A stretch of DNA of 64,000 bases, taken from Candidatus Nitrosymbiomonas proteolyticus (GTDB lineage Bacteria > Armatimonadota > Fimbriimonadia > Fimbriimonadales > Fimbriimonadaceae). Shown in pieces: positions 1 to 64,000 of the stretch. Within the stretch, counting starts at the first letter, position 1. Each line of letters opens with the position of its first letter. Under the pieces are notes generated by a model. That model was not told the origin of the DNA. It searched no databases and was given only the letters and a program-made list of their open reading frames with translations. Where the stretch lies: contig AP021858.1 of assembly GCA_017347465.1 (NCBI GenBank), positions 2,126,472 through 2,190,471 of the forward strand, written 5' to 3'. The translations under genes were made by a program, and so were the position numbers.

Positions 1-3000
1 ATGCTTGCCGATCCTATCAATCCACTCTTTGTCAGCATGCCCGATGTCAATGCATCCTATACTACCCTTGTTATCACCCCCGTGAAGAAACATCCCTTTC
101 CTTCCGAAAGTATCGGTGTTCTTGCCTGGATGGATAGGAATAATGCGATCTCCCCAAGCGACAGGATCGAGTACTTCACCCATGCCGAATAGCCGACCAA
201 AGACGTTGTACTTTGAGGTAGTATATCGATCTTCATCGGGGTCCAGATAGTACTCTCCCTCGGGAATGGGACCGCGATCTTTCGTTACCTGATCCTCCCG
301 CCTGGAACCCGGAACCCCCGATACTCCATCGGTTATATCAACAAGCTTCCCATTGTCATCAAACCACTTGAGCTTCTTTCCATTGAAAACTAGAGTATGC
401 AAGCCATCAGAGTCTACTGCCATGCCCGGATTATTCTCACAATACCCATACCAGTTTCTCCCATCCTTCACTGGGTCACGGGTCAGGAACCTCCCCGTCG
501 AGGAATCGTAATATCTATGCCCCAGGAGCTTGAGGCCGGAGTCGGGGTCTTCTTGGTAACCCCAGGCCCCTGCGAAGCCAAAGGGGGTAGGCGTGCTACC
601 GGAGGAGTTCGTGAGGAGTCCGAAGGCGTCGTACTGCCGCGTGTCTGTGGTGCTTTGGTTCGTGTCGGTAAGGCGTTCGATCGTGCCCAATCGGTCGTGG
701 TGATAGAACTTGGTTACGCTCGACCTGCGTTCCGAAATTCCCGGCGTGTACACCGCTTCACCATCCGAGAGCACGGGGTCTGTCACATACGCCCCGTCTC
801 TGAGGTAGGTCCTGGTTCCGGTTGAATCCACCTTGCTCACCCTGGTATCGAGTCCATTGTACGCGAAAGTGTTCGTCGATTGGCTAGGATATGTGATCTG
901 CGTGATCCGGGATTCATAATCGTAGGCGAGCGTGGTCGTGTCGTTCCCGACGGTGACCGCCGTGGTCCTCCCCGCCGCGTCGTAGGTGAATGACTTCACC
1001 GTATTCCCGCCTTGGGTGATGCTGGTGAGCTTATCGGCATCGTCCACCACGTAGCTCTGCGTCGTGCCGTTCAGCGTCTTCGAGGTCCGGTTCCCGTTCG
1101 CATCATAGGTATAGCTCGCCGAATACCCGTTTCTGACCTCAGAAACCAACTGGTCGATGTCGTCGTATGCGTACTCCGTCGTCACCGAGTTCACGGTCTT
1201 TTCCACCAGGTTCCCCGCCGCGTCATATTCGTAGCTTTCCGACGAAATGGTCGAGTGCGCAGAGGTCTTGTGAGCGATGCTCGTGACCCGGTTCCTCACG
1301 TCGTATCCCGTGACCGTGTAGGCCCCGCTATCGAAGGTGCGCTGAGTCTCCCGCCCCCCGGCGTCATACGCAAAGGCCGTGACCTCTTCGAACGGGTTCT
1401 CCAGGCTCACCAGCCGCCCGGCGTCGTCGTAGGTGTACGTGGTCGCCCCCACCCCGTCCACGTCCATGCTCGTTCTTCGCCCGGCGCCATCGTAGGCGTA
1501 GGCGATCTCGCCTTCGGGGGTCTCCAGCAGCGTGAGCTGCGAAGCGGCGTCGTAGGTCCAGTTCGTCGTGCCCGTGGCGTCGGTCATCTGGGCGCGCCGC
1601 CCGGCGAAGTCGTAGCTGAAGGCCGTGTCGGTTCCGGTGGGGTAGTCGACCCCCGTCATGCGCCCCGCGTCGTCGTAGGCGTAAGAGACGGTCTGCGAAA
1701 GCGGGTTGGTGTAGGCCGACACCTGCCCGTTGCCGTTGTAGCTCCAGGTCTCGACCGAGCTGTCTGCCAGCGTGAGGGTGTAGACCTCGCCCCTTGCGGT
1801 GTAGGCGTAGTTGCGGGTCTTGCCGCGCCCGTTGGTGACGCTGGTGAGCCACCCGTTCGAGTTGTAGGCGTAGGTCTCAGACTCTTCCTCGGCGTTCGTG
1901 ACCTGGGTGAGCCGCCCCGCATCGTCGTAGGCATACGAGGTGACCTTGCCCCGCTCATTGGTGACGCTGGTGATCCTCCCCACCTCGTTGTAGGAGCGAA
2001 GAACCTCCTCCTCGTCGTCGTGGGTGATCACCGATAGCCGTCCCCACTCGTCGTAGGCAAACGACTCGGTGATGCCGTTCGGGTCCGTGACGCCCGTGAC
2101 CCACCCCAGGCCGTTGTAGGCGATCTCGGTCAGCCCGTCCTCTGGGTCGGTGATGTCTGTGAGGTTGCCGCTGGTGTCGTACTCCAGCGTGGTGGTCTCT
2201 TCCTCGCCGTTGGTGGTGCTCAGAACCTGGCCGTACGAGTCGTAGGTGTTGGTTTGGACGGCGCGCTCCAACGGGTCCGTGACGGTCTCCAGGTTCCCGT
2301 AGGCGTCGTAGTCATAGGCGGTGAGGTTCTCCAGCGGGTCCTCGGCGGTGAGCAGGTCGTTGGCGGTGCTGTAGGTGAAGGTCCAGGTCTTGGAGAGCGG
2401 GTTGGTGACCGTCAGCACGTTGCCCCTGGAGTCATAGGTATAGCTCCAGGATTCGCCCCGGCGGTCGGTCTTGCCCGTGACCTGGTTGCTGCCGTTGTAG
2501 GAGTAGCTTTCGCTGAAGGACGCCTGGTCGGTGATGCTGACGAGCTTGCCCGAGGAGTAGTTGTGAACGATCGTCTGGCTGCCGGGCAGGGTGATCGTGG
2601 TGGCGCTGGCGGTGTAGGTATAGCCGGTGGTGTGGCTGAGCGGGTTGGTGGCGCTTGCCAGGCTCCCGTCGGAGTTGTAGCTGTAGTCCCACTCCTTGCC
2701 GCGCCGGTCGGTGTGGGTGGTGATCCGGTGAGAGGCGTCGTATTCGAACGCGTCGGTATAGGTCGTCTGGTCGAGGTCCGGCCACTCCACGGCGTCGAGT
2801 TCATCCGTCTGGGAGTTGAGGTCGAAGGTCCAGACCCTGCCCAAAGGGTCCTCGACGGAGGTGAAGTTGTTATTCTGATCGAGCGAGATCGTGAGGCTGC
2901 GCCCGCTGGGGCCGGTGACCTCGGTGACGTAGTTGTACTGGTTGAGCGTCAGGGTGACCGTGTTGCCGTTGCGGTCCTCGATCTCCTGGCAGAACCCGTC

Positions 3001-3798
3001 GCCGTTGAACCGGTACTCGGTCTGGTCCTTTTGGGTCAGGGTCCAGGTGCCGTCGGTGTGCTTGACGAGCTTATCGTAGATGCCCGCGGGCGGGTCGTAG
3101 TCGGTGTCGAAAGCCGCCGAAGGGAAAGCGAGCGAGGCAAAGAGCTTCGAAAGGTCCCAAACCTCTCCGCCTCCCCCGCCCATCGACTGCGAGAACGGGA
3201 TCGCCGTGCCGTCGCCCCAGTGAACGATCGCGGTGCCCATGGACTCGTAGATGTAGATGTCATAGGTCCAGGTCCAGCCGTGGCCGAGTTCGTCGTTGTA
3301 GTCCGACTGGCTGTTGTGAAACAGCGTGAAATCCACGGCCATGCCGCCCCGGTCCTCCCAGGACACCAGGGGAACCCGGGTGAGCTTGTTGCCGTTGCCG
3401 CTGTTGACCTGTCCGCCGGGGGAGTTGACCTGTCCCTCCCAGGGCAATCCCGCTCCTGGGGCCTCTTCGCAGGCGAGCGTGTGGGTGGGAGGCGGTAGCG
3501 CGCCGCTTGTGGAGGCCAGGAGCCTTGCCATGCGGCTCTGCGCTGCGGCGGCCTTGGTGCGGGCGTTCCAGAGCCCCCCGCGAGTGGCCGGATCGCGGCT
3601 GGGGTTCACCCCCCGGTAGGCAGGGAGTGGCCGGTCGGTGAAAGGACCCACCCTGCCTTGAAACGCGCGCTGTGCAAAATCCGCCGCCGCCAGAAGAGCG
3701 CCGTTGAACCCGGCCGAGCCCGAACTGTAGGCAAGGCTCAAAACGAGCGTGATCGAGACGAGCCTGCCGAAAACCCCCTTCCGCGCACGCCCCCTCAT
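1..3798 (-). CDS. RHS/YD-repeat secreted protein with C-terminal Tlde1-like (DUF2778) domain, partial
   Basis: The minus-strand frame is open for 1266 codons from ATG 3798 to the window edge, so the stop lies outside. A signal-like N-terminus (MRGRARKGVFGRLVSITLVL) is followed by about 300 residues of RHS N-terminal sequence. From about residue 370 to 1080 there are many YD repeats (YAYDDAGRL, YTYDANGNR). The RHS core end is at 1087-1125 (GHRYYDSSTGRFLTRD, then YGYCENNP). The tail from about 1133 (LVFNGKKLKWF, GPIPEGEYYLD at 1176, then His1239 in LHGG and Cys1249 in GSIGCID) resembles the DUF2778/Tlde1 family, whose known members attack peptidoglycan through a Cys/His site. The tail is AT-richer than the repeats, as expected for a swapped toxin tip. 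Toxic activity is inferred, and any immunity gene would lie beyond position 1. The promoter supports ATG 3798 as start, not the ATG at 3819. Confidence 0.88.
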   Translation of the reverse strand, partial: MRGRARKGVFGRLVSITLVLSLAYSSGSAGFNGALLAAADFAQRAFQGRVGPFTDRPLPAYRGVNPSRDPATRGGLWNARTKAAAAQSRMARLLASTSGALPPPTHTLACEEAPGAGLPWEGQVNSPGGQVNSGNGNKLTRVPLVSWEDRGGMAVDFTLFHNSQSDYNDELGHGWTWTYDIYIYESMGTAIVHWGDGTAIPFSQSMGGGGGEVWDLSKLFASLAFPSAAFDTDYDPPAGIYDKLVKHTDGTWTLTQKDQTEYRFNGDGFCQEIEDRNGNTVTLTLNQYNYVTEVTGPSGRSLTISLDQNNNFTSVEDPLGRVWTFDLNSQTDELDAVEWPDLDQTTYTDAFEYDASHRITTHTDRRGKEWDYSYNSDGSLASATNPLSHTTGYTYTASATTITLPGSQTIVHNYSSGKLVSITDQASFSESYSYNGSNQVTGKTDRRGESWSYTYDSRGNVLTVTNPLSKTWTFTYSTANDLLTAEDPLENLTAYDYDAYGNLETVTDPLERAVQTNTYDSYGQVLSTTNGEEETTTLEYDTSGNLTDITDPEDGLTEIAYNGLGWVTGVTDPNGITESFAYDEWGRLSVITHDDEEEVLRSYNEVGRITSVTNERGKVTSYAYDDAGRLTQVTNAEEESETYAYNSNGWLTSVTNGRGKTRNYAYTARGEVYTLTLADSSVETWSYNGNGQVSAYTNPLSQTVSYAYDDAGRMTGVDYPTGTDTAFSYDFAGRRAQMTDATGTTNWTYDAASQLTLLETPEGEIAYAYDGAGRRTSMDVDGVGATTYTYDDAGRLVSLENPFEEVTAFAYDAGGRETQRTFDSGAYTVTGYDVRNRVTSIAHKTSAHSTISSESYEYDAAGNLVEKTVNSVTTEYAYDDIDQLVSEVRNGYSASYTYDANGNRTSKTLNGTTQSYVVDDADKLTSITQGGNTVKSFTYDAAGRTTAVTVGNDTTTLAYDYESRITQITYPSQSTNTFAYNGLDTRVSKVDSTGTRTYLRDGAYVTDPVLSDGEAVYTPGISERRSSVTKFYHHDRLGTIERLTDTNQSTTDTRQYDAFGLLTNSSGSTPTPFGFAGAWGYQEDPDSGLKLLGHRYYDSSTGRFLTRDPVKDGRNWYGYCENNPGMAVDSDGLHTLVFNGKKLKWFDDNGKLVDITDGVSGVPGSRREDQVTKDRGPIPEGEYYLDPDEDRYTTSKYNVFGRLFGMGEVLDPVAWGDRIIPIHPGKNTDTFGRKGMFLHGGDNKGSIGCIDIGHADKEWIDRIGKH

Positions 3799-3805
3799 GC
3801 CCTTA

Positions 3806-3834
3806 CTTATACAACACATTCCGCCAAACGTCAA
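3806..3834 (-). promoter_or_regulatory. Sigma-70-type promoter of the RHS gene, apparently leaderless
   Basis: Read on the minus strand, TTGACG (3834-3829) and TATAAG (3811-3806) are separated by exactly 17 bases. The -10 box ends seven bases before ATG 3798, so transcription would begin at or within a base or two of the start codon. There is no ribosome-binding site before this ATG. The remaining gap to position 4110 shows no other feature I can support. Confidence 0.6.
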
Positions 3835-4110
3835 GACCAAAGTTGGGAGCGCTTTTTTGGGGGAGTGCCTCTTGTGATCCCGGCAAGAACGCCATGCAGT
3901 AGTCGCTCGGAGAGCCTGTGTCGGTGTGTTTCAGTCCGTCGGGCGGCCGGGAAGGGGGCGCTAGGCGTTGTCCTTTGTTGTGATTTGGAGGCCCTTTGGA
4001 CCGAGGACCAGCGTAGCGATGGGATCGAGAAGCATGCCTTTACAAGAAGTCGAGGATAGGATCTCGCGGTCTTTCAGGTCGCTACGGGAGGTCGCAGAAT
4101 CTTCGCCCCC

Positions 4111-5547
4111 TCACTTGGGCGAGGATAGGAGGTAATCGAGCACGTCGTTCGCGGAGTACGAATCTCTGCCGGGCGGGAGGAGCAAGTGAACGTTCACCAC
4201 ATCGTCGCCGCTTGTGACGATCGCGGGCTCGGCCACCCCTTTGCGAACCTGGCCCATGCCAACCGTCGCGATCAAGCCGTTGCAGATGCACTTTCGGCCG
4301 ACGGTGTCCTCGATCTTGCCGCCCTTCTTAAGGTAGTCCTCGATCGGTTCAGCGGGGCACCGATATCCGACCTTGCCATCGGCGGTTCGGTAAGGTTGCC
4401 GGAGGTACCCGAGATCGCAAATGCGAGTGCGCGTCTCGTAGGTCGCCGGCTCGGAAACCGTTCCCGGCAGCTGGACCACCTTGAACGGAAATCCAGTCGG
4501 CGAAGCCAGCGCGTCGGTTCGCACGCACGCTGTGCCTGCGGCGCTTCGCTCCAAGACGGCCTTCTTGATCTCTGGCGCGATTCCCGACTCCTCGCAAAAG
4601 GCGAACAAGGTGCCGACCTGGACTCCCGTTGCGCCGGCCGCAACGGCTTGCTGAAGGCCTTCGGGGCACCCATACGAACCCGCCAGCCAAAACGGCACGC
4701 CCAGTTGCCGGATGGCGTCCAGGTCGGGGGCGTCCTTCGGGCCGTATATCGGCTGGGAGTGCTCGTCGAAGAAGGGAGTCCCACGAGGCGGGGCGTTGTG
4801 CCCTCCGGCGGTCGGACCCTCGACGATCAGACCATCAACGGGCGGCGTACATTTCCGCACCAACGTCAGCGCGAGCGCGGTCGAAGAGACGATGGCCAAG
4901 AACTTCGGCCTTGCGAGGCTGGTGACTCCTGCGGGCTGGAATTCCCCCGGATCAAAGGTGGAGTAGAACTCCTCGTTGGCTGCGGCGTCCGCCACGTCGA
5001 TTCTGAGGCGCGTCCGCTCGAACCGGGCGAGCGAGTCGAGAGCCCCTGGAATCTGGCGGGGGATGCCCGCGCCCATCAGCACGTAATCGACGCCCGCGAG
5101 CATAGCGCCGAACAGCGAGGGCAAGGTAGGAAGCTGAATCTTCTCCAAAAGATTGATCCCCACCGCGCCTGCGTGGCCGCGCTTGGCGAGGTAGACCTCG
5201 ACGAAGTTCGCAAGAACGGTCAATTCGGAAAGGGCGCTCGAAAACCGGATCGTGGGGATCGGTTTGGACTTGAACGCGTCGCGCGGTTTCTTTTCCTCCG
5301 AACTGAAGTAGCGGGCCCAAACCCGTTCGGCGATTTCGGGAATGGGGAAGGCGTCGAAGGCCGCGCGAAGGTGTCCGCCGACATCGCCCATCTGGAGCCT
5401 GCGGGCCAAAATGGTGTCTGCGCCAGTGCCGGAAACGACGCCCAACTGCCCCCGCATCGAAACCGCACGCGCCAGCCGCCAACTCGAAACGGCAGCCCCC
5501 ATCCCACCTTGAATCACGATTGGAAGGGGCGTCGTCACTTGGAGCAT
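4111..5547 (-). CDS. Nitronate monooxygenase-like FMN-dependent TIM-barrel oxidoreductase
   Basis: 478 residues from ATG 5547. The fold markers of the 2-nitropropane dioxygenase/FabK/PfaD superfamily are visible: IVIQGGMGAAVSSW at the N-terminus, VDGLIVEGPTAGGHN (the His in the usual active-site position), and AAGATGVQVGTLFAFCEESG in the phosphate-binding half. Members oxidise alkyl nitronates or act as flavin enoyl reductases; the length, over 450, fits the longer PfaD-like branch better than the roughly 350-residue nitronate enzymes, so the substrate is uncertain. A TTG codon at 5592 would add 15 residues, but the ATG is preceded at six bases by CATAAT, a plausible -10 of a leaderless transcript, so I prefer 5547. 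It is a single gene with no obvious operon partner. Confidence 0.8.
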   Translation of the reverse strand: MLQVTTPLPIVIQGGMGAAVSSWRLARAVSMRGQLGVVSGTGADTILARRLQMGDVGGHLRAAFDAFPIPEIAERVWARYFSSEEKKPRDAFKSKPIPTIRFSSALSELTVLANFVEVYLAKRGHAGAVGINLLEKIQLPTLPSLFGAMLAGVDYVLMGAGIPRQIPGALDSLARFERTRLRIDVADAAANEEFYSTFDPGEFQPAGVTSLARPKFLAIVSSTALALTLVRKCTPPVDGLIVEGPTAGGHNAPPRGTPFFDEHSQPIYGPKDAPDLDAIRQLGVPFWLAGSYGCPEGLQQAVAAGATGVQVGTLFAFCEESGIAPEIKKAVLERSAAGTACVRTDALASPTGFPFKVVQLPGTVSEPATYETRTRICDLGYLRQPYRTADGKVGYRCPAEPIEDYLKKGGKIEDTVGRKCICNGLIATVGMGQVRKGVAEPAIVTSGDDVVNVHLLLPPGRDSYSANDVLDYLLSSPK

Positions 5548-5666
5548 CGAACCATTATGGTACCTACCAACCGGAGGGAACTGCGTCGGCAAACCTCAAT
5601 TCTCGCTGAGGGTTCGTTTTTCGAGAAGGCGGGGTGATGCGGGCGGAGTGAGATGCGGGCAACGTG

Positions 5667-6920
5667 TCACGGGCCCAATTGCGACTTCACGTCCTGAATC
5701 TTGCGGACCAGCTTTTCCATGTGCCCCGAAAGGGACTTCACCGCCGCCAAATAGCCGTCCGCGTTCTTATTGTTCTGCGTCAATCGGAGGTAGCTGCGCC
5801 AAAACGTCTCGACATCGAGCCCGAAGTCCAAGACCGCTTTCGTCCCCGAAATTACCTTGCCGTACACCCCGGCGTATCGGATCGCCTGTTGGACTTCAGG
5901 GCGGCCGAAGGCGAAGGCGGCGCTGTTCATCGCTGTATCGATCACCTTTTCGTGGGTCGGAACGTCCGACGCCGCAGTATCCAAGGTCTCCACTGCCAGC
6001 TTCTTGGCCTTGAGGGCCTCGATGATCCTAGCGTCCCACTTGAGTTCGCCGATCTGGCGCGTACGCTCGGCCGCACGCACCTTCTTGCCCATTCGGCTCG
6101 TCGCTTTGGCGATGGCGTCCAGGCGTGCCTTGTGCGCAAGTTCGAGGGAGGAGATCGCGCCGTCGAGGGCCGCGACGCAGGTCTTCTTGGCTGAGGACCA
6201 GAGCGCGCCTACTGCGGCCGCCCTCCAACGAGCGGACTCCTTGTTCCCCTCCACGATTGACTTCTGAAGGGACCGGAGCGCCTCCTGAGTCCTTTGGACT
6301 TCGCCGCGCAAGGCATCGAGCTGGTCCTGGAGCCTCCGTCGCTCTTCTCGAACCTCTCGTATGCTGGTCGTCGCTTCTTCGATCAGCGTTGCGAGGTCGC
6401 CAACCCCCTCGTCGAACAATTCGACACGCTCATCCCAGTCCAGGATCGTGCCGGAAAGCGTGCGTCGCCACTCGATCAGTTCGCGCATCCGAGCGTCGAT
6501 GCGATCGGCCCATGCGTTGACGTTGATGAGCTCCTGACAAGGGCACTGGTGCGGCCCCCGGCTTTCGTGAGCTCGCCCGGCGGCCACCTGGCGGTCCGCT
6601 TCGGCGTTGTGTTCGACGACGGCGCGGCCTTCTTCGGCGACCTCGGCCATCAACGCCTTCCGGTCCGCTTCCAGTTGGCCGGCCTCCTCGAACAGTTCTT
6701 TCCAGGTCGCGCTGATGAGTTCGCCCAAGCCCGCAGGCGTGTCGGAACCGCCCTTGATCGCGAGCCAGTCTCGGGACGCTTGGACCCAGGCGGGTCTGGC
6801 GTCGGGCGCTTGGTCTCGTCGGGCGGCGGCTTCCCATTCAGTCTGCGCGAGTCCGAAAGCGGTGCAGCCGACGACGGCTAGGTACGCAGCGACTCGGAAC
6901 CGCAAGAGGCGCCCGTTCAT
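5667..6920 (-). CDS. Secreted coiled-coil protein, unknown function
   Basis: 417 residues from ATG 6920, which gives a clean signal peptide (RFRVAAYLAVVGCTAFGLAQ). The mature protein is strongly charged and mostly helical. The stretch from about residue 180 to 230 (EEATTSIREVREERRRLQDQ, then LDALRGEVQRTQEALRSLQK) is a clear coiled coil. A CPC motif near residue 125 (HQCPCQE) is the only cysteine cluster. No enzymatic motif was recognised. It starts 35 bases after the end of the upstream SARP/TPR regulator on the same strand, so the two are probably co-transcribed. Confidence 0.72.
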   Translation of the reverse strand: MNGRLLRFRVAAYLAVVGCTAFGLAQTEWEAAARRDQAPDARPAWVQASRDWLAIKGGSDTPAGLGELISATWKELFEEAGQLEADRKALMAEVAEEGRAVVEHNAEADRQVAAGRAHESRGPHQCPCQELINVNAWADRIDARMRELIEWRRTLSGTILDWDERVELFDEGVGDLATLIEEATTSIREVREERRRLQDQLDALRGEVQRTQEALRSLQKSIVEGNKESARWRAAAVGALWSSAKKTCVAALDGAISSLELAHKARLDAIAKATSRMGKKVRAAERTRQIGELKWDARIIEALKAKKLAVETLDTAASDVPTHEKVIDTAMNSAAFAFGRPEVQQAIRYAGVYGKVISGTKAVLDFGLDVETFWRSYLRLTQNNKNADGYLAAVKSLSGHMEKLVRKIQDVKSQLGP

Positions 6921-6955
6921 ATTTGTAAGGACGCGCAATGGTCGGCAACGTGCTA

Positions 6956-8395
6956 CTAATTCGGAGGATCCCATGTCGATTCGCCTGCCTTCGTTTTATC
7001 GGCAGATTCAGATTGAACAAGGAGGTGGTCCACATAGGGACTTTGTTGCCCGCTCCAGCGGTCTTCGCCAAACGTGATTCTACGCTTCATCGCCAGCAGC
7101 CTCGGCGTCGGGCGACATCCGAGTTGCCGACGGGACAAACTCGCAGATTGCCATGTCGAGGCCGCGCCGCTCAGATCTCCTGCCGCAAGGCGGCTTAAGG
7201 CCAACGCTTCAGAAAAGTAGAGCGCGTGCAATGTCCAACCTTTCTCCTGGTAGCGGGCCCGCTCTTTGAGGAGCGTCCGAACGGAGTCTTCGGGCGAAAC
7301 GGAACGTAGCTGGATTGCCAGGGCCAGCGTCAGGTTAGCCCTCGGAGGGGCGTCGAGGCCTGGCAGCAGGAGAGCCTCAGCTTGGCCGAGCGCTCGTTCA
7401 AAAAAGCCGTCGTCCCCGGCCTCCGCCGCCAACACGGCAGAGTTCGACCAAAAGTGCAATCGGTCGAGCCGAGGGTCGCCCTTACTCGGTCCCTCCATCG
7501 ACTTGGCCAATTCAAGGGCTTGACCGATCTCCCCCGTGTTCCAATGGTAGGCCACCATGCCGTTTTGAACCAGCATCCGATGCCGATGAAGTTCTGGCTG
7601 GAGGAAGCTCACAATGCCGCGCCCAGTCTCAAGGTCGCCGGACTCCAATGCAAGGAACAGCCCCCAGACGTTCGCACGCACGATGTCGCGATGGCGCCGC
7701 GCATGGGTGGCGATGCGAAGGCCCCGTTGGATCGCCCGCCTAGCCTCGCCGAACTCTCCCGATTGCATGTGAACCGTGGCGTCGAGTTCGCAATGCTCAA
7801 AGGCAAGCGGGTCCCGTCGGGAATGCGGTTTCGTAAGCGAAAGCAACTCGCGGCATTGGCGAAGGGGAAGGGACTGCGTGAACGACCGCGCCCCAAGGAG
7901 CACCGCCCGAGCGCTGTCGATGTCGAGGCCCGCGGTGTACCGGACCGTATCTGCAAAGCCGTCAAGCGGCCGACTCTCGTCGAAGGGCACTGGGTTCGGT
8001 GCTAAGTCGATGCGCTTGAAAAAGGGGTGATCGTACGCGCTTCCCGCCCCCAGTCTGCTTTCCGCGACCGGATCGAGAAGCCAAGTGCCTCGCGCAGCGA
8101 TCGTCTTCGCCGTGATGCTCAGAACACCGTCTCCGAGCCAATATCTCAGCCTCCTAAGCGTCTGGCGAAGCGCTGTCCGGGAGGAGATGGGGTCGGCGAA
8201 AGGATAGACTTCTCGGGCCAAACCGGCCCTCTCCCGCGCAAGCTGGGGTGTTCGAGCGAGGCAGAGCGCAAGGGCGGCGACGCTCGCGTTCGGCGCAGGA
8301 CCGCGAGATCGGCCCGCTACGGTCGCGTGAAGTTCAGCGCCTAGCCGGAGCCGAACGGTCGAACCCGTAATTTTCCTAGGAGTGTCTTGCCGCAT
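6956..8395 (-). CDS. SARP-like transcriptional regulator with TPR region
   Basis: 479 residues from ATG 8395, preceded by AGAGG nine bases upstream. Residues about 10-110 look like the winged-helix domain of AfsR/SARP regulators (RLRLGAELHATVAGR, then SSRTALRQTLRRLRYWLGDG). The rest is helical repeat sequence of the bacterial transcriptional-activator/TPR kind (FGEARRAIQRGLRIATHARR, IGQALELAKSM). There is no NTPase domain. Such proteins bind direct repeats upstream of their targets. The gene is divergent from the PEP-CTERM lectin gene at 8494, and the shared upstream region has an inverted repeat, so regulation of itself or of the exoprotein is plausible but not shown. Confidence 0.68.
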   Translation of the reverse strand: MRQDTPRKITGSTVRLRLGAELHATVAGRSRGPAPNASVAALALCLARTPQLARERAGLAREVYPFADPISSRTALRQTLRRLRYWLGDGVLSITAKTIAARGTWLLDPVAESRLGAGSAYDHPFFKRIDLAPNPVPFDESRPLDGFADTVRYTAGLDIDSARAVLLGARSFTQSLPLRQCRELLSLTKPHSRRDPLAFEHCELDATVHMQSGEFGEARRAIQRGLRIATHARRHRDIVRANVWGLFLALESGDLETGRGIVSFLQPELHRHRMLVQNGMVAYHWNTGEIGQALELAKSMEGPSKGDPRLDRLHFWSNSAVLAAEAGDDGFFERALGQAEALLLPGLDAPPRANLTLALAIQLRSVSPEDSVRTLLKERARYQEKGWTLHALYFSEALALSRLAAGDLSGAASTWQSASLSRRQLGCRPTPRLLAMKRRITFGEDRWSGQQSPYVDHLLVQSESADKTKAGESTWDPPN

Positions 8396-8415
8396 CGTCA
8401 AACGCCTCTTCTGTC

Positions 8416-8445
8416 ACGTTATCGTCACGGTGTCTATTGTAACGT
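8416..8445. promoter_or_regulatory. Divergent promoter region with inverted repeat ACGTTA...TAACGT
   Basis: ACGTTA at 8416-8421 and TAACGT at 8440-8445 form an inverted repeat. Two GTCACG direct repeats lie inside and just before it (8413 and 8424). It sits between the SARP/TPR gene and the lectin-like gene, where an operator would be expected. No biochemical support is visible. Confidence 0.35.
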
Positions 8446-8493
8446 AGGTCATGAATGCAAGACCTGCTTGCGATTCGAAAAAGAAGTCAACAG

Positions 8494-9093
8494 ATGAAAT
8501 ACATACATGCTATGGCGGCGTCCGCACTACTGGCCGGCGTCTGTGCCTCGGCATCCGCGCAGTGGTCGACGTTTGCCGGCACGGGCCACTACTACGGGGT
8601 CTTCCTGATCGAGGGCGGCGACCATTCGTGGTCGGCCGCACGCGCTCAGGCGCAGGCCAAAATCGCCCCGAATGGGCAGACGGGCGACCTTGCGACGCTC
8701 ACGAGCGCGGACGAAAACGCGTTTGTGTTCGCCCTAGCGGATTTCCCGCAATTCTGGGCTATGGATGGGGCAGGGAACAATGAAGGCCACTATCTTGGCG
8801 GCTTCCAGCCAGAGGGTTCCCCCGAGCCCGCCGGAGGCTGGCAATGGGTGACCAGCGAAGCGTGGTCGTACACTTCTTGGATGTCCGGGGAGCCGAACAA
8901 CTCGGGAGGCGAAGAGGACTTTCTGTGCTACTTCGGGATCGGCGGCGCGAGGACGGACCGCTGGAACGACGTTGGAGACGGTGCTTCGGCGGTTCATACG
9001 GCGTACGTCGTCGAGGTCGTTCCGGAGCCGGCTACCGCAGCAGTCCTCGGCTTGGGCTTTATTGCCGCTGCCCGAAGAAGAAAGGGGGCTTAG
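8494..9093 (+). CDS. Secreted C-type-lectin-like protein with PEP-CTERM sorting tail
   Basis: 199 residues from ATG 8494 (MKYIHAMAASALLAGVCASA), a signal peptide; an upstream in-frame codon at 8455 would spoil it. The body resembles a C-type lectin fold: WSAARAQAQ, GDLATLTSADENAFV, GGFQPEG, GWQWVTSEAWSYTSW, GEPNNSGGEEDFL and RWNDV are the usual order of motifs. The end VPEPATAAVLGLGFIAAARR is a PEP-CTERM signal: PEP, a hydrophobic stretch, then basic residues. These tails are processed by exosortase/archaeosortase-like enzymes, which are not in this window. It is closely related to the lectin domain at 10666-11220. A hairpin terminator follows the stop. Confidence 0.85.
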   Translation: MKYIHAMAASALLAGVCASASAQWSTFAGTGHYYGVFLIEGGDHSWSAARAQAQAKIAPNGQTGDLATLTSADENAFVFALADFPQFWAMDGAGNNEGHYLGGFQPEGSPEPAGGWQWVTSEAWSYTSWMSGEPNNSGGEEDFLCYFGIGGARTDRWNDVGDGASAVHTAYVVEVVPEPATAAVLGLGFIAAARRRKGA

Positions 9094-9109
9094 GAAAGGG
9101 GAACAATGC

Positions 9110-9141
9110 GCCGCTCGCCCGGCGTCTCGTCGGGCGGCGGC
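9110..9141 (+). terminator. Rho-independent-type terminator after the lectin gene
   Basis: GCCGCTCGCCCG at 9110-9121 pairs with CGGGCGGCGGC at 9131-9141, with one bulge and a short loop. A modest pyrimidine-rich tract follows (CTACTTTTG). An almost identical hairpin follows the next exoprotein gene at 11233. Confidence 0.7.
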
Positions 9142-9486
9142 CACTACTTTTGTGGGCTTTCGGTCCCTCGAATATCGAGGGAGTGAAGGCCTATTTCAGG
9201 TTGTGCGCCCCCTCGCTCGCCTGAGGCGCGTACATCTGGGAGTTGCTCCACCATCAGCCCACCGCAGAGGTTTTGGCGGCGGGCGCTTTCTCTTGCGACA
9301 ACCTACTAGAAGCTCTGCTTGGCTCGGCCCAATTGGACGGCGTGTCGCACTTTGCGATGATCAGGGAGGATCCGCCCCCGGCGATCGCCCGTGAGGGGTT
9401 TCGTGCGTGATTTGCGACTTTAGGTTTGATGGCGAAGACCCTCGCATATTTTGGGGTCGAATTTCTCGCCTCGAAAGGAGCAAATC
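9142..9486. other. Intergenic stretch with a short palindrome
   Basis: About 345 bases without a supportable gene. CCCTCGA/TCGAGGG with a three-base loop lies at 9165-9181. The tail end carries the AAAGGAG ribosome-binding site of the following gene at about 9474. No promoter stands out with confidence. Confidence 0.5.
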
Positions 9487-11220
9487 ATGAACGCACAAAC
9501 CAACCCGATTCTCCGGGTTTCCTGCCTATGGGTTGCCGCCGCCGCTTGTTCGGCCACGCAGGCAACTTGGATCGTTACCAACCTTCATCCAGCCGGCGCC
9601 ACAAGTTCGCGAGCGTTTGCGGTCGATGGGACTCATCAAGTCGGTGACGCCCAGTTTGGGAGTTCAAGACGCGCGACTCTGTGGGCGGGCAGCGCCGCTT
9701 CGTTCGTCGACCTTCATCCCGGAGGGTTCACGCACTCGACCGCCTTCGCGGTCTACGGGGGCCAGCAGGGGGGATCGACGTATTCCTGGCCGAGCGAACG
9801 CGCGACCCTCTGGTCTTCGACCGCCGCTTCGGCCGTGGACATGCATCCGGCGTATGCCAGCTCGAACAACTCCGTGATCCTGGGAATGGGTGCGGGCGAG
9901 CAGGTTGGCTTCGCGGACGTCGGGATCCGCTCCCATGCGACTCTTTGGGCGGGCACAACTGCCAGCGCCGTGGATCTCCATCCTTCTGACGGCGTATGGT
10001 CCGCCGCGTATGGTGTTTGGGGCGGCCAGCAAGTTGGACACTACGCCCGTATATCTGACGGCCTGCATCAAGCTTCGCTGTGGTCGGGCACGGCAGCCTC
10101 GATAGTCGTGCTCAACCCTGCCGGATCGCAAAACGCGAGGGCTTTTGGCATTCAAGGCGGCGAACAGGTCGGCTTCGCGCAGTTGGGCGGAAACGAGCAC
10201 GCGGCCCTCTGGCGCGGCAGCGCGAGTTCGTTTGTCGACCTGCACATTGCTGGAAAGAGTTACTCCCACGCAACGGGCGTGTACGGCGGGAGACAGGTCG
10301 GCTTCACGGCGGATCATACGGGCAGGCAAGCAGCGCTCTGGGACGGCACGGCCGCCTCGTACTTTGACCTTCACTCGCTGCCCCCCAGTCCGTACACGTG
10401 GTCCGAGGCCACCGGCATCTACAAAGACTCCACCGGAACTTGGATCTCAGGCTGGGCGCGGATCGGGTCCGGTAACGAGGAGGCATTCCTCTGGCACGAG
10501 CCGGTTCCCGAGCCGGCCACGTTCGCCGGCCTCGGACTTGGAGTGCTGACAGTTCTTCGGCGCAGACGAGCGAAGACGCGCCGCGCATCGGGTTCTGCCC
10601 ATGCCCGCCCGGGACCATCCCGAAGGACCCGCCAAGCAGGGCTCGCGCGGAATTCTCGTCGGGGGATGAGCCGAGCCGCGACCTCGACCAGGGGGCTTGG
10701 AGTCCTTTACCTGTCGCTACTGGCCCTTAGTGGGGCCGTTCAGGCTCAGATCATCTACAATCCTTCCAACGATTCGTATTACGAACTCGTTGAGACGGCA
10801 AAGTCATGGAACGACTCCCGAGCCGATGCGGACGCTCGCTCCTACCTGGGTAGGGCAGGGCACCTAGCGACCCTGACGAGCGCCGACGAGAATGCCTTCG
10901 TGATGGCGAACTTCTCTATGCCGTTTCGTACCTGGATCGGCGGTTGGCAGCCAGAAGGCGACTCGGACGTCAACGCGCCCTGGGAATGGGTCACTGGGGA
11001 GTCGTTTACGTTCACGAATTGGGGTCCGGGCGAGCCTAACGGGGGACTCAGCGAGAATCACCTGGACATCCTCTTCAACGGCAATTGGAACGATGAAGCT
11101 GGGTGGATCGACAACTACTTCCTCGTAGAGTATTCCTCGGCCGTCCCCGAGCCAGCAACGGCGGGAATCTTGGGCGCAGGCTTTTTTCTCGCTGCTGCCC
11201 GCCGCCGCAAGAGGGGTTAA
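9487..11220 (+). CDS. Double PEP-CTERM exoprotein: HAF-type repeat protein read through into a C-type-lectin-like protein
   Basis: 577 residues from ATG 9487, with AAAGGAG eight bases upstream. Residues about 30-340 are repeats of the form ATLWxGxxASxVDLHPxG followed by GGQQVG, similar to HAF-repeat exoproteins. A complete PEP-CTERM tail follows at about 341 (PVPEPATFAGLGLGVLTVLR, then RRR), but there is no stop. The frame continues through about 30 basic residues into a second signal-like segment (LGVLYLSLLALSGAVQAQ), a lectin-like domain and a second PEP-CTERM tail (VPEPATAGILGAGFF). Either a stop was lost and two genes fused, or the second protein starts at its own ATG at 10666. Both the HAF and lectin halves look intact. 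Confidence 0.8.
   Translation: MNAQTNPILRVSCLWVAAAACSATQATWIVTNLHPAGATSSRAFAVDGTHQVGDAQFGSSRRATLWAGSAASFVDLHPGGFTHSTAFAVYGGQQGGSTYSWPSERATLWSSTAASAVDMHPAYASSNNSVILGMGAGEQVGFADVGIRSHATLWAGTTASAVDLHPSDGVWSAAYGVWGGQQVGHYARISDGLHQASLWSGTAASIVVLNPAGSQNARAFGIQGGEQVGFAQLGGNEHAALWRGSASSFVDLHIAGKSYSHATGVYGGRQVGFTADHTGRQAALWDGTAASYFDLHSLPPSPYTWSEATGIYKDSTGTWISGWARIGSGNEEAFLWHEPVPEPATFAGLGLGVLTVLRRRRAKTRRASGSAHARPGPSRRTRQAGLARNSRRGMSRAATSTRGLGVLYLSLLALSGAVQAQIIYNPSNDSYYELVETAKSWNDSRADADARSYLGRAGHLATLTSADENAFVMANFSMPFRTWIGGWQPEGDSDVNAPWEWVTGESFTFTNWGPGEPNGGLSENHLDILFNGNWNDEAGWIDNYFLVEYSSAVPEPATAGILGAGFFLAAARRRKRG
10666..11220 (+). CDS. Alternative separate gene: lectin-like PEP-CTERM protein
   Basis: The same frame as the long reading frame, starting at ATG 10666 directly after a G-rich stretch (TCGTCGGGGG). 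This start gives a 184-residue protein with its own signal peptide, the motifs HLATLTSADENAFV, GGWQPEGD, WEWVTGESFTFTNW and NGNWNDEAGW, and a PEP-CTERM tail. It parallels the gene at 8494 almost motif by motif, so a lectin-gene duplication is likely. Whether it is translated on its own or only as a fusion cannot be told from sequence. Confidence 0.5.
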   Translation: MSRAATSTRGLGVLYLSLLALSGAVQAQIIYNPSNDSYYELVETAKSWNDSRADADARSYLGRAGHLATLTSADENAFVMANFSMPFRTWIGGWQPEGDSDVNAPWEWVTGESFTFTNWGPGEPNGGLSENHLDILFNGNWNDEAGWIDNYFLVEYSSAVPEPATAGILGAGFFLAAARRRKRG

Positions 11221-11232
11221 GGAGAACGTAGG

Positions 11233-11273
11233 ACCGCTCGCCCGGCGCCTCGTCGGGCGGCGGCCACTTTTTT
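11233..11273 (+). terminator. Hairpin terminator with T-tract
   Basis: ACCGCTCGCCCG and CGGGCGGCGG form a GC-rich stem at 11233-11263, followed by CCACTTTTTT. It is the second copy of the terminator found at 9110, which suggests that the two exoprotein genes were duplicated together with their 3' ends. Confidence 0.78.
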
Positions 11274-11697
11274 GTGGGCTTTTTCATCCCTCAACCCCCG
11301 CCGGGGTTGAGGGTCTATTCCGGGAAGCTGGGAACGAGAGAATCCAGCGGAGATTCAAGCGGCTGGACAGGCCGACACCCGCCGAAGCACCCCAAAACGA
11401 GTTTGGGGAGGCACCCGTGGGTAGTAGGTTTGTTTCACGGGTTGGACATCCGCCGCAGTCCTCAAGAAGGTCGCCGTGCCATGAGCGAGCGGGTTCCCCG
11501 GTTAACCGCCTCCGAGATCGAAAAGTACATGGCCGGGGTGGCTTTAGTACCTGAACGAGTCCCTCAACCCCATGGGGATTGAGGGATGAGAAACTGAGCG
11601 CGAAGGAGGCCCACCTCGCGCTCGATAATCCTATCGCCCCCTGAGCGAGTGCAGCTAGGTATCGCGCCCTCCAGACTCTGAGGGTTTAGGAAGCGGA
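11274..11697. other. Intergenic stretch with two CCCTCAACCCC palindromes
   Basis: About 420 bases. CCCTCAACCCC/GGGGTTGAGGG (11288-11313, loop of four) and CCCTCAACCCC/GGGGATTGAGGG (11561-11585, one bulge) are two copies of one palindrome. Between them an ATG at 11480 opens 34 codons (RVPRLTASEIEKYMA) that faintly recall the start of a HicA toxin, but the frame ends in the palindrome and lacks the rest of the family. I do not call a gene here. Confidence 0.5.
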
Positions 11698-12444
11698 TCA
11701 GAACACCGATGCGTCGGCGCGGCCGTTGAACCAGCCGTTGTCCTTAGCTCCGTTGCCATCGAAGTCGTCGAGCGCCTTGGGGTCCTTCACGCCCGCATGG
11801 CCGTCCGCGTACGTCAGGCAGGTCTTGCCCGCATACCATATCCCCGGCCCACTGCGGCATCCCTCAGGACCCGGACCACACTCCGACCCGCCACCGTAAT
11901 AGCCGCTCGGCTTGCCGCTTCCGCGAAGGCTCGGAAGAGGCGGGTCGACGGTGTACTCACCGGCAGTCAGTAAGTCGCCGTTCCGCACTCCACGCGTGTC
12001 CGAGATGATGAGCGTCTGCGCGGGCGCTTCGATGCTGCTCTCCGTCGCTGACCAAGGGATGCGCGAATTACCGAAGTACTGGTAGTTGTAGCCGTACCCG
12101 CCGTACTTGACGCTCGGGTTGTGCGCGAACGATTTGCCCTTCATTTCGTCTGGCGCGAGCGGGCTGGTGAAGATCGGCTCGTTCTTCACGTAAGTGTAAA
12201 TGTGGTCCGGCCAGCGCGTGCGCGGCACTTGGTTGGACGGCGACGACATCATGGGGTAGGCGCCGTCGTTGTCGGTGACGTACATCACCACGCCCATGCC
12301 GATCTGCCGCAGGTTGCTCACGTTGGTCGTTCGCTTGGCGGAAACCTTGGCCTGAGCAAAGGCCGGGAAAAGGATCGCCGCGAGGATCGCGATGATGGCG
12401 ATGACGACAAGGAGTTCGATGAGGGTGAACGCGTGTCTTTTCAT
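11698..12444 (-). CDS. Type IV pilin-like (pseudopilin) protein with H-X9-DG-type C-terminus
   Basis: 248 residues from ATG 12444. The N-terminus [20 protein letters not shown] is a prepilin leader followed by the hydrophobic helix, to be cut by a PilD-type peptidase before the Phe. The C-terminal part contains [12 protein letters not shown], the DGH element of the large DUF1559-like pseudopilin families of Planctomycetota and Armatimonadota. Function beyond a secreted or surface filament-like protein is unknown. It is divergent from the ArsR gene at 12533 and may share its control region. Confidence 0.88.
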
Positions 12445-12490
12445 TGGGGTGTGCCTTGACAGGAAAGTCAGGAATCACATTACCCCATTC

Positions 12491-12533
12491 ATACGCCGCT
12501 GCGTATGATACGCACTTTTGTATACGTATGATA
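12491..12533. promoter_or_regulatory. Probable ArsR-family operator/promoter
   Basis: ATACG...CGTAT forms an inverted repeat at 12491-12506, and CGTATGATA occurs twice (12502-12510 and 12525-12533), 23 bases apart, overlapping the start of the ArsR gene. ArsR/SmtB repressors bind AT-rich imperfect palindromes of this kind at their own promoters, so autoregulation is likely. Confidence 0.55.
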
Positions 12534-12904
12534 TGATGGAAGAGATGAGCGAATGCACCGTTCTCAGTTGCCCGGCCCAGTTTTCGAGGCTCTCGGCCGA
12601 AGCCAAGCTCTTCCAGAGCTTGTCGGACGCGACTCGGCTGGCGATTCTCAAGGCGCTGGTCGTAAGGCCGCTGAGGGTGGTCGACCTGTGCGCTCTAACT
12701 GGGAGGGCGCAGCCAAACGTGTCAGCTCATCTCGCGTGTCTGCGAGATAGCGGGCTCGTGATCGGGAAGCCGAAGGGAAGGGAGACCTATTACGCGATTG
12801 CCGAGCCCGAGATGATCGCGGCCCTCAAGGCGACGGAACGGGTGGTGTCGAAGGTCGGCCACCGGATCTGCGGCTGCCCCCTCCTCCCACTGCTCGAACA
12901 ATAG
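12533..12904 (+). CDS. ArsR/SmtB-family metalloregulatory repressor
   Basis: 123 residues from ATG 12533; a TTG 15 bases earlier and an ATG at 12545 are alternatives. The winged helix-turn-helix is clear: LFQSLSDATRLAILKALVV, then DLCALTGRAQPNVSAHLACL with the recognition helix, and the wing GKPKGRETYYAI. Cysteines at the N-terminus (SECTVLSC) and C-terminus (RICGCPLLP) are reminiscent of CmtR/CadC-type thiolate sensors of Cd, Pb or similar ions. No transporter or detoxification gene adjoins it, so its target is unknown. The two-cysteine C-terminal CGCP motif would be the thing to test for metal binding. Confidence 0.88.
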   Translation: MMEEMSECTVLSCPAQFSRLSAEAKLFQSLSDATRLAILKALVVRPLRVVDLCALTGRAQPNVSAHLACLRDSGLVIGKPKGRETYYAIAEPEMIAALKATERVVSKVGHRICGCPLLPLLEQ

Positions 12905-12961
12905 CCTCGCCCAGGGCGCAGGCCGCGCCTATAGAACACAAGGGCCGCAGTAAGTTCGACG

Positions 12962-15754
12962 ATGAGCGATCCTCACATTATTGCGCCCCCGCCGACACGA
13001 TCCCCTGCTGGGAAGAACGCCTGCCAAGCTCCAATTCAGCCTGAATCGCACTCCAAGCGCAGGAAGTCGCCCATAATGCCGCAGGGAGGAAATCGGACGG
13101 TGGCAGCCGCCTCGACGAAGATGTGCGCACTCCTTCTGACGGATGTCGAAGGCAGCACGGCGTTGTGGGAAAAGGACCGTCGAGGAACGGCCGCAGCGTT
13201 GGAGCGCCACGACGCGATCGCCGCTGCAACCGTCGTTCGCCACCAAGGAACCCTCGTCAAACCTCGAGGCGAAGGCGACAGCTTGTTCTGCGTCTTTGAT
13301 CGAGCTTCCGATGCGGTTGCCGCTGCCTTGGACCTGCAGATTGCCTTTCGTGAGGTCCCAGTGTCGGGTGGCGCCCCCTTGCGGGTCAGAATCGCCATCC
13401 ATACCGGAGAGATGGACGCTCGCGAGGGCGATTACTACGGCCCAGCGGTGAATCGCTGCGCGCGCATCCGGTCGGCAGCGCATGGAGGACAAGTTCTAGT
13501 CTCGCATGCCGTGCAGCAACTTGCCTCGGAGGTCTTGCCTGCGGGCTCGCACTTTGTCGATCTGGGCGTACACCGTTTGCGCGACCTCTCTCGCCCCGAG
13601 CGCATCTTTCAGTTGGCTCACCCCGACCTTCCGTCTGCGTTTCCTCCGCTTCGAACGCTCGATCACCAGGTTCATAACCTCCCGGTGCTTCTGACCAGCT
13701 TCGTCGGTCGCGAACACGAGGTCTCAGAAGTGCTGGAGCTGTTTGAGAAGACGCGCCTTCTCACTCTGGTTGGAGTGGGCGGAACAGGGAAGACCCGAAT
13801 GGCGCTGGAGGTCGCGGCCCAGGTGGCGGATCGGTTCAGCGATGGCGTCTGTTTCGTGGATTTGGCGCCGCTCCGGGACGCGCACCTGACGGAAAGAGCG
13901 CTGCTGTCTGCGATCCAAGAGACGAATCCCGACCTGGCCGGCACACTGGATGCGGCGCTTGCCGATCGAGAGCTTCTCCTCGTGCTCGATAACTGCGAGC
14001 ACCTAGTGCGGGCGACCTGCGCGTGCGCGGACCGAGCTCTCCGGGTTTCCCCTCGGCTGAAAGTGATCGCAACGAGCCGTCGGCCATTCGGGCTGAGTGG
14101 GGAGCAGATCTACCCGGTGCCACCGATGAACTCTCCCGCTCCGGGCTCGAAAGGACTTGTGCGAAGGCTGTTCGCCTCCGACGCAGGTAGCTTGTTCCTC
14201 GAACGCGCCCGCGCCGTACAACCCACCTTCGACCTCCATTCGGCCAACGCGGAGGATGTCGCGGCCGTGTGCGCAGCCCTGGATGGAATCCCACTCGCGA
14301 TCGAGCTCGCTGCCGCGCGGCTTCGGGTCCTTTCGCCTGGGCAGATCAGGGAGCGGTTGCAGGACCGTTTCGCGCTACTCACCTCGTCGGCGAGCTCCGG
14401 CGACGAGAGACACCGCACGTTACGCGGCGCTCTTGATTGGAGCTTCGACCTGCTCTCCGAACCCGAGCAGGTTTTGCTGGCGAGGCTCTCGGTCTTTCGC
14501 GGAGGGTGGAGCCTGGAGGCCGCGGAGGCTGTGTGCTGCGACCCTGAGTTTCCGCCGCCCAAGCTGCTGGACGTGCTCCAAGGTTTGGTCGAGGCGTCGC
14601 TGGTCCTCTATATGCCATCCGAATCGGGACCGGGCCGTTACAGAATGCTGGAGTCGGTTCGCGAGTACGCCGCAGAGAAGCTCGTCGAGAGCCCTCAAGC
14701 CCCTACGCGGAGTCGCCACGCCGAATGGTGCGCCGATCTCGTGCGAGCGGCAGAGGCCGAGTTCACCGGAAGCGACCAGGCGCGGTGGTTTGAGCGCATC
14801 GAGGAGGACTTGGACAATGTTCGGGCGGGCATCGCCTACCTCCTCGAAAGCCGAGAAGGCGCCCTCGGAGCGCTCCAACTCGTCTTGGGACTGCGGACCT
14901 TCTGGATCGTGCGGGGACATTTCGAGGAGGCGCGAGCGGGCCTCTTGGAGTCGCTTGCGCGGGCGGAGGACCTCGACCCTGCGTTGCGAGCCCGGGCAGA
15001 GAACCTCCTCGGCATCCTCGCGCTCCTGAGTGGTGACCTCGACGAGGCTCGCCTCAGACTCGCCGGGGCTTTGGAGTTGCGGCGCGCGCTTGAGGATTGG
15101 GGAGGTCAGGCCGCCACACTCAGCAACCTCGGCATCGTCGAGCGGTATTCGTTCCGATTCCAAGAGGCGCTGGCGTTTTTTGACGAAAGCGTGCGCCTCT
15201 ATCGCCGACTCGAACAACCCAACGAAACGGGCTACGCCCTACTGAACCTAGGATGCGCCTACTTTGAAACTGGCCAGTTCGAAATGGCTGAAAAAGTCTA
15301 TGCGGAGTGTCTATCCCTCATGACCCGACTCCAAGATCAGAGCGGCCTTTCTCAGCTACGGGCCAACATGGCGGACGTACGGCTGTCCCTCGACGATCCC
15401 GAAACCGCCGCCGCACACATCCTCGCGGCGATCCATGAAGCTGAGGCGTGTGGGTACGTCCAGTGCCTGGGCGACGGCTTCCACGCTCTGGCTCGCCTTG
15501 CCCTGTACAACGGTAACACCGAGGTCGCCGCGATCGCGTGCGGAGCGGCCAAGAGGGTGGCCGTGGAAGGCGGCGCAAAGCCGACCCCGATCGAAGGGCG
15601 CCGCGCGGCCCAACTAAGGAGCAAGATCGTCGCGCTTGCAGGAGAAGCGAAATACCGCTCCGGCCACGAGCAGGGCTTTGGAGTTCCCGAAAAGGGCCGA
15701 TTCCAGCTTGCGCGTTCGTTATTGGACCGATTGACAGAAACGAGTGATTCTTGA
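12962..15754 (+). CDS. Class III nucleotide cyclase domain - NB-ARC-like NTPase - TPR signalling protein
   Basis: 930 residues. Residues about 50-220 form a class III cyclase homology domain (LLLTDVEGSTALWE with the metal Asp, GEGDSLFCVF, YYGPAVNRCARIRS). Next is an STAND-type P-loop NTPase (TSFVGREHEV, LVGVGGTGKTRMALEVA as Walker A, LLVLDNCEHL as Walker B, TSRRPFGLSGE). A winged-helix stretch and TPRs follow (LSNLGIVERYSFRFQEALAF, ALLNLGCAYFETGQFEMAEK). The same architecture, with a LuxR domain added, is known from mycobacterial cyclase-like regulators; here no DNA-binding C-terminus is visible. Catalytic activity of the cyclase domain is uncertain. The start ATG 12962 is the first; an internal ATG at 13076 would trim a disordered N-terminus. 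Confidence 0.85.
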   Translation: MSDPHIIAPPPTRSPAGKNACQAPIQPESHSKRRKSPIMPQGGNRTVAAASTKMCALLLTDVEGSTALWEKDRRGTAAALERHDAIAAATVVRHQGTLVKPRGEGDSLFCVFDRASDAVAAALDLQIAFREVPVSGGAPLRVRIAIHTGEMDAREGDYYGPAVNRCARIRSAAHGGQVLVSHAVQQLASEVLPAGSHFVDLGVHRLRDLSRPERIFQLAHPDLPSAFPPLRTLDHQVHNLPVLLTSFVGREHEVSEVLELFEKTRLLTLVGVGGTGKTRMALEVAAQVADRFSDGVCFVDLAPLRDAHLTERALLSAIQETNPDLAGTLDAALADRELLLVLDNCEHLVRATCACADRALRVSPRLKVIATSRRPFGLSGEQIYPVPPMNSPAPGSKGLVRRLFASDAGSLFLERARAVQPTFDLHSANAEDVAAVCAALDGIPLAIELAAARLRVLSPGQIRERLQDRFALLTSSASSGDERHRTLRGALDWSFDLLSEPEQVLLARLSVFRGGWSLEAAEAVCCDPEFPPPKLLDVLQGLVEASLVLYMPSESGPGRYRMLESVREYAAEKLVESPQAPTRSRHAEWCADLVRAAEAEFTGSDQARWFERIEEDLDNVRAGIAYLLESREGALGALQLVLGLRTFWIVRGHFEEARAGLLESLARAEDLDPALRARAENLLGILALLSGDLDEARLRLAGALELRRALEDWGGQAATLSNLGIVERYSFRFQEALAFFDESVRLYRRLEQPNETGYALLNLGCAYFETGQFEMAEKVYAECLSLMTRLQDQSGLSQLRANMADVRLSLDDPETAAAHILAAIHEAEACGYVQCLGDGFHALARLALYNGNTEVAAIACGAAKRVAVEGGAKPTPIEGRRAAQLRSKIVALAGEAKYRSGHEQGFGVPEKGRFQLARSLLDRLTETSDS

Positions 15755-15805
15755 TAGGGTTTAGGCACCCGCAAGTCAGTTGCGTGTCAATTGGGGGAGT
15801 CAAGC

Positions 15806-16204
15806 ATGGGCAACAACAAGAAGGAAGGGCCGTTTTCGGGGACGAGGCCGATCCCCGCGCCTCCGCCACCGCCGCCAACCTACGCAAAGGTCACGGCGGG
15901 CGGGAGCCTCCAGTTCACATATGAACTTGAGTGGACGCGAAGACGAGGAGTGGACCGACACATTCAGGTTCAGTGTTTCCTGCTCTTGCCGCCGCGAATT
16001 CGCAACGAGAAGTCCGTGCCGCGTGTCAGGATCGAGGACGTCGTCGAGGAGCCTACGATCCGCAAGGCTGTACCGGCCGGTTCGAAGGCGATGCCGATGG
16101 AGGTCAAGACGCGGGCTGGGCTGAAGGGGGTCCACCGCGTTCTCGTCGTGGCGACGGTAGGCAGCATCACGGGGTACCGTCTGATGAAGGTGATCGGCAA
16201 GTAG
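15806..16204 (+). CDS. Hypothetical protein with proline-rich N-terminus
   Basis: 132 residues from ATG 15806, with GGGGGAG about six bases upstream. After a PIPAPPPPPPTY linker the remaining 100 residues alternate hydrophobic and charged residues in a beta-rich pattern (SLQFTYELEWTRRRGVDRHI, VHRVLVVATVGSITGY). No family was recognised. It is the last gene before the first repeat array. Confidence 0.6.
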   Translation: MGNNKKEGPFSGTRPIPAPPPPPPTYAKVTAGGSLQFTYELEWTRRRGVDRHIQVQCFLLLPPRIRNEKSVPRVRIEDVVEEPTIRKAVPAGSKAMPMEVKTRAGLKGVHRVLVVATVGSITGYRLMKVIGK

Positions 16205-16242
16205 CGGCCCCAATGCGTCGCGCAGGCGGAGGCTCGGCCTTA

Positions 16243-16662
16243 GGAACGCATGCGTCTCGCATGGCCCCTGCAAAGTGCGCCCACGTGTTCTCGGCAACAG
16301 GAACGCATGCGTCTCGCGTGGCCCCGGCCGAGTGCGCCCACGTGTTCTCGGCAACAGGAACGCATGCGTCTCGCATGGCCCCTGCAAAGTGCGCCCACGT
16401 GTTCTCGGCAACAGGAACGCATGCGTCTCGCATGGCCCCTGCAAAGTGCGCCCCCGTGGCCTCGGCCCCAAGAACGCATGCGTCTCGCATGGCCCCCGCC
16501 GAGTGCGCCCCCGTAGCCTCGGCCCCAGGAACGCGTGCGTCTCGCATGGCCCCTGCAAAGTGCGCCCCCGTAGCCTCGGCTCCAAGAACGCATGCGTCTC
16601 GCATGGCCCCTGCAGAGTGCGCCCCCGTAGCCTCGGCCCCAGGAACGCATGCGTCTCGCCCC
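16243..16662 (+). repeat. Tandem repeat array 1: eight headers, 57-bp period
   Basis: The header RGAACGCATGCGTCTCGC recurs at 16243, 16300, 16357, 16414, 16471, 16528, 16585 and 16642, exactly every 57 bases; a degenerate copy precedes it at about 16212. Read on the minus strand each unit is a 34-bp conserved block, beginning GGCCATGCGAGACGCATGCG and ending near TCCTGGGGCCGAG, plus a 23-bp interval that varies slightly between units. Because 57 is divisible by three, several long reading frames cross the array on both strands; I regard these as artefacts. The same 34-bp block builds array 2 in the opposite orientation. Confidence 0.93.
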
Positions 16663-16678
16663 CGCACGGAGGCCGACC

Positions 16679-17200
16679 GTGAGTGACACGTCCCACGGAT
16701 GGCTGGTTCTCAGAGGCGCAAGCGGCAACAACCTGAGGAGGATCGACGTCGCCATCCCCCGAGGCCTCTTCACCTGCGTCACCGGCGTCTCCGGCAGCGG
16801 CAAATCCACCCTCGTCCAGGACACCCTCTTCCCCCGACTCATGTACGAGGTCTACGGCACCCGCACCACCTGGGCCGCGCACGAATCGCTCGAGGGCTTC
16901 GAGGGCATCGACAAGATCATCGACATCGACCAGTCCCCCATCGGGCGCACCCCAAGGTCCAACCCCGCCACCTACACCGGCACCTTCGACATGATCCGCG
17001 AGCTCTTCGCCATGACCCCCGACGCCAAAATGCGCGGCTATAAGAACGGCCGCTTCAGCTTCAACGTCAAGGGCGGGCGGTGCGAGGCGTGCAAGGGCGA
17101 CGGCATCATCAAGATCGAGATGCACTTCCTGCCGGACGTCTACGTGCCGTGCGAGGTCTGCAAGGGCCGGCGCAAATCAACGGGTTGCGCCGACCCATAA
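16679..17200 (+). pseudogene. Half-uvrA copy 1, 3'-truncated
   Basis: Begins with GTG 16679 behind a good GGAGG ribosome-binding site and encodes [20 protein letters not shown], the same beginning as the complete copy at 19830. It includes the Walker A ([10 protein letters not shown]), the [16 protein letters not shown] segment and both CxxC pairs of the UvrA zinc module. At about 17173 the match to copy 2 stops in the middle of the codon run after CEVCKGRR; eight unrelated codons and a stop follow. It lacks the ABC signature, Walker B and H-loop, so it cannot be an active ATPase. The array lies immediately upstream and cassette A immediately downstream. Confidence 0.85.
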
Positions 17201-17222
17201 GACATCAAAGCCCCATCTATCC

Positions 17223-17561
17223 TTAAGGGATTGGCTCCCGCGATCCATCGCAATTGCAGCAGTAGCCTGTCGCATTATCACTGATTTGGCTACCCTTGCA
17301 AGGGTACATGGTCTCGCCCACCAAATAGTAGCCTCTTTGGCGCACCTTCTGGTGAATCTTCCACGAGTAACTACCGGAATGGCCGCAAGCGTCATTGGCC
17401 ATGCAGTAAGTGACCGTGCATTCGCCGACGATCGTCGCACCCTGGACGCAGTCTAGGTTAGGACAATCGCTAAACTCGTCGAAAGTATAGCAGGGCGTGG
17501 GCGGAAGCGCAAGCGCTATCACTGCCAACGCTGCGATGAGCACGGTTAAGAAGTGTTTCAT
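17223..17561 (-). CDS. Secreted cysteine-rich small protein
   Basis: 112 residues from ATG 17561 with AAGGAG nine bases upstream. A signal peptide (MKHFLTVLIAALAVIALALP) is followed by a compact domain with ten cysteines (SDCPNLDC, GECTVTYC, NDACG, YPCKG, GYCCNCDG), suggesting several disulfides. No known family was recognised. It is the last gene of a five-gene minus-strand operon that also encodes a pseudopilin and two thioredoxin-fold proteins, so it may be the exported substrate that those proteins serve. Confidence 0.7.
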   Translation of the reverse strand: MKHFLTVLIAALAVIALALPPTPCYTFDEFSDCPNLDCVQGATIVGECTVTYCMANDACGHSGSYSWKIHQKVRQRGYYLVGETMYPCKGSQISDNATGYCCNCDGSREPIP

Positions 17562-17601
17562 TGCTTCATCTCCTTCGGGTTTCCCCGACTGTTTGCGTCA
17601 G

Positions 17602-18180
17602 TTACAGATTGCTGAAACCGTCTGCTTTAGGGCACGGCCAACGAGAGTCCTTGACGGCGCCCAACTTGATAAAATCGAGCAACCGCTGAAGTGGTACTCG
17701 AGAAACTTGGCCGTCCACTCGGATGAGAAGGAAAAACGGATTTCCGCTTTTCGCCGCGTTCAACGTTGAAGCATGATTGCTGTCTATGACCGCGGGCCAC
17801 TCTGGGCCACGAATGGTCTGGCACTCTTTTTTCTCGGGAACGCCAGGAATCTCATCCGGCCACCACATGTGCATGATATAGTCGCAGTTCCGACTGTGTG
17901 TCCCTCCTGCGCCGCCGACCGGACAGTGCAAGGCAGTACCTCCGAGGTATGGGGCGAATCCGGGCCAACCTTGGCAGTCGAGCGGATACTCTCCATTGTC
18001 CTCTCGATAGACCATCATCGCAGCATAAATCTGGCGCAGGTTTGAGATACAAACTGTCGACTTTGCTGAATCAACAGACTTCAGCGCGGCGCTCATAATC
18101 AGCGCAGCAAGGATAACGATAATGCCGATCGAAACAAGCACCTCCACAAGTGTGAAGGCGTGCTTTTTGCGATTGATCAT
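17602..18180 (-). CDS. Pseudopilin (prepilin-type N-terminal signal)
   Basis: 192 residues from ATG 18180. NRKKHAFTLVEVLVSIGIIV is a prepilin cleavage site and hydrophobic helix, followed by SAKSTVCISNLRQIYAAMMV, the usual start of the globular part. It differs from the pseudopilin at 11698 throughout the globular domain, which is rich in Cys, Trp and Pro. Its ATG overlaps the stop of the upstream membrane-protein gene (ATGA), implying translational coupling inside cassette A. Confidence 0.85.
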   Translation of the reverse strand: MINRKKHAFTLVEVLVSIGIIVILAALIMSAALKSVDSAKSTVCISNLRQIYAAMMVYREDNGEYPLDCQGWPGFAPYLGGTALHCPVGGAGGTHSRNCDYIMHMWWPDEIPGVPEKKECQTIRGPEWPAVIDSNHASTLNAAKSGNPFFLLIRVDGQVSRVPLQRLLDFIKLGAVKDSRWPCPKADGFSNL

Positions 18181-18788
18181 CGGTGGATCTCCCCAAGAAT
18201 GAAGACGATGGAAAGAAAAAGCGATGTGACGAGGATGCTAATGTGGCGCGTCGGAGCAAAGACGCTGTCCGTAAAGCCAACGGCATTTTCTCTCCAGTTC
18301 AGGAAGCCGAAAAACCACAACCCACCCAAGGATCCAATCGCCAGTAGACGAGATGATCTCCAGTCAGCCGCGCCCTTGATCCGATTGACTGCCCATGCGA
18401 GAATCGACCCAGACAATGTACCAGCGATCAGCATCCGTAGCCACCCGTTAGTGGGCTCCTGATAGAAATCAAACGTGCCGTACCAGATCACGCTTCCGCG
18501 AAAGTGGGTAGCGCAATAGTACGCTACAGCAACACCGACGGCGAGGAAAAGGGAACTCCTTGCGCCCTGCCTCCCCGCAACGTATGAGGAAACCCCGAAA
18601 AACCCAAGCAGGAGCCAAGCGTGATAAAAGGCCACGGGAACCTGTATCACATGTAGTACCTCTTGACCGGCCCAGAAGCGTAAGGATTCGACGGCCTGAA
18701 AGGAGACAAGGGGAAGACCCAGTGCAACTGCAAGAATGCGAGCGATATCCGGCCACTCGAATCGCTCTTGAAGCAAACTATCGTCCAT
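18177..18788 (-). CDS. Multi-pass membrane protein
   Basis: 203 residues from ATG 18788. About five or six hydrophobic segments are visible (ILAVALGLPLVSFQAV, VAFYHAWLLLGFFGVSSYV, LFLAVGVAVAYYC, MLIAGTLSGSILAWAV, LLAIGSLGGLWFFGF, ISILVTSLFLSIVFILG). No family was recognised. The ATG lies 11 bases inside the end of the preceding thioredoxin-like gene. Earlier in-frame codons are possible but would place the start deep in that gene. Confidence 0.68.
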   Translation of the reverse strand: MDDSLLQERFEWPDIARILAVALGLPLVSFQAVESLRFWAGQEVLHVIQVPVAFYHAWLLLGFFGVSSYVAGRQGARSSLFLAVGVAVAYYCATHFRGSVIWYGTFDFYQEPTNGWLRMLIAGTLSGSILAWAVNRIKGAADWRSSRLLAIGSLGGLWFFGFLNWRENAVGFTDSVFAPTRHISILVTSLFLSIVFILGEIHR

Positions 18789-19326
18789 CGTGCTTTCCCC
18801 CGGACGCAATTTCAAGGAGTCGATAACAGCTTTCTTCCAGAGATTCAGAGGGCTCTTGGCAATACAGAAGCGAACCGTTCGCGCCGTAGAAGTACAGGCG
18901 AGGAACAAAATAGAGGTTCAGGCGCTTGCGAACGTCATCTGTGGCTCGAATGGTGGTCAGCCCGCCTATTGTTGCGGTCTCGCCGGCTCCGGACCGATTC
19001 TCCCCCTCGGCTACCAAGAGCACCCACTGGCAGCGTAAGGGCTGGAGTATTCGTCGCGTTTGCTCGACGCGAAAAACGGTGCATGCGGTGCAATCGGAAA
19101 GGGCCAAGACCAATGTCGGTCCCGCGGTGTTCGCATTGGGTGTCATATCAATGGGGCATCGGCTTCCAAGTCTCGGGTCCTTCTTCGCGGACGCAGTCCC
19201 AAGGAACACTCGGTTTTCGGCGCGATAGGAGTGTTGGACAATAGGTACGACAAACGAGTTCACTCCCAACACAAGCACAAGGACCAGCGCGGTTAGGTTC
19301 ACCGATGTCAGCGAAAGCGAACTCAC
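18778..19326 (-). CDS. Membrane-anchored thioredoxin-fold protein with DCTAC motif
   Basis: 182 residues from GTG 19326, which overlaps the TGA of the previous gene (GTGA). An N-terminal anchor (LTALVLVLVLGVNSFVVPIV) is followed by a thioredoxin-like domain: LVLALSDCTACTVFRVEQTR contains the CxxC-like DCTAC redox centre and FVPRLYFYGANG contains the cis-Pro region and strand. The likely role is disulfide exchange or reduction outside the membrane. It resembles the accessory thioredoxin-like proteins often placed next to secreted Cys-rich products. Confidence 0.7.
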   Translation of the reverse strand: MSSLSLTSVNLTALVLVLVLGVNSFVVPIVQHSYRAENRVFLGTASAKKDPRLGSRCPIDMTPNANTAGPTLVLALSDCTACTVFRVEQTRRILQPLRCQWVLLVAEGENRSGAGETATIGGLTTIRATDDVRKRLNLYFVPRLYFYGANGSLLYCQEPSESLEESCYRLLEIASGGKHDGR

Positions 19327-19730
19327 TTCCCACCTCCGTGTTCTATGGCTCTGAATAGGTCAGCTAGGGCACTGTCATCCAACGGATGTCCGTTTCCATA
19401 GACAGCTCGACCGGCCGACGCGTCAAAGCAAATGGTCGGACAGGCATTGACTCCAAATTCACTCGAGATCTTGCCATCGAGGTCCGCGATCGGCGATTCT
19501 CGGAGTCTATGTGCCTTGGCAAACTCTCGTGAATCCCCGACGCTGCCCCTGAAGTAGAGGACACACCGAGCAAGCCGATCAGGGCCGATTTGATCGGCAG
19601 CTATCGCACATTCCGGGCACCCGCAGAAGAAGATGACGGGTTTCGAACTGCGGACCCCACACGAGAGTGTCGCCGAGAAAAAGACGGCAACCACGATTCG
19701 TACAAGCCAGATGCGGAACGCTGAGTACAT
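19323..19730 (-). CDS. Exported thioredoxin-like protein with CGCPEC motif
   Basis: 135 residues from ATG 19730 with GGAG nine bases upstream. The signal or lipobox-like segment ([15 protein letters not shown]) is followed by [20 protein letters not shown], a CxCxxC redox site on a thioredoxin strand-helix, and [12 protein letters not shown] in the cis-Pro position. It is the first gene of the cassette A operon; its promoter would be in the 100 bases that separate it from the divergent half-uvrA gene. The two thioredoxin-fold proteins may form a relay. Confidence 0.7.
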
Positions 19731-19829
19731 GGCGATTCTCCGCTGCAGCTATTGTATCACACAATTGACGAAATCGTAAGGGATTTCCTTCTGTTTCACT
19801 CAGCCTGCATCAGCTATACTCCTGTCCAC

Positions 19830-20849
19830 ATGTCGGACTCCTCGTCCAACGGCTGGATTGTGCTTCGCGGAGCCTCAGGCAATAACCTGAGATCCATCGA
19901 CGTCGCCATCCCTCGCGGCCTCTTCACCTGCGTCACCGGCGTCTCCGGCTCCGGCAAATCCACCCTCGTCCAGGACACCCTCTTCCCCCGACTCATGTAC
20001 GAGGTCTACGGCACCCGCACCACCTGGGCCGCGCACGAATCGCTCGAAGGATTCGAAGGCATCGACAAGGTCATCGACATCGACCAGTCCCCCATCGGGC
20101 GAACCCCCCGCAGCAACCCGGCCACCTACACCGGCACCTTCGACATGGTCCGCGAGCTGTTCGCCATGACCCCCGACGCCAAGATCCGAGGCTACAAGAA
20201 CGGCCGCTTCAGCTTCAACGTCAAGGGCGGGCGGTGCGAGGCGTGCAAGGGCGACGGCATCATCAAGATCGAGATGCACTTCCTGCCGGACGTCTACGTG
20301 CCGTGCGAGGTCTGCAAGGGCCGGCGCTACAACCGCGAGACGCTGGAGGTGCGCTACAAGGGCAAGAACATCGCCGACGTGCTGGCGATGACGGTCGAGG
20401 AGGGCGAGGAGTTCTTCAGCGCGATCCCGAAGATCCACCGCAAGATGGCGACGCTGCTGGACGTGGGGCTGGGCTACATCAAGCTGGGCCAGCCGGCGAC
20501 CACGCTCTCGGGCGGCGAGGCGCAAAGGGTGAAGCTCGCGGAGGAGCTCTCGAAGCGCTCGACCGGAAGGACGCTCTACATCCTCGACGAGCCGACGACG
20601 GGCTTGCATTTCGAGGACGTGCGGCGCCTGCTCGCCGTGCTGCACCGGCTGGTGGACCAGGGGAACACGATGATCGTCATCGAGCACAACCTGGACGTGA
20701 TCAAAACGGCGGACTGGGTGATCGACCTCGGCCCTGAGGGCGGCACCGGCGGCGGCAAGGTGGTGGCGATGGGGACGCCGGAAGACGTGGCGAAAGTCGA
20801 AGGGAGTTGGACGGGGAGGTATCTGAGGGGCGTGTTGGCACGGCAGTAA
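19830..20849 (+). CDS. Free-standing C-terminal half of UvrA (complete ABC-II module)
   Basis: 339 residues from ATG 19830 ([19 protein letters not shown]). It contains every element of the second ATPase of UvrA: Walker [11 protein letters not shown] at 37-46, [16 protein letters not shown], zinc cysteines 136/139 and 159/162, the signature [11 protein letters not shown] near 227, Walker B ending in Asp253-Glu254, and H-loop His286. The first ATPase, the UvrB-binding domain and the DNA-binding insertion are absent. Upstream sequence shows no UvrA homology, and copy 1 begins at the same residue, so this looks like a real half gene, not a random cut. No strong ribosome-binding site precedes it. 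Whether it acts in excision repair or pairs with another half is unknown. Confidence 0.85.
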
Positions 20850-20921
20850 TTGAGGAATTTCAGGCAGTTTTGAGATTTCCTGTTGCAGTATTACAGTGGA
20901 CTCCCTCTCTTGAAGTGCCGG

Positions 20922-20938
20922 TCGCGGAAACGCGAGCG
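20922..20938 (+). repeat. Short hairpin repeat with GNRA loop, copy a
   Basis: TCGCGGAAACGCGA (20922-20935) can form a five-base-pair stem with a GAAA tetraloop. The longer motif CGCGGAAACGCGAGCG (20923-20938) recurs with one change at 21073. It lies about 25 bases upstream of the small acidic gene. Confidence 0.5.
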
Positions 20939-20962
20939 AGACCAAAATGGAGGAACAGAATC

Positions 20963-21070
20963 GTGAGCGATTGGGATATCGAACCCAGCTCGAGCGGAAC
21001 GGAGCCGAACGGCGACGGCACCCCGGAGAGCAATTCGGACGACTACTCGGAAGACAGCGACGCGGGTTGA
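20963..21070 (+). CDS. Small acidic peptide, 35 residues
   Basis: GTG 20963 follows GGAGGAACAGAATC, a strong ribosome-binding site. The product starts VSDWDIEPSSSGTEPN and ends DDYSEDSDAG: unstructured, strongly acidic, without cysteines or membrane segment. It precedes the sigma/anti-sigma-like/CHAT operon. A second tiny acidic protein lies on the far side of that operon, so both may belong to it. Reading it as a real gene rests on the ribosome-binding site and position only. Confidence 0.5.
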   Translation: MSDWDIEPSSSGTEPNGDGTPESNSDDYSEDSDAG

Positions 21071-21072
21071 GC

Positions 21073-21088
21073 CGCGGAGACGCGAGCG
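21073..21088 (+). repeat. Short hairpin repeat with GNRA loop, copy b
   Basis: CGCGGAGACGCGAGCG starts two bases after the stop of the small acidic gene and 150 bases after copy a. CGCG pairs with CGCG around a GAGA tetraloop. Copies a and b each stand ahead of a gene in this operon, so a shared regulatory or processing role is possible. Confidence 0.5.
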
Positions 21089-21161
21089 GTGGAGGACCGC
21101 AAAATATAGTGGTTCTCCCCACTCCAAAAGCCCGAACTTGGGGCGACCGGAGGCAACGAAG

Positions 21162-21719
21162 TTGACGAAGCAGAAGTCAGAAGCAGAGTGTTTTTCAAGT
21201 GAGGTAGAGCTATTACGGCCAAAATTGCTGGCCTACGCTCGTCGCTTGAAAGAATCCCTATTGAAATGGAGGTCAGATTTGGAGCCAGAAGATCTGGTTC
21301 AAGAAGCCCTGACAAGAGGATTTGAGTCGATCTCGACGTTTGATGGGAGATCAAGCCTCATGACCTGGCTCCAAAGAATCATGATCCACGTCAGCCTTGA
21401 ACCGCTAAAACGAAAGGAATCGAAGTATGACTATGATCGCACAGACGAAGCGGTGAGCAATATCTCAGTCCATTCCGTACTTGACGATCCTCATCGAGCA
21501 TTTTGTGCCCATATGAGATCGGACCTTCTGCTCGATGCCATACGACAAATGACCCCTGAAGAGCGTACCGCATTCTTCGCCACCGAGAATGAGATGATCG
21601 GGTTGACCTACGAGCAGGCTGCTGAGCAGTTGAACTGGACAATTGAAACTGTCAAGTCCCGCGTGTCAAGCGCAAGAAGGAGGGTGCGAACAAGCATTCC
21701 CAAGGAGTGGGTGCCATGA
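21162..21719 (+). CDS. ECF-type RNA polymerase sigma factor
   Basis: 185 residues from TTG 21162, chosen because GGAGG lies eight bases upstream; the TTG at 21138 has no such site. Region 2 is recognisable (LEPEDLVQEALTRGFESIST, then FDGRSSLMTWLQRIMIH), as is region 4 (MTPEERTAFFATENEMIGLT, YEQAAEQLNWTIETVKSRVS with the helix-turn-helix). Its stop overlaps the ATG of the next gene (ATGA). It is the first of three translationally coupled genes ending in a CHAT protease, so it is probably the output of that system. Its codon usage is AT-richer than the flanking uvrA pieces. Confidence 0.88.
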   Translation: MTKQKSEAECFSSEVELLRPKLLAYARRLKESLLKWRSDLEPEDLVQEALTRGFESISTFDGRSSLMTWLQRIMIHVSLEPLKRKESKYDYDRTDEAVSNISVHSVLDDPHRAFCAHMRSDLLLDAIRQMTPEERTAFFATENEMIGLTYEQAAEQLNWTIETVKSRVSSARRRVRTSIPKEWVP

Positions 21720-22387
21720 GGAACAATAATAGACAAACACAGCGCGTTTCAAGAGCAGAGATAAGTGTTCTTCAACTCGCTCTCGAATCAGAAGCCCTCC
21801 TGTCAGCATATCTGCTTGGCGAGGCGAACGAAGAAGAGAGGTCGCAAGTTGAAGCAGCAATGGCCCAAGATCCATCAATCGCCTCAACGATTGAGGAGTT
21901 GAAGCATGCATATGAGGAAGAGACTGGTGCCGCTGGAGAAGCCAGGGGATCTCTACTTACACATCTGGCAGCGATTGTAAACAGCGTCGGGCTTCCCCTC
22001 AGGCTATTACAAGCCAACGTACAAATGCCCTCGCCCCGAGTCGCAACTCTCAGCGGATCGTCGCAAGCTGTCGTAGGAATTGAACTTCCTGGCGGGATCG
22101 CCAAGTTATTCTCGTCCGGTAGCGCAACCCTAAAGATCACGCCAGAAAACCGGTTCACAAAGGCCCAGCTCTTTTGGCCATCTGTCGCGGAGGGCTTGGA
22201 GTCGGACTGCGAGATTGATGCAATCATCCAACGGACATCTTCATCGGGATCGGGAAAGCCCAAGATAGTCGTGAAGAACGTATTGCCAGGAAGCTGGTCA
22301 CGGAACGTTACAGTTCCTGGCCACGAGACAGGCGACAAATGGACGTTGACCGTTGAAGCGAGAGAACGCAATGGGCTTGACGCTTGA
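21716..22387 (+). CDS. Anti-sigma-factor-like protein, candidate CHAT substrate
   Basis: 223 residues from ATG 21716. Residues about 20-70 (LLSAYLLGEANEEERSQVEA, then AMAQDPSIASTIEELKHAYE) match the short helical N-terminus of FecR/RskA-type anti-sigma factors, but without the zinc-binding HxxxC motif. There is no transmembrane helix, unlike most such factors. A central hydrophobic stretch (LLTHLAAIVNSVGLPLRLLQ) is followed by a beta-rich domain (VVGIELPGGIAKLF, GDKWTLTVEARERN). It overlaps the sigma gene by four bases and the CHAT gene by 17. Sigma binding, and cleavage by the CHAT protease, are inferences from order and from known sigma/anti-sigma pairs. Confidence 0.65.
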   Translation: MRNNNRQTQRVSRAEISVLQLALESEALLSAYLLGEANEEERSQVEAAMAQDPSIASTIEELKHAYEEETGAAGEARGSLLTHLAAIVNSVGLPLRLLQANVQMPSPRVATLSGSSQAVVGIELPGGIAKLFSSGSATLKITPENRFTKAQLFWPSVAEGLESDCEIDAIIQRTSSSGSGKPKIVVKNVLPGSWSRNVTVPGHETGDKWTLTVEARERNGLDA

Positions 22388-25316
22388 AGAAGGGACGCAA
22401 TGCCTTGAGGCTATTGCTCGCTGTATCCGAACTAACAGTTCCCTCAGCCCTGACCTTCAGAAGAACTTGCGTCGCCTGTTTGACGACAGCGATCGTCCAA
22501 ACACACCTGCGCCAGAGACCATCGTGTATAGGTGGATCGAGCGCAGTGTGGGTGACCCCGCAGCCACGGCCCTTGATCGGCAGAATCCATTTCAGCCTGA
22601 TGAGAAAGACTTGCTGGCCCGATATCGTGTTATAGAGACAATCTGGAGGGAATTTGCGCAATGCTGGAGTGCCCGCCAACGTGCCGAAATCCTGCTCGCA
22701 CAAGGAACCCTCCTGGCTGCAATATCCCACGCACGGCCCACAGAACACGATAGCCTCGCAAACCAGGCTGTCATCGCCCTTAAGTCTGGTAGAGAGCTGC
22801 TTCCTCAGACTCCAGAATTCGAGACACGGAGATGTCACGTCTTTTGGCTTGAAGCGTCTCTTCTCGAAAAGCTAGCCCGATGGGAGAGTGTAAGCCATGC
22901 CCTCGCAATGGCCCTAACTGTAGATCCCATCGAAGCATCGAACGGACTCTACTTGGGAGTCGCCTCTCGCTTCTTTGCCCTTCCTGAGGAGTATCAATCA
23001 AGACTCCGAGATCAGATTGCCGCCCAGCTTTACCTTGCATACGTTTGGATTTGCCCAACCGAAGACATCCAGGAGAGAAAAAGGCGATCTATAACTGAGG
23101 ATGGAATCGAGACCTCGGATGGGAGCAAGGAACAAAGAAGTTCAGAGGGGCTTGAAGACGGCTTGTTCTGGTCTCCAAAGGCCGCAGACCGGCTAGGTCT
23201 GATGGCGATGTTGACTGCGTGCGGGGGACATGAGTTGATTCAAGCTGCGGTGAGAATCGAGCTTGCCAAGCTATACGAACATAGGGACTCCCTGCCCGGG
23301 TTTCATCGCGTTACCCGCAAAGATGAATTGTGTAGACACCTAGAGTCTCGGTCGGTAGAAACGGATGCGAGCCTACCATCGGCAGCCCTCGAGGAGCCCG
23401 TGGCTGGTGATGCTTCCAACACCCCTGAGGTGGAGGAAGCGATCGCCCTCTTATCTCGGGGTACCCATGAGCTATTCGCAGTTCACACAAAGGAAGCACT
23501 CCAAACCCTGAGCTCAGCGGCAGCAGTGGCCGCCCAATCGGGCAGGTTAAGCCTGTTGCTAAAGATAATGAGTAGGCTTAGAAGGCTCCGCTGGTACATT
23601 GAAGCGGGAGGGCCCCATCACGGAAGAAGTGAACACATGCTCAATGGCTTGGCCCAAGATTGGTTCAAGACTTGCTTCGGACCCAAAGTACTGGGCTTCT
23701 ATGAAGCCCGTAAGAGTGACCCTGGGTACTTGCCAGGGCCGCTTGACGATTGGGGCGAGGATACGGAATCCTGGCAGCACGCCCCGGTACATCGGAAAGA
23801 GGCACAAGACGCAGTAGCCGGATTGCTCATGGAAGAGGCCGGTGGAGAGGAAGCCGCGTTCATCTTTCGGACATTTTTGAGGCAGAATACGAACATTACT
23901 GCTGAGATAGCGCATTGGATTCCCGACGTCGACGCCTTCCTCATGCGGCTCGACGCAGTCAACGCGAGGCTCGGAGCTCGACACATCGCTATGATGATGT
24001 CGGACAACCTTGCTGGATACGATCGTGGACCGTGGCTAAGGTACTTGCTACGCATTCACGAGGAACAACTCCAGGGCTGCAGTAATCCCTTGATAAGGAA
24101 CAGACTGCTTTCTGATCTTGACGAACTCCTGGTGCACTATGCGGCTTCCGAAAATGATGCGAATCTACAGTCAGTAGTAGAGTGGTCCAGACGAGTGAAG
24201 GGCCTACATCTGGCATCGTGCAGTTCTGACGCCCAGGTCGGAATGAAGCCCAGTATAAATGAGCAGCGCGTCGAGGCAATGGTCGAGCCTCCTTCGCTTG
24301 AACGAAGTGTAATAATTCTCGACTGGATAGTTGGCAAGGATCAATCGGTACTCGTGAGCCAGGTGGGAGCCGATGTTCGCAGGTGGATTCTGTCTACTAG
24401 CAGATCGACCATAAACGAGGCATTGAAGAAACTGAACCGCATGTCCAAGCCTGGAAGAGCCGGTCCTGGACTTAGCCAAATCGAGGATCTAGTGACATCT
24501 TATCGGGAGCAGGCAACCGCTCCTCTGCTCGATAAGTTGCTCAGTCACTGGAAGAACATCTCGGCTACACTCTTGCCGCCAGATGCTTTCCTTCTTGCAG
24601 CTAATTCCTCAACAGCACTCCTTTGTCCGCATGGCGTGCTTCGCCAACTTCCCCTTCACTGTCTGGTTTCTGAGTCATGTACGCCGCTTTTTATGGCGCT
24701 CCACACTACATATGTTGCGGTTCCAAAAGACCCTAGTGTCGCCAGGCCGAAAACAAGGATGGTTGCCGCCATTGCGAACACTGAGCTGGAGTCCGATGTC
24801 CGCGACAAGTTGATGGCTGACATTCTGAAGACGGTCGAACCTGTCGAAGTATGGGCGCGACGCCTTTTTGAGGCCGAACTCTCAATCATTTTTGAACATG
24901 GCTACTACGAAAGCGACCGTCCAGCATCAACGCGCTTGTGTCTCCAGAAGGGAGCGCGACTCTATACCACTGATGTTGGGGCGATCGCAAAGGACCGCCT
25001 TCGTGGTAAGACCATATGGGTGTTTGCGTGCGAGTCGGGCAAGGGCACTTCGACGGTCCATCGCGGCAATGCACAGCAATCGGACTCCTCGCTGCTCGCG
25101 ACTTTCATAGAGTGCGGTGCAACATCTGTCCTATCTTGCCTTTGGAAAGTCGCTCCCATCAACGCGTCAAGGTTCCTTTTTCAGCTACTGGATGAGATTA
25201 CTGTCGCCGATATCGCCCAAGAATACACAGTGGCACTTCGCCGCTGCGCTGCCGTCGAATCTCACGCCATGGCTGCGATCGCCCGGGTCGGTGCTTTCGT
25301 CTGGTACGCACAATAG
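22371..25316 (+). CDS. CHAT-domain protease with long helical N-terminus
   Basis: 981 residues from ATG 22371. The first 750 residues are mostly helical with TPR-like segments (ISHARPTEHDSLANQAVIAL, ALQTLSSAAAVAAQSGRLSL). The C-terminal 230 are a CHAT caspase-fold domain: LLAANSSTALLCPHGVLRQL, the catalytic His843 in FEHGYYESD, Cys887 in VFACESGKG, then ECGATSVLSCLWKVAPINAS. Both dyad residues are present, so it is probably active. It overlaps the anti-sigma-like gene and ends at a hairpin. The arrangement recalls TPR-CHAT/Csx30/RpoE of type III-E CRISPR loci, but no CRISPR component is here. The trigger is unknown. Confidence 0.85.
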   Translation: MGLTLEEGTQCLEAIARCIRTNSSLSPDLQKNLRRLFDDSDRPNTPAPETIVYRWIERSVGDPAATALDRQNPFQPDEKDLLARYRVIETIWREFAQCWSARQRAEILLAQGTLLAAISHARPTEHDSLANQAVIALKSGRELLPQTPEFETRRCHVFWLEASLLEKLARWESVSHALAMALTVDPIEASNGLYLGVASRFFALPEEYQSRLRDQIAAQLYLAYVWICPTEDIQERKRRSITEDGIETSDGSKEQRSSEGLEDGLFWSPKAADRLGLMAMLTACGGHELIQAAVRIELAKLYEHRDSLPGFHRVTRKDELCRHLESRSVETDASLPSAALEEPVAGDASNTPEVEEAIALLSRGTHELFAVHTKEALQTLSSAAAVAAQSGRLSLLLKIMSRLRRLRWYIEAGGPHHGRSEHMLNGLAQDWFKTCFGPKVLGFYEARKSDPGYLPGPLDDWGEDTESWQHAPVHRKEAQDAVAGLLMEEAGGEEAAFIFRTFLRQNTNITAEIAHWIPDVDAFLMRLDAVNARLGARHIAMMMSDNLAGYDRGPWLRYLLRIHEEQLQGCSNPLIRNRLLSDLDELLVHYAASENDANLQSVVEWSRRVKGLHLASCSSDAQVGMKPSINEQRVEAMVEPPSLERSVIILDWIVGKDQSVLVSQVGADVRRWILSTSRSTINEALKKLNRMSKPGRAGPGLSQIEDLVTSYREQATAPLLDKLLSHWKNISATLLPPDAFLLAANSSTALLCPHGVLRQLPLHCLVSESCTPLFMALHTTYVAVPKDPSVARPKTRMVAAIANTELESDVRDKLMADILKTVEPVEVWARRLFEAELSIIFEHGYYESDRPASTRLCLQKGARLYTTDVGAIAKDRLRGKTIWVFACESGKGTSTVHRGNAQQSDSSLLATFIECGATSVLSCLWKVAPINASRFLFQLLDEITVADIAQEYTVALRRCAAVESHAMAAIARVGAFVWYAQ

Positions 25317-25320
25317 AATG

Positions 25321-25350
25321 GGAAGGCTGACCCCGCTGGCCCAGCCTTCC
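25321..25350. terminator. Perfect hairpin after the CHAT gene
   Basis: GGAAGGCTG and CAGCCTTCC form a nine-base-pair perfect stem with a 12-base loop, five bases after the CHAT stop. There is no long T-run on the plus strand. It could end both this operon and the minus-strand small gene at 25392. Confidence 0.65.
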
Positions 25351-25391
25351 GTTGGATCGAGGCGATGCGTGCAGCATCGCAACCATGACTC

Positions 25392-25469
25392 TTACTCGCC
25401 GTCAGCTTCCGCTTCGGCTTCCATCAGCTCTTCGCGCTCTTCCCACAGAGCATCTTCGTCGTCGTACAT
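25392..25469 (-). CDS. Tiny acidic protein, 25 residues
   Basis: ATG 25469 follows AAGGAGGCGAGCAAAT, an excellent ribosome-binding site. The product MYDDEDALWEEREELMEAEA ends shortly after and is almost entirely acidic, likely a single helix. It has no known family. It converges on the CHAT gene and shares the hairpin at 25321. Confidence 0.55.
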   Translation of the reverse strand: MYDDEDALWEEREELMEAEAEADGE

Positions 25470-25573
25470 ATTTGCTCGCCTCCTTGTTCCTTCTCGGCTT
25501 GTCCTTTTTGGGGGCCGGCATTTATGAAGTGGGACCATGAACCGTGAATGCAACAGCTCAACAAGAAGATTTC

Positions 25574-25612
25574 CAAAAAGAAGCGGCGGGCCTGTAAGGT
25601 CTGGCCCACCGC
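25574..25612 (-). terminator. Terminator of the zinc-ribbon gene
   Basis: On the minus strand GCGGTGGGCC...GGCCCGCCGC pairs with one mismatch and a ten-base loop (25584-25612), followed by TTCTTTTTGG. It lies 18 bases after the stop of the gene at 25630. Confidence 0.6.
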
Positions 25613-25629
25613 GCGGCTCGGTGGTCGTG

Positions 25630-25761
25630 TTAATCGTAGGGTAGAAGGTCACCGCCGCAACAAGGGCACCCGGCGGGATGCGGCTTGCACGTGTAGATGG
25701 CCAGGTCATCGATCGGGGTCCCGCATTCGGGACACGTGATTTCCGGATAGTATTCATCCAT
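25630..25761 (-). CDS. Small zinc-ribbon protein, 43 residues
   Basis: ATG 25761 follows AAAGGAGG with good spacing. [20 protein letters not shown] contains the first CxxC knuckle; [19 protein letters not shown] contains the second (CPCC). Such mini zinc ribbons bind one Zn and usually mediate protein or nucleic-acid contacts. It lies between the CHAT operon and half-uvrA copy 3, on the opposite strand, and has its own terminator. Confidence 0.7.
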
Positions 25762-25985
25762 TGTCGAGCCTCCTTTGGCTCGGAGCCCTCGTGGACTCCC
25801 ACTCCCTAAGAGGTCTCGCATTTGCGATTTGCAACAGAGGAACAAGCGAGGGAGGACGCTACTATCGGGGCAATTATCTTGCCGACAGCGGCTGCCGACT
25901 CTCACGGGACGTAAGCGGAGTTCTATGGCCATTCTGATCGGTAGGGTTCCCACTCAAGTGGGTCAGGCTCATAGTCGGGTGGATC

Positions 25986-26215
25986 GCCGGGTGCTGCACC
26001 GCCCAGTGGACCAGGGCAACACGATGATCGTGATCGAGCACAACCTGGATGTCATCAAAACCGCCGACTGGGTCATTGATTTGGGGCCCGAAGGGGGGAA
26101 CGGAGGCGGGAAAGTGGTCGCTATGGGCACGCCGGAGGAAGTGGCGGAGGTCGAAGGAAGCTGGACGGGGAGGTATTTGAGGGGGGTGTTGGCAAATCCC
26201 CGGACAGAGTGCTAA
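25986..26215 (+). pseudogene. Half-uvrA copy 3, only the last 75 codons
   Basis: Homology to the complete copy begins near 25990 within the leucine-rich stretch before [20 protein letters not shown], and runs to RYLRGVLA and a stop at 26213. It retains the H-loop His but none of the other ATPase motifs. By eye it differs at many synonymous positions from copies 2 and 4, so it was not copied recently from either. Its left edge coincides with that of the fragment at 30379. Confidence 0.85.
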
Positions 26216-26431
26216 TTCAGAGAGGAGAAGCCCGCATCGTTTGAAACTGATGCGTCGTCCGTTCTAGAGCCAAACGAACTAGGGCCCCTGAGAGCCCAAA
26301 TCTCAGTCCAATCGAGCGGGCTATCTCATGGTCAGATGGTTAGACGTTGGACCGGGGCGAAAATTCTCGCCCACTGGAAAAAAGGTTGGACTCCAGGGCC
26401 CAGTTCGGGAGGCTGAACGGAGGAAAACCTC
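26216..26431. other. Short intergenic region before cassette C
   Basis: 216 bases. A small hairpin (GGGGCGAAAATTCTCGCCC, about 26355-26373) is the only structure I see. It could belong to the leader of the following gene, but I cannot assign it. Confidence 0.3.
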
Positions 26432-26743
26432 ATGAACGCTCAAGCGAGCACGAAACAATCAATCGTCAATGACATCCTCACCTACATGAAGGAATGTGGC
26501 GGGAGTGCGCGAGAGTGGTACGTTGGGATCGCGACGAATGCGACAAATCGCCTCTTCAGCGATCACGGCGTCAACGAGTCCAACGGAGCTTGGATCTACC
26601 GAACGGCCGATTCGAGCGACGATGCCCGAGAAATCGAGCAGTACTTCATCAACCGTGTCGGAACGGACGGCGGAAGCGGTGGCGGTGACGGGTTCACCAA
26701 AATGGTGTACGCGTACAAGAAATCCACGGCTTCGAGGCCGTAG
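26432..26743 (+). CDS. Small GIY-YIG-like hypothetical protein
   Basis: 103 residues from ATG 26432, with GGAGG ten bases upstream. WYVGIATNATNRLFSDHGVN followed by AREIEQYFINRVGTDGG and a C-terminal FTKMVYAYKK looks like the second half of a GIY-YIG nuclease fold, but the GIY half is not obvious. The family is widespread and uncharacterised as far as I know. It lies beside a restriction-modification pair and has an 11-bp terminator. Confidence 0.65.
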   Translation: MNAQASTKQSIVNDILTYMKECGGSAREWYVGIATNATNRLFSDHGVNESNGAWIYRTADSSDDAREIEQYFINRVGTDGGSGGGDGFTKMVYAYKKSTASRP

Positions 26744-26770
26744 CCGGGCCGCATCGGACTTTTCAGTTAA

Positions 26771-26796
26771 CGAGGCGACCTCAGCAGGTCGCCTCG
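26771..26796. terminator. Strong hairpin terminator
   Basis: CGAGGCGACCT (26771-26781) and AGGTCGCCTCG (26786-26796) form an 11-base-pair perfect stem with a CAGC loop, followed by GCTTTCATCTTT. It sits between the convergent small GIY-YIG-like gene and the restriction nuclease gene. Confidence 0.85.
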
Positions 26797-26807
26797 GCTT
26801 TCATCTT

Positions 26808-27571
26808 TCAAATCCGCGCCCCATATTCATAGGTCTGGCTCTCTTTGTACAGAATCACGTGGCTGGGAAACAGCGTTGCTTGCCATCCGGCTGGCAGGGA
26901 AGAGAGGAGCAAGCGCAATATCTCGCGAACGGTCATTGGGGTTTCGGTAACGGTCACTTCTGAGGAATCCAGGTCAGAATGCGGCCGCTCGTATCGAAAG
27001 GTGTACGAGAGAGACTCCTTAACCAAGGCGAGAGCCTGAGACGCGGAATAGCTCCCCGGCGGCAAAACGCTCGTTTCAAAGTCGATACTGATGGGAAACG
27101 TCGCGTCGAATCCCTCGGGCTTGACGTTTGTCTTCTCGCGATTCCTGCCAGGATCATTCGATCCGAACCCGCTTCCATTCCATGAAGGGACCTGGCCAGC
27201 TCGCTTGTAATGCTTGATCAGCGCAGTTTCCAAGTCCATCGCCGTGAAAACAAGAACTTGGACGGCCTTGAAGCTCACTCGGCTCTTTTGAAGCTTCGGC
27301 CGATCCGAAATTCGCTTCAAGTGGCGAGAAAGGCGCCTTCGCAGACCAGCTTCGGCGTCGGTCTTCCAATGTAAACGAGTTCCCCGTCCAAGAAGAGCTG
27401 ATAGACACCTTGCGCATCGGGGATGAGCGAAAGCTGATCCGCCGAGAGCAGGCCATCCCCCATTCTGTCGAGGACCTTCACAAGCTGCTCAAGCAAGGCA
27501 CCGGGCAGATCGAATTCAAACGAAACGAACCCCTGAATCGCGCTGTTACCTGGAAATAGGTGCTCGGGCAC
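26808..27571 (-). pseudogene. GIY-YIG type II restriction endonuclease, Eco29kI-like, frameshifted
   Basis: The first part starts at GTG 27571, sharing its G with the TAG of the methyltransferase, and encodes AQGVYQLFLDGELVYIG. At about 27363-27366 (GGAAGACC on the minus strand) the frame shifts. Adding one A gives VYIGKTDAEAGLRRRLSRHL, joined in register to KRISDRPKLQKSRVSFKAVQ and ALIKHY, then NGSGFGSNDPGRN. This is the GIY-YIG, conserved Arg, His and Glu order, with a GFG-DPGR element like Eco29kI. As sequenced, the second half cannot be translated from the first start. Either the nuclease is dead, leaving an orphan methylase, or one base is missing. Confidence 0.75.
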
Positions 27572-28944
27572 TATCTCTGTCCTCGCCGCAATACGACGGC
27601 GCACTCATAGAGCCGGGCGTTCGACTCGCTTCCCCTTCGAACTGTAGACTTCGTAATGCTCGCGCCGACGCGCTTGTTGCGAAGTTCGATCGTGTTGACG
27701 TGGTCGAAGCCTAGTCCTCGCGCGATCTTGACTGTGAATTCGTCCACCTTGACTTCGTGACCTTGGATGATTGAGTTTCCGATGACAATGACCGTCGTGC
27801 CGTTTGTCGCGAGGGTCTTGCTCAGAACCTCCAAAAAACGGTAGGTGTCGTTCAGATAACTGGCGACGTAATTGGCCCAGCCGGGTCCACCATACGGCCC
27901 CTTTTCAACGCGCGTTTGGCGCATGGAATCAAGCAACGTGCTGGCCTCCGCGTCGTCGAACGAGAGGGAGATTGGTTCGCGCTGTCTGACAGTTTGCCAG
28001 TACTTCCCAACGTTCTCCTCCTCAAGTGCGCGTAGGTCCCCGCGAGAAGTGACAAGTTCGAGCCAGAAAAGCTGAGGCCGGGTACTCCGAACGTAATGGT
28101 AGTTGTTCATGTACGGAGGCGAGGTAACCACGAGGTCGATCGAAGTGTTCGGCAACACTTCCCCAGCTCGCATGAAGCTCGTCGGATGCACCTGCCAGTC
28201 TGCCCTTCGCGCCGACTCGGATACGCAATTCTGGAGCTCCGCTACGTCGTCGGCCATGCTTCTCAGTTTGTTGAGAAGCATTTCATGTACTGGCGCATTC
28301 TCGATCAGAGCTTTCCCGGCACCTGGCCTCGAACAGAGGCTGGGCTCGTAGGTGTAGTTCGAGAACCGAACCATGACCGCGCCGAAGGCAAGCTTGAAGA
28401 GATCAGATATGGCCTCGTCTTCAATGGTGGAGAGGAAGGCAAGGAAGCCGTGAACCTGTCGCTCAACATCTGGACTAAAAAACGGGATGCGCGTCGCGAA
28501 TTCTGACGGCGCTTTGCCGCGCCCAAACTTCCCTCCGTTGACGCTATGATCGGCGTACTTCGCCAGCGTCAGATACAGCTGGGAGGCATCAATCGACATC
28601 GCTTCCAGCTTCGCACGACTCGCAAGGACCGCATACGGATTGATCTCAAATCCGACGGAGCGATGACCGTCCAGGCGAGCCGAGACAAGCGTCGTGCCAA
28701 CCCCGGCAAACGGGTCCAGGATGGTCCGTCGCCTGCCGTCGCTGGGGAGATAGGTACGAATGCAATCGTGAACGAAAGCCGAGGAGAACCCAGCGATCCA
28801 AGGCACCCAACCGTGGATCGGCACGCCCCGGTTTCCCATGAATGCCGGATCGGAGAGTCGAGCTTCCCTGAGCTCCAGAGTCAATTGCGGCTCGTGTACC
28901 GTTGCTGGCTCCTGCGGTTGAACGACCGGGTATCTGGTGACCAT
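27571..28944 (-). CDS. DNA (N4-cytosine or N6-adenine) methyltransferase of a type II R-M system
   Basis: 457 residues from ATG 28944, with GGAGAG six bases upstream. Motif I is [20 protein letters not shown] at about residue 73-92, followed by the acidic GFEINPYAV. Motif [18 protein letters not shown], comes after about 200 residues. Motif I ahead of a distant SPPY is the alpha- or gamma-like arrangement. The product methylates an amino group of a specific site to protect host DNA from the adjacent GIY-YIG nuclease. The recognition sequence cannot be read from the protein. Translational coupling (TAGTG) links the two genes. A promoter at 29005-29033 drives the pair. Confidence 0.88.
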
Positions 28945-29004
28945 GAACTCTCCTGCTCCAACGGACGATTCTGGACCCGCTTTTGGCTCCCGCCGATTTC
29001 CCAC

Positions 29005-29033
29005 ACTATAGCATACTCGCTTCTACTTGTCCA
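29005..29033 (-). promoter_or_regulatory. Promoter of the restriction-modification operon
   Basis: On the minus strand TGGACA (29033-29028) and TATAGT (29010-29005) are separated by 17 bases, about 60 bases upstream of the methyltransferase ATG. The -35 box ends only three bases from where uvrA homology of copy 4 begins, so the cassette carries its own promoter right up to the junction. Confidence 0.6.
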
Positions 29034-29035
29034 CC

Positions 29036-29708
29036 CCAAGATCCGAGGCTGCAAGAACGGCCGATTCAGCTTCAACGTCAAGGGCGGGCGGTGCGAGGCG
29101 TGCAAGGGCGACGGCATCATCAAGATCGAAATGCACTTCCTGCCGGACGTCTACGTGCCGTGCGAGGTCTGCAAGGGCCGGCGCTACAACCGCGAGACGC
29201 TGGAGGTGCGCTACAAGGGCAAGAACATCGCCGAGGTGCTCCAGATGACGGTGGAGGAGGGGACCGAGTTCTTCAGCGCGATCCCGAAGATCCACCGCAA
29301 GATGGCGACGCTGCTGGACGTGGGGCTGGGCTACATCAAGCTCGGCCAGCCGGCGACGACGCTCTCCGGCGGCGAGGCGCAAAGGGTGAAGCTGGCGGAG
29401 GAGCTCTCGAAGCGCTCGACCGGAAGGACGCTCTATATTCTCGACGAACCGACGACGGGCCTGCATTTCGAAGATGTAAAGAACCTGCTCGGGGTCCTGC
29501 ACCGCCTGGTGGACCAGGGCAACACCATGATCGTCATCGAGCACAATCTCGATGTCATCAAGACGGCAGACTGGGTGATTGACTTAGGGCCCGAGGGAGG
29601 AAATGGGGGAGGGCAGGTCGTGGCGATGGGGACTCCGGAGGAAGTCGCGGCAGTCGAAGGCAGCTGGACGGGACGGTATTTGAGGGGGGTGTGCTGGCGA
29701 GTCGTTGA
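29036..29708 (+). pseudogene. Half-uvrA copy 4, 5'-truncated and frameshifted near the end
   Basis: Homology starts at CCAAGATCCGAGGC (29036), corresponding to about residue 113 of the complete copy, and continues through both CxxC pairs, [33 protein letters not shown] and [14 protein letters not shown]. There is no start codon and no Walker A. Near the end, at the G6 run 29684-29689, the frame leaves the expected RGVLA; correcting by one base (or removing two) gives RGVLASR and a stop at 29706. The first 190 bases differ from copy 2 at only three positions by eye, while the 3' third is clearly divergent, so the copies are mosaic. Confidence 0.85.
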
Positions 29709-29749
29709 TAAAAGTGAACCATTCCACCGGCCAGAGACACTTACCAAAC

Positions 29750-30355
29750 ATGGCAGCCGGAATACTAAGGAACTCGTGCTTGGCGGTCATCCTATCGCTC
29801 TTGTGCGCCAGCGCTCAAGCCAAGGTCGCAACGATAAGCTTGAACGCTCTGGCCAAGCTCAGCGATTTGATCCTGGTAGCTGAAGTCGAACGAGTGGAAT
29901 TGAGGGCGGGAGTGAGGGTTGCCCGGATCAAGACGATCCAGTTCGTCAAAGGATCTGCGGAGTGCCCGATTGCCTTCGTTGCAGAACGTACTTGGACCTG
30001 CGATCTCAGCACCGCGATTGCAGGCGAGCGCGTGCTCCTCTACCTATCCTCGATAGGCAAAGTAAAGGGTCGAACTATGAACGGGCAGGACCTTGGCGCA
30101 GCGCAAGCGGCCTGCAAGAAGGACGGAATCCAACTGTACACCCTCACTCATAGTGGAAGGGGCAGAATCCCGTTGAGCTTGAACAAGGGCCAATGGGTAG
30201 CCGGAGTGACGCCGGGAGAGGGAAGAGGTCCCGGCCTGAATGCCAATCTCTACGTCCCGAAGCCAATCCCGACGTTGCAGACCTCGCCTGGCCACAAGGC
30301 CGTCTCACTCGCCGAGCTTGTCCGGCGGTCCGCCACGGTGCGGAATCGGCAATAG
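29750..30355 (+). CDS. Secreted hypothetical protein
   Basis: 201 residues from ATG 29750 ([20 protein letters not shown]), a clear signal peptide ending SAQAK. The mature part has beta-rich sequence ([33 protein letters not shown]) and two cysteines. The [12 protein letters not shown] ... IKTIQFVKG pattern resembles secreted proteins that begin with a small all-beta domain, but no family is certain. It is the only gene in cassette D, between uvrA copies 4 and 5, and its first ATG lies 42 bases after the copy 4 stop. Confidence 0.65.
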
Positions 30356-30378
30356 TATGGGCATGGGTCTCAACTCCA

Positions 30379-30409
30379 TGCACCGCCCAGTGGACCAGGG
30401 GAACACGAT
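30379..30409 (+). pseudogene. Half-uvrA copy 5, a 31-bp remnant
   Basis: 31 bases from TGCACCGCCC to AACACGAT match the stretch encoding HRLVDQGNT of the complete gene. It shares CGCCCAGTGG with copy 3, where copies 2 and 4 read CGGCTGGTGG and CGCCTGGTGG. Left and right flanks show no further uvrA homology. Too short to be more than a scar. Confidence 0.7.
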
Positions 30410-30625
30410 TCCCGGCAAGCCGGGATCTCCGCTGCGCTCCGAGATCGTGATCAAGAATGCCGATAAGCCATTGCTTCCGCTCCTCGGCTCAAGAGTCTTA
30501 ACCGGTTCTCAACCTCGGAATCGAGTCCTCTACGCTGCCGGGTCCGACCGCCCCGCCGCCAGGCCCTTGATTAAGAAAAAGTAAAGTCTCCGGCAGGGAT
30601 CGCAATGCGGCGGCTGTTTCTCGCG

Positions 30626-30757
30626 TATAATTCCCCTGAGACCCCCGAAGGGGAGTAGCGCCTGCAAAATGCAGAGCCTCGGTCGTCAGTTCGCTCGAAA
30701 GAGCCGGCCCGGCAGGAAGCGCAAGACCTTCACCGCAAGGCGCGTGAAGGTTTTTTT
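30626..30757 (+). promoter_or_regulatory. yybP-ykoY (Mn2+) riboswitch with intrinsic terminator
   Basis: A TATAAT box lies at 30626. The leader then contains the hallmark GAAGGGGAGTAGCGCC, a middle domain with GGTCGTCAG and AGAGCCGGCCCGGCAGG, then GCAAGACC. The terminator follows: ACCTTCAC (30726-30733) pairs with GTGAAGGT (30744-30751), ending in seven T. This is the order of the yybP-ykoY aptamer, which senses Mn2+ and commonly controls TerC/Alx and MntP-type membrane proteins. It is placed 30 bases before an amphi-Trp gene and upstream of terC, so excess Mn2+ would be expected to relieve termination. Confidence 0.82.
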
Positions 30758-30788
30758 GTTGCCGGGCGGCGGGTTTTGGAGGACGATA

Positions 30789-31079
30789 ATGAGTACGACT
30801 GAACCCATGACGGCGCGCGATGTCGAGCGCGCTTTGACCAGCACCGAGTTTGTGGCCGCGCTCCGCAGGCTCGCCGAAGCGATCGAACAGGGCATCCCCT
30901 TCGAGATTGAGGTGGAGGGCGAGAATGTTCAGGCTCCGATTGAGGCGCACTTCAGCATCGAGCACGAGCGCTCCGGCGCCGACGAGGAACTCGAATTCCA
31001 ACTCAGGTGGTCCCTTGTTGCCACTTCCGAACCCCAGGACGAGCAGGAAACGGAGGAGGTCGCCGATGCGCTGTCCTAA
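30789..31079 (+). CDS. Amphi-Trp domain protein
   Basis: 96 residues from ATG 30789, with GGAGG seven bases upstream. The sequence alternates charged and aliphatic residues (FVAALRRLAEAIEQGIPFEI) and ends its conserved block with EELEFQLRWS, the characteristic amphipathic strand with Trp. Amphi-Trp proteins are small and of unknown biochemical role. It is the first gene after the riboswitch, followed by terC after a 100-base gap. Confidence 0.8.
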   Translation: MSTTEPMTARDVERALTSTEFVAALRRLAEAIEQGIPFEIEVEGENVQAPIEAHFSIEHERSGADEELEFQLRWSLVATSEPQDEQETEEVADALS

Positions 31080-31179
31080 GGGCTGGGTCCCCATCTGGGT
31101 CCCCCTCATTCGGGAGGGAACTGGGATCGACCCGTGTCGCGGCCTGCTCGGCAGACGGTTCGACTTCGACTAGGCGCAT

Positions 31180-32223
31180 ATGGAACTTGCAGGTGTTTCG
31201 ATTTGGCTCTGGGCCGCATTTCTCGGAATCGTCGTGGGCTTTCTCGCGCTCGACCTGGGCGTCTTCCATCGGAAAGCCCACGAGGTCAGGATGCGCGAGG
31301 CTCTCGTTTGGACGGGAATCTGGATCACCGCTTCTCTGCTTTTCAGCGGGCTCCTCTTCTTCAGATGGGACCTAATTCAGCCCCAAAGCGACTATACCAA
31401 CGGCCAAGCGGCAATGGCCTTTCTCGCTGGGTACCTTGTCGAGTGGTCCCTGAGCGTCGACAACATCTTCGTCTTTCTCGTCGTCTTCGCCTATTTTCGT
31501 GTGCCCGCGAAGTACCAGCACCGGGTGCTGTTCTGGGGCATCGTCGGTGCCCTAGTGTTCCGGGCCATCTTCATCGCGCTCGGGGCCGTCGTGCTGTCGG
31601 CTTTCGTTTGGACGATGGTGGTTTTCGGGCTTTTTCTAATCGCGACCGGCATCAAAATGCTCGCGACCCACGGCAAGTCCATCGACCCAGGAAACAACCC
31701 CTTGGTGCGCGTGTTTCGGCGGATTATGCCAACGACGGACGATTATCACGGGCAGAGGTTCTTTGTGCGGCAGAACGGAGCGCTCCTGGCAACGCCGCTG
31801 TTCGTCGCGCTCTTGGTCGTGGAGTTCACGGACGTTCTTTTTGCGGTGGACTCCGTTCCCGCGATCTTCTCGATCACTCAAAACCCGTTCATCGTGTTTA
31901 CTTCGAACGTGTTTGCGATTCTCGGGCTTCGCGCGCTGTTTTTTGCGGTCGCGGGGCTCATGCAGCTATTCCGGTTCTTGCACTTTGGGCTCGCGGCGGT
32001 TCTCATGTTCGTGGGTGTGAAGATGCTTTATGGCTACGCACAAAAGGTGCTCGTACCGGACTGGCCGCACTTTCCCATCGGCCTCTCGCTAGCCATCATT
32101 GTTGGAGTCCTCGCCTCGTCGATCCTGGCGTCGGTGCTCCTTCCGGTGGGACCAGGGAACGACGACGCCCCCGGCACTTCTTCTCGGCCCCAACAGCCGA
32201 AAGAGCGCGAATTAGGGAGATAA
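31180..32223 (+). CDS. TerC/Alx-family membrane protein, likely Mn2+ exporter
   Basis: 347 residues from ATG 31180. The family markers are present: FLALDLGVFHRKAHEV after the first helix, YLVEWSLSVDNIFVFLVVFA with the buried Asp, VEFTDVLFAVDSVPAIFSIT with the second Asp pair, and NVFAILGLRALFFAV. About eight helices are visible. E. coli Alx (321 residues) and TerC relatives export Mn2+ or assist metallation of exported proteins. The Mn2+ riboswitch upstream supports Mn2+ homeostasis. A disordered C-terminal tail (PGNDDAPGTSSRPQQPKERE) is unusual. Three bases separate it from the uspA-like gene. Confidence 0.92.
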   Translation: MELAGVSIWLWAAFLGIVVGFLALDLGVFHRKAHEVRMREALVWTGIWITASLLFSGLLFFRWDLIQPQSDYTNGQAAMAFLAGYLVEWSLSVDNIFVFLVVFAYFRVPAKYQHRVLFWGIVGALVFRAIFIALGAVVLSAFVWTMVVFGLFLIATGIKMLATHGKSIDPGNNPLVRVFRRIMPTTDDYHGQRFFVRQNGALLATPLFVALLVVEFTDVLFAVDSVPAIFSITQNPFIVFTSNVFAILGLRALFFAVAGLMQLFRFLHFGLAAVLMFVGVKMLYGYAQKVLVPDWPHFPIGLSLAIIVGVLASSILASVLLPVGPGNDDAPGTSSRPQQPKERELGR

Positions 32224-32226
32224 CAC

Positions 32227-33108
32227 ATGGTTCGGATCGTTGCTGGAATTGATGATCATCACGGAAACGCCCTTTCGTTCCTTGATCGACTTCGCTTTGC
32301 CTCCGCGGACGTGCGCCTGCTGTACGTGATCGAGTCCTTGATGCCGGACAAGTCATTTCCGGACTTGGGGCCAAACCATCCTCTGAGCGTGCTTATGGCT
32401 GAGATCGAGCAGCAAAGCGAAGCGAAGCTTGCGGCGGCCGCTGCAATGCTCGCCCCGACGGGATACCCGGTCCAAACGGAATTGCGGAAGGGTGATTCCG
32501 CGCGCTGCCTGATCGAATTCGCGTCTTCATGGCCCGCCGACATCATCGCGGTGGGTTCCGCTCAGAAAGGCCAATGGGGTTCGCTTTTCTTCGGGAGCGT
32601 GACCAAGGCTTTGACAGCCGGGGCCGAACAATCCATTTTGATCGCAAAGAGCCCCCCGCGCGACCAAGCGGGAGTTTCTGCCGTGCTAGCTACCGATCAT
32701 TCGCCCTACTGCGACGCCTGCATCGAGAGGTTCTTTAGCTGGGAGGCGAATGGGATTCGCCGCATGACGGTCCTGACCAGCCTGGACCGCGGAACTGCTC
32801 CCCAGCAAGTAGGTTCGGCTGAGGCTTCGGAACGGCTCACTGGCTCCCTACCGGACGTTAAAGACCACCTTCGGGCTCGCAACGAGGAACTCTGCCTGCG
32901 ATTTCGGTCGGAGGGCATCGAATGTGAGTCCGTTCTGGTGGAAGATCATCCTCAGAGCGCGATCGCCCAAACGATGTCGGATACTGAGGCCGACCTGTTG
33001 CTTTTGGGCGCTCGGGGCCACGGTTTCTGGGATCGGATCCGTCTGGGGAGCGTTTCGCATTATCAAGTCGTCGCCACACCGCATAACGTGCTGGTCATCC
33101 GCGTGTGA
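32227..33108 (+). CDS. Tandem universal stress protein (UspA)
   Basis: 293 residues with two UspA domains. Domain 1 begins MVRIVAGIDDHHGNALSFLD and ends ADIIAVGSAQKGQWGSLFFG SV; domain 2 (from about 157) ends TEADLLLLGARGHGFWDRIR LGSV. The G-2x-G-9x-G(S) nucleotide motif is clear in the second domain (GARGHGFWDRIRLGS) and recognisable in the first. It is co-transcribed with terC, three bases apart, so it is probably part of the Mn2+-controlled unit. Confidence 0.88.
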   Translation: MVRIVAGIDDHHGNALSFLDRLRFASADVRLLYVIESLMPDKSFPDLGPNHPLSVLMAEIEQQSEAKLAAAAAMLAPTGYPVQTELRKGDSARCLIEFASSWPADIIAVGSAQKGQWGSLFFGSVTKALTAGAEQSILIAKSPPRDQAGVSAVLATDHSPYCDACIERFFSWEANGIRRMTVLTSLDRGTAPQQVGSAEASERLTGSLPDVKDHLRARNEELCLRFRSEGIECESVLVEDHPQSAIAQTMSDTEADLLLLGARGHGFWDRIRLGSVSHYQVVATPHNVLVIRV

Positions 33109-33219
33109 AGCGGGGCGCGGACGAGCTCAGGGACGCGCCTGCCCGCCCAGGAGAACACGGTGTGCGAGGGACCGGGATTTCATTTCCTTTCGGGAAGTTG
33201 AGGCTCGGCGCCCGCTCCG

Positions 33220-34785
33220 CTACATGCGGTTGATCGCCAACTCCTGGCAGCAGGCCCGGTAGTTACCCTTCCCATCGTCCGACTGGCTCAGGATGACCAC
33301 ACGGACAGCCTCGGCGATCAGGGGGTTCTTCGGCCGAAAGACGATCCTTCGAGCTCGGTTGTCGCGCCACTCCGCGCCAGGAATCGTCTGCCACTTCCCA
33401 CCTGCAAGGAATTCGAGGCGCAATTCACGCGCCACGTACTCAGGTCCGCTTTCGGCCAAGCAGGGAACAACGAGCATGCTTTTGACTTCGATAGGGGAGC
33501 CCAGGTCCACGCCGAACGTCGCTCGAACCGGCCGCCTGCGGATGGGCTCGGTATAAGCGCCCTCGAACTTCGCGCCGCTCAATCCGTCTGCGAGCTTGCC
33601 GAGCCCTCGAATCCACCCGTCGGAGGTCTCGCCAAACCACGCCGGCCTTCCAGCCGGGTTGAGCGGCGGAACAGGCTCGCTTTCTAGAACCTTCGCTGCC
33701 GATTGTCTTGCGATCTCGACGAGCGCCTTCGCGACCTCTTCGGCGGAGGGCTTCGCGGGGGGAGGCGTGGTGTCGAGTGCAGCGCGCACCTCATCGAGAG
33801 TCCGAGCCAGCTTCAGATGAGGCCGCAAGACCTCCAAGAACTGCTCGTAATTCGTCCGGTTGTAGCCGTAATTGACTCCCGCAAGCGACACAAACCGCAA
33901 ACGTTGCGCGACCACGTCTTTGAGTTGCCGCACGGTGATGTCGTGATAAATGAAGAACTGCCCGGCTTCCTCGAACGTCTCGGAGGGATTGATTTGTACC
34001 ATCAGGTTCCTCGCGCCAATCTCCCTGAAGGCCGGGATCTGCTCGGTGTTCAAGTAGTGGCTGAGGATCGTGCCCGGAAAGCGCGCGATAAGCCATCGGT
34101 GGAAGACTTGAGGCTCGCGCCAGAAACCTCCGATCGAATCCAAATACACCATTGTGGCGGGAGACACGTCGCGGACGGCCTCGAAAAAGGCCTCGACCTC
34201 GGTGGCGATCTCTGGGTTCGTGAGCCAGCCGCCGAACCACTCCAGGCTGACCTTGACGATATCGGGGCGGCTTGCAGCGGGCACACCCGAGCCGAGCCAG
34301 GTCTCGAGCCAGGGCCGCAGGGACTCCCGCGTTCGGATCGCCGGCAGATGGGTGGGCTCGATGGCCACGAGGAAGCCCTGTTCGTGGGCGTAGGCGACCG
34401 CGTCGAACAGGAACTCACGAAGTTGCGGGTCGACACCCTCGTCATCGAACAGATGACCCTTCGCCGTCCGTACATCGTCACCAAGGCAAAAGAGGTTGAA
34501 GCACCCAAGGGACTTTGCCTCGTCCACCCACTTCCGCGTCAACGCCCGATCCCAGACGAAAAGCTCGTACCGAGGGTACAGGTCGAAGATGTGGCTTCGT
34601 CCCTTGGCGTTGTAGAGGCGGCTCAGTTCGCGGAATACTTCGGGCCCCGAAGGGTCCGCCCACACCTGGAACTCGCTGAGGACGACGAACGGCTCGCTCG
34701 AAGCCGTCCCTTGCGGAGTCTCCACCTGGGCGCCAAAGCCCAAGCCCGCCAGTAGGGAACCCACAGCGCAAGCCAAGTTCATCAT
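33220..34785 (-). CDS. Secreted TIM-barrel protein with C-terminal beta-sandwich, glycosidase-like
   Basis: 521 residues from ATG 34785. An N-terminal signal (NLACAVGSLLAGLGFGAQV) is followed by a (beta/alpha)-barrel: LYPRYELFVWDRALTRKWVD, GFLVAIEPTHLPAIRTRES, DIVKVSLEWFGGWL, MVYLDSIGGFW, TILSHYLNTEQIP. The C-terminal 150 residues look like a discoidin/F5-8-type sandwich (FGVDLGSPIEVKSMLVVPCL, AEAVRVVILSQSDDGKGN). This combination is common in secreted glycoside hydrolases, but I could not identify the catalytic acids or a named family. Confidence 0.68.
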   Translation of the reverse strand: MMNLACAVGSLLAGLGFGAQVETPQGTASSEPFVVLSEFQVWADPSGPEVFRELSRLYNAKGRSHIFDLYPRYELFVWDRALTRKWVDEAKSLGCFNLFCLGDDVRTAKGHLFDDEGVDPQLREFLFDAVAYAHEQGFLVAIEPTHLPAIRTRESLRPWLETWLGSGVPAASRPDIVKVSLEWFGGWLTNPEIATEVEAFFEAVRDVSPATMVYLDSIGGFWREPQVFHRWLIARFPGTILSHYLNTEQIPAFREIGARNLMVQINPSETFEEAGQFFIYHDITVRQLKDVVAQRLRFVSLAGVNYGYNRTNYEQFLEVLRPHLKLARTLDEVRAALDTTPPPAKPSAEEVAKALVEIARQSAAKVLESEPVPPLNPAGRPAWFGETSDGWIRGLGKLADGLSGAKFEGAYTEPIRRRPVRATFGVDLGSPIEVKSMLVVPCLAESGPEYVARELRLEFLAGGKWQTIPGAEWRDNRARRIVFRPKNPLIAEAVRVVILSQSDDGKGNYRACCQELAINRM

Positions 34786-34973
34786 GGAACGAATATAGCA
34801 CCGGGCCGAGCCCTCTGAAGGGAATCGAAGCGGAGCACGACCTGGGTCCGAACGGAATCGGCTGACCCGTTCGCATCGAGGCCTTGTGATGAGCCGATCG
34901 GCGCCTTAACTTCGCCCTGGTCCTTAAGACTCCATTCTCAGTATTGGGGCAGGCTGCGAACTCGAACCTCAGC

Positions 34974-35195
34974 CTAAACTCGCCTGCTCGACTTCTTTCC
35001 AGCGAAGATGGCAACGCCGCCTAAGGCGGCTCCGACGAGCGCCGTCAGAGCGCCGAATATCCGGGCTGGGGGGCCAGAATCAACCTCTGGGGAGGCCGGA
35101 ATCACGCCCGCTCGGGCCGTCACAACGAACCAGATTCCCGCAAGCATGACAAGGCAGCCGACCAGTCCCAGTGCTCGAGCGATCCACGCCCTCAT
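34974..35195 (-). CDS. Small two-helix membrane protein
   Basis: 73 residues from ATG 35195: ALGLVGCLVMLAGIWFVVTA as the first membrane helix, FGALTALVGAALGGVAIFAG as the second, and a basic end (KKSSRRV). No family. The 190 bases between it and the preceding secreted-protein gene hold nothing recognisable. Confidence 0.55.
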   Translation of the reverse strand: MRAWIARALGLVGCLVMLAGIWFVVTARAGVIPASPEVDSGPPARIFGALTALVGAALGGVAIFAGKKSSRRV

Positions 35196-35535
35196 CCGTC
35201 GGTTTTACCTCGTCCCAACGATGTCGAACGATGCCGAGACGCTCCCTGTGGACGAAAGGGCTGGGGTCCGTCGAAGGTTCGCCAAACCGGGTGCTCGAAC
35301 TTGCGGAGAACCTCCAAGGTCGGACGAGGGAGGGATTGAAGTTGGCTTTGCGCTTGACTTCTCGCCGCGCTTGCCTCGGCGAAGGGCGTCGCCGACCCTC
35401 GAGGAGCCCTGGGGAAAGAGAACGGTCGAAACGCCCCGTGCCCTTAGTTCGGGCCGCGTGAGGTCTCAACGGCTCTACGAAGCAACGTCCCGCAGCCATC
35501 GCATCGAATCTGCGCTGCTTTCTACGCGCGATCCA
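35196..35535. other. Intergenic stretch without recognisable features
   Basis: 340 bases. Several open frames of 90-140 codons cross it, but none has a convincing start, composition or homology, and they run over neighbouring genes in other frames. I see no terminator, promoter or repeat that I would defend. Confidence 0.4.
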
Positions 35536-36612
35536 TTAGGGGTTCGGCGAGACGGGCGCGCGCTCCTGCCCTTCCTCAAACAAGCGACGAAATCCCGCTG
35601 AGTCCCGCTCCCTGACGGCCCCTACGATGCGGTCGAGCGCGACGCGCAGACGCTCTACAGCCTCCAGGGAGTCGGGATTTCCCGCCTGAATCTCGTAATA
35701 GACATCCGGACTCTCGCGCAGGACCGCGGCGGAGAGCGACCTAAGGGCTTGGAAGGTGGTGCTCCGCACAGGGTGCTCAGACTCGGGAAGTGCGAGGGCG
35801 AAGGCGATCGCTGTGGCGTGCGCCAGGCTCAGGAGGTCGGCCATGATGCGGTCGTGGTCGGCAAGCGGCAAACGAACGATCCGCGCAGTGGTTGGTTGGA
35901 ACAGCCGCTCGACCGTCAGCACCGCCTCTGCATCGCCGGTGTCACAGATGACCACGTCGGCGTTGCGAAGAAGGAAGGTGGACGGGCCGAACATCGGGTG
36001 GATCGAAGCTACGCTGCCTCCCGCTTCCTGAAGAGCGCGGATCGGCTTGATGAGGGGAGTCTTGATGCTGGCGATATCGACCACGAACCCCGTGGGGGGC
36101 TTCTGCGACCACTCCGAATACAGTTTCGCTGTGGCGACAGGGGGAGTCGAGCACACGATCAACTCTGCCGAATGAAGGCACTCGCGAGCCAAAGCGACCT
36201 CTTTGGGCTCGTCGAACGTGTCGAGCGAACGGGTCGTATAGCCTTGGGCCGCCAGGAACCGCCGCATCCACCGGCCCATCCGGCCTGCTCCGCCGACTAC
36301 CACGGCGGTCTTTCCTGCGCCGACGGCCGCAACGCGCAGACTGTCCTCCTCTTGCGCGGAAACCGAGGCCGCGATGAGGCCCGCAAAGAGGTCTTCAGCG
36401 ACGCGCGGGTCGAGTCCGTGTTCTTGGGCCGCCGACCTCGCCCGGCTCAGCACCGTGGTCTCCTGAGCGTAATCGACGGTAGGGAGATTCTGTAGGCGCT
36501 TGAGTTCTCCCATCTGGCGGGCGAGTTCGACCCGCTCCGCGACCCGCGCCACGAGCTCCAGGTCGAGCAGGCGGATGCGCTCGCGCAGGCTGTCGAAGTC
36601 GCTTTGTGACAT
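35536..36612 (-). CDS. tyrA: Bifunctional chorismate mutase/prephenate dehydrogenase (T-protein)
   Basis: 358 residues from ATG 36612, close to the 373 of E. coli TyrA. Residues 1-90 are an AroQ-type chorismate mutase (LRERIRLLDLELVARVAERV, LARQMGELKR, then GLIAASVSAQEEDSL). Residues about 105 on are the dehydrogenase: AVVVGGAGRMGRWMRRFLAA as the NAD fingerprint, VVDIASIKTPL, SIHPMFGPS with the substrate His, and ICDTGDAE. It converts chorismate to prephenate, then oxidatively decarboxylates it to 4-hydroxyphenylpyruvate on the way to tyrosine. It stands alone without other aromatic-pathway genes, next to the second repeat array. Confidence 0.92.
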   Translation of the reverse strand: MSQSDFDSLRERIRLLDLELVARVAERVELARQMGELKRLQNLPTVDYAQETTVLSRARSAAQEHGLDPRVAEDLFAGLIAASVSAQEEDSLRVAAVGAGKTAVVVGGAGRMGRWMRRFLAAQGYTTRSLDTFDEPKEVALARECLHSAELIVCSTPPVATAKLYSEWSQKPPTGFVVDIASIKTPLIKPIRALQEAGGSVASIHPMFGPSTFLLRNADVVICDTGDAEAVLTVERLFQPTTARIVRLPLADHDRIMADLLSLAHATAIAFALALPESEHPVRSTTFQALRSLSAAVLRESPDVYYEIQAGNPDSLEAVERLRVALDRIVGAVRERDSAGFRRLFEEGQERAPVSPNP

Positions 36613-36751
36613 GGGGCCTTTCTTAACCGTTCAGGGACGCTCGATCAACTTCAAGGGCTGCGTGGAGGCGTCCTTGAGCCTGACATTACCTGAAGGCTTC
36701 GGGCGCTAGGCCTTGGCCCGCCCCGTGTTCGTTTTCGGCATGGTCGGCACT

Positions 36752-37182
36752 AGGCGTGCGAGACGCATTCGCTCCTGGGGCCGAGTCTCCATGAGCGGTC
36801 GTGGAAGAAGGCCATGCGAGACGCATGCGCTCCCGGGGCCGAGTCTCCATGAGCGGTCGTGGAAGAAGGCCATGCGAGACGCATGCGCTCCCGGGGCCGA
36901 GTCTCCATGAGCGGTCGTGGAAGAAGGCCATGCGAGACGCATGCGCTCCTGGGGCCGAGTCTCCATGAGCGGTCGTGGAAGAAGGCCATGCGAGACGCAT
37001 GCGCTCCTGGGGCCGAGTCTCCATGAGCGGTCGTGGAAGAAGGCCATGCGAGACGCATGCGCTCCCGGGGCCGAGTCTCCATGAGCGGTCGTGGAAGAAG
37101 GCCATGCGGGACGCATGCGCTCCCGGGGCCGAGTTCCTGTCAGTGCTCATGGGAGGGGCCATGCGGGACGCATGCGCTCCTG
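36752..37182 (-). repeat. Tandem repeat array 2: eight headers, 58-bp period
   Basis: GGCCATGCGAGACGCATGCG recurs at 36810, 36868, 36926, 36984, 37042 (every 58 bases), then at 37100 and 37157 with one base changed (GCGGGACG), and as a degenerate copy at 36752. Each full unit is the 20-bp header, CTCCYGGGGCCGAG, and a 24-bp interval that is the same in almost all units (TCTCCATGAGCGG, then TCGTGGAAGAA). The unit starting at 37100 instead has a different 23-bp interval. A 58-bp period rotates the reading frame, so the long frames across it cannot encode a selected repeat protein. It uses the same 34-bp block as array 1, inverted. Confidence 0.93.
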
Positions 37183-37279
37183 GGCTTTCCGCTCATTCGG
37201 CGCGGCGCATCCCGACACGCTGAGACGGCGGCAGAATATACTTGCCAGCACACGATAAGGCGGGAGGTCGCGGCATCAA

Positions 37280-39445
37280 TTGGCTTCTAACAAAGGCAAT
37301 GAGCGGGCAAGAAGCAAGAAAACACGCAGGCGATTCAGCCTCGTCGCGCTCTTTTGTATGGTTCTCGCGGGATGCTTGATCGCCGTGACAGGACCAGGCT
37401 GCACCCCAACTAGAAGTTGGAAACGTGATCCTGCCGCCCCTACGCCCCAGGCTCCCGCCGACCCGTGGGTGCTGGCGACCCTTGATCCCTCGGACCCCAC
37501 GCCCGCCTACCTCTCGAACGGCCTGGTAGGGCTTCGCATCGGGCGAAACGGGTTTGGATGGTATGGCGAGGGCGGTGATACCGGCTTTCTTCTCGCCGAC
37601 GAATATGAGTCCGAAGGGGAAGAGAAGATTCTGCCGGTCGACAACCCGCTCAACTTCGGCATCACCGTGGAAGGGAAGAATGTCGGGCCTGCGCCCGGCC
37701 AACCCTATCGGCAACAGCTCGACATGCGGGTGGGGCTGTTGACGACGGCCTATCGCACCGACTCCGGGGTCGAGGTCTCCGTCGAAACGGCGCTCCATCC
37801 GACGCTCCGCATGGCCGCGACCCGCGTTACGCTCAAGAACCTCAAGGGTCTTGCTGGATCGATTCTGCTCAGCCTCACCTCGAAGGGCGTCCGAGAAGCG
37901 GCGCGCGATCCGCTGAATGCCCTCTGGAGGCTGGGACCTTCCGGGACGCAGTGCTGGGTCGCGCAGTCGCTTTCGGGGTCCAGTCAAGTGGAGCCGATGT
38001 TCGTTCGAGCGGGAACTCGCGTCAACTTCAGCGAGGCGGAGAAGGAGGTCGTCTACGAACTCACCGCGTCTGTGGCCGCGAGCCAGAGATACCCCGGCCT
38101 GATGTCGGCGAGGGGCTATGGGATCCGCCTTGCCGACGGCTGGGACGCCCCCACTCCCCCGCTGGGGTTTGAGGAGGTTCGGGCGGCGGCGGAGGCGCAC
38201 TGGCGGGAAGCCTGGACGACCGATATTGTGATCGACGGTCCGGTGGAAGACCAGCAGGCGGTTCGGTCGTTCCTCTTCTACCTTCGTTCGTCGCTTTCGC
38301 CGAACGCGCCGCTCGCGCCGGGGCCATTCGGGCTTTCGAATGCGGCTTACAACGGCCATGCCTTCTGGGACGCGGACGTGTGGGTGTTTCCTGCGCTTGC
38401 CTGGGTCGATCCCGAAGCGGCGGCGCAAGTGGCGGCACACCGCGCAGGCATGGCGCTTCAGGCGAGGGCGAACTTCCTCAGCAAGAGGTCCTGGGGAGCG
38501 GCGTTTCGATCGATGGCCGAGAAGCCCGTCCCGCGCTCGCTTTCGCCTCTGCAATACCCGTGGGAGTCCTCGGCGACCGGGCTCGAAGTGTCGCCGACCG
38601 AGACCAAGCAGCAGCATCACATCACGGGCACGGTGGCCTTTGGGCTGGCGCTGGCAGGGGCCATTGGCATCGCAGAGCCGCAGGAGGTCGATCAGATCAT
38701 TGCAGGCGCGAGGGACTTCTACCTTTGGAGGGCGGAAGAGCAGGGAAGCGAGTGGGAAATTCGATCGGTGGTCAGCCCCGACGAGTTTCATACCGGCGAC
38801 AACGACCTATATACGAACCTCGTGGCGCAGTGGTGCGTCAACGGGGGGAGTTGGGAGGCCCCTCCGGGCTCCCCCAAGTTCAAGCTCCCCCGCGACGACA
38901 AGGGATTTCTCACCTACGACGGAGACCCCCTGAGGAGCTACAAGCAGGCGGCGGCGGTGCTCGCGATCTTTCCGCTGCAATACCCCGGCGCGGAGGCCGA
39001 AGCAAGGACGATGCTCGAACGCTTCGAGGACAAGATCACCCCGAACGGCCCGGCGATGAGCGATTCGGTCCACGCAACGATCTGGGCTCGGCTCGGGGAG
39101 GGAGATCGGGCGTATGAGGCCTGGCAAAAAAGCTGGAGACGCTTCACAGGGAATCCACTTTTGCTGTTCAGTGAGAAACCGAGGACCCCAAAGACGTACT
39201 TTCTAACAGGGGCCGGCGGATGTCTTCAAACCGTCGTCCACGGATTCCTTGGGATTAGGATAGACTCTCAGAGGGACCCCAAGGCTTCGTGGAGCGCCCC
39301 GATCAAAATGAACAGATGGATTTCCGCAAGACCCCACCTTCCTTCAGCGTGGAGGAGCGTCGAGTTCAAAGGGCTCCGGCTGCTGGGGAGGCGCTACGAT
39401 CTTATGGCGACTCATGAAGGGATTTCCGTCCAAGAGGTGAAATAG
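37280..39445 (+). CDS. Glycoside hydrolase family 65-like lipoprotein
   Basis: 721 residues. The only start that keeps the signal is TTG 37280, with GGGAGG 12 bases upstream. FSLVALFCMVLAGC is a lipobox, so the protein is probably membrane-anchored outside the cytoplasm. The (alpha/alpha)6 barrel of GH65-type enzymes is recognisable: YNGHAFWDADVWVFPALAW, YPWESSATGLEVSPTE and VSPDEFHTGDNDLYTNLVAQ, where the Glu of PDEF occupies the general-acid position. Family members hydrolyse or phosphorolyse alpha-glucosides such as maltose, trehalose or kojibiose; the substrate here is open. It is followed after five bases by a deacetylase-like gene. Confidence 0.82.
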   Translation: MASNKGNERARSKKTRRRFSLVALFCMVLAGCLIAVTGPGCTPTRSWKRDPAAPTPQAPADPWVLATLDPSDPTPAYLSNGLVGLRIGRNGFGWYGEGGDTGFLLADEYESEGEEKILPVDNPLNFGITVEGKNVGPAPGQPYRQQLDMRVGLLTTAYRTDSGVEVSVETALHPTLRMAATRVTLKNLKGLAGSILLSLTSKGVREAARDPLNALWRLGPSGTQCWVAQSLSGSSQVEPMFVRAGTRVNFSEAEKEVVYELTASVAASQRYPGLMSARGYGIRLADGWDAPTPPLGFEEVRAAAEAHWREAWTTDIVIDGPVEDQQAVRSFLFYLRSSLSPNAPLAPGPFGLSNAAYNGHAFWDADVWVFPALAWVDPEAAAQVAAHRAGMALQARANFLSKRSWGAAFRSMAEKPVPRSLSPLQYPWESSATGLEVSPTETKQQHHITGTVAFGLALAGAIGIAEPQEVDQIIAGARDFYLWRAEEQGSEWEIRSVVSPDEFHTGDNDLYTNLVAQWCVNGGSWEAPPGSPKFKLPRDDKGFLTYDGDPLRSYKQAAAVLAIFPLQYPGAEAEARTMLERFEDKITPNGPAMSDSVHATIWARLGEGDRAYEAWQKSWRRFTGNPLLLFSEKPRTPKTYFLTGAGGCLQTVVHGFLGIRIDSQRDPKASWSAPIKMNRWISARPHLPSAWRSVEFKGLRLLGRRYDLMATHEGISVQEVK

Positions 39446-39450
39446 AAACT

Positions 39451-40203
39451 ATGGCGAATGTCGTTCTAACCGTTGACTGTGAAGCTGCGCACCACGACAG
39501 GTGCTACACCCGAGAATACATCGACGTCCTCGAATCCAACTTCGTGCCGGCCACTTGGCTGATCCATGTGTCGATGAAGGACCCAAGCGCGAACACCCAC
39601 CTTTACTATCGGGAGTACGTTCACAAGATTCCGAACTGGCATGAAATCGGGATGAAGGTCAACTTTGAGAACGATCGAGGGTACGTCGAAGACGAAGTCG
39701 AGCGAGGCAACATCATCCGAGTCGCTAAGGATACGCTGAAGTCGCACCTCGTGAAGTGTACGAGCTTCCGCGCGGGGTGCTTTGCGCTGCTCCCTTCCGA
39801 CCTGAAATACCTCGAGGATGTGGGGATCATCGTGGACAGTTCGATCGTGCCGGACGCCGATTACCGGATGTTCGTTGACTGGTCGGGCGCGCCGAGCGAG
39901 CCCTATCACAGCGACAAGGAGAACCTCAAGAAAGCGGGCTCCAACAGGATTCTTCATATACCGGTCGCCACTCACGACGGCCAGTATGGATACCTCGACA
40001 ACGGGTTCGAAACGATTCAGCCGCTCCTTGAGGCGAACCTCGACCGCGAGGTGGTTTGTCTGGGAATGAGGGACTACATGGACGCAGTCGAAACGCTGGA
40101 GAAGACCATTCGGTTCCTTCGCGCGCGTGGGGCCCACTTCACAACCCTGACGCAAGCCGCGAGCGAGCACTTTGAGCATCATGAAGCGCTAGCCGGGGTC
40201 TAA
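39451..40203 (+). CDS. Polysaccharide-deacetylase-like protein
   Basis: 250 residues from ATG 39451. MANVVLTVDCEAAHHDRCYT fits the first NodB-fold motif (TxDxE), and VPATWLIHVSM, HEIGMKVNFENDRGYVEDEV and TSFRAGCFALLPSD fit the next strands and the R-G motif. Of the metal-binding HxxxH, only a His-Glu is clear (NWHEIG), so catalysis is uncertain. Such proteins deacetylate N-acetyl sugars or resemble them. It follows the GH65-like gene by five bases and may share its mRNA. Confidence 0.68.
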   Translation: MANVVLTVDCEAAHHDRCYTREYIDVLESNFVPATWLIHVSMKDPSANTHLYYREYVHKIPNWHEIGMKVNFENDRGYVEDEVERGNIIRVAKDTLKSHLVKCTSFRAGCFALLPSDLKYLEDVGIIVDSSIVPDADYRMFVDWSGAPSEPYHSDKENLKKAGSNRILHIPVATHDGQYGYLDNGFETIQPLLEANLDREVVCLGMRDYMDAVETLEKTIRFLRARGAHFTTLTQAASEHFEHHEALAGV

Positions 40204-40213
40204 TCGCAAGTGG

Positions 40214-41461
40214 ATGACCTTCGTTCATTGCGCCGACCTCCACCTGGATAGCCCCTTCGAGGGGATGCTCGACGAGCCTGAGATCGCCGAACTCTTGCGC
40301 GAGGCGACGTTCAGGGCGTGGGAGCGGGTCGTCGAGACCGCGCAGATAGAAAACGCCGACTTCGTGCTCATCGCGGGGGACGTGTATGACTCGAGCGATC
40401 AGAGTCTGAGAGCGCAACTCAAGTTCCTCGAGGGGCTTGAGAGGCTCCACGAGGGCGGGATTCAGGTCTTCGTCGTCCACGGCAACCACGACCCGCTTTC
40501 GACCTGGAAGGCAAGGCTTCAGTTCCCGCCCAACACGCACCGTTTCACGGATCAGGCCGTTTCGCGGGCCGACGTGGTGCGCGAAGGCGAGGTCCTGGCT
40601 CATGTATTCGGATATAGCTTCCCCACGCGGGACGTCACTGCCAACGTCGCTCGAAGCTTTCGCCGGGAGTCGGACGAGGTGTTTTCGATCGGCCTGCTCC
40701 ATACGAACGTCGGGGGTAACGCAACCCACGCCAACTACGCGCCTTGCAGCATCTCCGATCTGGTTGAAGTGGACCTCGACTACTGGGCGCTGGGGCATAT
40801 CCACCAGCCTCAGTTGCTCCGGAACACCCACCCGTACATCGCGTATTCAGGCAACACCCAAGGGCGGCACATTCGGGAGCCGGGGCCACGAGGGTGTTTT
40901 GTCGTGGGGACGGACGGCCTAAACATATCGCGGCACGACTTCGCAGAGACCTCGACCGTTCGCTGGCTGGAGGAAACGGTGAGCATCGCGCCCTTCGAGA
41001 ACCTGGACGGGCTCCTCCAAGCGATCGAGGCGCGATCGACGGAGATTCGGGCCAACGCCGACACCCGCCCGACGCTTGTTCGGTGGGTTCTAACGGGAAG
41101 AGGCGCGCTGCACGGAGTCCTCAAACAGGGCTCGACGATCGCTGACCTCCGGGACAATCTGATCGACTTCGAACGTTCGCGTGTCGACTTCGTTTGGCCC
41201 GAATCCATCCAGACGGAGTCCCGTCCACTCGTCGACCTCGATGCCCTGCGAGAGCAAGAGCGTTTTGTGGGGGAATTCGCTCGCTGCGCCGAGGAAGTTC
41301 GTAAGTCGGGAGGCGAGGCGATCCGGGCGGTACTTGCCGCACAACCCGAATACGGCAAGCTCTCGGACGCGATCGAGGCGATGCCCGACGATGACCTCTT
41401 GGAGTGCTTGCACCAAGGGGTCTGGAGCGGACTGGACCGACTCGAGGAGCGAGAGGGCTGA
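40214..41461 (+). CDS. yhaO: Mre11/SbcD-type DNA repair exonuclease, YhaO-like
   Basis: 415 residues from ATG 40214. Metallophosphoesterase motifs are complete: FVHCADLHLDSPF (D-x-H), LIAGDVYDSSD (GD), VVHGNHDPLS (GNH[DE]), LLHTNVGG, and ALGHIHQPQ (GHxH). Length matches B. subtilis YhaO (408). It is the nuclease subunit that partners the SMC-like ATPase immediately downstream, a single base-pair-spaced operon pair (three bases). Confidence 0.88.
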   Translation: MTFVHCADLHLDSPFEGMLDEPEIAELLREATFRAWERVVETAQIENADFVLIAGDVYDSSDQSLRAQLKFLEGLERLHEGGIQVFVVHGNHDPLSTWKARLQFPPNTHRFTDQAVSRADVVREGEVLAHVFGYSFPTRDVTANVARSFRRESDEVFSIGLLHTNVGGNATHANYAPCSISDLVEVDLDYWALGHIHQPQLLRNTHPYIAYSGNTQGRHIREPGPRGCFVVGTDGLNISRHDFAETSTVRWLEETVSIAPFENLDGLLQAIEARSTEIRANADTRPTLVRWVLTGRGALHGVLKQGSTIADLRDNLIDFERSRVDFVWPESIQTESRPLVDLDALREQERFVGEFARCAEEVRKSGGEAIRAVLAAQPEYGKLSDAIEAMPDDDLLECLHQGVWSGLDRLEEREG

Positions 41462-41464
41462 ACT

Positions 41465-44400
41465 GTGGTACTTCGCAACCTCAACGTAAGGGCGTTCGGA
41501 GTCCTTGAAAACCAAGAGGTGAAGGGGCTTTCGCCCGCGATCAACCTCTTCATCGGTCGAAACGAGAGCGGCAAGACCACGCTCATGCGGTTCATCGAGT
41601 TCATCTTGTTCGGGTTCCCGAGGAGATTTGGCGGGAACCGGTATGACCCTCCAGGAAGCGAGCACCAATCCGGCTCGCTGGAGGTCCTCCTCCGCGAGGG
41701 GTCGCTAGTTTCGATTCAGCGGAACCTGAACGAGTGCCGAATCCGGGACGCCGCAGGGATCGTCCAAGCGGCTGAGCCCTCTGCGCTCTACTTTCGAGGG
41801 ATCGACCGCGACGCGTTTGAACGAATCTACTGCGTCGAACTCGAAGAGTTGAAGCGCGGCGACCTCCTTGATACTGCGCGGACGGCGAGTTGGCTGTTTT
41901 CCGCCGGTGCGGGTCTCGGTGGGGTCTCCCTTGCCGACGTTCTCAAAGGGCTCGATGCTGAGATCGCCAAGATCACCGCCCCCCGCTCGCGCACCGCCGA
42001 ACTCGATCGCGTGATCCAAGGCATCAAGGACAACCAGCGCCAGATACGGGAATTGCGATCGGAGGAGGGCCACTACACGCAATTGGTGGCCCGCAGGCAA
42101 CAACTCCGGGCGGAAGTCCAGAAGCTCGAAGACGATATGGCGCGGGCGGGAGTCAGGCAGAAGGACCTCGAAACCCTCTCGCGGGCCCGCGAGCCCGTTC
42201 TCGCCTTGCAGAGGGCCGAGAAATGGCTCGCCGAGACCGAAGACGTGGCGGACTTCCCCAGGGACGGCTATGAAACGGCCAAGAGGTTGCGCGCGGAGAT
42301 CGTCGACTTGGAAACGGAGTTGAGCGACGCTTCTGCGAACGCCAAAGCCCGCTCCATCGAGATCGAGTCCCTCGAAGTCTCTGAATCCGTGCTTGAGCAA
42401 GAGCCGGAGATCAACGCCCTTGCGCGGGAAAGGGAGAAGTATGCGGAAGCCTGCTCCTCGCTCATCGACCTGGAACGTACGCTGGAGGAGGAACGGCGTA
42501 GCCTCGACCGCGGACTCGCTGAACTCGGTCCGGAATGGCACTCAGACACCGTCGGCAGGGTGGACATCTCGATGCCGTTCCGCTCCAACATGAGGGTCCT
42601 TGCCGAGAAACTAGCGCAGTCGGAATCGGCGATCAGCGGACCCCGACATCGCCTGCAAGCCGCTGGGGAGCGCCAAGAGGAGGTCCGGCGCGAAATCGAG
42701 CGGGTGCGATCGGAAGGCGAAACCCAAGCAGGGGAAGGCGCCACACTCGACCAGGTCTTCGAAAAGCGAGACCAACTCGACGAGCTTCAGCGGGAGCGAA
42801 TGGAGGTGCAAACCCTTCGCGAAAGCCTCCGTGCCAAGGAGCAGCTCGCGCACTCTCGAACGGGTGGAAAGACCACACCTCAGGGTTGGCTCTCGCTGGT
42901 TCTCGGAGCGCTCCTGCTGGGAGTCGCTCTCGTCACGTGGGCGGACCTTCCGGCGGTAGCCCGAACCGGAACTCTGCTGGTCGCGGCTGCGCTTGCAGGG
43001 ATTGGCGTTTGGGCGCTTGTGGCCGGGCGTCGAGAGTCGGCCGACCCCGCATCCACAGCCGATCAAACGGAGGAAGCGAGCCGGCTTAGGGAAGAGGTCA
43101 AGAGCCGGGAGAGTCGGATCGACCAGTTACGCGAGTCGCTCGGGCTTTCATCGCCCCTCAGTTCCGTCGAAGTCGAGAGGTTGCAGCGGGTTCTGAGGGA
43201 GCAAGAAGAGGCCGCCAAGAAGCGGAACGAACACGTCGCGCGGCTGGCGGCTTTGGGGCGAGACCTCGACTCGGCCACAGAGAGGTCCGCAGTCGCCGAG
43301 AAGGAATTGGAAGAGTCCGAACGCTTGCGGGATGAGGTTAGGGCGGAATGGAACGATGCGCTCGCCTCCGCAAAGTTCCCGCCATGCGCGTCGGAACTCT
43401 TTGAGGGCTTCCTCAACAGAGTCGATTTGGCCAGGCGAGCGATTGAAGGGATCGCAGCCGCCGAAAGGAAGCTGTCGGCGAATCGGCACTACATATCCAA
43501 TATCCAGCAGACGATCGCCTTGGCCGCGAGCAAAGCCGGCATCCGAGTCGATGCTCGCGCACCTTCGGGGATCGACACGCTGGTCCAAGCGCTCGAAGGA
43601 GCCCGACGCCAAGATGCCGAAAGGGCGCAGCTTGTTGCATCCTTGAACGAGCTAACTTCGCAAGTTACTGGGTTGACGGAGCGAGTCAACTCTCGAAAGG
43701 AATCGCTGGCGAAGCTGTTTGCGAGGGCGGGTTGTGCCGACGCGCAGGAGTTCGACCTGGCGTTTGGGAAATTCGCCAAGCGCTGCGAGGCTCTCGACTT
43801 GGCTCAACAAGCGAAGAATACATTGCTGGCTTTGGTGGGCGGAGAAGCGGCCGTGCAACGAGTTCGAACCGGGGTCGAAGGGCTCGACGAAGTCTCGCTC
43901 AACACGGAACTACGAGAACTCAGTGAGGGGATCGAAGCCTACAAGATCAGCTTCAGAAACGCGTATGAAGAACAGTCGCTCATCACCCGCAGCATCGACC
44001 AACTCGCGCACGACACCCGACTGAGCGCCGCCTTGCAGCAGAAGAAGACCCTCGAAGCAGAGAAGGGGCAGTGGGCAAGGCGCTGGTGCGAACTCGTCCT
44101 TTGCCGGGAGTTGATTCGAACCGCCAAATCGAAGTACGAGCAGGAACGCCAGCCCAAACTGCTGCAGATTGCGAGCGAGGTGATCGCTGACGTAACTGAA
44201 GGCCGTTATGGCGTGGTCGGGAAGATGGAGGGCGGCATCGAGCTTGAAGACCGCACGACGACGGGCTCCAAAGGGCACGAGATTTGGAGTAGCGGCCTCG
44301 CCGATCAGGTGTACTTGGCCTTGCGGCTTGCAGAAGCTCAATCCGAATCCGCTCAGGAGCCCCTGCCTGTACTCCTCGATGACGTGCTGGTCCGATCCGA

Positions 44401-44599
44401 CCCGGAGCGACAAGTCGGCATCGCCCGAGCGCTCGTGCGGTTCGCCCAAACGGGACAAGTGCTCCTGTTTACGTGTCAGCCTTCGATGCTTGACGTGATT
44501 CAGAAGGCCGTCTTCGAACTGAACGCGTCGGAACTGCCGCTTTCCGTTTTCGAGGTTCAGAACGGCCAAGTGGCCCAAGCCGTCCCGAAAGCCGGGTAA
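41465..44599 (+). CDS. yhaN: SbcC/Rad50-like ATPase, YhaN family
   Basis: 1044 residues from GTG 41465 with GAGAGGG upstream. Walker A at NLFIGRNESGKTTLMRFIEF; long coiled coils on both arms; a membrane hairpin in the middle (LSLVLGALLLGVALVTWADL and GTLLVAAALAGIGVWALVAG), which is typical of YhaN and absent from SbcC. The C-terminal ATPase half has EIWSSGLADQVYLALRLAEA as the signature region and LPVLLDDVLVRSDPER as Walker B. With YhaO it is expected to process DNA ends or recognise foreign DNA at the membrane. It ends three bases before the convergent livG. Confidence 0.88.
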   Translation: MVLRNLNVRAFGVLENQEVKGLSPAINLFIGRNESGKTTLMRFIEFILFGFPRRFGGNRYDPPGSEHQSGSLEVLLREGSLVSIQRNLNECRIRDAAGIVQAAEPSALYFRGIDRDAFERIYCVELEELKRGDLLDTARTASWLFSAGAGLGGVSLADVLKGLDAEIAKITAPRSRTAELDRVIQGIKDNQRQIRELRSEEGHYTQLVARRQQLRAEVQKLEDDMARAGVRQKDLETLSRAREPVLALQRAEKWLAETEDVADFPRDGYETAKRLRAEIVDLETELSDASANAKARSIEIESLEVSESVLEQEPEINALAREREKYAEACSSLIDLERTLEEERRSLDRGLAELGPEWHSDTVGRVDISMPFRSNMRVLAEKLAQSESAISGPRHRLQAAGERQEEVRREIERVRSEGETQAGEGATLDQVFEKRDQLDELQRERMEVQTLRESLRAKEQLAHSRTGGKTTPQGWLSLVLGALLLGVALVTWADLPAVARTGTLLVAAALAGIGVWALVAGRRESADPASTADQTEEASRLREEVKSRESRIDQLRESLGLSSPLSSVEVERLQRVLREQEEAAKKRNEHVARLAALGRDLDSATERSAVAEKELEESERLRDEVRAEWNDALASAKFPPCASELFEGFLNRVDLARRAIEGIAAAERKLSANRHYISNIQQTIALAASKAGIRVDARAPSGIDTLVQALEGARRQDAERAQLVASLNELTSQVTGLTERVNSRKESLAKLFARAGCADAQEFDLAFGKFAKRCEALDLAQQAKNTLLALVGGEAAVQRVRTGVEGLDEVSLNTELRELSEGIEAYKISFRNAYEEQSLITRSIDQLAHDTRLSAALQQKKTLEAEKGQWARRWCELVLCRELIRTAKSKYEQERQPKLLQIASEVIADVTEGRYGVVGKMEGGIELEDRTTTGSKGHEIWSSGLADQVYLALRLAEAQSESAQEPLPVLLDDVLVRSDPERQVGIARALVRFAQTGQVLLFTCQPSMLDVIQKAVFELNASELPLSVFEVQNGQVAQAVPKAG

Positions 44600-44602
44600 G
44601 GG

Positions 44603-45367
44603 CTAGACCGCCTCGCCGAGATAGGCCTCGATCACCTTCGGATTGTTGCGAATCGCTTCTGGCGGACCGGCCGCAATCTCCTCGCCGTGGTCGAGCACGA
44701 CGATCCGTTCACATAAGTTCATCACGAAGCGCATATCGTGTTCGATGAGCAGGACCGTTTTGCCGAACGAGTCGCGCAGCTTGCGAACCGTCTTCAAAAG
44801 GTCCTCAGATTCCTGCGGGTTCATTCCGGCGGCAGGCTCATCGAGCAGAATCAGTTCGGGCTTCGTCGCCATCGCTCGCGCGATTTCGAGCCTGCGCTGC
44901 TTGCCGTAGGGAAGGTCGGCCGCCCGCGCGCCACTGACGTCGGAAAGGTTCATCAGTTCGAGAAGGTCAAGCGCCTCCTGACGCAGCGCGAAGGTCTCGC
45001 TCGTGGCCCGGGGCAGACATGCGAGCGCCTCTGCCAGCGTACAGTGGTGCCGCAAGAACGCCCCGACCATGACGTTCTCTAGCGCCGTCAGCGAACCGAA
45101 CAGCCGGATGTTCTGAAAGGTGCGGCACACTCCCTTGCGCGCGATCTGGTGGGGCCTCAGTCCGCACAGCGATGCCCCCCGAAACTGAATCGACCCGGAA
45201 GTCGGCTTGTAGACCCCGGTGACCATGTTGAAGACCGTCGTCTTTCCTGCGCCGTTCGGACCGATCAGCCCGAAGAGGTCGCCGGGTTCGATGGCGAATG
45301 AGACGTTGTTGACGGCTACGAGGCCCCCAAAGCGAATCGTCAGGTTGTCAACGGACAGCAGGCTCAC
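44603..45367 (-). CDS. livG: Branched-chain amino-acid ABC transporter, ATP-binding protein
   Basis: 254 residues from GTG 45367, chosen because GGGAGGGAGAAGGG lies just upstream and E. coli LivG is 255 long. The Walker A is GLIGPNGAGKTTVFNMVTGV, the family-specific RTFQNIRLFGSLTALENVMV follows, the signature is ADLPYGKQRRLEIARAM and Walker B ELILLDEPAAGMNPQES. It overlaps the end of livM (GTGA). No LivF is encoded nearby, so the second ATPase must be elsewhere or LivG works as a homodimer. Confidence 0.92.
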   Translation of the reverse strand: MSLLSVDNLTIRFGGLVAVNNVSFAIEPGDLFGLIGPNGAGKTTVFNMVTGVYKPTSGSIQFRGASLCGLRPHQIARKGVCRTFQNIRLFGSLTALENVMVGAFLRHHCTLAEALACLPRATSETFALRQEALDLLELMNLSDVSGARAADLPYGKQRRLEIARAMATKPELILLDEPAAGMNPQESEDLLKTVRKLRDSFGKTVLLIEHDMRFVMNLCERIVVLDHGEEIAAGPPEAIRNNPKVIEAYLGEAV

Positions 45368-47025
45368 GATCCCTTCTCCCTCCCCTGCCCGAATAGGAGC
45401 GAGCGTACAAACGCCCAGCTGAACTCGTGGTGCCCCATCGTTCCTTGTGGCCTCAGGATCATCACAAAAACCAGCGCGATGGAAAACACGGCCCAACGCA
45501 AGTCGCTTGGCGTGTACGTCGTTTCGCCGATCAGCTTTTCGAGCGGGCTGATTTGGTGAAGACCCTTGGCGATCCAAGGCGTCAGTAGCACGACGAGCGC
45601 AAGGGAGCCGCCAAGCAAACCGAACCTGGGAAGAGCCGTCTTACGTGCAGGCGTCAGCAAGACCCCAACGAAGATCGCGATCATCAGAGCGAACCCACCC
45701 GACTTGATCACCCACGAGAGATTGAAGTGATAAAAGAGATTTCCCAGATACAGCAGCCCCGCGCATCCGGCGAGGCCCAAAACGGTGAGAAGAGTGCGAA
45801 TTTTGCCGTCGATTCTCAGGAGCTTTCGCTTGGACGACTGCTGGTATCCAATGAACACCAGGGCCGCCGAAATGACAAGCGCAATGAGGACGATCGCTGG
45901 GATGTTGGTGAGCTTGCGCAGGCCCTCCTCCAGCATCTTCAGCGAGATGCCCGCCAACGCGCTCCCCGTGATGCTGCCCGTTCCGCCGATCACGACCATC
46001 GCCACAAGGATGAAGCTCGTGTCCATCTTGAAGTCGTCGGGCGCGACCGAGCCGTTGTAGTGGGCGAAAAGCGCGCCTGCCATCCCCGCGATCGCCGCAC
46101 CGATCACGAACGCTGTCACCTTGATTCTCGTCGTGTTGACGCCGGTCGCATCTGCGGCGAGCTCATCTTCGCGAACCGCCAAGAACCCGAGTCCGTGGGC
46201 GTGCTTGAGCAGGTTTCTCGAAACCGCGAGGGTCCCGATCAGGAGCAGGAAGATCATCCAAAGCTCGGTGGTCTTCGGGATGTTCTGCAGCCCATACGCT
46301 CCGCCGAGGTCCAGCCGCCCAACGGTATCGAGCCGCGACGAAAGCGAGGACTGCATGAGGAGCGTGACGAGCCAGCAAACCAAGCCGCCCCCAGCGAGTT
46401 TCACGAGAAACAACAGCCTTCCCACTAGGCCTTCGCGGGCAGGGAGCGCCTTGCGCACGACCCAAACATAGCCCACAAGAGCAGCCACGAGCAGCACCAG
46501 GCCCACCACGAAAGTCAGCGTGAAAGAAGTGCCTCCGCCGTCCTGATTCCGCAGCATCACGTTGACGATCTCACCGAAGCCGAGAGTCGCCACCGCCAAG
46601 TAATCCCCGCGCAGCCGCAAGGAGGGCAAACCGACCAGGAGTCCGGCGATTGCAGCCGCAACTGCGCCGACGACGAGCATCAACACCATCCAAGGGACTT
46701 GGGGGATCCCCGACCGCTCCATGAAGAGAACGGTGACCTTGCCTGAGGTGATCGCGCCAATGAGATAGAACGCCGCGTGGCCGATGGAGAACTGCCCGGT
46801 GATGCCGTTGATGAGGTTGAGGCTCACCGCCAAAGTCGAAAATAGGAGCGCGAGAACCAAGAGCCGCACGTCATAAATCCCCATCTTGGGGGTGACGAAC
46901 GTATGGAAGGCATATAGGAAGGCGACGAGCGCGGCGACGCTGGCCAGTCGGGCCGTCCAGAAGGGCACGGGCCGATAGGGGTTCGGCGACACGATGGAGT
47001 TGATAATGGCGGGGGTCGTTGCCAT
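45364..47025 (-). CDS. livM: Branched-chain amino-acid ABC transporter, permease LivM, enlarged
   Basis: 553 residues from ATG 47025, compared with 425 in E. coli LivM. The conserved core is clear: LLVLALLFSTLAVSLNLING, FSIGHAAFYLIGAI, LRGDYLAVATLGFGEIVNVM, LAADATGVNTTRIKVTAFVI and GGTGSITGSALAGI. Two extra hydrophobic regions (about residues 175-260 and 400-520) enlarge it. The start follows the livH stop by one base (TAGCATGG). It forms the membrane channel with LivH. Confidence 0.9.
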   Translation of the reverse strand: MATTPAIINSIVSPNPYRPVPFWTARLASVAALVAFLYAFHTFVTPKMGIYDVRLLVLALLFSTLAVSLNLINGITGQFSIGHAAFYLIGAITSGKVTVLFMERSGIPQVPWMVLMLVVGAVAAAIAGLLVGLPSLRLRGDYLAVATLGFGEIVNVMLRNQDGGGTSFTLTFVVGLVLLVAALVGYVWVVRKALPAREGLVGRLLFLVKLAGGGLVCWLVTLLMQSSLSSRLDTVGRLDLGGAYGLQNIPKTTELWMIFLLLIGTLAVSRNLLKHAHGLGFLAVREDELAADATGVNTTRIKVTAFVIGAAIAGMAGALFAHYNGSVAPDDFKMDTSFILVAMVVIGGTGSITGSALAGISLKMLEEGLRKLTNIPAIVLIALVISAALVFIGYQQSSKRKLLRIDGKIRTLLTVLGLAGCAGLLYLGNLFYHFNLSWVIKSGGFALMIAIFVGVLLTPARKTALPRFGLLGGSLALVVLLTPWIAKGLHQISPLEKLIGETTYTPSDLRWAVFSIALVFVMILRPQGTMGHHEFSWAFVRSLLFGQGREKGS

Positions 47026-47026
47026 G

Positions 47027-47950
47027 CTACACCTTGTCTGAAGTGCTCCCAAAGAGGCCGCCGGGCCGGAACAGCAGAATGCCGATGAGGATCACAAAGG
47101 CCACAGCATCGCGATAACCGGCATAACCGGCCCAAACCACGAGCACTTCGGCAAGCCCCATAATCAAGCCGCCCACCACCGCGCCGGGGATGTTGCCAAT
47201 GCCTCCAAGGACGGCGGCGACAAACGCCTTGACGCCGGGAATCAGCCCCCAAAAGGTGTGAAGCGGAGTGCCGAAACTGGTGGCGCTCATCATTCCGCCC
47301 GCCCCGGCAAGGCTAGATCCGATCACAAACGTCACGACGACCACGCGGTCGACATTGACGCCCATGAGGGCCGCAGTGCTGAAGTCGTGGGCGACCGCTC
47401 GCATGGCGCGACCCATCGACGTTCGGGTCACGAACTGCCAGAGCAGCAGCATCAGCGTCGCAGTGACTGCCAGAACCGCGACCTGACTCTGCTGGAGAGA
47501 AATGCCGAACAGCGTGAAGGACTTGGCAAGAACGTTCACCTCTTCGACGATGGAGGGCTGCGGAGAGGTTTGAAACACGAGCCTGCCCGAATACTCGATG
47601 AACAGCGAGACGCCGACGGCTGTGATCAAGACCGAGATTCGGGGCGCGTTTCGGAGGGGCCGATAGGCGAGTCGCTCGATGGTCACGCCAAGCAAGGCGC
47701 AGCCAGCCATCGCCACGACCAGCATCAGGATCAACAGAAAATAGGGGTTATAGGCCGTCCGATCCAGCCACACCATGGACGTGTAGTAGGAAAGGTAAGC
47801 GCCGACCATGTAGATGTCGCCGTGGGCGAAGTTGATCAGGCGCAGAACGCCGTACACCATCGTGTAGCCGAGGGCGATAAGCGCGTATACCGCCCCCAGC
47901 TGCACTCCGTTGACGAGCTGCTGGGGAAGTTGACCCCAATCGAGCCCCAT
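47027..47950 (-). CDS. livH: Branched-chain amino-acid ABC transporter, permease LivH
   Basis: 307 residues, the usual length. LVNGVQLGAVYALIALGYTM is the family's characteristic first helix, followed by RLINFAHGDIYMVGAYLSYY. Later GVNVDRVVVVTFVIGSSLAG and LIPGVKAFVAAVLGGIGNIP match the EAA-like loop and the last helices. It lies two codons after the substrate-binding gene and immediately ahead of livM. Confidence 0.93.
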   Translation of the reverse strand: MGLDWGQLPQQLVNGVQLGAVYALIALGYTMVYGVLRLINFAHGDIYMVGAYLSYYTSMVWLDRTAYNPYFLLILMLVVAMAGCALLGVTIERLAYRPLRNAPRISVLITAVGVSLFIEYSGRLVFQTSPQPSIVEEVNVLAKSFTLFGISLQQSQVAVLAVTATLMLLLWQFVTRTSMGRAMRAVAHDFSTAALMGVNVDRVVVVTFVIGSSLAGAGGMMSATSFGTPLHTFWGLIPGVKAFVAAVLGGIGNIPGAVVGGLIMGLAEVLVVWAGYAGYRDAVAFVILIGILLFRPGGLFGSTSDKV

Positions 47951-47953
47951 CGA

Positions 47954-49243
47954 TTACTCGCTCTGACCTTCTGCTTCCGTACCCGCTCCCGCTTTCGCAG
48001 ACGGGTCGAATACGAAGAACGGAATCTGCTTGTAGGCAAGGAATCCGCCCTTTTCGACCTTGAGCATCAGCGCGGGCTTCTGTGCGTTGCCGTCAGCCCC
48101 AATGGAGATCGTTCCCGAAACACCCCGGACTTCGTTGGTTCCCGCAATCGACTCCATCAACGAGCGGCTATTGAGTTCCTTCGTTCGCTTGAGGGCGTCG
48201 AGCATCACGAGCGCGGCGTCATAGCCGAGCGCGCCCATCGCAGTGGCGGGCTCCATGTTGTATTTCGCCTTGAACTTGGAGACGAACTCTTTGACCTCCG
48301 CCCGGTCCTCGCTATTGTGATAGTGGTTCAGGAAGTACCCGCCGATGATCCCAGCGCCGCCGGAGTCGAGCAGCTTCGAGCTGTCCCAGCCGTCTCCGCC
48401 GATCATGGGAACGTTGAGGCCGACCTGCTCGCGTTGCCGAGCGATAGGGCCGACTTCGGTGAAGTAGCCGGAGCAGAAGAGCCCGTCGGGATTCGCGGAT
48501 TTCACGTTCGTCAACTGTGCCTTAAAGTCGAAGTTGCCTCCGCTTTCATAGAACTCTTCGGTCGCAATCTTGCCGCCGAAGGACTCAAAAGCTTGCTTGA
48601 ACACGTCGGAGAGTCCCACGGAATAAGGCTGCTTCTTGTCGGTCATGACGGCGACGTTGCGAAGCCCCAATTCGTCGTAGGCGAACTTCGCGATCGCCGC
48701 GCCTTGGAAGTTATCCGTGAAGCAGGCTCGGAAGACCGCCGCTCCCGCTTGAGTCACTTCGACCTTGGTTGCACCGATGGCGACGATCGGGACGCCCTCT
48801 TCTTGAGCGACCGCAGCAGCCTGAATGGTGATGCCGCTCGACACTTCGCCAAGCAAGCCCAGCACCTGATCCTCGCCGATCAGCTTGATCGCTGCGGACT
48901 TCCCGACTTCAGGCTTCGAGGCGGTGTCTTCGATGACGAGCTGGACCTTCTTTCCGTCCAGGCCGCCAGCCGCATTGAACTCGTCGACGGCAAGCTGCGC
49001 GCCCCGCAGGGAGTCTTCGCCCCAGGGCTGAAGCTCGCCGGTAAGACTGGCGATGATGCCGATCTTGACGTCGCCGCTCGAGTAAGAGTTCCCCTCTTTG
49101 CCCGGCATGGCGCGCCCTGAGGTGGATCCGCCATCCGGTCCACCGCCGTTGCCTCCGCCGTTCGTTTCGCTGGGTGGGTTACAGCCAACCAGCAGTCCCA
49201 TTGCCAAAAGGCTTCCTATGGAAATCGCGGTTATTCGAGTCAT
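47954..49243 (-). CDS. livK: Branched-chain amino-acid ABC transporter, substrate-binding lipoprotein
   Basis: 429 residues from ATG 49243, with AGAGGTG upstream; a GTG nine bases earlier is less likely. AISIGSLLAMGLLVGC is the lipobox, followed by a Gly-rich linker. The periplasmic-binding fold of the LivJ/LivK family is clear: VKIGIIASLTGELQPWGEDS, GAQLAVDEFNAAGGLDGKKV, VLGLLGEVSSGITIQAAAVA, KQPYSVGLSDVFKQAFESFG. First gene of the liv operon. Ligand specificity cannot be read from sequence; amino acids, amides and aromatic acids all occur in this family. Confidence 0.92.
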   Translation of the reverse strand: MTRITAISIGSLLAMGLLVGCNPPSETNGGGNGGGPDGGSTSGRAMPGKEGNSYSSGDVKIGIIASLTGELQPWGEDSLRGAQLAVDEFNAAGGLDGKKVQLVIEDTASKPEVGKSAAIKLIGEDQVLGLLGEVSSGITIQAAAVAQEEGVPIVAIGATKVEVTQAGAAVFRACFTDNFQGAAIAKFAYDELGLRNVAVMTDKKQPYSVGLSDVFKQAFESFGGKIATEEFYESGGNFDFKAQLTNVKSANPDGLFCSGYFTEVGPIARQREQVGLNVPMIGGDGWDSSKLLDSGGAGIIGGYFLNHYHNSEDRAEVKEFVSKFKAKYNMEPATAMGALGYDAALVMLDALKRTKELNSRSLMESIAGTNEVRGVSGTISIGADGNAQKPALMLKVEKGGFLAYKQIPFFVFDPSAKAGAGTEAEGQSE

Positions 49244-49511
49244 CGATAGCACCTCTGAAGAATTTGGATTCGGGTTACCTTGTTCGCTGGGGCGCGCGCC
49301 TCAGACCGTTTCTGGCGCCTTCAAGCCATGCGAACCGAGGCCGACCCCTCTTTCGTTTGCGAAGTATAGCTAAAAACATCGCAGGATGTGCCCCTTCTGA
49401 GCGAGAATGTGCGGAATCCCACTCCTGACGCTCGGCCTGAGAAATGACGCGGCGGGACCTACCTTCTGTGTGAGACCCCGCTCGAAAGTCCCGCACAGGT
49501 TCGGCGAGAGA

Positions 49512-50966
49512 TCACTCGTCGCCAATGACGAAGCTGGGACCGCCTGAATCACTCTGCGGCTCGATTCGGATGCGCTTTCGAGGGCGTTGGGGCCGTGCCT
49601 TGTCGTCAGGTTCCGCACGACTCTCGGTGGGTCGCTGCTCAGGCGGTTTCTCCTCGGCCGGGCGCGCTTCGAATCGCTGCGGCTTGGGGTGGGAATCGCC
49701 CGACGGTTCGCCCCATTCCCTCAACTTGGCGGCCAAATCCACGCCGAAAAGCTGCTTGATCTGTTCAAGCGTGGAGACGGCCCTGGCGGGCAGGGAGGCC
49801 TGTTCGCCGTCCACAGAATCGATGATCGTGACCCTTTCGACATGTGTCTCTGCCAGAACGTTGCTCATGGCCTCGATGACCTGGGGCAGTTTCTGCAACA
49901 AGAGCAAGTCCTTGCCGTGGGCGCCGGCCTGTTCGAGCGAAGCGGCCACCTTCTTGAGCGCTTCGGCTCTGGCTCGGCCCTCTTCGATGATCGCGGCGAC
50001 CTCGGCGATCGCGGCGGCTTCCTTCGACTTCGCTTCGGCGAGAGCAGGCTGAATCACGTCGGCGTCGAGTTGCCGGCGAACCTGCTCCATCCGCGCCTTC
50101 TGAACCTCGACCTCTGCGAGAGCCCGCGCTACGGCGGCGTTGACTTCGGCGAGTTCTTCCGCGACAAGCGCGTCCTTGCGGGATCGGATGTCCGCGAGTT
50201 TGCGTTGAGCCTCCGCTTTGGCGATGGCGGTCTGGGCGTCGACCTGAGCCTTGGTTTCTTGTTCGAGGTTTTCCGAGGAACGGACCACCGAGTCGGCGTG
50301 GGCGATCGCTTCGGCAATCCTCGCCCGGCTCACGATTTCGGCGTTGCGCTTCCGTCCGATCGAATCCAGATACCGCACTTCGTCGGAAACGGTCTGAATC
50401 TTCATCGTGTCCACCACGAGGCCCAGTGCGGTCATGTCTTGTTCGACCTCCAGCACGAGTCTCTCGGCGAACAAAATTTTGTCCTCATTCACCTGCTCGG
50501 GGGTCATAGTCGCCAAGATTCCCCGAAGGCTGCCTTCGAGAGTGGATTTGGCGATGGCGATGATCTCTTGCCGGGACTTGCCCAGAAACCGCTCGATGGC
50601 GTTGTTGAGCAGAGGCTCGTGCCCCGCTACCTTCACGTTGGCGACGCCTTGCACCGAGAGAGGAATGCCGCCCTTCGAATAGGCGTTGACTGCGGTGACA
50701 TCAATCACCATGTTCGTCAGGTCCATCCGATCGACCCTTTCGAGCATCGGGATGCGCCAACCGAACCCGCCTTTGATGATTCGGTAGCCCACGATCCGGT
50801 TGCCCACCCTTCGTTTGCGCCCCGTGAAGATCAGGACCTCGTTCGGCGGGCAGTTGTAGATGATCCCGCGAAGGCTGAGCGCCCCAAGGATGATCGCTCC
50901 TAAGATGCTCGCTGCGATCGTGAGTATCGTCGTCGGCTCGAAACTGAACAGCGCGTAATGGATCAT
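49512..50966 (-). CDS. Flotillin-like SPFH protein A
   Basis: 484 residues from ATG 50966, overlapping the TGA of the preceding gene (ATGA). One N-terminal membrane helix (TILTIAASILGAIILGALSL) is followed by the SPFH domain (CPPNEVLIFTGRKRRVG, GGIPLSVQGVANVKV, ERFLGKSRQEIIAIAKSTLE, SLRGILATMTPEQVNEDKIL). An Ala/Glu-rich coiled coil follows (KAEAQRKLADIRSRKDALVA), then a charged Pro/Arg-rich tail (KARPQRPRKRIRIE). Flotillins assemble membrane microdomains. Third gene of an nfeD-flotillin-flotillin operon. Confidence 0.9.
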   Translation of the reverse strand: MIHYALFSFEPTTILTIAASILGAIILGALSLRGIIYNCPPNEVLIFTGRKRRVGNRIVGYRIIKGGFGWRIPMLERVDRMDLTNMVIDVTAVNAYSKGGIPLSVQGVANVKVAGHEPLLNNAIERFLGKSRQEIIAIAKSTLEGSLRGILATMTPEQVNEDKILFAERLVLEVEQDMTALGLVVDTMKIQTVSDEVRYLDSIGRKRNAEIVSRARIAEAIAHADSVVRSSENLEQETKAQVDAQTAIAKAEAQRKLADIRSRKDALVAEELAEVNAAVARALAEVEVQKARMEQVRRQLDADVIQPALAEAKSKEAAAIAEVAAIIEEGRARAEALKKVAASLEQAGAHGKDLLLLQKLPQVIEAMSNVLAETHVERVTIIDSVDGEQASLPARAVSTLEQIKQLFGVDLAAKLREWGEPSGDSHPKPQRFEARPAEEKPPEQRPTESRAEPDDKARPQRPRKRIRIEPQSDSGGPSFVIGDE

Positions 50967-52306
50967 TCCTTTTTCCCCTGGCCTCGGTCGGTCTCGTTCT
51001 CCGTCGAGCCAAACCGCGCGATCCTACCGGGCACGTCGATGCCGGTTGTGTCGGCGACCGAATCAAAGACCAACTTCAGCATCGACGGGTAGTTGGCCAT
51101 GTACCGGGAGAGGGCGGTGCCCTTGCCGTTGTCGATGACGTTGACGGTGTCCACCGAGAGCTTGGCGACGCCCAGCGCGGCCTTCTCCAAAATCGTCTCG
51201 AGTTCGTCGATCAGGAGAATTGTCATCGCCGCATCCCCGCTCGCCGCCCACGCTTCGTTCAAGAGATCGACGGTTTTCGCCGCCGCCGCGCCCCTCTCGC
51301 GCACGATCGCCGCTTCGCCGCGAGCCAAGTTCTCTTGTGCGGTCCTCTGCGCCTCTGCGGGCAAAACCCTATCGACAGAAAGCCGGATCGATTCGAGTTC
51401 AGCGCGAATGCGCTGGAGTTCCTGCTCGGCCTTTGCCCGGGCTTCGCGGGCGGCTGCGGCGGTCCGTTCCTCTTCCGACTTGACCTCCGCTTCCAAGTTG
51501 GCTTGAATCATGCGAAGCTCGTTCCGCATCTGAGCGATCTTCGCTTCGACGTTGGCTTTGGTCACGTTCGCGCGGCCCTGGTTCTCCGCCTCAACCAGTT
51601 CGGCTTCCCGTTTGGCGTCGCTCTCTGCGATTTCGGCGTCCTTGATCACGTTAGCGATGGCCTCGCGGCCGATCGAGTCGAGGTACTTCTGATCGTCCGA
51701 GACGTGCAGAATCTTGAGCGTATCGAGGTGGATGCCGAGCTTGCCAAGATCAAGTTCGGACTCGCGGCTGAGCTCATCTGCGAACTTCAAACGGTCCTCA
51801 TTGACCTCTTCGGGGGTCAGCCGCGCCAATACCCCCCGAAGGTGGCCTTCGAGGGTCTCCTTGCCCACGCGGCGGATCTCGTTCGGATCGCGGCCCAAGA
51901 ACCGCTCGATGGCGTTCGGGATGACGTTCTCATCGCTCGAAATCTTCACATTGGCGATCGCATCGACGTTCAGCGGAATCCCCCCTTGCGAATAAGCGCC
52001 GCGAATGGAGATCGGCACTTCGATGAGCCCGAGGTTCATCCGGTGGACCTTCTCGATAAACGGTTTGCGCAAGCCCCTGCCGCCCATTACCAACCGGTAC
52101 CCTCGCCTTGAACCGTCAGCGAGCCTCACCTTAGAGCCAGAGAAGATCAACGCCTCGTTGGGAGGACAAATTTGGAGGAGTGACTTGACGACTTGAAGCA
52201 GAATTAGGACTCCGCCGATGAGCATCCCGGCCCAAAGAAGCCCGGTACCGACGTCCCCCAACTGACCCAGCATCATTTGCGTTTGTTCGACTGCCAAGAA
52301 TCTCAA
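50963..52306 (-). CDS. Flotillin-like SPFH protein B
   Basis: 447 residues from TTG 52306, nine bases after the GGAGG that follows the nfeD stop; TTG 52312 abuts the ribosome-binding site and ATG 52276 has none. One N-terminal helix (LLWAGMLIGGVLILLQVVKS), SPFH domain (CPPNEALIFSGSKVRLADGS, GGIPLNVDAIANVKI, ERFLGRDPNEIRRVGKETLE), then a coiled coil (EREAELVEAENQG region and RAKAEQELQRIRAELESIRL). It is a clear paralog of protein A, and the pair probably co-assembles. Confidence 0.88.
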   Translation of the reverse strand: MRFLAVEQTQMMLGQLGDVGTGLLWAGMLIGGVLILLQVVKSLLQICPPNEALIFSGSKVRLADGSRRGYRLVMGGRGLRKPFIEKVHRMNLGLIEVPISIRGAYSQGGIPLNVDAIANVKISSDENVIPNAIERFLGRDPNEIRRVGKETLEGHLRGVLARLTPEEVNEDRLKFADELSRESELDLGKLGIHLDTLKILHVSDDQKYLDSIGREAIANVIKDAEIAESDAKREAELVEAENQGRANVTKANVEAKIAQMRNELRMIQANLEAEVKSEEERTAAAAREARAKAEQELQRIRAELESIRLSVDRVLPAEAQRTAQENLARGEAAIVRERGAAAAKTVDLLNEAWAASGDAAMTILLIDELETILEKAALGVAKLSVDTVNVIDNGKGTALSRYMANYPSMLKLVFDSVADTTGIDVPGRIARFGSTENETDRGQGKKE

Positions 52307-52321
52307 ATTCAACCCCCTCCG

Positions 52322-52930
52322 TCACTCAAGTATCTTTTCGAGTGGAACTACCGATACCTTGCCCTCTTCGAACCCCACAATCACGACCTGCTCGCCCTCT
52401 TCATAGGTCTCGCCTGCCTCGGAAAGCGCCAAGAAGTCGATCGTCTCGCCCTTTACGCTGCAACGAACTCGCCCCGGCAATGCGCCTCGAACAGGTACGA
52501 GAACCTTCGCCTCTCTGCCAAGGATGTCCTTCTCTTGAAGCGAAGAATCGACCTCTTGCGAGCGGAGATAGCGCATTCCATACGAGACGGCGAGCCCCGT
52601 AAACACGCCCGCCGACAGGGACCAGGCGAAGACAGATGCCGGACTGACTCGGCCAAGGAGGGTCAGAGCAATCCCCAAAACCCCCATGACGGCGCTCGCA
52701 TAGGTCCAGAACCGAAGCGAAAAGAAGGGCATCCAAGGCAGGATCGAGTCGCCGTGGTGCGAGTCATGCGCGGCGTCGCCGTGAAAGTCCGAGTCGGCGT
52801 GGAAATCGGCGTCCCCGTGAAAGTCCGTGTCGCCGCTGAAGTCGGTGTCGTGGTCGTGCGCAGCGCCGAAGACGCCCAGCAAGATGAGAACTCCGCCCGT
52901 TGCGGCAAGTGCGACATACAACGCAAGCAT
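52322..52930 (-). CDS. NfeD-like membrane protein with His/Asp-rich loop
   Basis: 202 residues from ATG 52930. A first helix (ALYVALAATGGVLILLGVFG) is followed by a loop from about residue 24 to 60 made almost only of His, Asp, Phe and Gly (DHDTDFSGDTDFHGDADF and similar). Two more helices come next (YASAVMGVLGIALTLLG, VFAWSLSAGVFTGLAVSYG). The C-terminal OB-like domain ends YEEGEQVVIVGFEEGKVSVV, as in NfeD. NfeD proteins always travel with flotillins, as here. The loop could bind metal ions; that is unusual for NfeD and is an inference. Confidence 0.85.
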   Translation of the reverse strand: MLALYVALAATGGVLILLGVFGAAHDHDTDFSGDTDFHGDADFHADSDFHGDAAHDSHHGDSILPWMPFFSLRFWTYASAVMGVLGIALTLLGRVSPASVFAWSLSAGVFTGLAVSYGMRYLRSQEVDSSLQEKDILGREAKVLVPVRGALPGRVRCSVKGETIDFLALSEAGETYEEGEQVVIVGFEEGKVSVVPLEKILE

Positions 52931-53032
52931 CGAACCCAAGACTCCTTTAGGCGGACCTGTGGCCGCCTACTTCCCATACAGTTAACTCGATCTTGAGGTT
53001 GCAGCCCGCGGAGTGCGGGTAATTTGTTCTTC

Positions 53033-54649
53033 ATGATGCGGAATCGGCGGATCGTCCTCGGGGCAACGGCGGCTTTGGCGCTGGGGTCGGCTTGGGCCGG
53101 CCTGAACTACGGGCCGAGGTCGGAAGCGCGCAAGCCCGAAGCCCCTCTCGCCCCTGCGGTCAAGCTGGCTACGGGCTTCGTGTTCCATGACGCGAACAAG
53201 AACGGAAAGCGCGAACCTGGCGAGCGAGGATTGGGTGGGGTCAGAGTGTCGAACCGCAGGGATTTCGCCACCACCAACGCCCAAGGTCGATGGCAGCTTC
53301 CGATCCCGGACGAAAACGACTCGATCTTCTTCGTCGTCAAGCCGAGCGGTTGGCGAACCGAAGTCGACATAAAGCAGCTCCCACGCTTCTATTACATCCA
53401 CAAGCCCAAGGGGTCGCCGAAATCTCGCTATCCAGGCGTGGCCCCAACGGGGCCGCTTCCTGCCTCCATCGACTTTCCGCTCCAACCGCAAGAGGAGTCG
53501 AGGAGCTTTCGCGCCCTGTTCTTCGGCGACACTCAACCTCGCAATGTACGGGAAGTGGATTACATTCGGCACGATATCGTCGAACCGCTGATCGGCAAAA
53601 CGGACGCGAAGTTCGGAGTGACGCTCGGGGACATCGTGTTCGACGATCTGAGCGTCCTTGAACCGCTGATCGACACGATCGCGCTCCTGGGCTTGCCTTG
53701 GTACAACGTCCTCGGCAATCACGACATCAACTACGATTCACCGGACGACGCGCACTCAGATGAAACCTTCGAGCGGTACTTTGGTCCGAACTACTACTCC
53801 TTCGACCATGGGCCCGTTCACTTTGTCGTGCTGGACAACGTTCACTATGCGATCAATCCCGAGACCAAGCGGGGGGGCTACACCGGGGCGTTTGGCAAAG
53901 AGCAGTTGGAGTGGGTCAAGAAGGACCTCGCCTTTGTCCCCGAAAGCAAGCTCATCGTTCTGATGATGCACATTCCTCTGACGGGAACCCGCGATCGGGA
54001 AGACCTGTACCGGTTGATCGAAAAGCGGCCCTACTCGCTTTCGGTCTCGGCCCACACCCACTACCAAGAACACCATTTCATCGGAGCGAAGGACGGCTGG
54101 AAGGGAAGGGAGCCGCACCACCACGTGGTCAACGTGACCACCTGCGGGAGTTGGTGGCAAGGCTCGCCCGACGAGTACGGCATCCCTCATGCCACCATGC
54201 GCGACGGCGCGCCGAACGGCTATGCGATCTTCTCGTTCGACGGCAATCAATACTCCATCGAGTTCCGCGCCGCTCGGAGGCCGCCGACCTACCAAATGCG
54301 CATCATGGCGCCCGAAGTCGTGGTCCAGGGCGAGGCCGCGCAGACCGTCGTATCGGTCAACGTTTTTGGAGGCACGGAGAAATCGAAGGTCGAGATGAAG
54401 GTCGGCGAAGGGAAGTGGCTCCCCATGACCCGCGCGCTTCGGCCTGACCCCGACTACCAGCAGATGTACGACAGGGACAAGGAGTTGAAAACCCCCTATC
54501 GCGCCCTACCGGCTCCCATCGATTCGCCCCATCTCTGGGAGGCGAAGTTGCCGGCCGGGCTACCCAAGGGCATGCTTCCCATCCACGTCCGGACGACCGA
54601 CATGTTCGGCCAGGTGTATTTGGCGACCCGTGGGATCACGCTGCGATAG
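53033..54649 (+). CDS. Secreted calcineurin-like phosphoesterase
   Basis: 538 residues from ATG 53033. The twin-Arg-like N-terminus (NRRIVLGATAALALGSAWAG) suggests export. An Ig-like/SdrD-type N-terminal domain (FVFHDANKNGKREPGERGLG) is followed by the metallophosphoesterase core: LFFGDTQPRNVREVDYI, VTLGDIVFDDLS, NVLGNHDINYD, LIVLMMHIPL, SVSAHTHYQEHH. The C-terminal beta domain (QYSIEFRAARRPPTYQMRIM) completes the three-domain phosphoesterase family. Substrate unknown; such proteins often act on phosphate esters of cell-wall or extracellular molecules. Confidence 0.86.
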   Translation: MMRNRRIVLGATAALALGSAWAGLNYGPRSEARKPEAPLAPAVKLATGFVFHDANKNGKREPGERGLGGVRVSNRRDFATTNAQGRWQLPIPDENDSIFFVVKPSGWRTEVDIKQLPRFYYIHKPKGSPKSRYPGVAPTGPLPASIDFPLQPQEESRSFRALFFGDTQPRNVREVDYIRHDIVEPLIGKTDAKFGVTLGDIVFDDLSVLEPLIDTIALLGLPWYNVLGNHDINYDSPDDAHSDETFERYFGPNYYSFDHGPVHFVVLDNVHYAINPETKRGGYTGAFGKEQLEWVKKDLAFVPESKLIVLMMHIPLTGTRDREDLYRLIEKRPYSLSVSAHTHYQEHHFIGAKDGWKGREPHHHVVNVTTCGSWWQGSPDEYGIPHATMRDGAPNGYAIFSFDGNQYSIEFRAARRPPTYQMRIMAPEVVVQGEAAQTVVSVNVFGGTEKSKVEMKVGEGKWLPMTRALRPDPDYQQMYDRDKELKTPYRALPAPIDSPHLWEAKLPAGLPKGMLPIHVRTTDMFGQVYLATRGITLR

Positions 54650-54651
54650 GA

Positions 54652-55992
54652 TCAAAAGAACCGCGGCGCGATAAGGAACGCGAGGCTCGTTACGGTCGCA
54701 TAGACTAGGAAGACGATCGTGAGGAAGCCCATGATGTCGCGGAACTTCAGACCTGCGAGCCCGAGGAGCGGAATCGCCCAAAACGGCTGGATCGCGTCGG
54801 TCATCATATCGCCCCAAGCGTACGAAAGCACGGTCAGCGCGGGCGCGACACCAAGCTCGTTGCCCGCTTGCATGATATAAGGTGCCTCGATGAACCACTT
54901 GCTGCCCCCAGAGGGCACGAAGTAGTTGACGATGCCCGAATACCAAAACACGACCAGCGGGAACAGGCCCTCCGACGAGCCCTTTACAAATACGTCCGCC
55001 AGCTTGTCTTGCAGTGCCGTCGATTTGATCATGCCGTAAATCCCCGCATAGAACGGGAACTGGATGATCACGCCCCAAACGAACCCGCCGCCTGTACTGC
55101 ACGCCTTCAGAAAGCTCCTCGGCGTCCAGTGAAGCAGTATCCCGCTCATCAGGAGGATGAAGTTCACGGTGTTAAGATCGAGCGCGAGGCCTAATGACTT
55201 GGAGCCGAAGTGCTGAAATAGGAACCATGCCGCAAGCACGGCCACAAAAAGCGTAGCCCAAGGAGCGCGCTCGATTCGGTCGCTCCAAGCGCCGCTCGCC
55301 TCCTCCGGGCCCCCCACGGGTTCCGACGCGCTCTTCGACGCGGGAAGCCCGACCGTTTGCTCCTTAGGGGGATGCAGCCGAACCGAGAGCGCCGCAACGA
55401 CGACGATCACGATCAGCGTGAGGATCATGTTGAACCCAGAGAAGATCGTCGCCGAGGTGGGAATCAAGGGGATTCCGGTCTTGTCGGAGTGATCTTGCGT
55501 CGCCACGAGCAAGGGCGCTGAGGCGCTGAAGCCCGCGTGCCACGTGGTGGACATCCCAAGGTACGCGCAAGCGACGAGCAACCGAAAGTCGGCTTGAGGG
55601 CATCGCTTGGCGACGGTCTTCGCGCACACGGCCGAGGCGGAAATCGACAATCCCCAATTCAGCAGCGCCGAGATCATACTGAAAAGCGCGACGATCAGCA
55701 CCGCGCGAGTGGGGGAGGTCGCTTTCGAGGCAAGAAGCTCGAGCAGATGGGCGACCGGCTTCGTTTGCGCCAGAACGTAACCGCCCAACATGATCAAACA
55801 CATCTGCATCGCGAAGGGAAGTAGCTCCCAAAAGCCGCCTCCCCAAGCGTCGACAGCTTGAGAGGGAGTCGCGCCTCCCACCGCAATGGCCAGCACGAAA
55901 ACGATCGCCGTTAGAATCACAGCGATGATGTATGCGTCAGGGACCCACCTTTGCGACCATAGCGTGAGGGCACCCGCAAGCCTTGAGATCAT
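54652..55992 (-). CDS. AtoE-family short-chain fatty-acid transporter
   Basis: 446 residues from ATG 55992; E. coli AtoE is 440. Eleven or more helices are visible. Family markers: WVPDAYIIAVILTAIVFVLA, MISALLNWGLSISASAVCAK, ACAYLGMSTTWHAGFSASAP, FVPSGGSKWFIEAPYIMQAG and YAWGDMMTDAIQPFWAIPLL. Moves acetoacetate/short-chain fatty acids across the inner membrane. The genes for their activation are not adjacent here. It converges on the phosphoesterase gene, ending two bases from it. Confidence 0.9.
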   Translation of the reverse strand: MISRLAGALTLWSQRWVPDAYIIAVILTAIVFVLAIAVGGATPSQAVDAWGGGFWELLPFAMQMCLIMLGGYVLAQTKPVAHLLELLASKATSPTRAVLIVALFSMISALLNWGLSISASAVCAKTVAKRCPQADFRLLVACAYLGMSTTWHAGFSASAPLLVATQDHSDKTGIPLIPTSATIFSGFNMILTLIVIVVVAALSVRLHPPKEQTVGLPASKSASEPVGGPEEASGAWSDRIERAPWATLFVAVLAAWFLFQHFGSKSLGLALDLNTVNFILLMSGILLHWTPRSFLKACSTGGGFVWGVIIQFPFYAGIYGMIKSTALQDKLADVFVKGSSEGLFPLVVFWYSGIVNYFVPSGGSKWFIEAPYIMQAGNELGVAPALTVLSYAWGDMMTDAIQPFWAIPLLGLAGLKFRDIMGFLTIVFLVYATVTSLAFLIAPRFF

Positions 55993-56056
55993 AAAGCCTC
56001 CTCGCCTTAGGGACGAGCGCGCGGGAACTGAGGCGTCGCAGCAGTGAGTGGCGCAC

Positions 56057-56062
56057 TATAAT
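56057..56062 (+). promoter_or_regulatory. -10 box of a leaderless promoter
   Basis: TATAAT at 56057-56062 is only six bases upstream of ATG 56069, and no ribosome-binding site lies between. Transcription would start at the A of the ATG. A recognisable -35 is lacking. It parallels the -10 boxes at 3806 and upstream of 5547. Confidence 0.6.
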
Positions 56063-56068
56063 GCGGCC

Positions 56069-56551
56069 ATGAGTACGCTGAAATGGACTCGTCCCGTCGC
56101 GAGAGTCGCCATCGCGGCCGCCGCATGCATCGGGTCGCTCGCGATTGCGGACCTGACGGAATCCTCGGCCCAAGGCGCGCAGGCCAAGGTCGGCTCAGTG
56201 GCAAAGCTGCTCGCGGAAGCCTCCGCCGACCCTGCTGCCCCGATCACGACAGCGCCCTTTACCACCGGCGAGCATTGCTCGATCAACCTGCTGTCGGTGA
56301 AGGGTATCGTCCCTGCCCACTACCACGCGAAACACGAAGAAACCGTGCTCATCGAATTCGGCTCGGGCACGATGAGGTTGGGGGACAAGAAGGTGCGCGT
56401 CGCGGCGGGGGACCTCATGCACATTCCCAAGGGCGTCGTGCATGGGTTCGTGCCTGATTCTGGGGGCGTGCGCGTAGTGTCGATATTTGCGCCTGCGTTC
56501 GATGGCAAGGATCGGGTGCTCGTTCCGCCGGGAGCATTGACCGGCAAGTAA
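56069..56551 (+). CDS. Exported cupin-domain protein
   Basis: 160 residues from ATG 56069. A signal-like N-terminus (ARVAIAAAACIGSLAIADL) precedes a single cupin domain: VPAHYHAKHEETVLIEFGSG is cupin motif 1 (HxH...E) and GDLMHIPKGVVHGFVPDSGG is motif 2, so the metal site is intact. Cupins of this type are small dioxygenase, isomerase or sugar-binding folds; nothing here decides. An upstream GTG at 56048 would be inside the promoter. Confidence 0.85.
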   Translation: MSTLKWTRPVARVAIAAAACIGSLAIADLTESSAQGAQAKVGSVAKLLAEASADPAAPITTAPFTTGEHCSINLLSVKGIVPAHYHAKHEETVLIEFGSGTMRLGDKKVRVAAGDLMHIPKGVVHGFVPDSGGVRVVSIFAPAFDGKDRVLVPPGALTGK

Positions 56552-56634
56552 TAGTTCCGGCTTTCGTCGTTCTTGCCTCTGGCTGTAAGGAATCGGGCAT
56601 ACAATGCTCTAGCTTATGCGTTGGCGGTAAGAAA

Positions 56635-57258
56635 ATGGATCGGAAGCGCTTGCTGATTTCGTGGCTACTGGGGACGGTTGCGTGCGCCTGCGCCCATGCC
56701 CAGATCCTCGCTGAATCCCGGTTTGACTCCGACCTTGAAGGTTGGATGGGCGTTGGCTGAAACCACGGATACTCCTGGCGGTCGTCAGGAGGAAATCCAG
56801 GTGGCTGTCTCCAGTGGGCCGAGCCTTGCGGGAGCACGTTCATGGCTGCGCCCAGCAAGTTCCTTGGCGACTGGTCGGGTCTGAGCGGTTTTGGAAAGGT
56901 CTCCTACGACATCAAAATCAACGTACGTCCGGGAGATGGTCAACCCAATCCGTTCGAGATGTGGCTCATCGGTCCAGGTGGCAGCTTGAGGTGGACGTCT
57001 CCGGGAGTGGACACCACGACAGACTGGATCACGATTCAAGCAAAACTCGACCCCGAAGACTGGACAGTTGATTCAGGGTCCTTCGAAGGAGTCCTTGCCG
57101 ACGTACAGCAGTTTCGAATCCGCGTCCGAATGTTTTCCAACACGGACTTCAGTCAGGTGAACGGATTTGATAACGTCGTCGTGGCCGTGCCGGAACCAAC
57201 AACGAGCGGGGTGCTCGCGGGCGCGGTAGGGATGTTCTTGCGGCGGCGGAAGCGCTAG
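56635..57258 (+). pseudogene. PEP-CTERM exoprotein gene interrupted by an in-frame TGA
   Basis: ATG 56635 opens a signal peptide (RKRLLISWLLGTVACACAHA) and SRFDSDLEGWMGVG; codon 42 (56758-56760) is TGA. The same frame continues without shift into NHGYSWRSSGGNPGGCLQWA and AAPSKFLGDWSGLSGFGKVS, then the sorting tail VPEPTTSGVLAGAVGMFLRR. The two halves are clearly one protein, a laminin-G/choice-of-anchor-like beta sandwich of about 207 residues. A downstream GTG at 56842 could translate only a fragment without signal. TACAAT at about 56600 may be its promoter. Confidence 0.75.
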
Positions 57259-57353
57259 GGCGTGCTGACGTGTCAGGCAGTCCAAATAGCGTTCTGCTGA
57301 CTTTCGCGGCGTACTGATGCAACGCTGCCATAATCCTGCCTGCGAGGTGTTGC

Positions 57354-57911
57354 ATGAAAACTAGCATTTGGATCGCTGCTGCCTTTTCGATTCTCATGGC
57401 GGGGTGCGGAAGCTCCGGCGAAACTGTGGTGAAGACCCCCGACGGGACCGTGACGGCGAGCAAGTCCGGAGACACAATGACGTTCAAATCGGACGAAGGA
57501 ACGGCGACCTACACGCCAAACGATGCCGGGGGCGGCAAGGCGGTTTACGAAGGCAAGGATGGAGAAAAGTCGACCGTAGAAACCGCCACGACGCGAGACG
57601 ACAAAGTGTTCCAGGGCCTCCTTTATCCGGGGGCTGAAGACGTAGCCGACAGTAACGTCATGGTTGAAACGCCCCAAGGACAGAACTGGGTAACGGAATT
57701 GAAGTCGAAGGACAGCTTCGCCACAATCGTCGCCTTCTACGAAAAGGCGCTTCCTGGAGCCCAAGTCGCCAAGTTCGACAACAACGCCGTGGTGAACCAC
57801 TCGAAAGACGGGCGCATCGTGACGGTCGGGGTTTCGAAGGAAGAGGGCAAGGACGAGTTTTCGATCGCGATTTCGATCACGAAAGTCAAACCCGAGGCCT
57901 CAAAGGGCTAA
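57354..57911 (+). CDS. Small lipoprotein, unknown function
   Basis: 185 residues from ATG 57354. AAFSILMAGCGSS is a lipobox. The mature N-terminal part is a series of threonine-rich beta strands (TVVKTPDGTVTASKSGDTMT), and the C-terminal part (LYPGAEDVADSNVMVETPQG, ATIVAFYEKALPGAQVAKFD, DEFSIAISITKVK) resembles small alpha/beta domains found in surface proteins of this group. No named family. It ends 13 bases from the convergent rqcH gene. Confidence 0.7.
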   Translation: MKTSIWIAAAFSILMAGCGSSGETVVKTPDGTVTASKSGDTMTFKSDEGTATYTPNDAGGGKAVYEGKDGEKSTVETATTRDDKVFQGLLYPGAEDVADSNVMVETPQGQNWVTELKSKDSFATIVAFYEKALPGAQVAKFDNNAVVNHSKDGRIVTVGVSKEEGKDEFSIAISITKVKPEASKG

Positions 57912-57924
57912 GGCGAAGCTCGTT

Positions 57925-59585
57925 TCAGTCCGTATGTCGCGGGCTTACGTGGAACGTGCGCTCGTGGGTGTAGACCACGGTCCCTGCGGGCGCGCCCTTT
58001 TGCTTCCGGACGTACTTGCGTAAAGCGCAATCGACGGCCACCATGCTGGAGTGCTTCTGGGGGCTGGACTTCGCTGCGATCTGGGCTGCAAAGAGAAGGG
58101 CTTCGTGGGGAATCGAGTCCGGCTTGCGCTGGGTCGGAATCACCACGTGGGCCGACACGTCGCCGCGGACGTGCAACCACCAGTCATCGGGCTTGGCGAC
58201 GCGCAACGTGAGGTAATCGTTCGCTTGGGCGTTCTCGCCGTAGAGAATCCTCACGTTCTTCGGGCCGATCAACTCGCGAATGCGATGGCCCTCGAAGGGA
58301 CGGTCTTCCTGCCTCGTGGGTAATGCGGCCTCAATGATCCACCTCCTCTTCGTAGCCTCCTCTTCGACCCGGCGCAATTCAGATTCGGATGAGGCGCCTT
58401 CCACCCGAAGAAGTTCCTCTCGCAGGGCCTCCCCATCGGCTGCAAGGCGTTTGGAGTGGGAGAGCAGGTGAGGAGCGCGCTCCTTGGCCTTGCGGGCCTT
58501 TTCAAAGAGCAGGTTCGCGTTCTCGATCGCGCTAAGGTCGGAGTCCAATCGAACCCGAACAGTTTCCCCATCGAACCCAACGAGGTCGACGCCGTCCGAC
58601 CCTGGAGGAATCTGGGAGGCATAGGCTAGGACAAGTTGGCCGAGGGCTTGGAATTCCGAGGCTCGCTCTCCGGCGCGGGCCTGCTCGCGGAGATCACTGA
58701 GCGCCGTCTCCCTCGCCAAGAGAACGCGGTTCAACCGACCCTCCAAGTGCGCCTTGCGAAGCTGCAACTCTCGCGCAGGGAGATCGATCCAGAGAAACCT
58801 CTCGAGGGCCTGGCAATAGCTGGTGTGCCGGACACCCTTGAGGTCGAGAGCGGAGATGTCGATGGGGTACGCCCCGTGTCCCGCGACATACACCGGCGCG
58901 TATCTCCCGGTCCGAACTACTTCAGCGAGTCGTTCGAGTTCATCGAGAAGCGCGGGAGCTAGGTCTCCCTGAGAGTCGGACCCGGCTTCCAGGTTCGATC
59001 GAGAAAGCAGGAGGCGCTTCAGAAAGGGGGAGCCTCCTTCCGAATCCGCCCACTGCTCCCAGGTCTTGGCTTCGAGGATCGAAGTCTTCGGCGGAAACGG
59101 AGGCGACACGTAGCTTGCTCCCGGAGTGATCGGCCTCTTGCTCTTGTTGGGTCCGATCCACTTGGCCGCCGCGATAACCCTATTCTCACTGCTCAGCAGC
59201 ATGGCGTTGGCGTGCTTCCCCATCAACTCTGCGACAAGGGTGTGTCTGCCCGCCGAGGATTCAAACTCGAATTCGGCGATTCGGTCGAACCCCCGCTGCC
59301 AGGCGCGGGTCAGCCGCCCCCCACGATCCGGGCCTTGAGGGCCTCCCCCAGTTGAGGGAGCGGAATCAGCCCTTTGGGTTTGCCGGTCCCGATCCATATC
59401 CGAGCGAACTCAGGATCGCACGAGACATGCAGCCACTGGGCCTGGCCCGCTCCATAGACTTCGAGCGCGAAGCTAAGAGGATCGGGCTGCACCACCTTTT
59501 GAACCCGACCTCCGACGAGCGCCTGGACCTCGGCAAGCGCGGCGGCAAGGCATAGGCTGTCAAACGGGATCCGTGACGGGCTCAT
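57925..59585 (-). pseudogene. rqcH: rqcH/NFACT ribosome-quality-control gene with a -1 frameshift
   Basis: ATG 59585 starts MSPSRIPFDSLCLAAALAEV, GGRVQKVVQPDPLSFALEV and WLHVSCDPEFARIWIGTGKP, the NFACT-N domain. In the G6 run at 59317-59322 the frame ends as IVGGG-stop; adding one G gives IVGGRLTRAWQRGFDRIAEF and joins the rest. That rest has LVAELMGKHANAMLLSSENR, the coiled coil, and the NFACT-R domain: RILYGENAQANDYLTLRVAK, DWWLHVRGDVSAHVVIP and CALRKYVRKQKGAPAGTVVY. The total of about 553 residues is normal. The protein recruits alanyl-tRNA to stalled 50S subunits and tags nascent chains. A core housekeeping gene like this is unlikely to be lost, so the lesion may be a sequencing error. 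Confidence 0.82.
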
Positions 59586-59637
59586 CGTTCCTCGAACGTA
59601 CCCAACGGTGTGGCATTCCCGTACACTGTGAGCGCAG

Positions 59638-60612
59638 ATGCCGATCGTGACCCTCTTTTTCGACGTGGAAGACCCGCTCGCGCCAGACTCCGACGATGCC
59701 GCGTTGCGGGTCTGCCAGTTGCTCGCTGCCGAGGGGCTGACGGCAACGATGTGCGTGACCGGCGAGAAGGCGCGGAAGCTACGCGAGCGGGCTCGGCGGG
59801 ACGTGATCGAGGCGCTGAAGTCGCATTCGCTCGGCCTGCACACGAACACTCATTCCGTCCATCCCACAACGATGGAGGCGGTCAAGGACTTGAGTTGGGA
59901 GCAAGGCGTCGAAGCGATTCGGAAGTCGGAGGAGCCGGGATTGGCGAGCTTCGAGGAAGTCTTCGGCCGCATGCCCTGCTGTTGGGCCGGAGCGGGGAAC
60001 ACCTGGGCTCCCCACGTGCTTGGATGGCTGGCCACGACTCCGATCAAGGCGTGGGCGTATTCGCTTCTTACCCCGCCTGGGGGCGAGCCGCACCGCGTCA
60101 ACGGGCTCTGCGGATTCCCGCAGCATGGGGCGATCAGCGAAGACGACTACGCCTCGCCGGAATCTCGCGCGACGGCGCTTGATCGAATCCGCGCCTTGTG
60201 CTCAAGCAAGCTGGGGTGGGTGGGCGTGTTCCTCGGGCACCCGACGAGGTATGTCCATCGCGCGTTCTGGGACGCCGCTTATTACGGCGGACTCAACCCA
60301 ACCGGGGAAATCCCTCTTCCCGAGGAGAGGCCCCAAGCCGAACGAGAGGCGCTCTTCGAGGGCCTCGATGAGTTATTACCAAGAATCGCCGAGTTGGGAC
60401 CCGTCCTTCCCTTGGATGAGGTGCTGGCCCTACCTTGGGACTGGGTCCCGATGGGAGCTGGGGCAATGCGACATACGCGCGAGGCCGCAACGAAGAGAAT
60501 CGCTCAAGCCGCCAAGTGGCCCGTCCACCGTCCCCATCTCCGAGTCGAATCGCTGTTGGCTCCGCTCGAAGCCGCGCTGGAGGGTCTTGAGATCGGGAGG
60601 TTAAGGCGATAG
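59638..60612 (+). CDS. Polysaccharide-deacetylase-like protein
   Basis: 324 residues from ATG 59638, divergent from rqcH. MPIVTLFFDVEDPLAPDSDD is the metal-Asp strand; SLGLHTNTHSVHPTTMEAVK holds the HxxxH motif (HTNTHSVH); WVGVFLGHPTRYVH closes the fold. This set is more complete than in the gene at 39451, so it is more likely active. The family removes N- or O-acetyl groups from glycans. No signal peptide is visible. Confidence 0.72.
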   Translation: MPIVTLFFDVEDPLAPDSDDAALRVCQLLAAEGLTATMCVTGEKARKLRERARRDVIEALKSHSLGLHTNTHSVHPTTMEAVKDLSWEQGVEAIRKSEEPGLASFEEVFGRMPCCWAGAGNTWAPHVLGWLATTPIKAWAYSLLTPPGGEPHRVNGLCGFPQHGAISEDDYASPESRATALDRIRALCSSKLGWVGVFLGHPTRYVHRAFWDAAYYGGLNPTGEIPLPEERPQAEREALFEGLDELLPRIAELGPVLPLDEVLALPWDWVPMGAGAMRHTREAATKRIAQAAKWPVHRPHLRVESLLAPLEAALEGLEIGRLRR

Positions 60613-60977
60613 TGGACCCCGAAGTGGCCCGCGCGATCCGGCTCTATCAGCTCACTTGCGGGCTGGTAATCGCCCTCCAGGCGCTGGTCGCGCTCGGAGG
60701 TTATCGGTTGCGAGCGTCGGCGGCGGAACTGGCCGACCTAGACCCGCGATACGATATCGGGTTCTGGGAAGGCATGGGGACAACGCTCATCGGAATCGGC
60801 CTCTTGTTCGCCCTCTCGCAGGCAGCGCTTCTCTTGCTGCCCCGTCGGCCCTGGGCCTACGGCATTCACCTCGCCAACGCGATCGGTGCAGCGTTCCTTT
60901 GCATCCCCACCCTTGCAGCGGTTCCAACGGTCGTTCTTTGGATGAAGCCTCGAATCAAGGAGTACTTCGGGGCCTAA
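60612..60977 (+). CDS. Small integral membrane protein
   Basis: 121 residues. Its GTG start shares the last G of the preceding TAG (TAGTG), so translation is coupled. Three helices (LTCGLVIALQALVALGGYRL, GTTLIGIGLLFALSQAALLL, LANAIGAAFLCIPTLAAVPT). No family recognised. Its 3' end overlaps the convergent DUF4350 gene by four bases. Confidence 0.68.
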   Translation: MDPEVARAIRLYQLTCGLVIALQALVALGGYRLRASAAELADLDPRYDIGFWEGMGTTLIGIGLLFALSQAALLLLPRRPWAYGIHLANAIGAAFLCIPTLAAVPTVVLWMKPRIKEYFGA

Positions 60978-62131
60978 CGCCTCCGCCGTCGAGCTCGGTC
61001 GGCCGCTTTGTGGCCAAGGAACGCCTCCGTTTCGCTGAGCAGCCGGTTCGCGACGTGACGCGCGATACTAGGCGGCGCTTTCGCCGTCGCTGCGTTCTCG
61101 GCGATCTGAAAGGCCTCGGCGAGCGATTCCGGGATGCTGTCGTTCCGAAGATGGGGCGGGGCGTCGATGGAGATGTTGAGCCGTTTGCGAACCAGGTGAT
61201 CCGCGTTCTTCAAGACCTCCCTCAGGGCAACGTCAGTCGCGGCAGAGCGCTTGTAAAGCGTGGCGACGGCGTCCACTAACTCCCTGCGGCCCCCTTCGCG
61301 CACGAGCGGGGGCTCAGGCAAGCCGAACGGTTTTCCGAGAGTATAGATAATCACCGCAAACAGAATCACCAACTGCCACCACGCGTATCTCGCCCAGTCT
61401 CCGAACAAGGAGAGCACGCCAGGCGCCCCTTCGGACCTGAGCGCGCTGTCGAGGAACACCACATCGCGGGCGCCCCCACCGGCCGTTTCGATCACGTGAA
61501 GCCAGAAACTGGCGTTGTCCGCCAAGTCCAGGAAACGATTGGTCGACGAGAGCCCGTCCGCGACCCTAAAGATTCGACCTCCGTAAAGCGATTCGAGGGT
61601 GACGAACTCATTGTCGCTAAGGAGCATGAGAGGCGCGGCAGCCGGTCCGTAGCCCATGTCGTACTGCCATTCCGCAGGTGAAGTGCCGTAATGAACGGTC
61701 CAGGTGAACTCCGAGGCGTCGGACGCGTAGGCGATTCGCCGTGTTGCGCCCGAGGACGCGCTTCGGCTCATGCGGTCGAAGGTCTGGCGCAAGTGGACGA
61801 TCACGACGTTGCCCCCCGCTTCGAGGTGGCTCACGACCGACGGATGATCCTCGGCGTAGGCCAGTAGGGGAAGATCGGAGCTCCACACCTCCGCAGTCAA
61901 TTCAAAGACGATAAGCGTCTGTTCGGGCTTCAGTGCCGTGGAGCTCGTTTGCGCCGAGGTCACGCGATAGCCGGACGCTCGAAGGAGTTCGTTGAGCGCC
62001 CGGGTCCCGCTGGGTCCGTACGACAGCGAATCCGGATGGCTCCGGTCTTCCGACTTCCCGAGGGAGAGCACAAAGCCCGCGACAACCAACAAGCCGAGCA
62101 GCGCCCAGATCGTACGGGGGACCGAACGCAT
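60974..62131 (-). CDS. DUF4350-like membrane protein
   Basis: 385 residues from ATG 62131. N-terminal helix (RTIWALLGLLVVAGFVLSLG), then YGPSGTRALNELLRASGYRV (the DUF4350 hallmark, a family usually found beside DUF4129), a Rossmann-like region (LEAGGNVVIVHL), a second helix (WWQLVILFAVIIYTLGKPFG) and a basic cytoplasmic end. DUF4350 proteins lie next to MoxR-type ATPases and secreted transglutaminase-like partners, suggesting a role in cell-envelope assembly. It overlaps the upstream DUF4129 gene (TGATG). Confidence 0.78.
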   Translation of the reverse strand: MRSVPRTIWALLGLLVVAGFVLSLGKSEDRSHPDSLSYGPSGTRALNELLRASGYRVTSAQTSSTALKPEQTLIVFELTAEVWSSDLPLLAYAEDHPSVVSHLEAGGNVVIVHLRQTFDRMSRSASSGATRRIAYASDASEFTWTVHYGTSPAEWQYDMGYGPAAAPLMLLSDNEFVTLESLYGGRIFRVADGLSSTNRFLDLADNASFWLHVIETAGGGARDVVFLDSALRSEGAPGVLSLFGDWARYAWWQLVILFAVIIYTLGKPFGLPEPPLVREGGRRELVDAVATLYKRSAATDVALREVLKNADHLVRKRLNISIDAPPHLRNDSIPESLAEAFQIAENAATAKAPPSIARHVANRLLSETEAFLGHKAADRARRRRR

Positions 62132-63102
62132 CACGCCGCCACCTCCTCAAGCCGGTAGGTAAGCCGCTGATACTCCGCGCGAAACCACGCTGAGTCGGCC
62201 TCGGAGCATGGCGCGTGGCCATACCAGAAGTTGTCGAACAAGCGGGTCGCGCGCCGAAACTCGATGTCCCGAGGCAGCTGGGGACTGGCCTCGATCCTTC
62301 TCAGGTGCTCCCAGTTGGTCTGACCGCGATAGAACCTCGCGATGCCGCTCTGGTCGAACCGCAAGAGACATGCGATGTAGAGGCACCGGATGGCTTCCCG
62401 ATGCCGGCCCTCGCTCATGAACTGATCCGCAAGTTCGAGCCATTCATCCAGCGTTCGTTCCGGCTCGTCTTCGTCCAGAAGCGCCGACGCGCGACGCCTA
62501 AGCTTCTGCTTCCATGCGAAGTACCGGATCGCGAAGTAAGCGAAGGTGACCAAGACGATGCCGATGATCACCCAAGCGATCACTCGCACCAGGTCCCCGA
62601 TCCCGGACACAGAAGCCGGAGGGTTGAACTCTCTTGGCTCACGGCGCCCAGAGAACAGCCTTCGCAACAGCTCCCCGAGTTGGTCCATCGCGCTGGCGAA
62701 CCAGGAGGACGACTGCGTCCCACGATCTTTATAGAACGGGTTCTTCTTGATTTGGGCGGCCTTTTCGCGAGTCTGCTCGCTATTCGAAGGCGTGGGGACC
62801 GCTTCCGTTTCAAGGGCGGCGCGGACTCGAACGGCCTCGATCGCGTCTTCAAGGTACTCAGGGTTAGGGTCGTACTGATCGTAGTCGATCGTTTCCCGGA
62901 GGAGCGCATCGATGCCGGGGTCGGCCCTCATTTTGGAGAGCACGGCCCTCTTCGCATCGTCCGAGGTCGCGCTTTCGATTTGTTCGAGCGCGTTCCCATA
63001 GTCGAACCCCCAAGCCGAGGAAGCGAGAAGGAGGAGGCTACACCTCAAAACGGTTGTGACGATCTGCCCGCAAAACCTCTTGCTTGAGCAACTGGATGTC
63101 AT
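62131..63102 (-). CDS. DUF4129-type membrane protein
   Basis: 323 residues from ATG 63102, with GGAGGGG close upstream; a TTG at 63048 would give a shorter signal. The signal (VLRCSLLLLASSAWGFDYG) is followed by a soluble region, one helix (LVRVIAWVIIGIVLVTFAYF) and the DUF4129 domain: EWLELADQFMSEGRHREAIR CLY, and AWFRAEYQRLTYRLE. DUF4129 modules occur with MoxR/transglutaminase systems. Next to DUF4350 here, as usual. Overlaps the upstream gene by 65 bases. Confidence 0.8.
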   Translation of the reverse strand: MTSSCSSKRFCGQIVTTVLRCSLLLLASSAWGFDYGNALEQIESATSDDAKRAVLSKMRADPGIDALLRETIDYDQYDPNPEYLEDAIEAVRVRAALETEAVPTPSNSEQTREKAAQIKKNPFYKDRGTQSSSWFASAMDQLGELLRRLFSGRREPREFNPPASVSGIGDLVRVIAWVIIGIVLVTFAYFAIRYFAWKQKLRRRASALLDEDEPERTLDEWLELADQFMSEGRHREAIRCLYIACLLRFDQSGIARFYRGQTNWEHLRRIEASPQLPRDIEFRRATRLFDNFWYGHAPCSEADSAWFRAEYQRLTYRLEEVAA

Positions 63103-64000
63103 ACCCCTCCAATCGAATACGGCGGTCGAAATAGACGAGAGTGCAGAAGATGGACCAAGCGGGCATCACCGCCCAGATCGCGAGGAACCAAGGCGAAAGT
63201 CGGATCGCCTCGGCGACCAGAGGGCCGACGTGCCCAAACGCCGAAAGCGATTCGATCGTCAAGAGGCTGTTCACGATGCCGAAACTCGCCAGAATCCCCA
63301 GAATCGCAAGGAGCGCGATGAGAGACACCATTACCGCGCCGCCGAAGAGGACGCCGACTCCCGATGAAGCGTGGCCCTGCTCCTTGAGTAATTCCCTCGC
63401 GCGGCGGAGGGCGGCGAATGGGCTCCGAACGTCTTCGATCACCATCACCGACGGCGCGAGGCCATAGTAGATCGTGACGACAGGAAGCATGACTGCGCCG
63501 ATCAAATAGCCGACGATTCCAAACAGAGCGAAAAGGCCGGACCAGAGAGCGTCGTCCCTAACCACTTCGCCCAAGACCGCCGCGAGCATCATCGAAATCG
63601 TGGCCACTACGATCCCAGCCCACCCGTAGACCAACTGGAGCAGCGTGAGCCAAAAGAGCCGCCACTGAATTCGCCGGGCGGCATCGACCGCTGCTTTCGG
63701 TTCGGGGACGCGGCCCAGCAAGTAATCCGCCGTAAGCTTGACTGACACCGCGTTCGAATAGGCAAAGCCGAAAACCATGAGGGGGCCGCCCACCGCAAAG
63801 GCCATTGTGAGCAGCAAGATGGCCTCGCCCACCTGGGCGCGGGTGTCTCCCGGCGCATCGGTGACGCCGAACGCCGGCATCACGTAGAACAACACGAAAG
63901 CCACGCTTGCAAGAATCAGGAGACTCGGGAAGACGGTGGTTCGCAGAATGAGCCTGCCGACGCCCTGATAGGCTTGCAGCGCAGCATCGAGCGCCGTCCC
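63038..64000 (-). CDS. Multi-pass membrane protein, partial
   Basis: The frame is open from the right edge (GTALDAALQAYQGVGRLILR) to TAG 63038, so the start lies outside. At least 320 residues with six or more helices (LLILASVAFVLFYVMPAFGV, VGEAILLLTMAFAVGGPLMV, IGAVMLPVVTIYYGLAPSVM, GVLFGGAVMVSLIALLAILG). PSVMVIEDVRSPFAALRRAR is similar to the glycerophosphoryl-diester-phosphodiesterase membrane/DUF975-like transporters of the same gene neighbourhood. It heads the operon with DUF4129 and DUF4350. Confidence 0.75.
   Translation of the reverse strand, partial: GTALDAALQAYQGVGRLILRTTVFPSLLILASVAFVLFYVMPAFGVTDAPGDTRAQVGEAILLLTMAFAVGGPLMVFGFAYSNAVSVKLTADYLLGRVPEPKAAVDAARRIQWRLFWLTLLQLVYGWAGIVVATISMMLAAVLGEVVRDDALWSGLFALFGIVGYLIGAVMLPVVTIYYGLAPSVMVIEDVRSPFAALRRARELLKEQGHASSGVGVLFGGAVMVSLIALLAILGILASFGIVNSLLTIESLSAFGHVGPLVAEAIRLSPWFLAIWAVMPAWSIFCTLVYFDRRIRLEGYDIQLLKQEVLRADRHNRFEV

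Follow-up and report, generated by a model that had tools for sequence, protein, structure and literature searches.

The window, the whole stretch of 64,000 nucleotides that was analysed, belongs to a genome of Candidatus Nitrosymbiomonas proteolyticus that consists of one contig of 2.81 Mb, and it contains a compact unit of three consecutive genes on the plus strand (Table 1). They encode an ECF-type sigma factor, a probable anti-sigma factor, referred to below as the middle protein, and a large CHAT protein. An earlier reading of this DNA without database searches (the sequence-only reading) had described three overlapping genes, and both overlaps were confirmed: the stop codon of the sigma gene and the start codon of the middle gene share the sequence ATGA, and the middle gene and the CHAT gene overlap by 17 bases. 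The best start of the sigma gene is the TTG at 21162, with a GGAGG 8 bases 5' of this codon. A possible small acidic reading frame precedes the sigma gene and no counterpart of it was seen upstream of the second trio described below. The two small genes behind the trio had been counted as accessory genes of the operon as well. As they are located on the minus strand in convergent orientation, each with its own Shine-Dalgarno sequence, they lie outside the operon. The zinc-ribbon-like protein encoded by one of them was not strongly matched in any of 120 related genomes.

Table 1. Features of the three-gene locus and of the surrounding island (positions refer to the window).
Feature	Position	Strand	Remarks
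uvrA C-terminal half, left border of module	19752..20849	+	TIGR00630 positions 607-924; further copies of its 3' end at 25991 and 29494
Possible 35-aa acidic ORF	20963-21070	+	GTG start, open frame, GGAGG upstream
ECF-type sigma factor, 185 aa	21162..21719	+	TTG start; longer ORF from TTG 21138 = 193 aa
Anti-sigma-like middle protein, 223 aa	21716..22387	+	ATG 21716; zinc-less helical region of anti-sigma type at the N-terminus, followed by a beta-rich C-terminal region
CHAT protein, 981 aa	22371..25316	+	ATG 22371; C-terminal separase/Csx29-like CHAT module (predicted fold) ~621-981
25-aa acidic ORF	25392..25469	-	AAGGAGG upstream of ATG
43-aa zinc-ribbon-like protein	25630..25761	-	Motifs CPECG and CPCCGG; gene preceded by AAGGAGG
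Broken uvrA 3' end, right border of module	25991..26215	+	83% identical to 20637-20840
Eco29kI-like pieces	26808-27604	-	RE_Eco29kI 0.02, below its cut-off
Methyltransferase, type II	27571-29004	-	MTase_II 2.1e-28

The product of the first gene matches Sigma70_r2 (6.5e-10) and Sigma70_r4_2 (4e-9) of Pfam and has regions 2 and 4 only, which agrees with the earlier assignment to the ECF group. Among the matches listed, its nearest sequences are only ~25-33% identical, and a search with the CHAT profile detected a CHAT gene at none of the 80 sigma-matched contig loci among these matches. The middle protein had been described as soluble, anti-sigma-like and free of a zinc motif. In line with this, the maximal Kyte-Doolittle value over 19 residues is 1.49, which leaves no strongly hydrophobic segment, and the HxxxCxxC motif is absent; the matches to anti-sigma families are sub-threshold, namely zf-HC2 of Pfam at residues 29-53 (21.5 bits compared to a cut-off of 22.2) and weak NCBIfam anti-sigma matches at residues 31-69. 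Based on these matches and on the position of the gene, the protein is probably an anti-sigma factor. The absence of zinc ligands is no objection to this assignment, because the motif is present in three and lost in three of six middle proteins from resident operons of the phylum (alignment A5), and a published survey found zinc-binding and non-zinc anti-sigma domains intermixed within groups, so that HxxxCxxC is not required of every class I anti-sigma domain (PMC7406223). Profile comparison of the middle protein with alignment A5 itself yielded no match. A single-sequence model of low confidence (pLDDT 42.9) places helices at residues 16-75 and strands after residue 120; a fold search with this model was dropped due to its poor quality.

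The CHAT protein passes the cut-off for the CHAT domain PF12770 narrowly (24.9 bits compared to 24, 0.9 bits above) and matches CHAT families only in Pfam and NCBIfam. Both residues of the dyad named in the sequence-only reading, His843 and Cys887, are in place and fall in the alignment columns in which 17 other CHAT proteins have an invariant H and C. The C-terminal module (residues 621-981) was modelled with AlphaFold2 using an alignment of 17 CHAT proteins of the phylum, which resulted in a pLDDT of 78.8 and a pTM of 0.79. Fold comparison of this model (Foldseek, VIA-align) ranked Csx29/TPR-CHAT first with Z values up to 26.9, followed by separase with Z ~24, and we therefore predict a separase/Csx29-like fold for the module (Z 24-27). 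In the predicted structure His843 and Cys887 are each positioned beside a strand end, as in the caspase fold. DdvA, titled transmembrane anti-sigma factor, is a further fold match with a Z value of 19.6.

The trio is foreign in composition, with a G+C content of 53.4% compared to 61-63% outside the island in which it is located. A comparison with a second genome of the species (G085) showed that the flanks are 92-96% matched and that positions 16885-30379 are unmatched apart from uvrA pieces. Accordingly, the accessory island that had been suggested is real and larger than stated (~16885-30379). It also proved to be a variable site holding defence genes: the strain of the window carries the methyltransferase listed in Table 1, and the matching island of G085 a Thoeris pair of ThsA (Macro) and ThsB (TIR) (L108:8792-10206, minus strand). 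The Eco29kI-like endonuclease next to the methyltransferase is distributed over two overlapping frames and is perhaps a frameshifted gene. The uvrA gene is split, as the N-terminal half (model positions 1-616, G000:C1:429480-431354) lies ~1.7 Mb apart from the C-terminal half; the same split is present in G085, and a uvrA match spanning the whole model was not found. Decaying C-terminal repeats of uvrA occur in the window at 16689-17173, 20637-20840, 25991-26194 and 29033-29697, and such pieces are scattered through the island in both genomes (also L107 and L108). Judged from the sequence, it looks as if cargo had been inserted at uvrA many times. Short direct repeats near the ends of the module (GTGGACTCCC) were considered as attachment sites and rejected, as they are too short. 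Two tandem-repeat arrays with units of 57 and 58 bases (16242-16659 and 36757-37184) flank the island; they are ~73% alike and lie on opposite strands. Rfam models matched nothing in 16000-31000.

A search of 291 genomes of the phylum identified a true, full-length homologue of the CHAT protein in one other genome (G242), which belongs to the same family, with 30% identity (z 93). The sequence-only reading had proposed to look for co-occurrence of the three genes, and around this sole homologue the order is kept: a sigma factor, a middle protein of ~273 aa and a CHAT protein of 912 aa, the middle gene and the CHAT gene overlapping by 8 bases. The sigma factor of G242 matches Sigma70_r4_2 (1.3e-8) and an ECF profile that includes the sigma factor of the window (2.2e-5), although the pairwise alignment of the two sigma factors is not significant (z 1.5). 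The two middle proteins reach a local score of 65 compared to 35 +/- 5.9 for shuffled sequences (z 5.1), a value that was reached by 2 of 1000 shuffles. The second trio is likewise low in G+C, 53.6% compared to 62-65% around it, and the same order combined with the same low G+C content supports the idea of a mobile three-gene unit. The trio is missing from the remaining 289 of the 291 genomes, G085 included. Searches of phages, plasmids, viral contigs and genome contigs revealed no close relatives of the CHAT protein, and the lack of a match in the phages, plasmids and viral contigs counts against the mobile switch proposed below. Conservation of the dyad, which had also been proposed as a check, failed: in an ungapped stretch of the alignment Glu takes the place of His843 in G242, the Cys being kept in both proteins, and these two sequences cannot tell which state of the dyad prevails. 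Therefore, proteolysis is not a fixed property of this type of CHAT protein. A large serine recombinase and a DUF499 remnant are located near the second trio, and a short reading frame behind it (L228:12986-13126, plus strand) resembles the end of another CHAT gene.

The combination of sigma factor, inhibitor and CHAT protease is known from the output arm of type III-E CRISPR systems (Csx29 (TPR-CHAT)/Csx30/CASP-sigma), in which Csx29 cuts Csx30, the inhibitor of a sigma factor (PMC10028731). Csx29 is not only the best fold match of the predicted protease module, but also shows a similar spacing of its dyad, 43 residues for H615/C658 (PMC10028731) compared to 44 for His843/Cys887. However, the CHAT protein scores 23.2 bits with NF041237, compared to a cut-off of 300 bits, and the middle protein matches no family, although the libraries may hold no Csx30 model. 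A RAMP protein or Cas7-11 (PF03787) was not matched in the genome and inspection of 17000-30000 revealed no CRISPR-like array, which together with the low NF041237 score rules out a type III-E (Craspase) identity. A cas1 gene is located ~0.6 Mb apart from the trio. Similar logic of protease, anti-sigma factor and ECF sigma factor is found in CalpL/CalpT/CalpS, in which CalpL cuts the anti-sigma factor CalpT (PMC11417357), but CalpL is a SAVED-Lon protease triggered by cyclic tetra-adenylate. In Myxococcus, the ECF sigma factor DdvS is paired with DdvA, an anti-sigma factor bearing a CHAT-like region (PDB 8rot; PMC4374960). This is a precedent in favour of the earlier interpretation, even if DdvA is one transmembrane chain and the system of the window would consist of two soluble ones. 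Taken together, the kept gene order, the recurrence of other sigma/anti-sigma-like/CHAT operons in the phylum, the predicted fold, the DdvA precedent and the variable defence-gene site speak for that interpretation, and the lack of conservation of the dyad speaks against it.

In analogy to Csx29/Csx30 and CalpL/CalpT we propose that the CHAT protein cuts the middle protein and in this way releases the sigma factor. The middle protein would bind the sigma factor via its N-terminal anti-sigma-type helices and thereby keep it off the RNA polymerase, and the CHAT protein, whose translation is coupled to that of the other two proteins on one message, may sense an intracellular signal, probably through its N-terminal part of 620 residues. 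It would then disable the anti-sigma factor, most likely by cutting with Cys887/His843, and the freed sigma factor could turn on its target genes. By analogy, cleavage of the middle protein by the CHAT protein of the window is the probable outcome. The trio shares its island with restriction-modification genes, and G085 carries Thoeris at this site, a setting that hints at a role against phages; defence is probably the function of the trio. For the complete scheme, a mobile CRISPR-free switch of three components in which the CHAT protein disables the anti-sigma factor and the sigma factor activates target genes against phages, we consider the chances to be about even. It is a more tentative idea, possible but on the whole doubtful, that the trio is a CRISPR-free mobile immune switch operated by cleavage of the inhibitor and a sibling of the kind of module that could have given rise, by recruitment, to the output arm of type III-E. 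If the scheme is true, protease-controlled release of a sigma factor is not confined to the two type III CRISPR systems for which it is known, but also occurs in a unit that stands alone and can be transferred, and the trio would offer a small expressible system for asking what a CHAT protein senses.

The replacement of His by Glu in G242, in a protein that is otherwise retained, would also fit a pseudo-protease that acts as sensor and controls the anti-sigma factor by binding, either trapping or reshaping it. DdvA, in which a single anti-sigma chain includes the CHAT-like region, points in the same direction, and the CHAT protein would be its separate-chain counterpart. Such a role seems unlikely to us, as the dyad is intact in the CHAT protein of the window and in each of the 15 sigma-linked CHAT proteins from the phylum that are aligned across it, and the Cys is kept in both homologues. 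Nevertheless, the relative without the catalytic His makes it possible to test whether a protease has become a regulator that no longer cuts. Caspase-like proteases are effectors in other defence systems, and the overlapping arrangement of the sigma, middle and CHAT genes in one operon would be compatible with a sigma factor that autoactivates this operon and a protease that cuts cell proteins and stops growth, with the middle protein restraining the system. We regard this as very unlikely, because a fixed anti-sigma-like neighbour would better suit a regulatory substrate.

Release of the sigma factor by the CHAT protein has further to be weighed against a housekeeping function in stress or envelope regulation, the trio being located in a variable island by chance. 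Resident operons of sigma factor, anti-sigma-like protein, TPR-CHAT protein and subtilase recur in the phylum (L055, L061, L068, L074 and others), also in the family of the window; they look like housekeeping regulation, which counts against our preferred explanation, and no description of them was found in the literature searched. In favour of the proposed switch, a same-strand sigma gene is located directly upstream of 17 of 41 sampled CHAT genes, compared to ~0.4 expected by chance given 23 sigma genes in a genome of 2.81 Mb, although this is not a phylum-wide rate, as the stretches were picked by hand and the family of the window is over-represented. These operons resemble the trio in gene order and domain plan, but similarity to it is limited to the CHAT core. 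They are also accompanied by a subtilase gene (seven of seven cases tested), whereas the trio lacks one and is followed by the convergent small genes. With the low G+C content and the absence from nearly all genomes of the phylum in addition, we consider a housekeeping role quite unlikely. Gene order is variable among the resident operons, as the middle gene is located 3' of the CHAT gene in L057, L060, L071 and L072.
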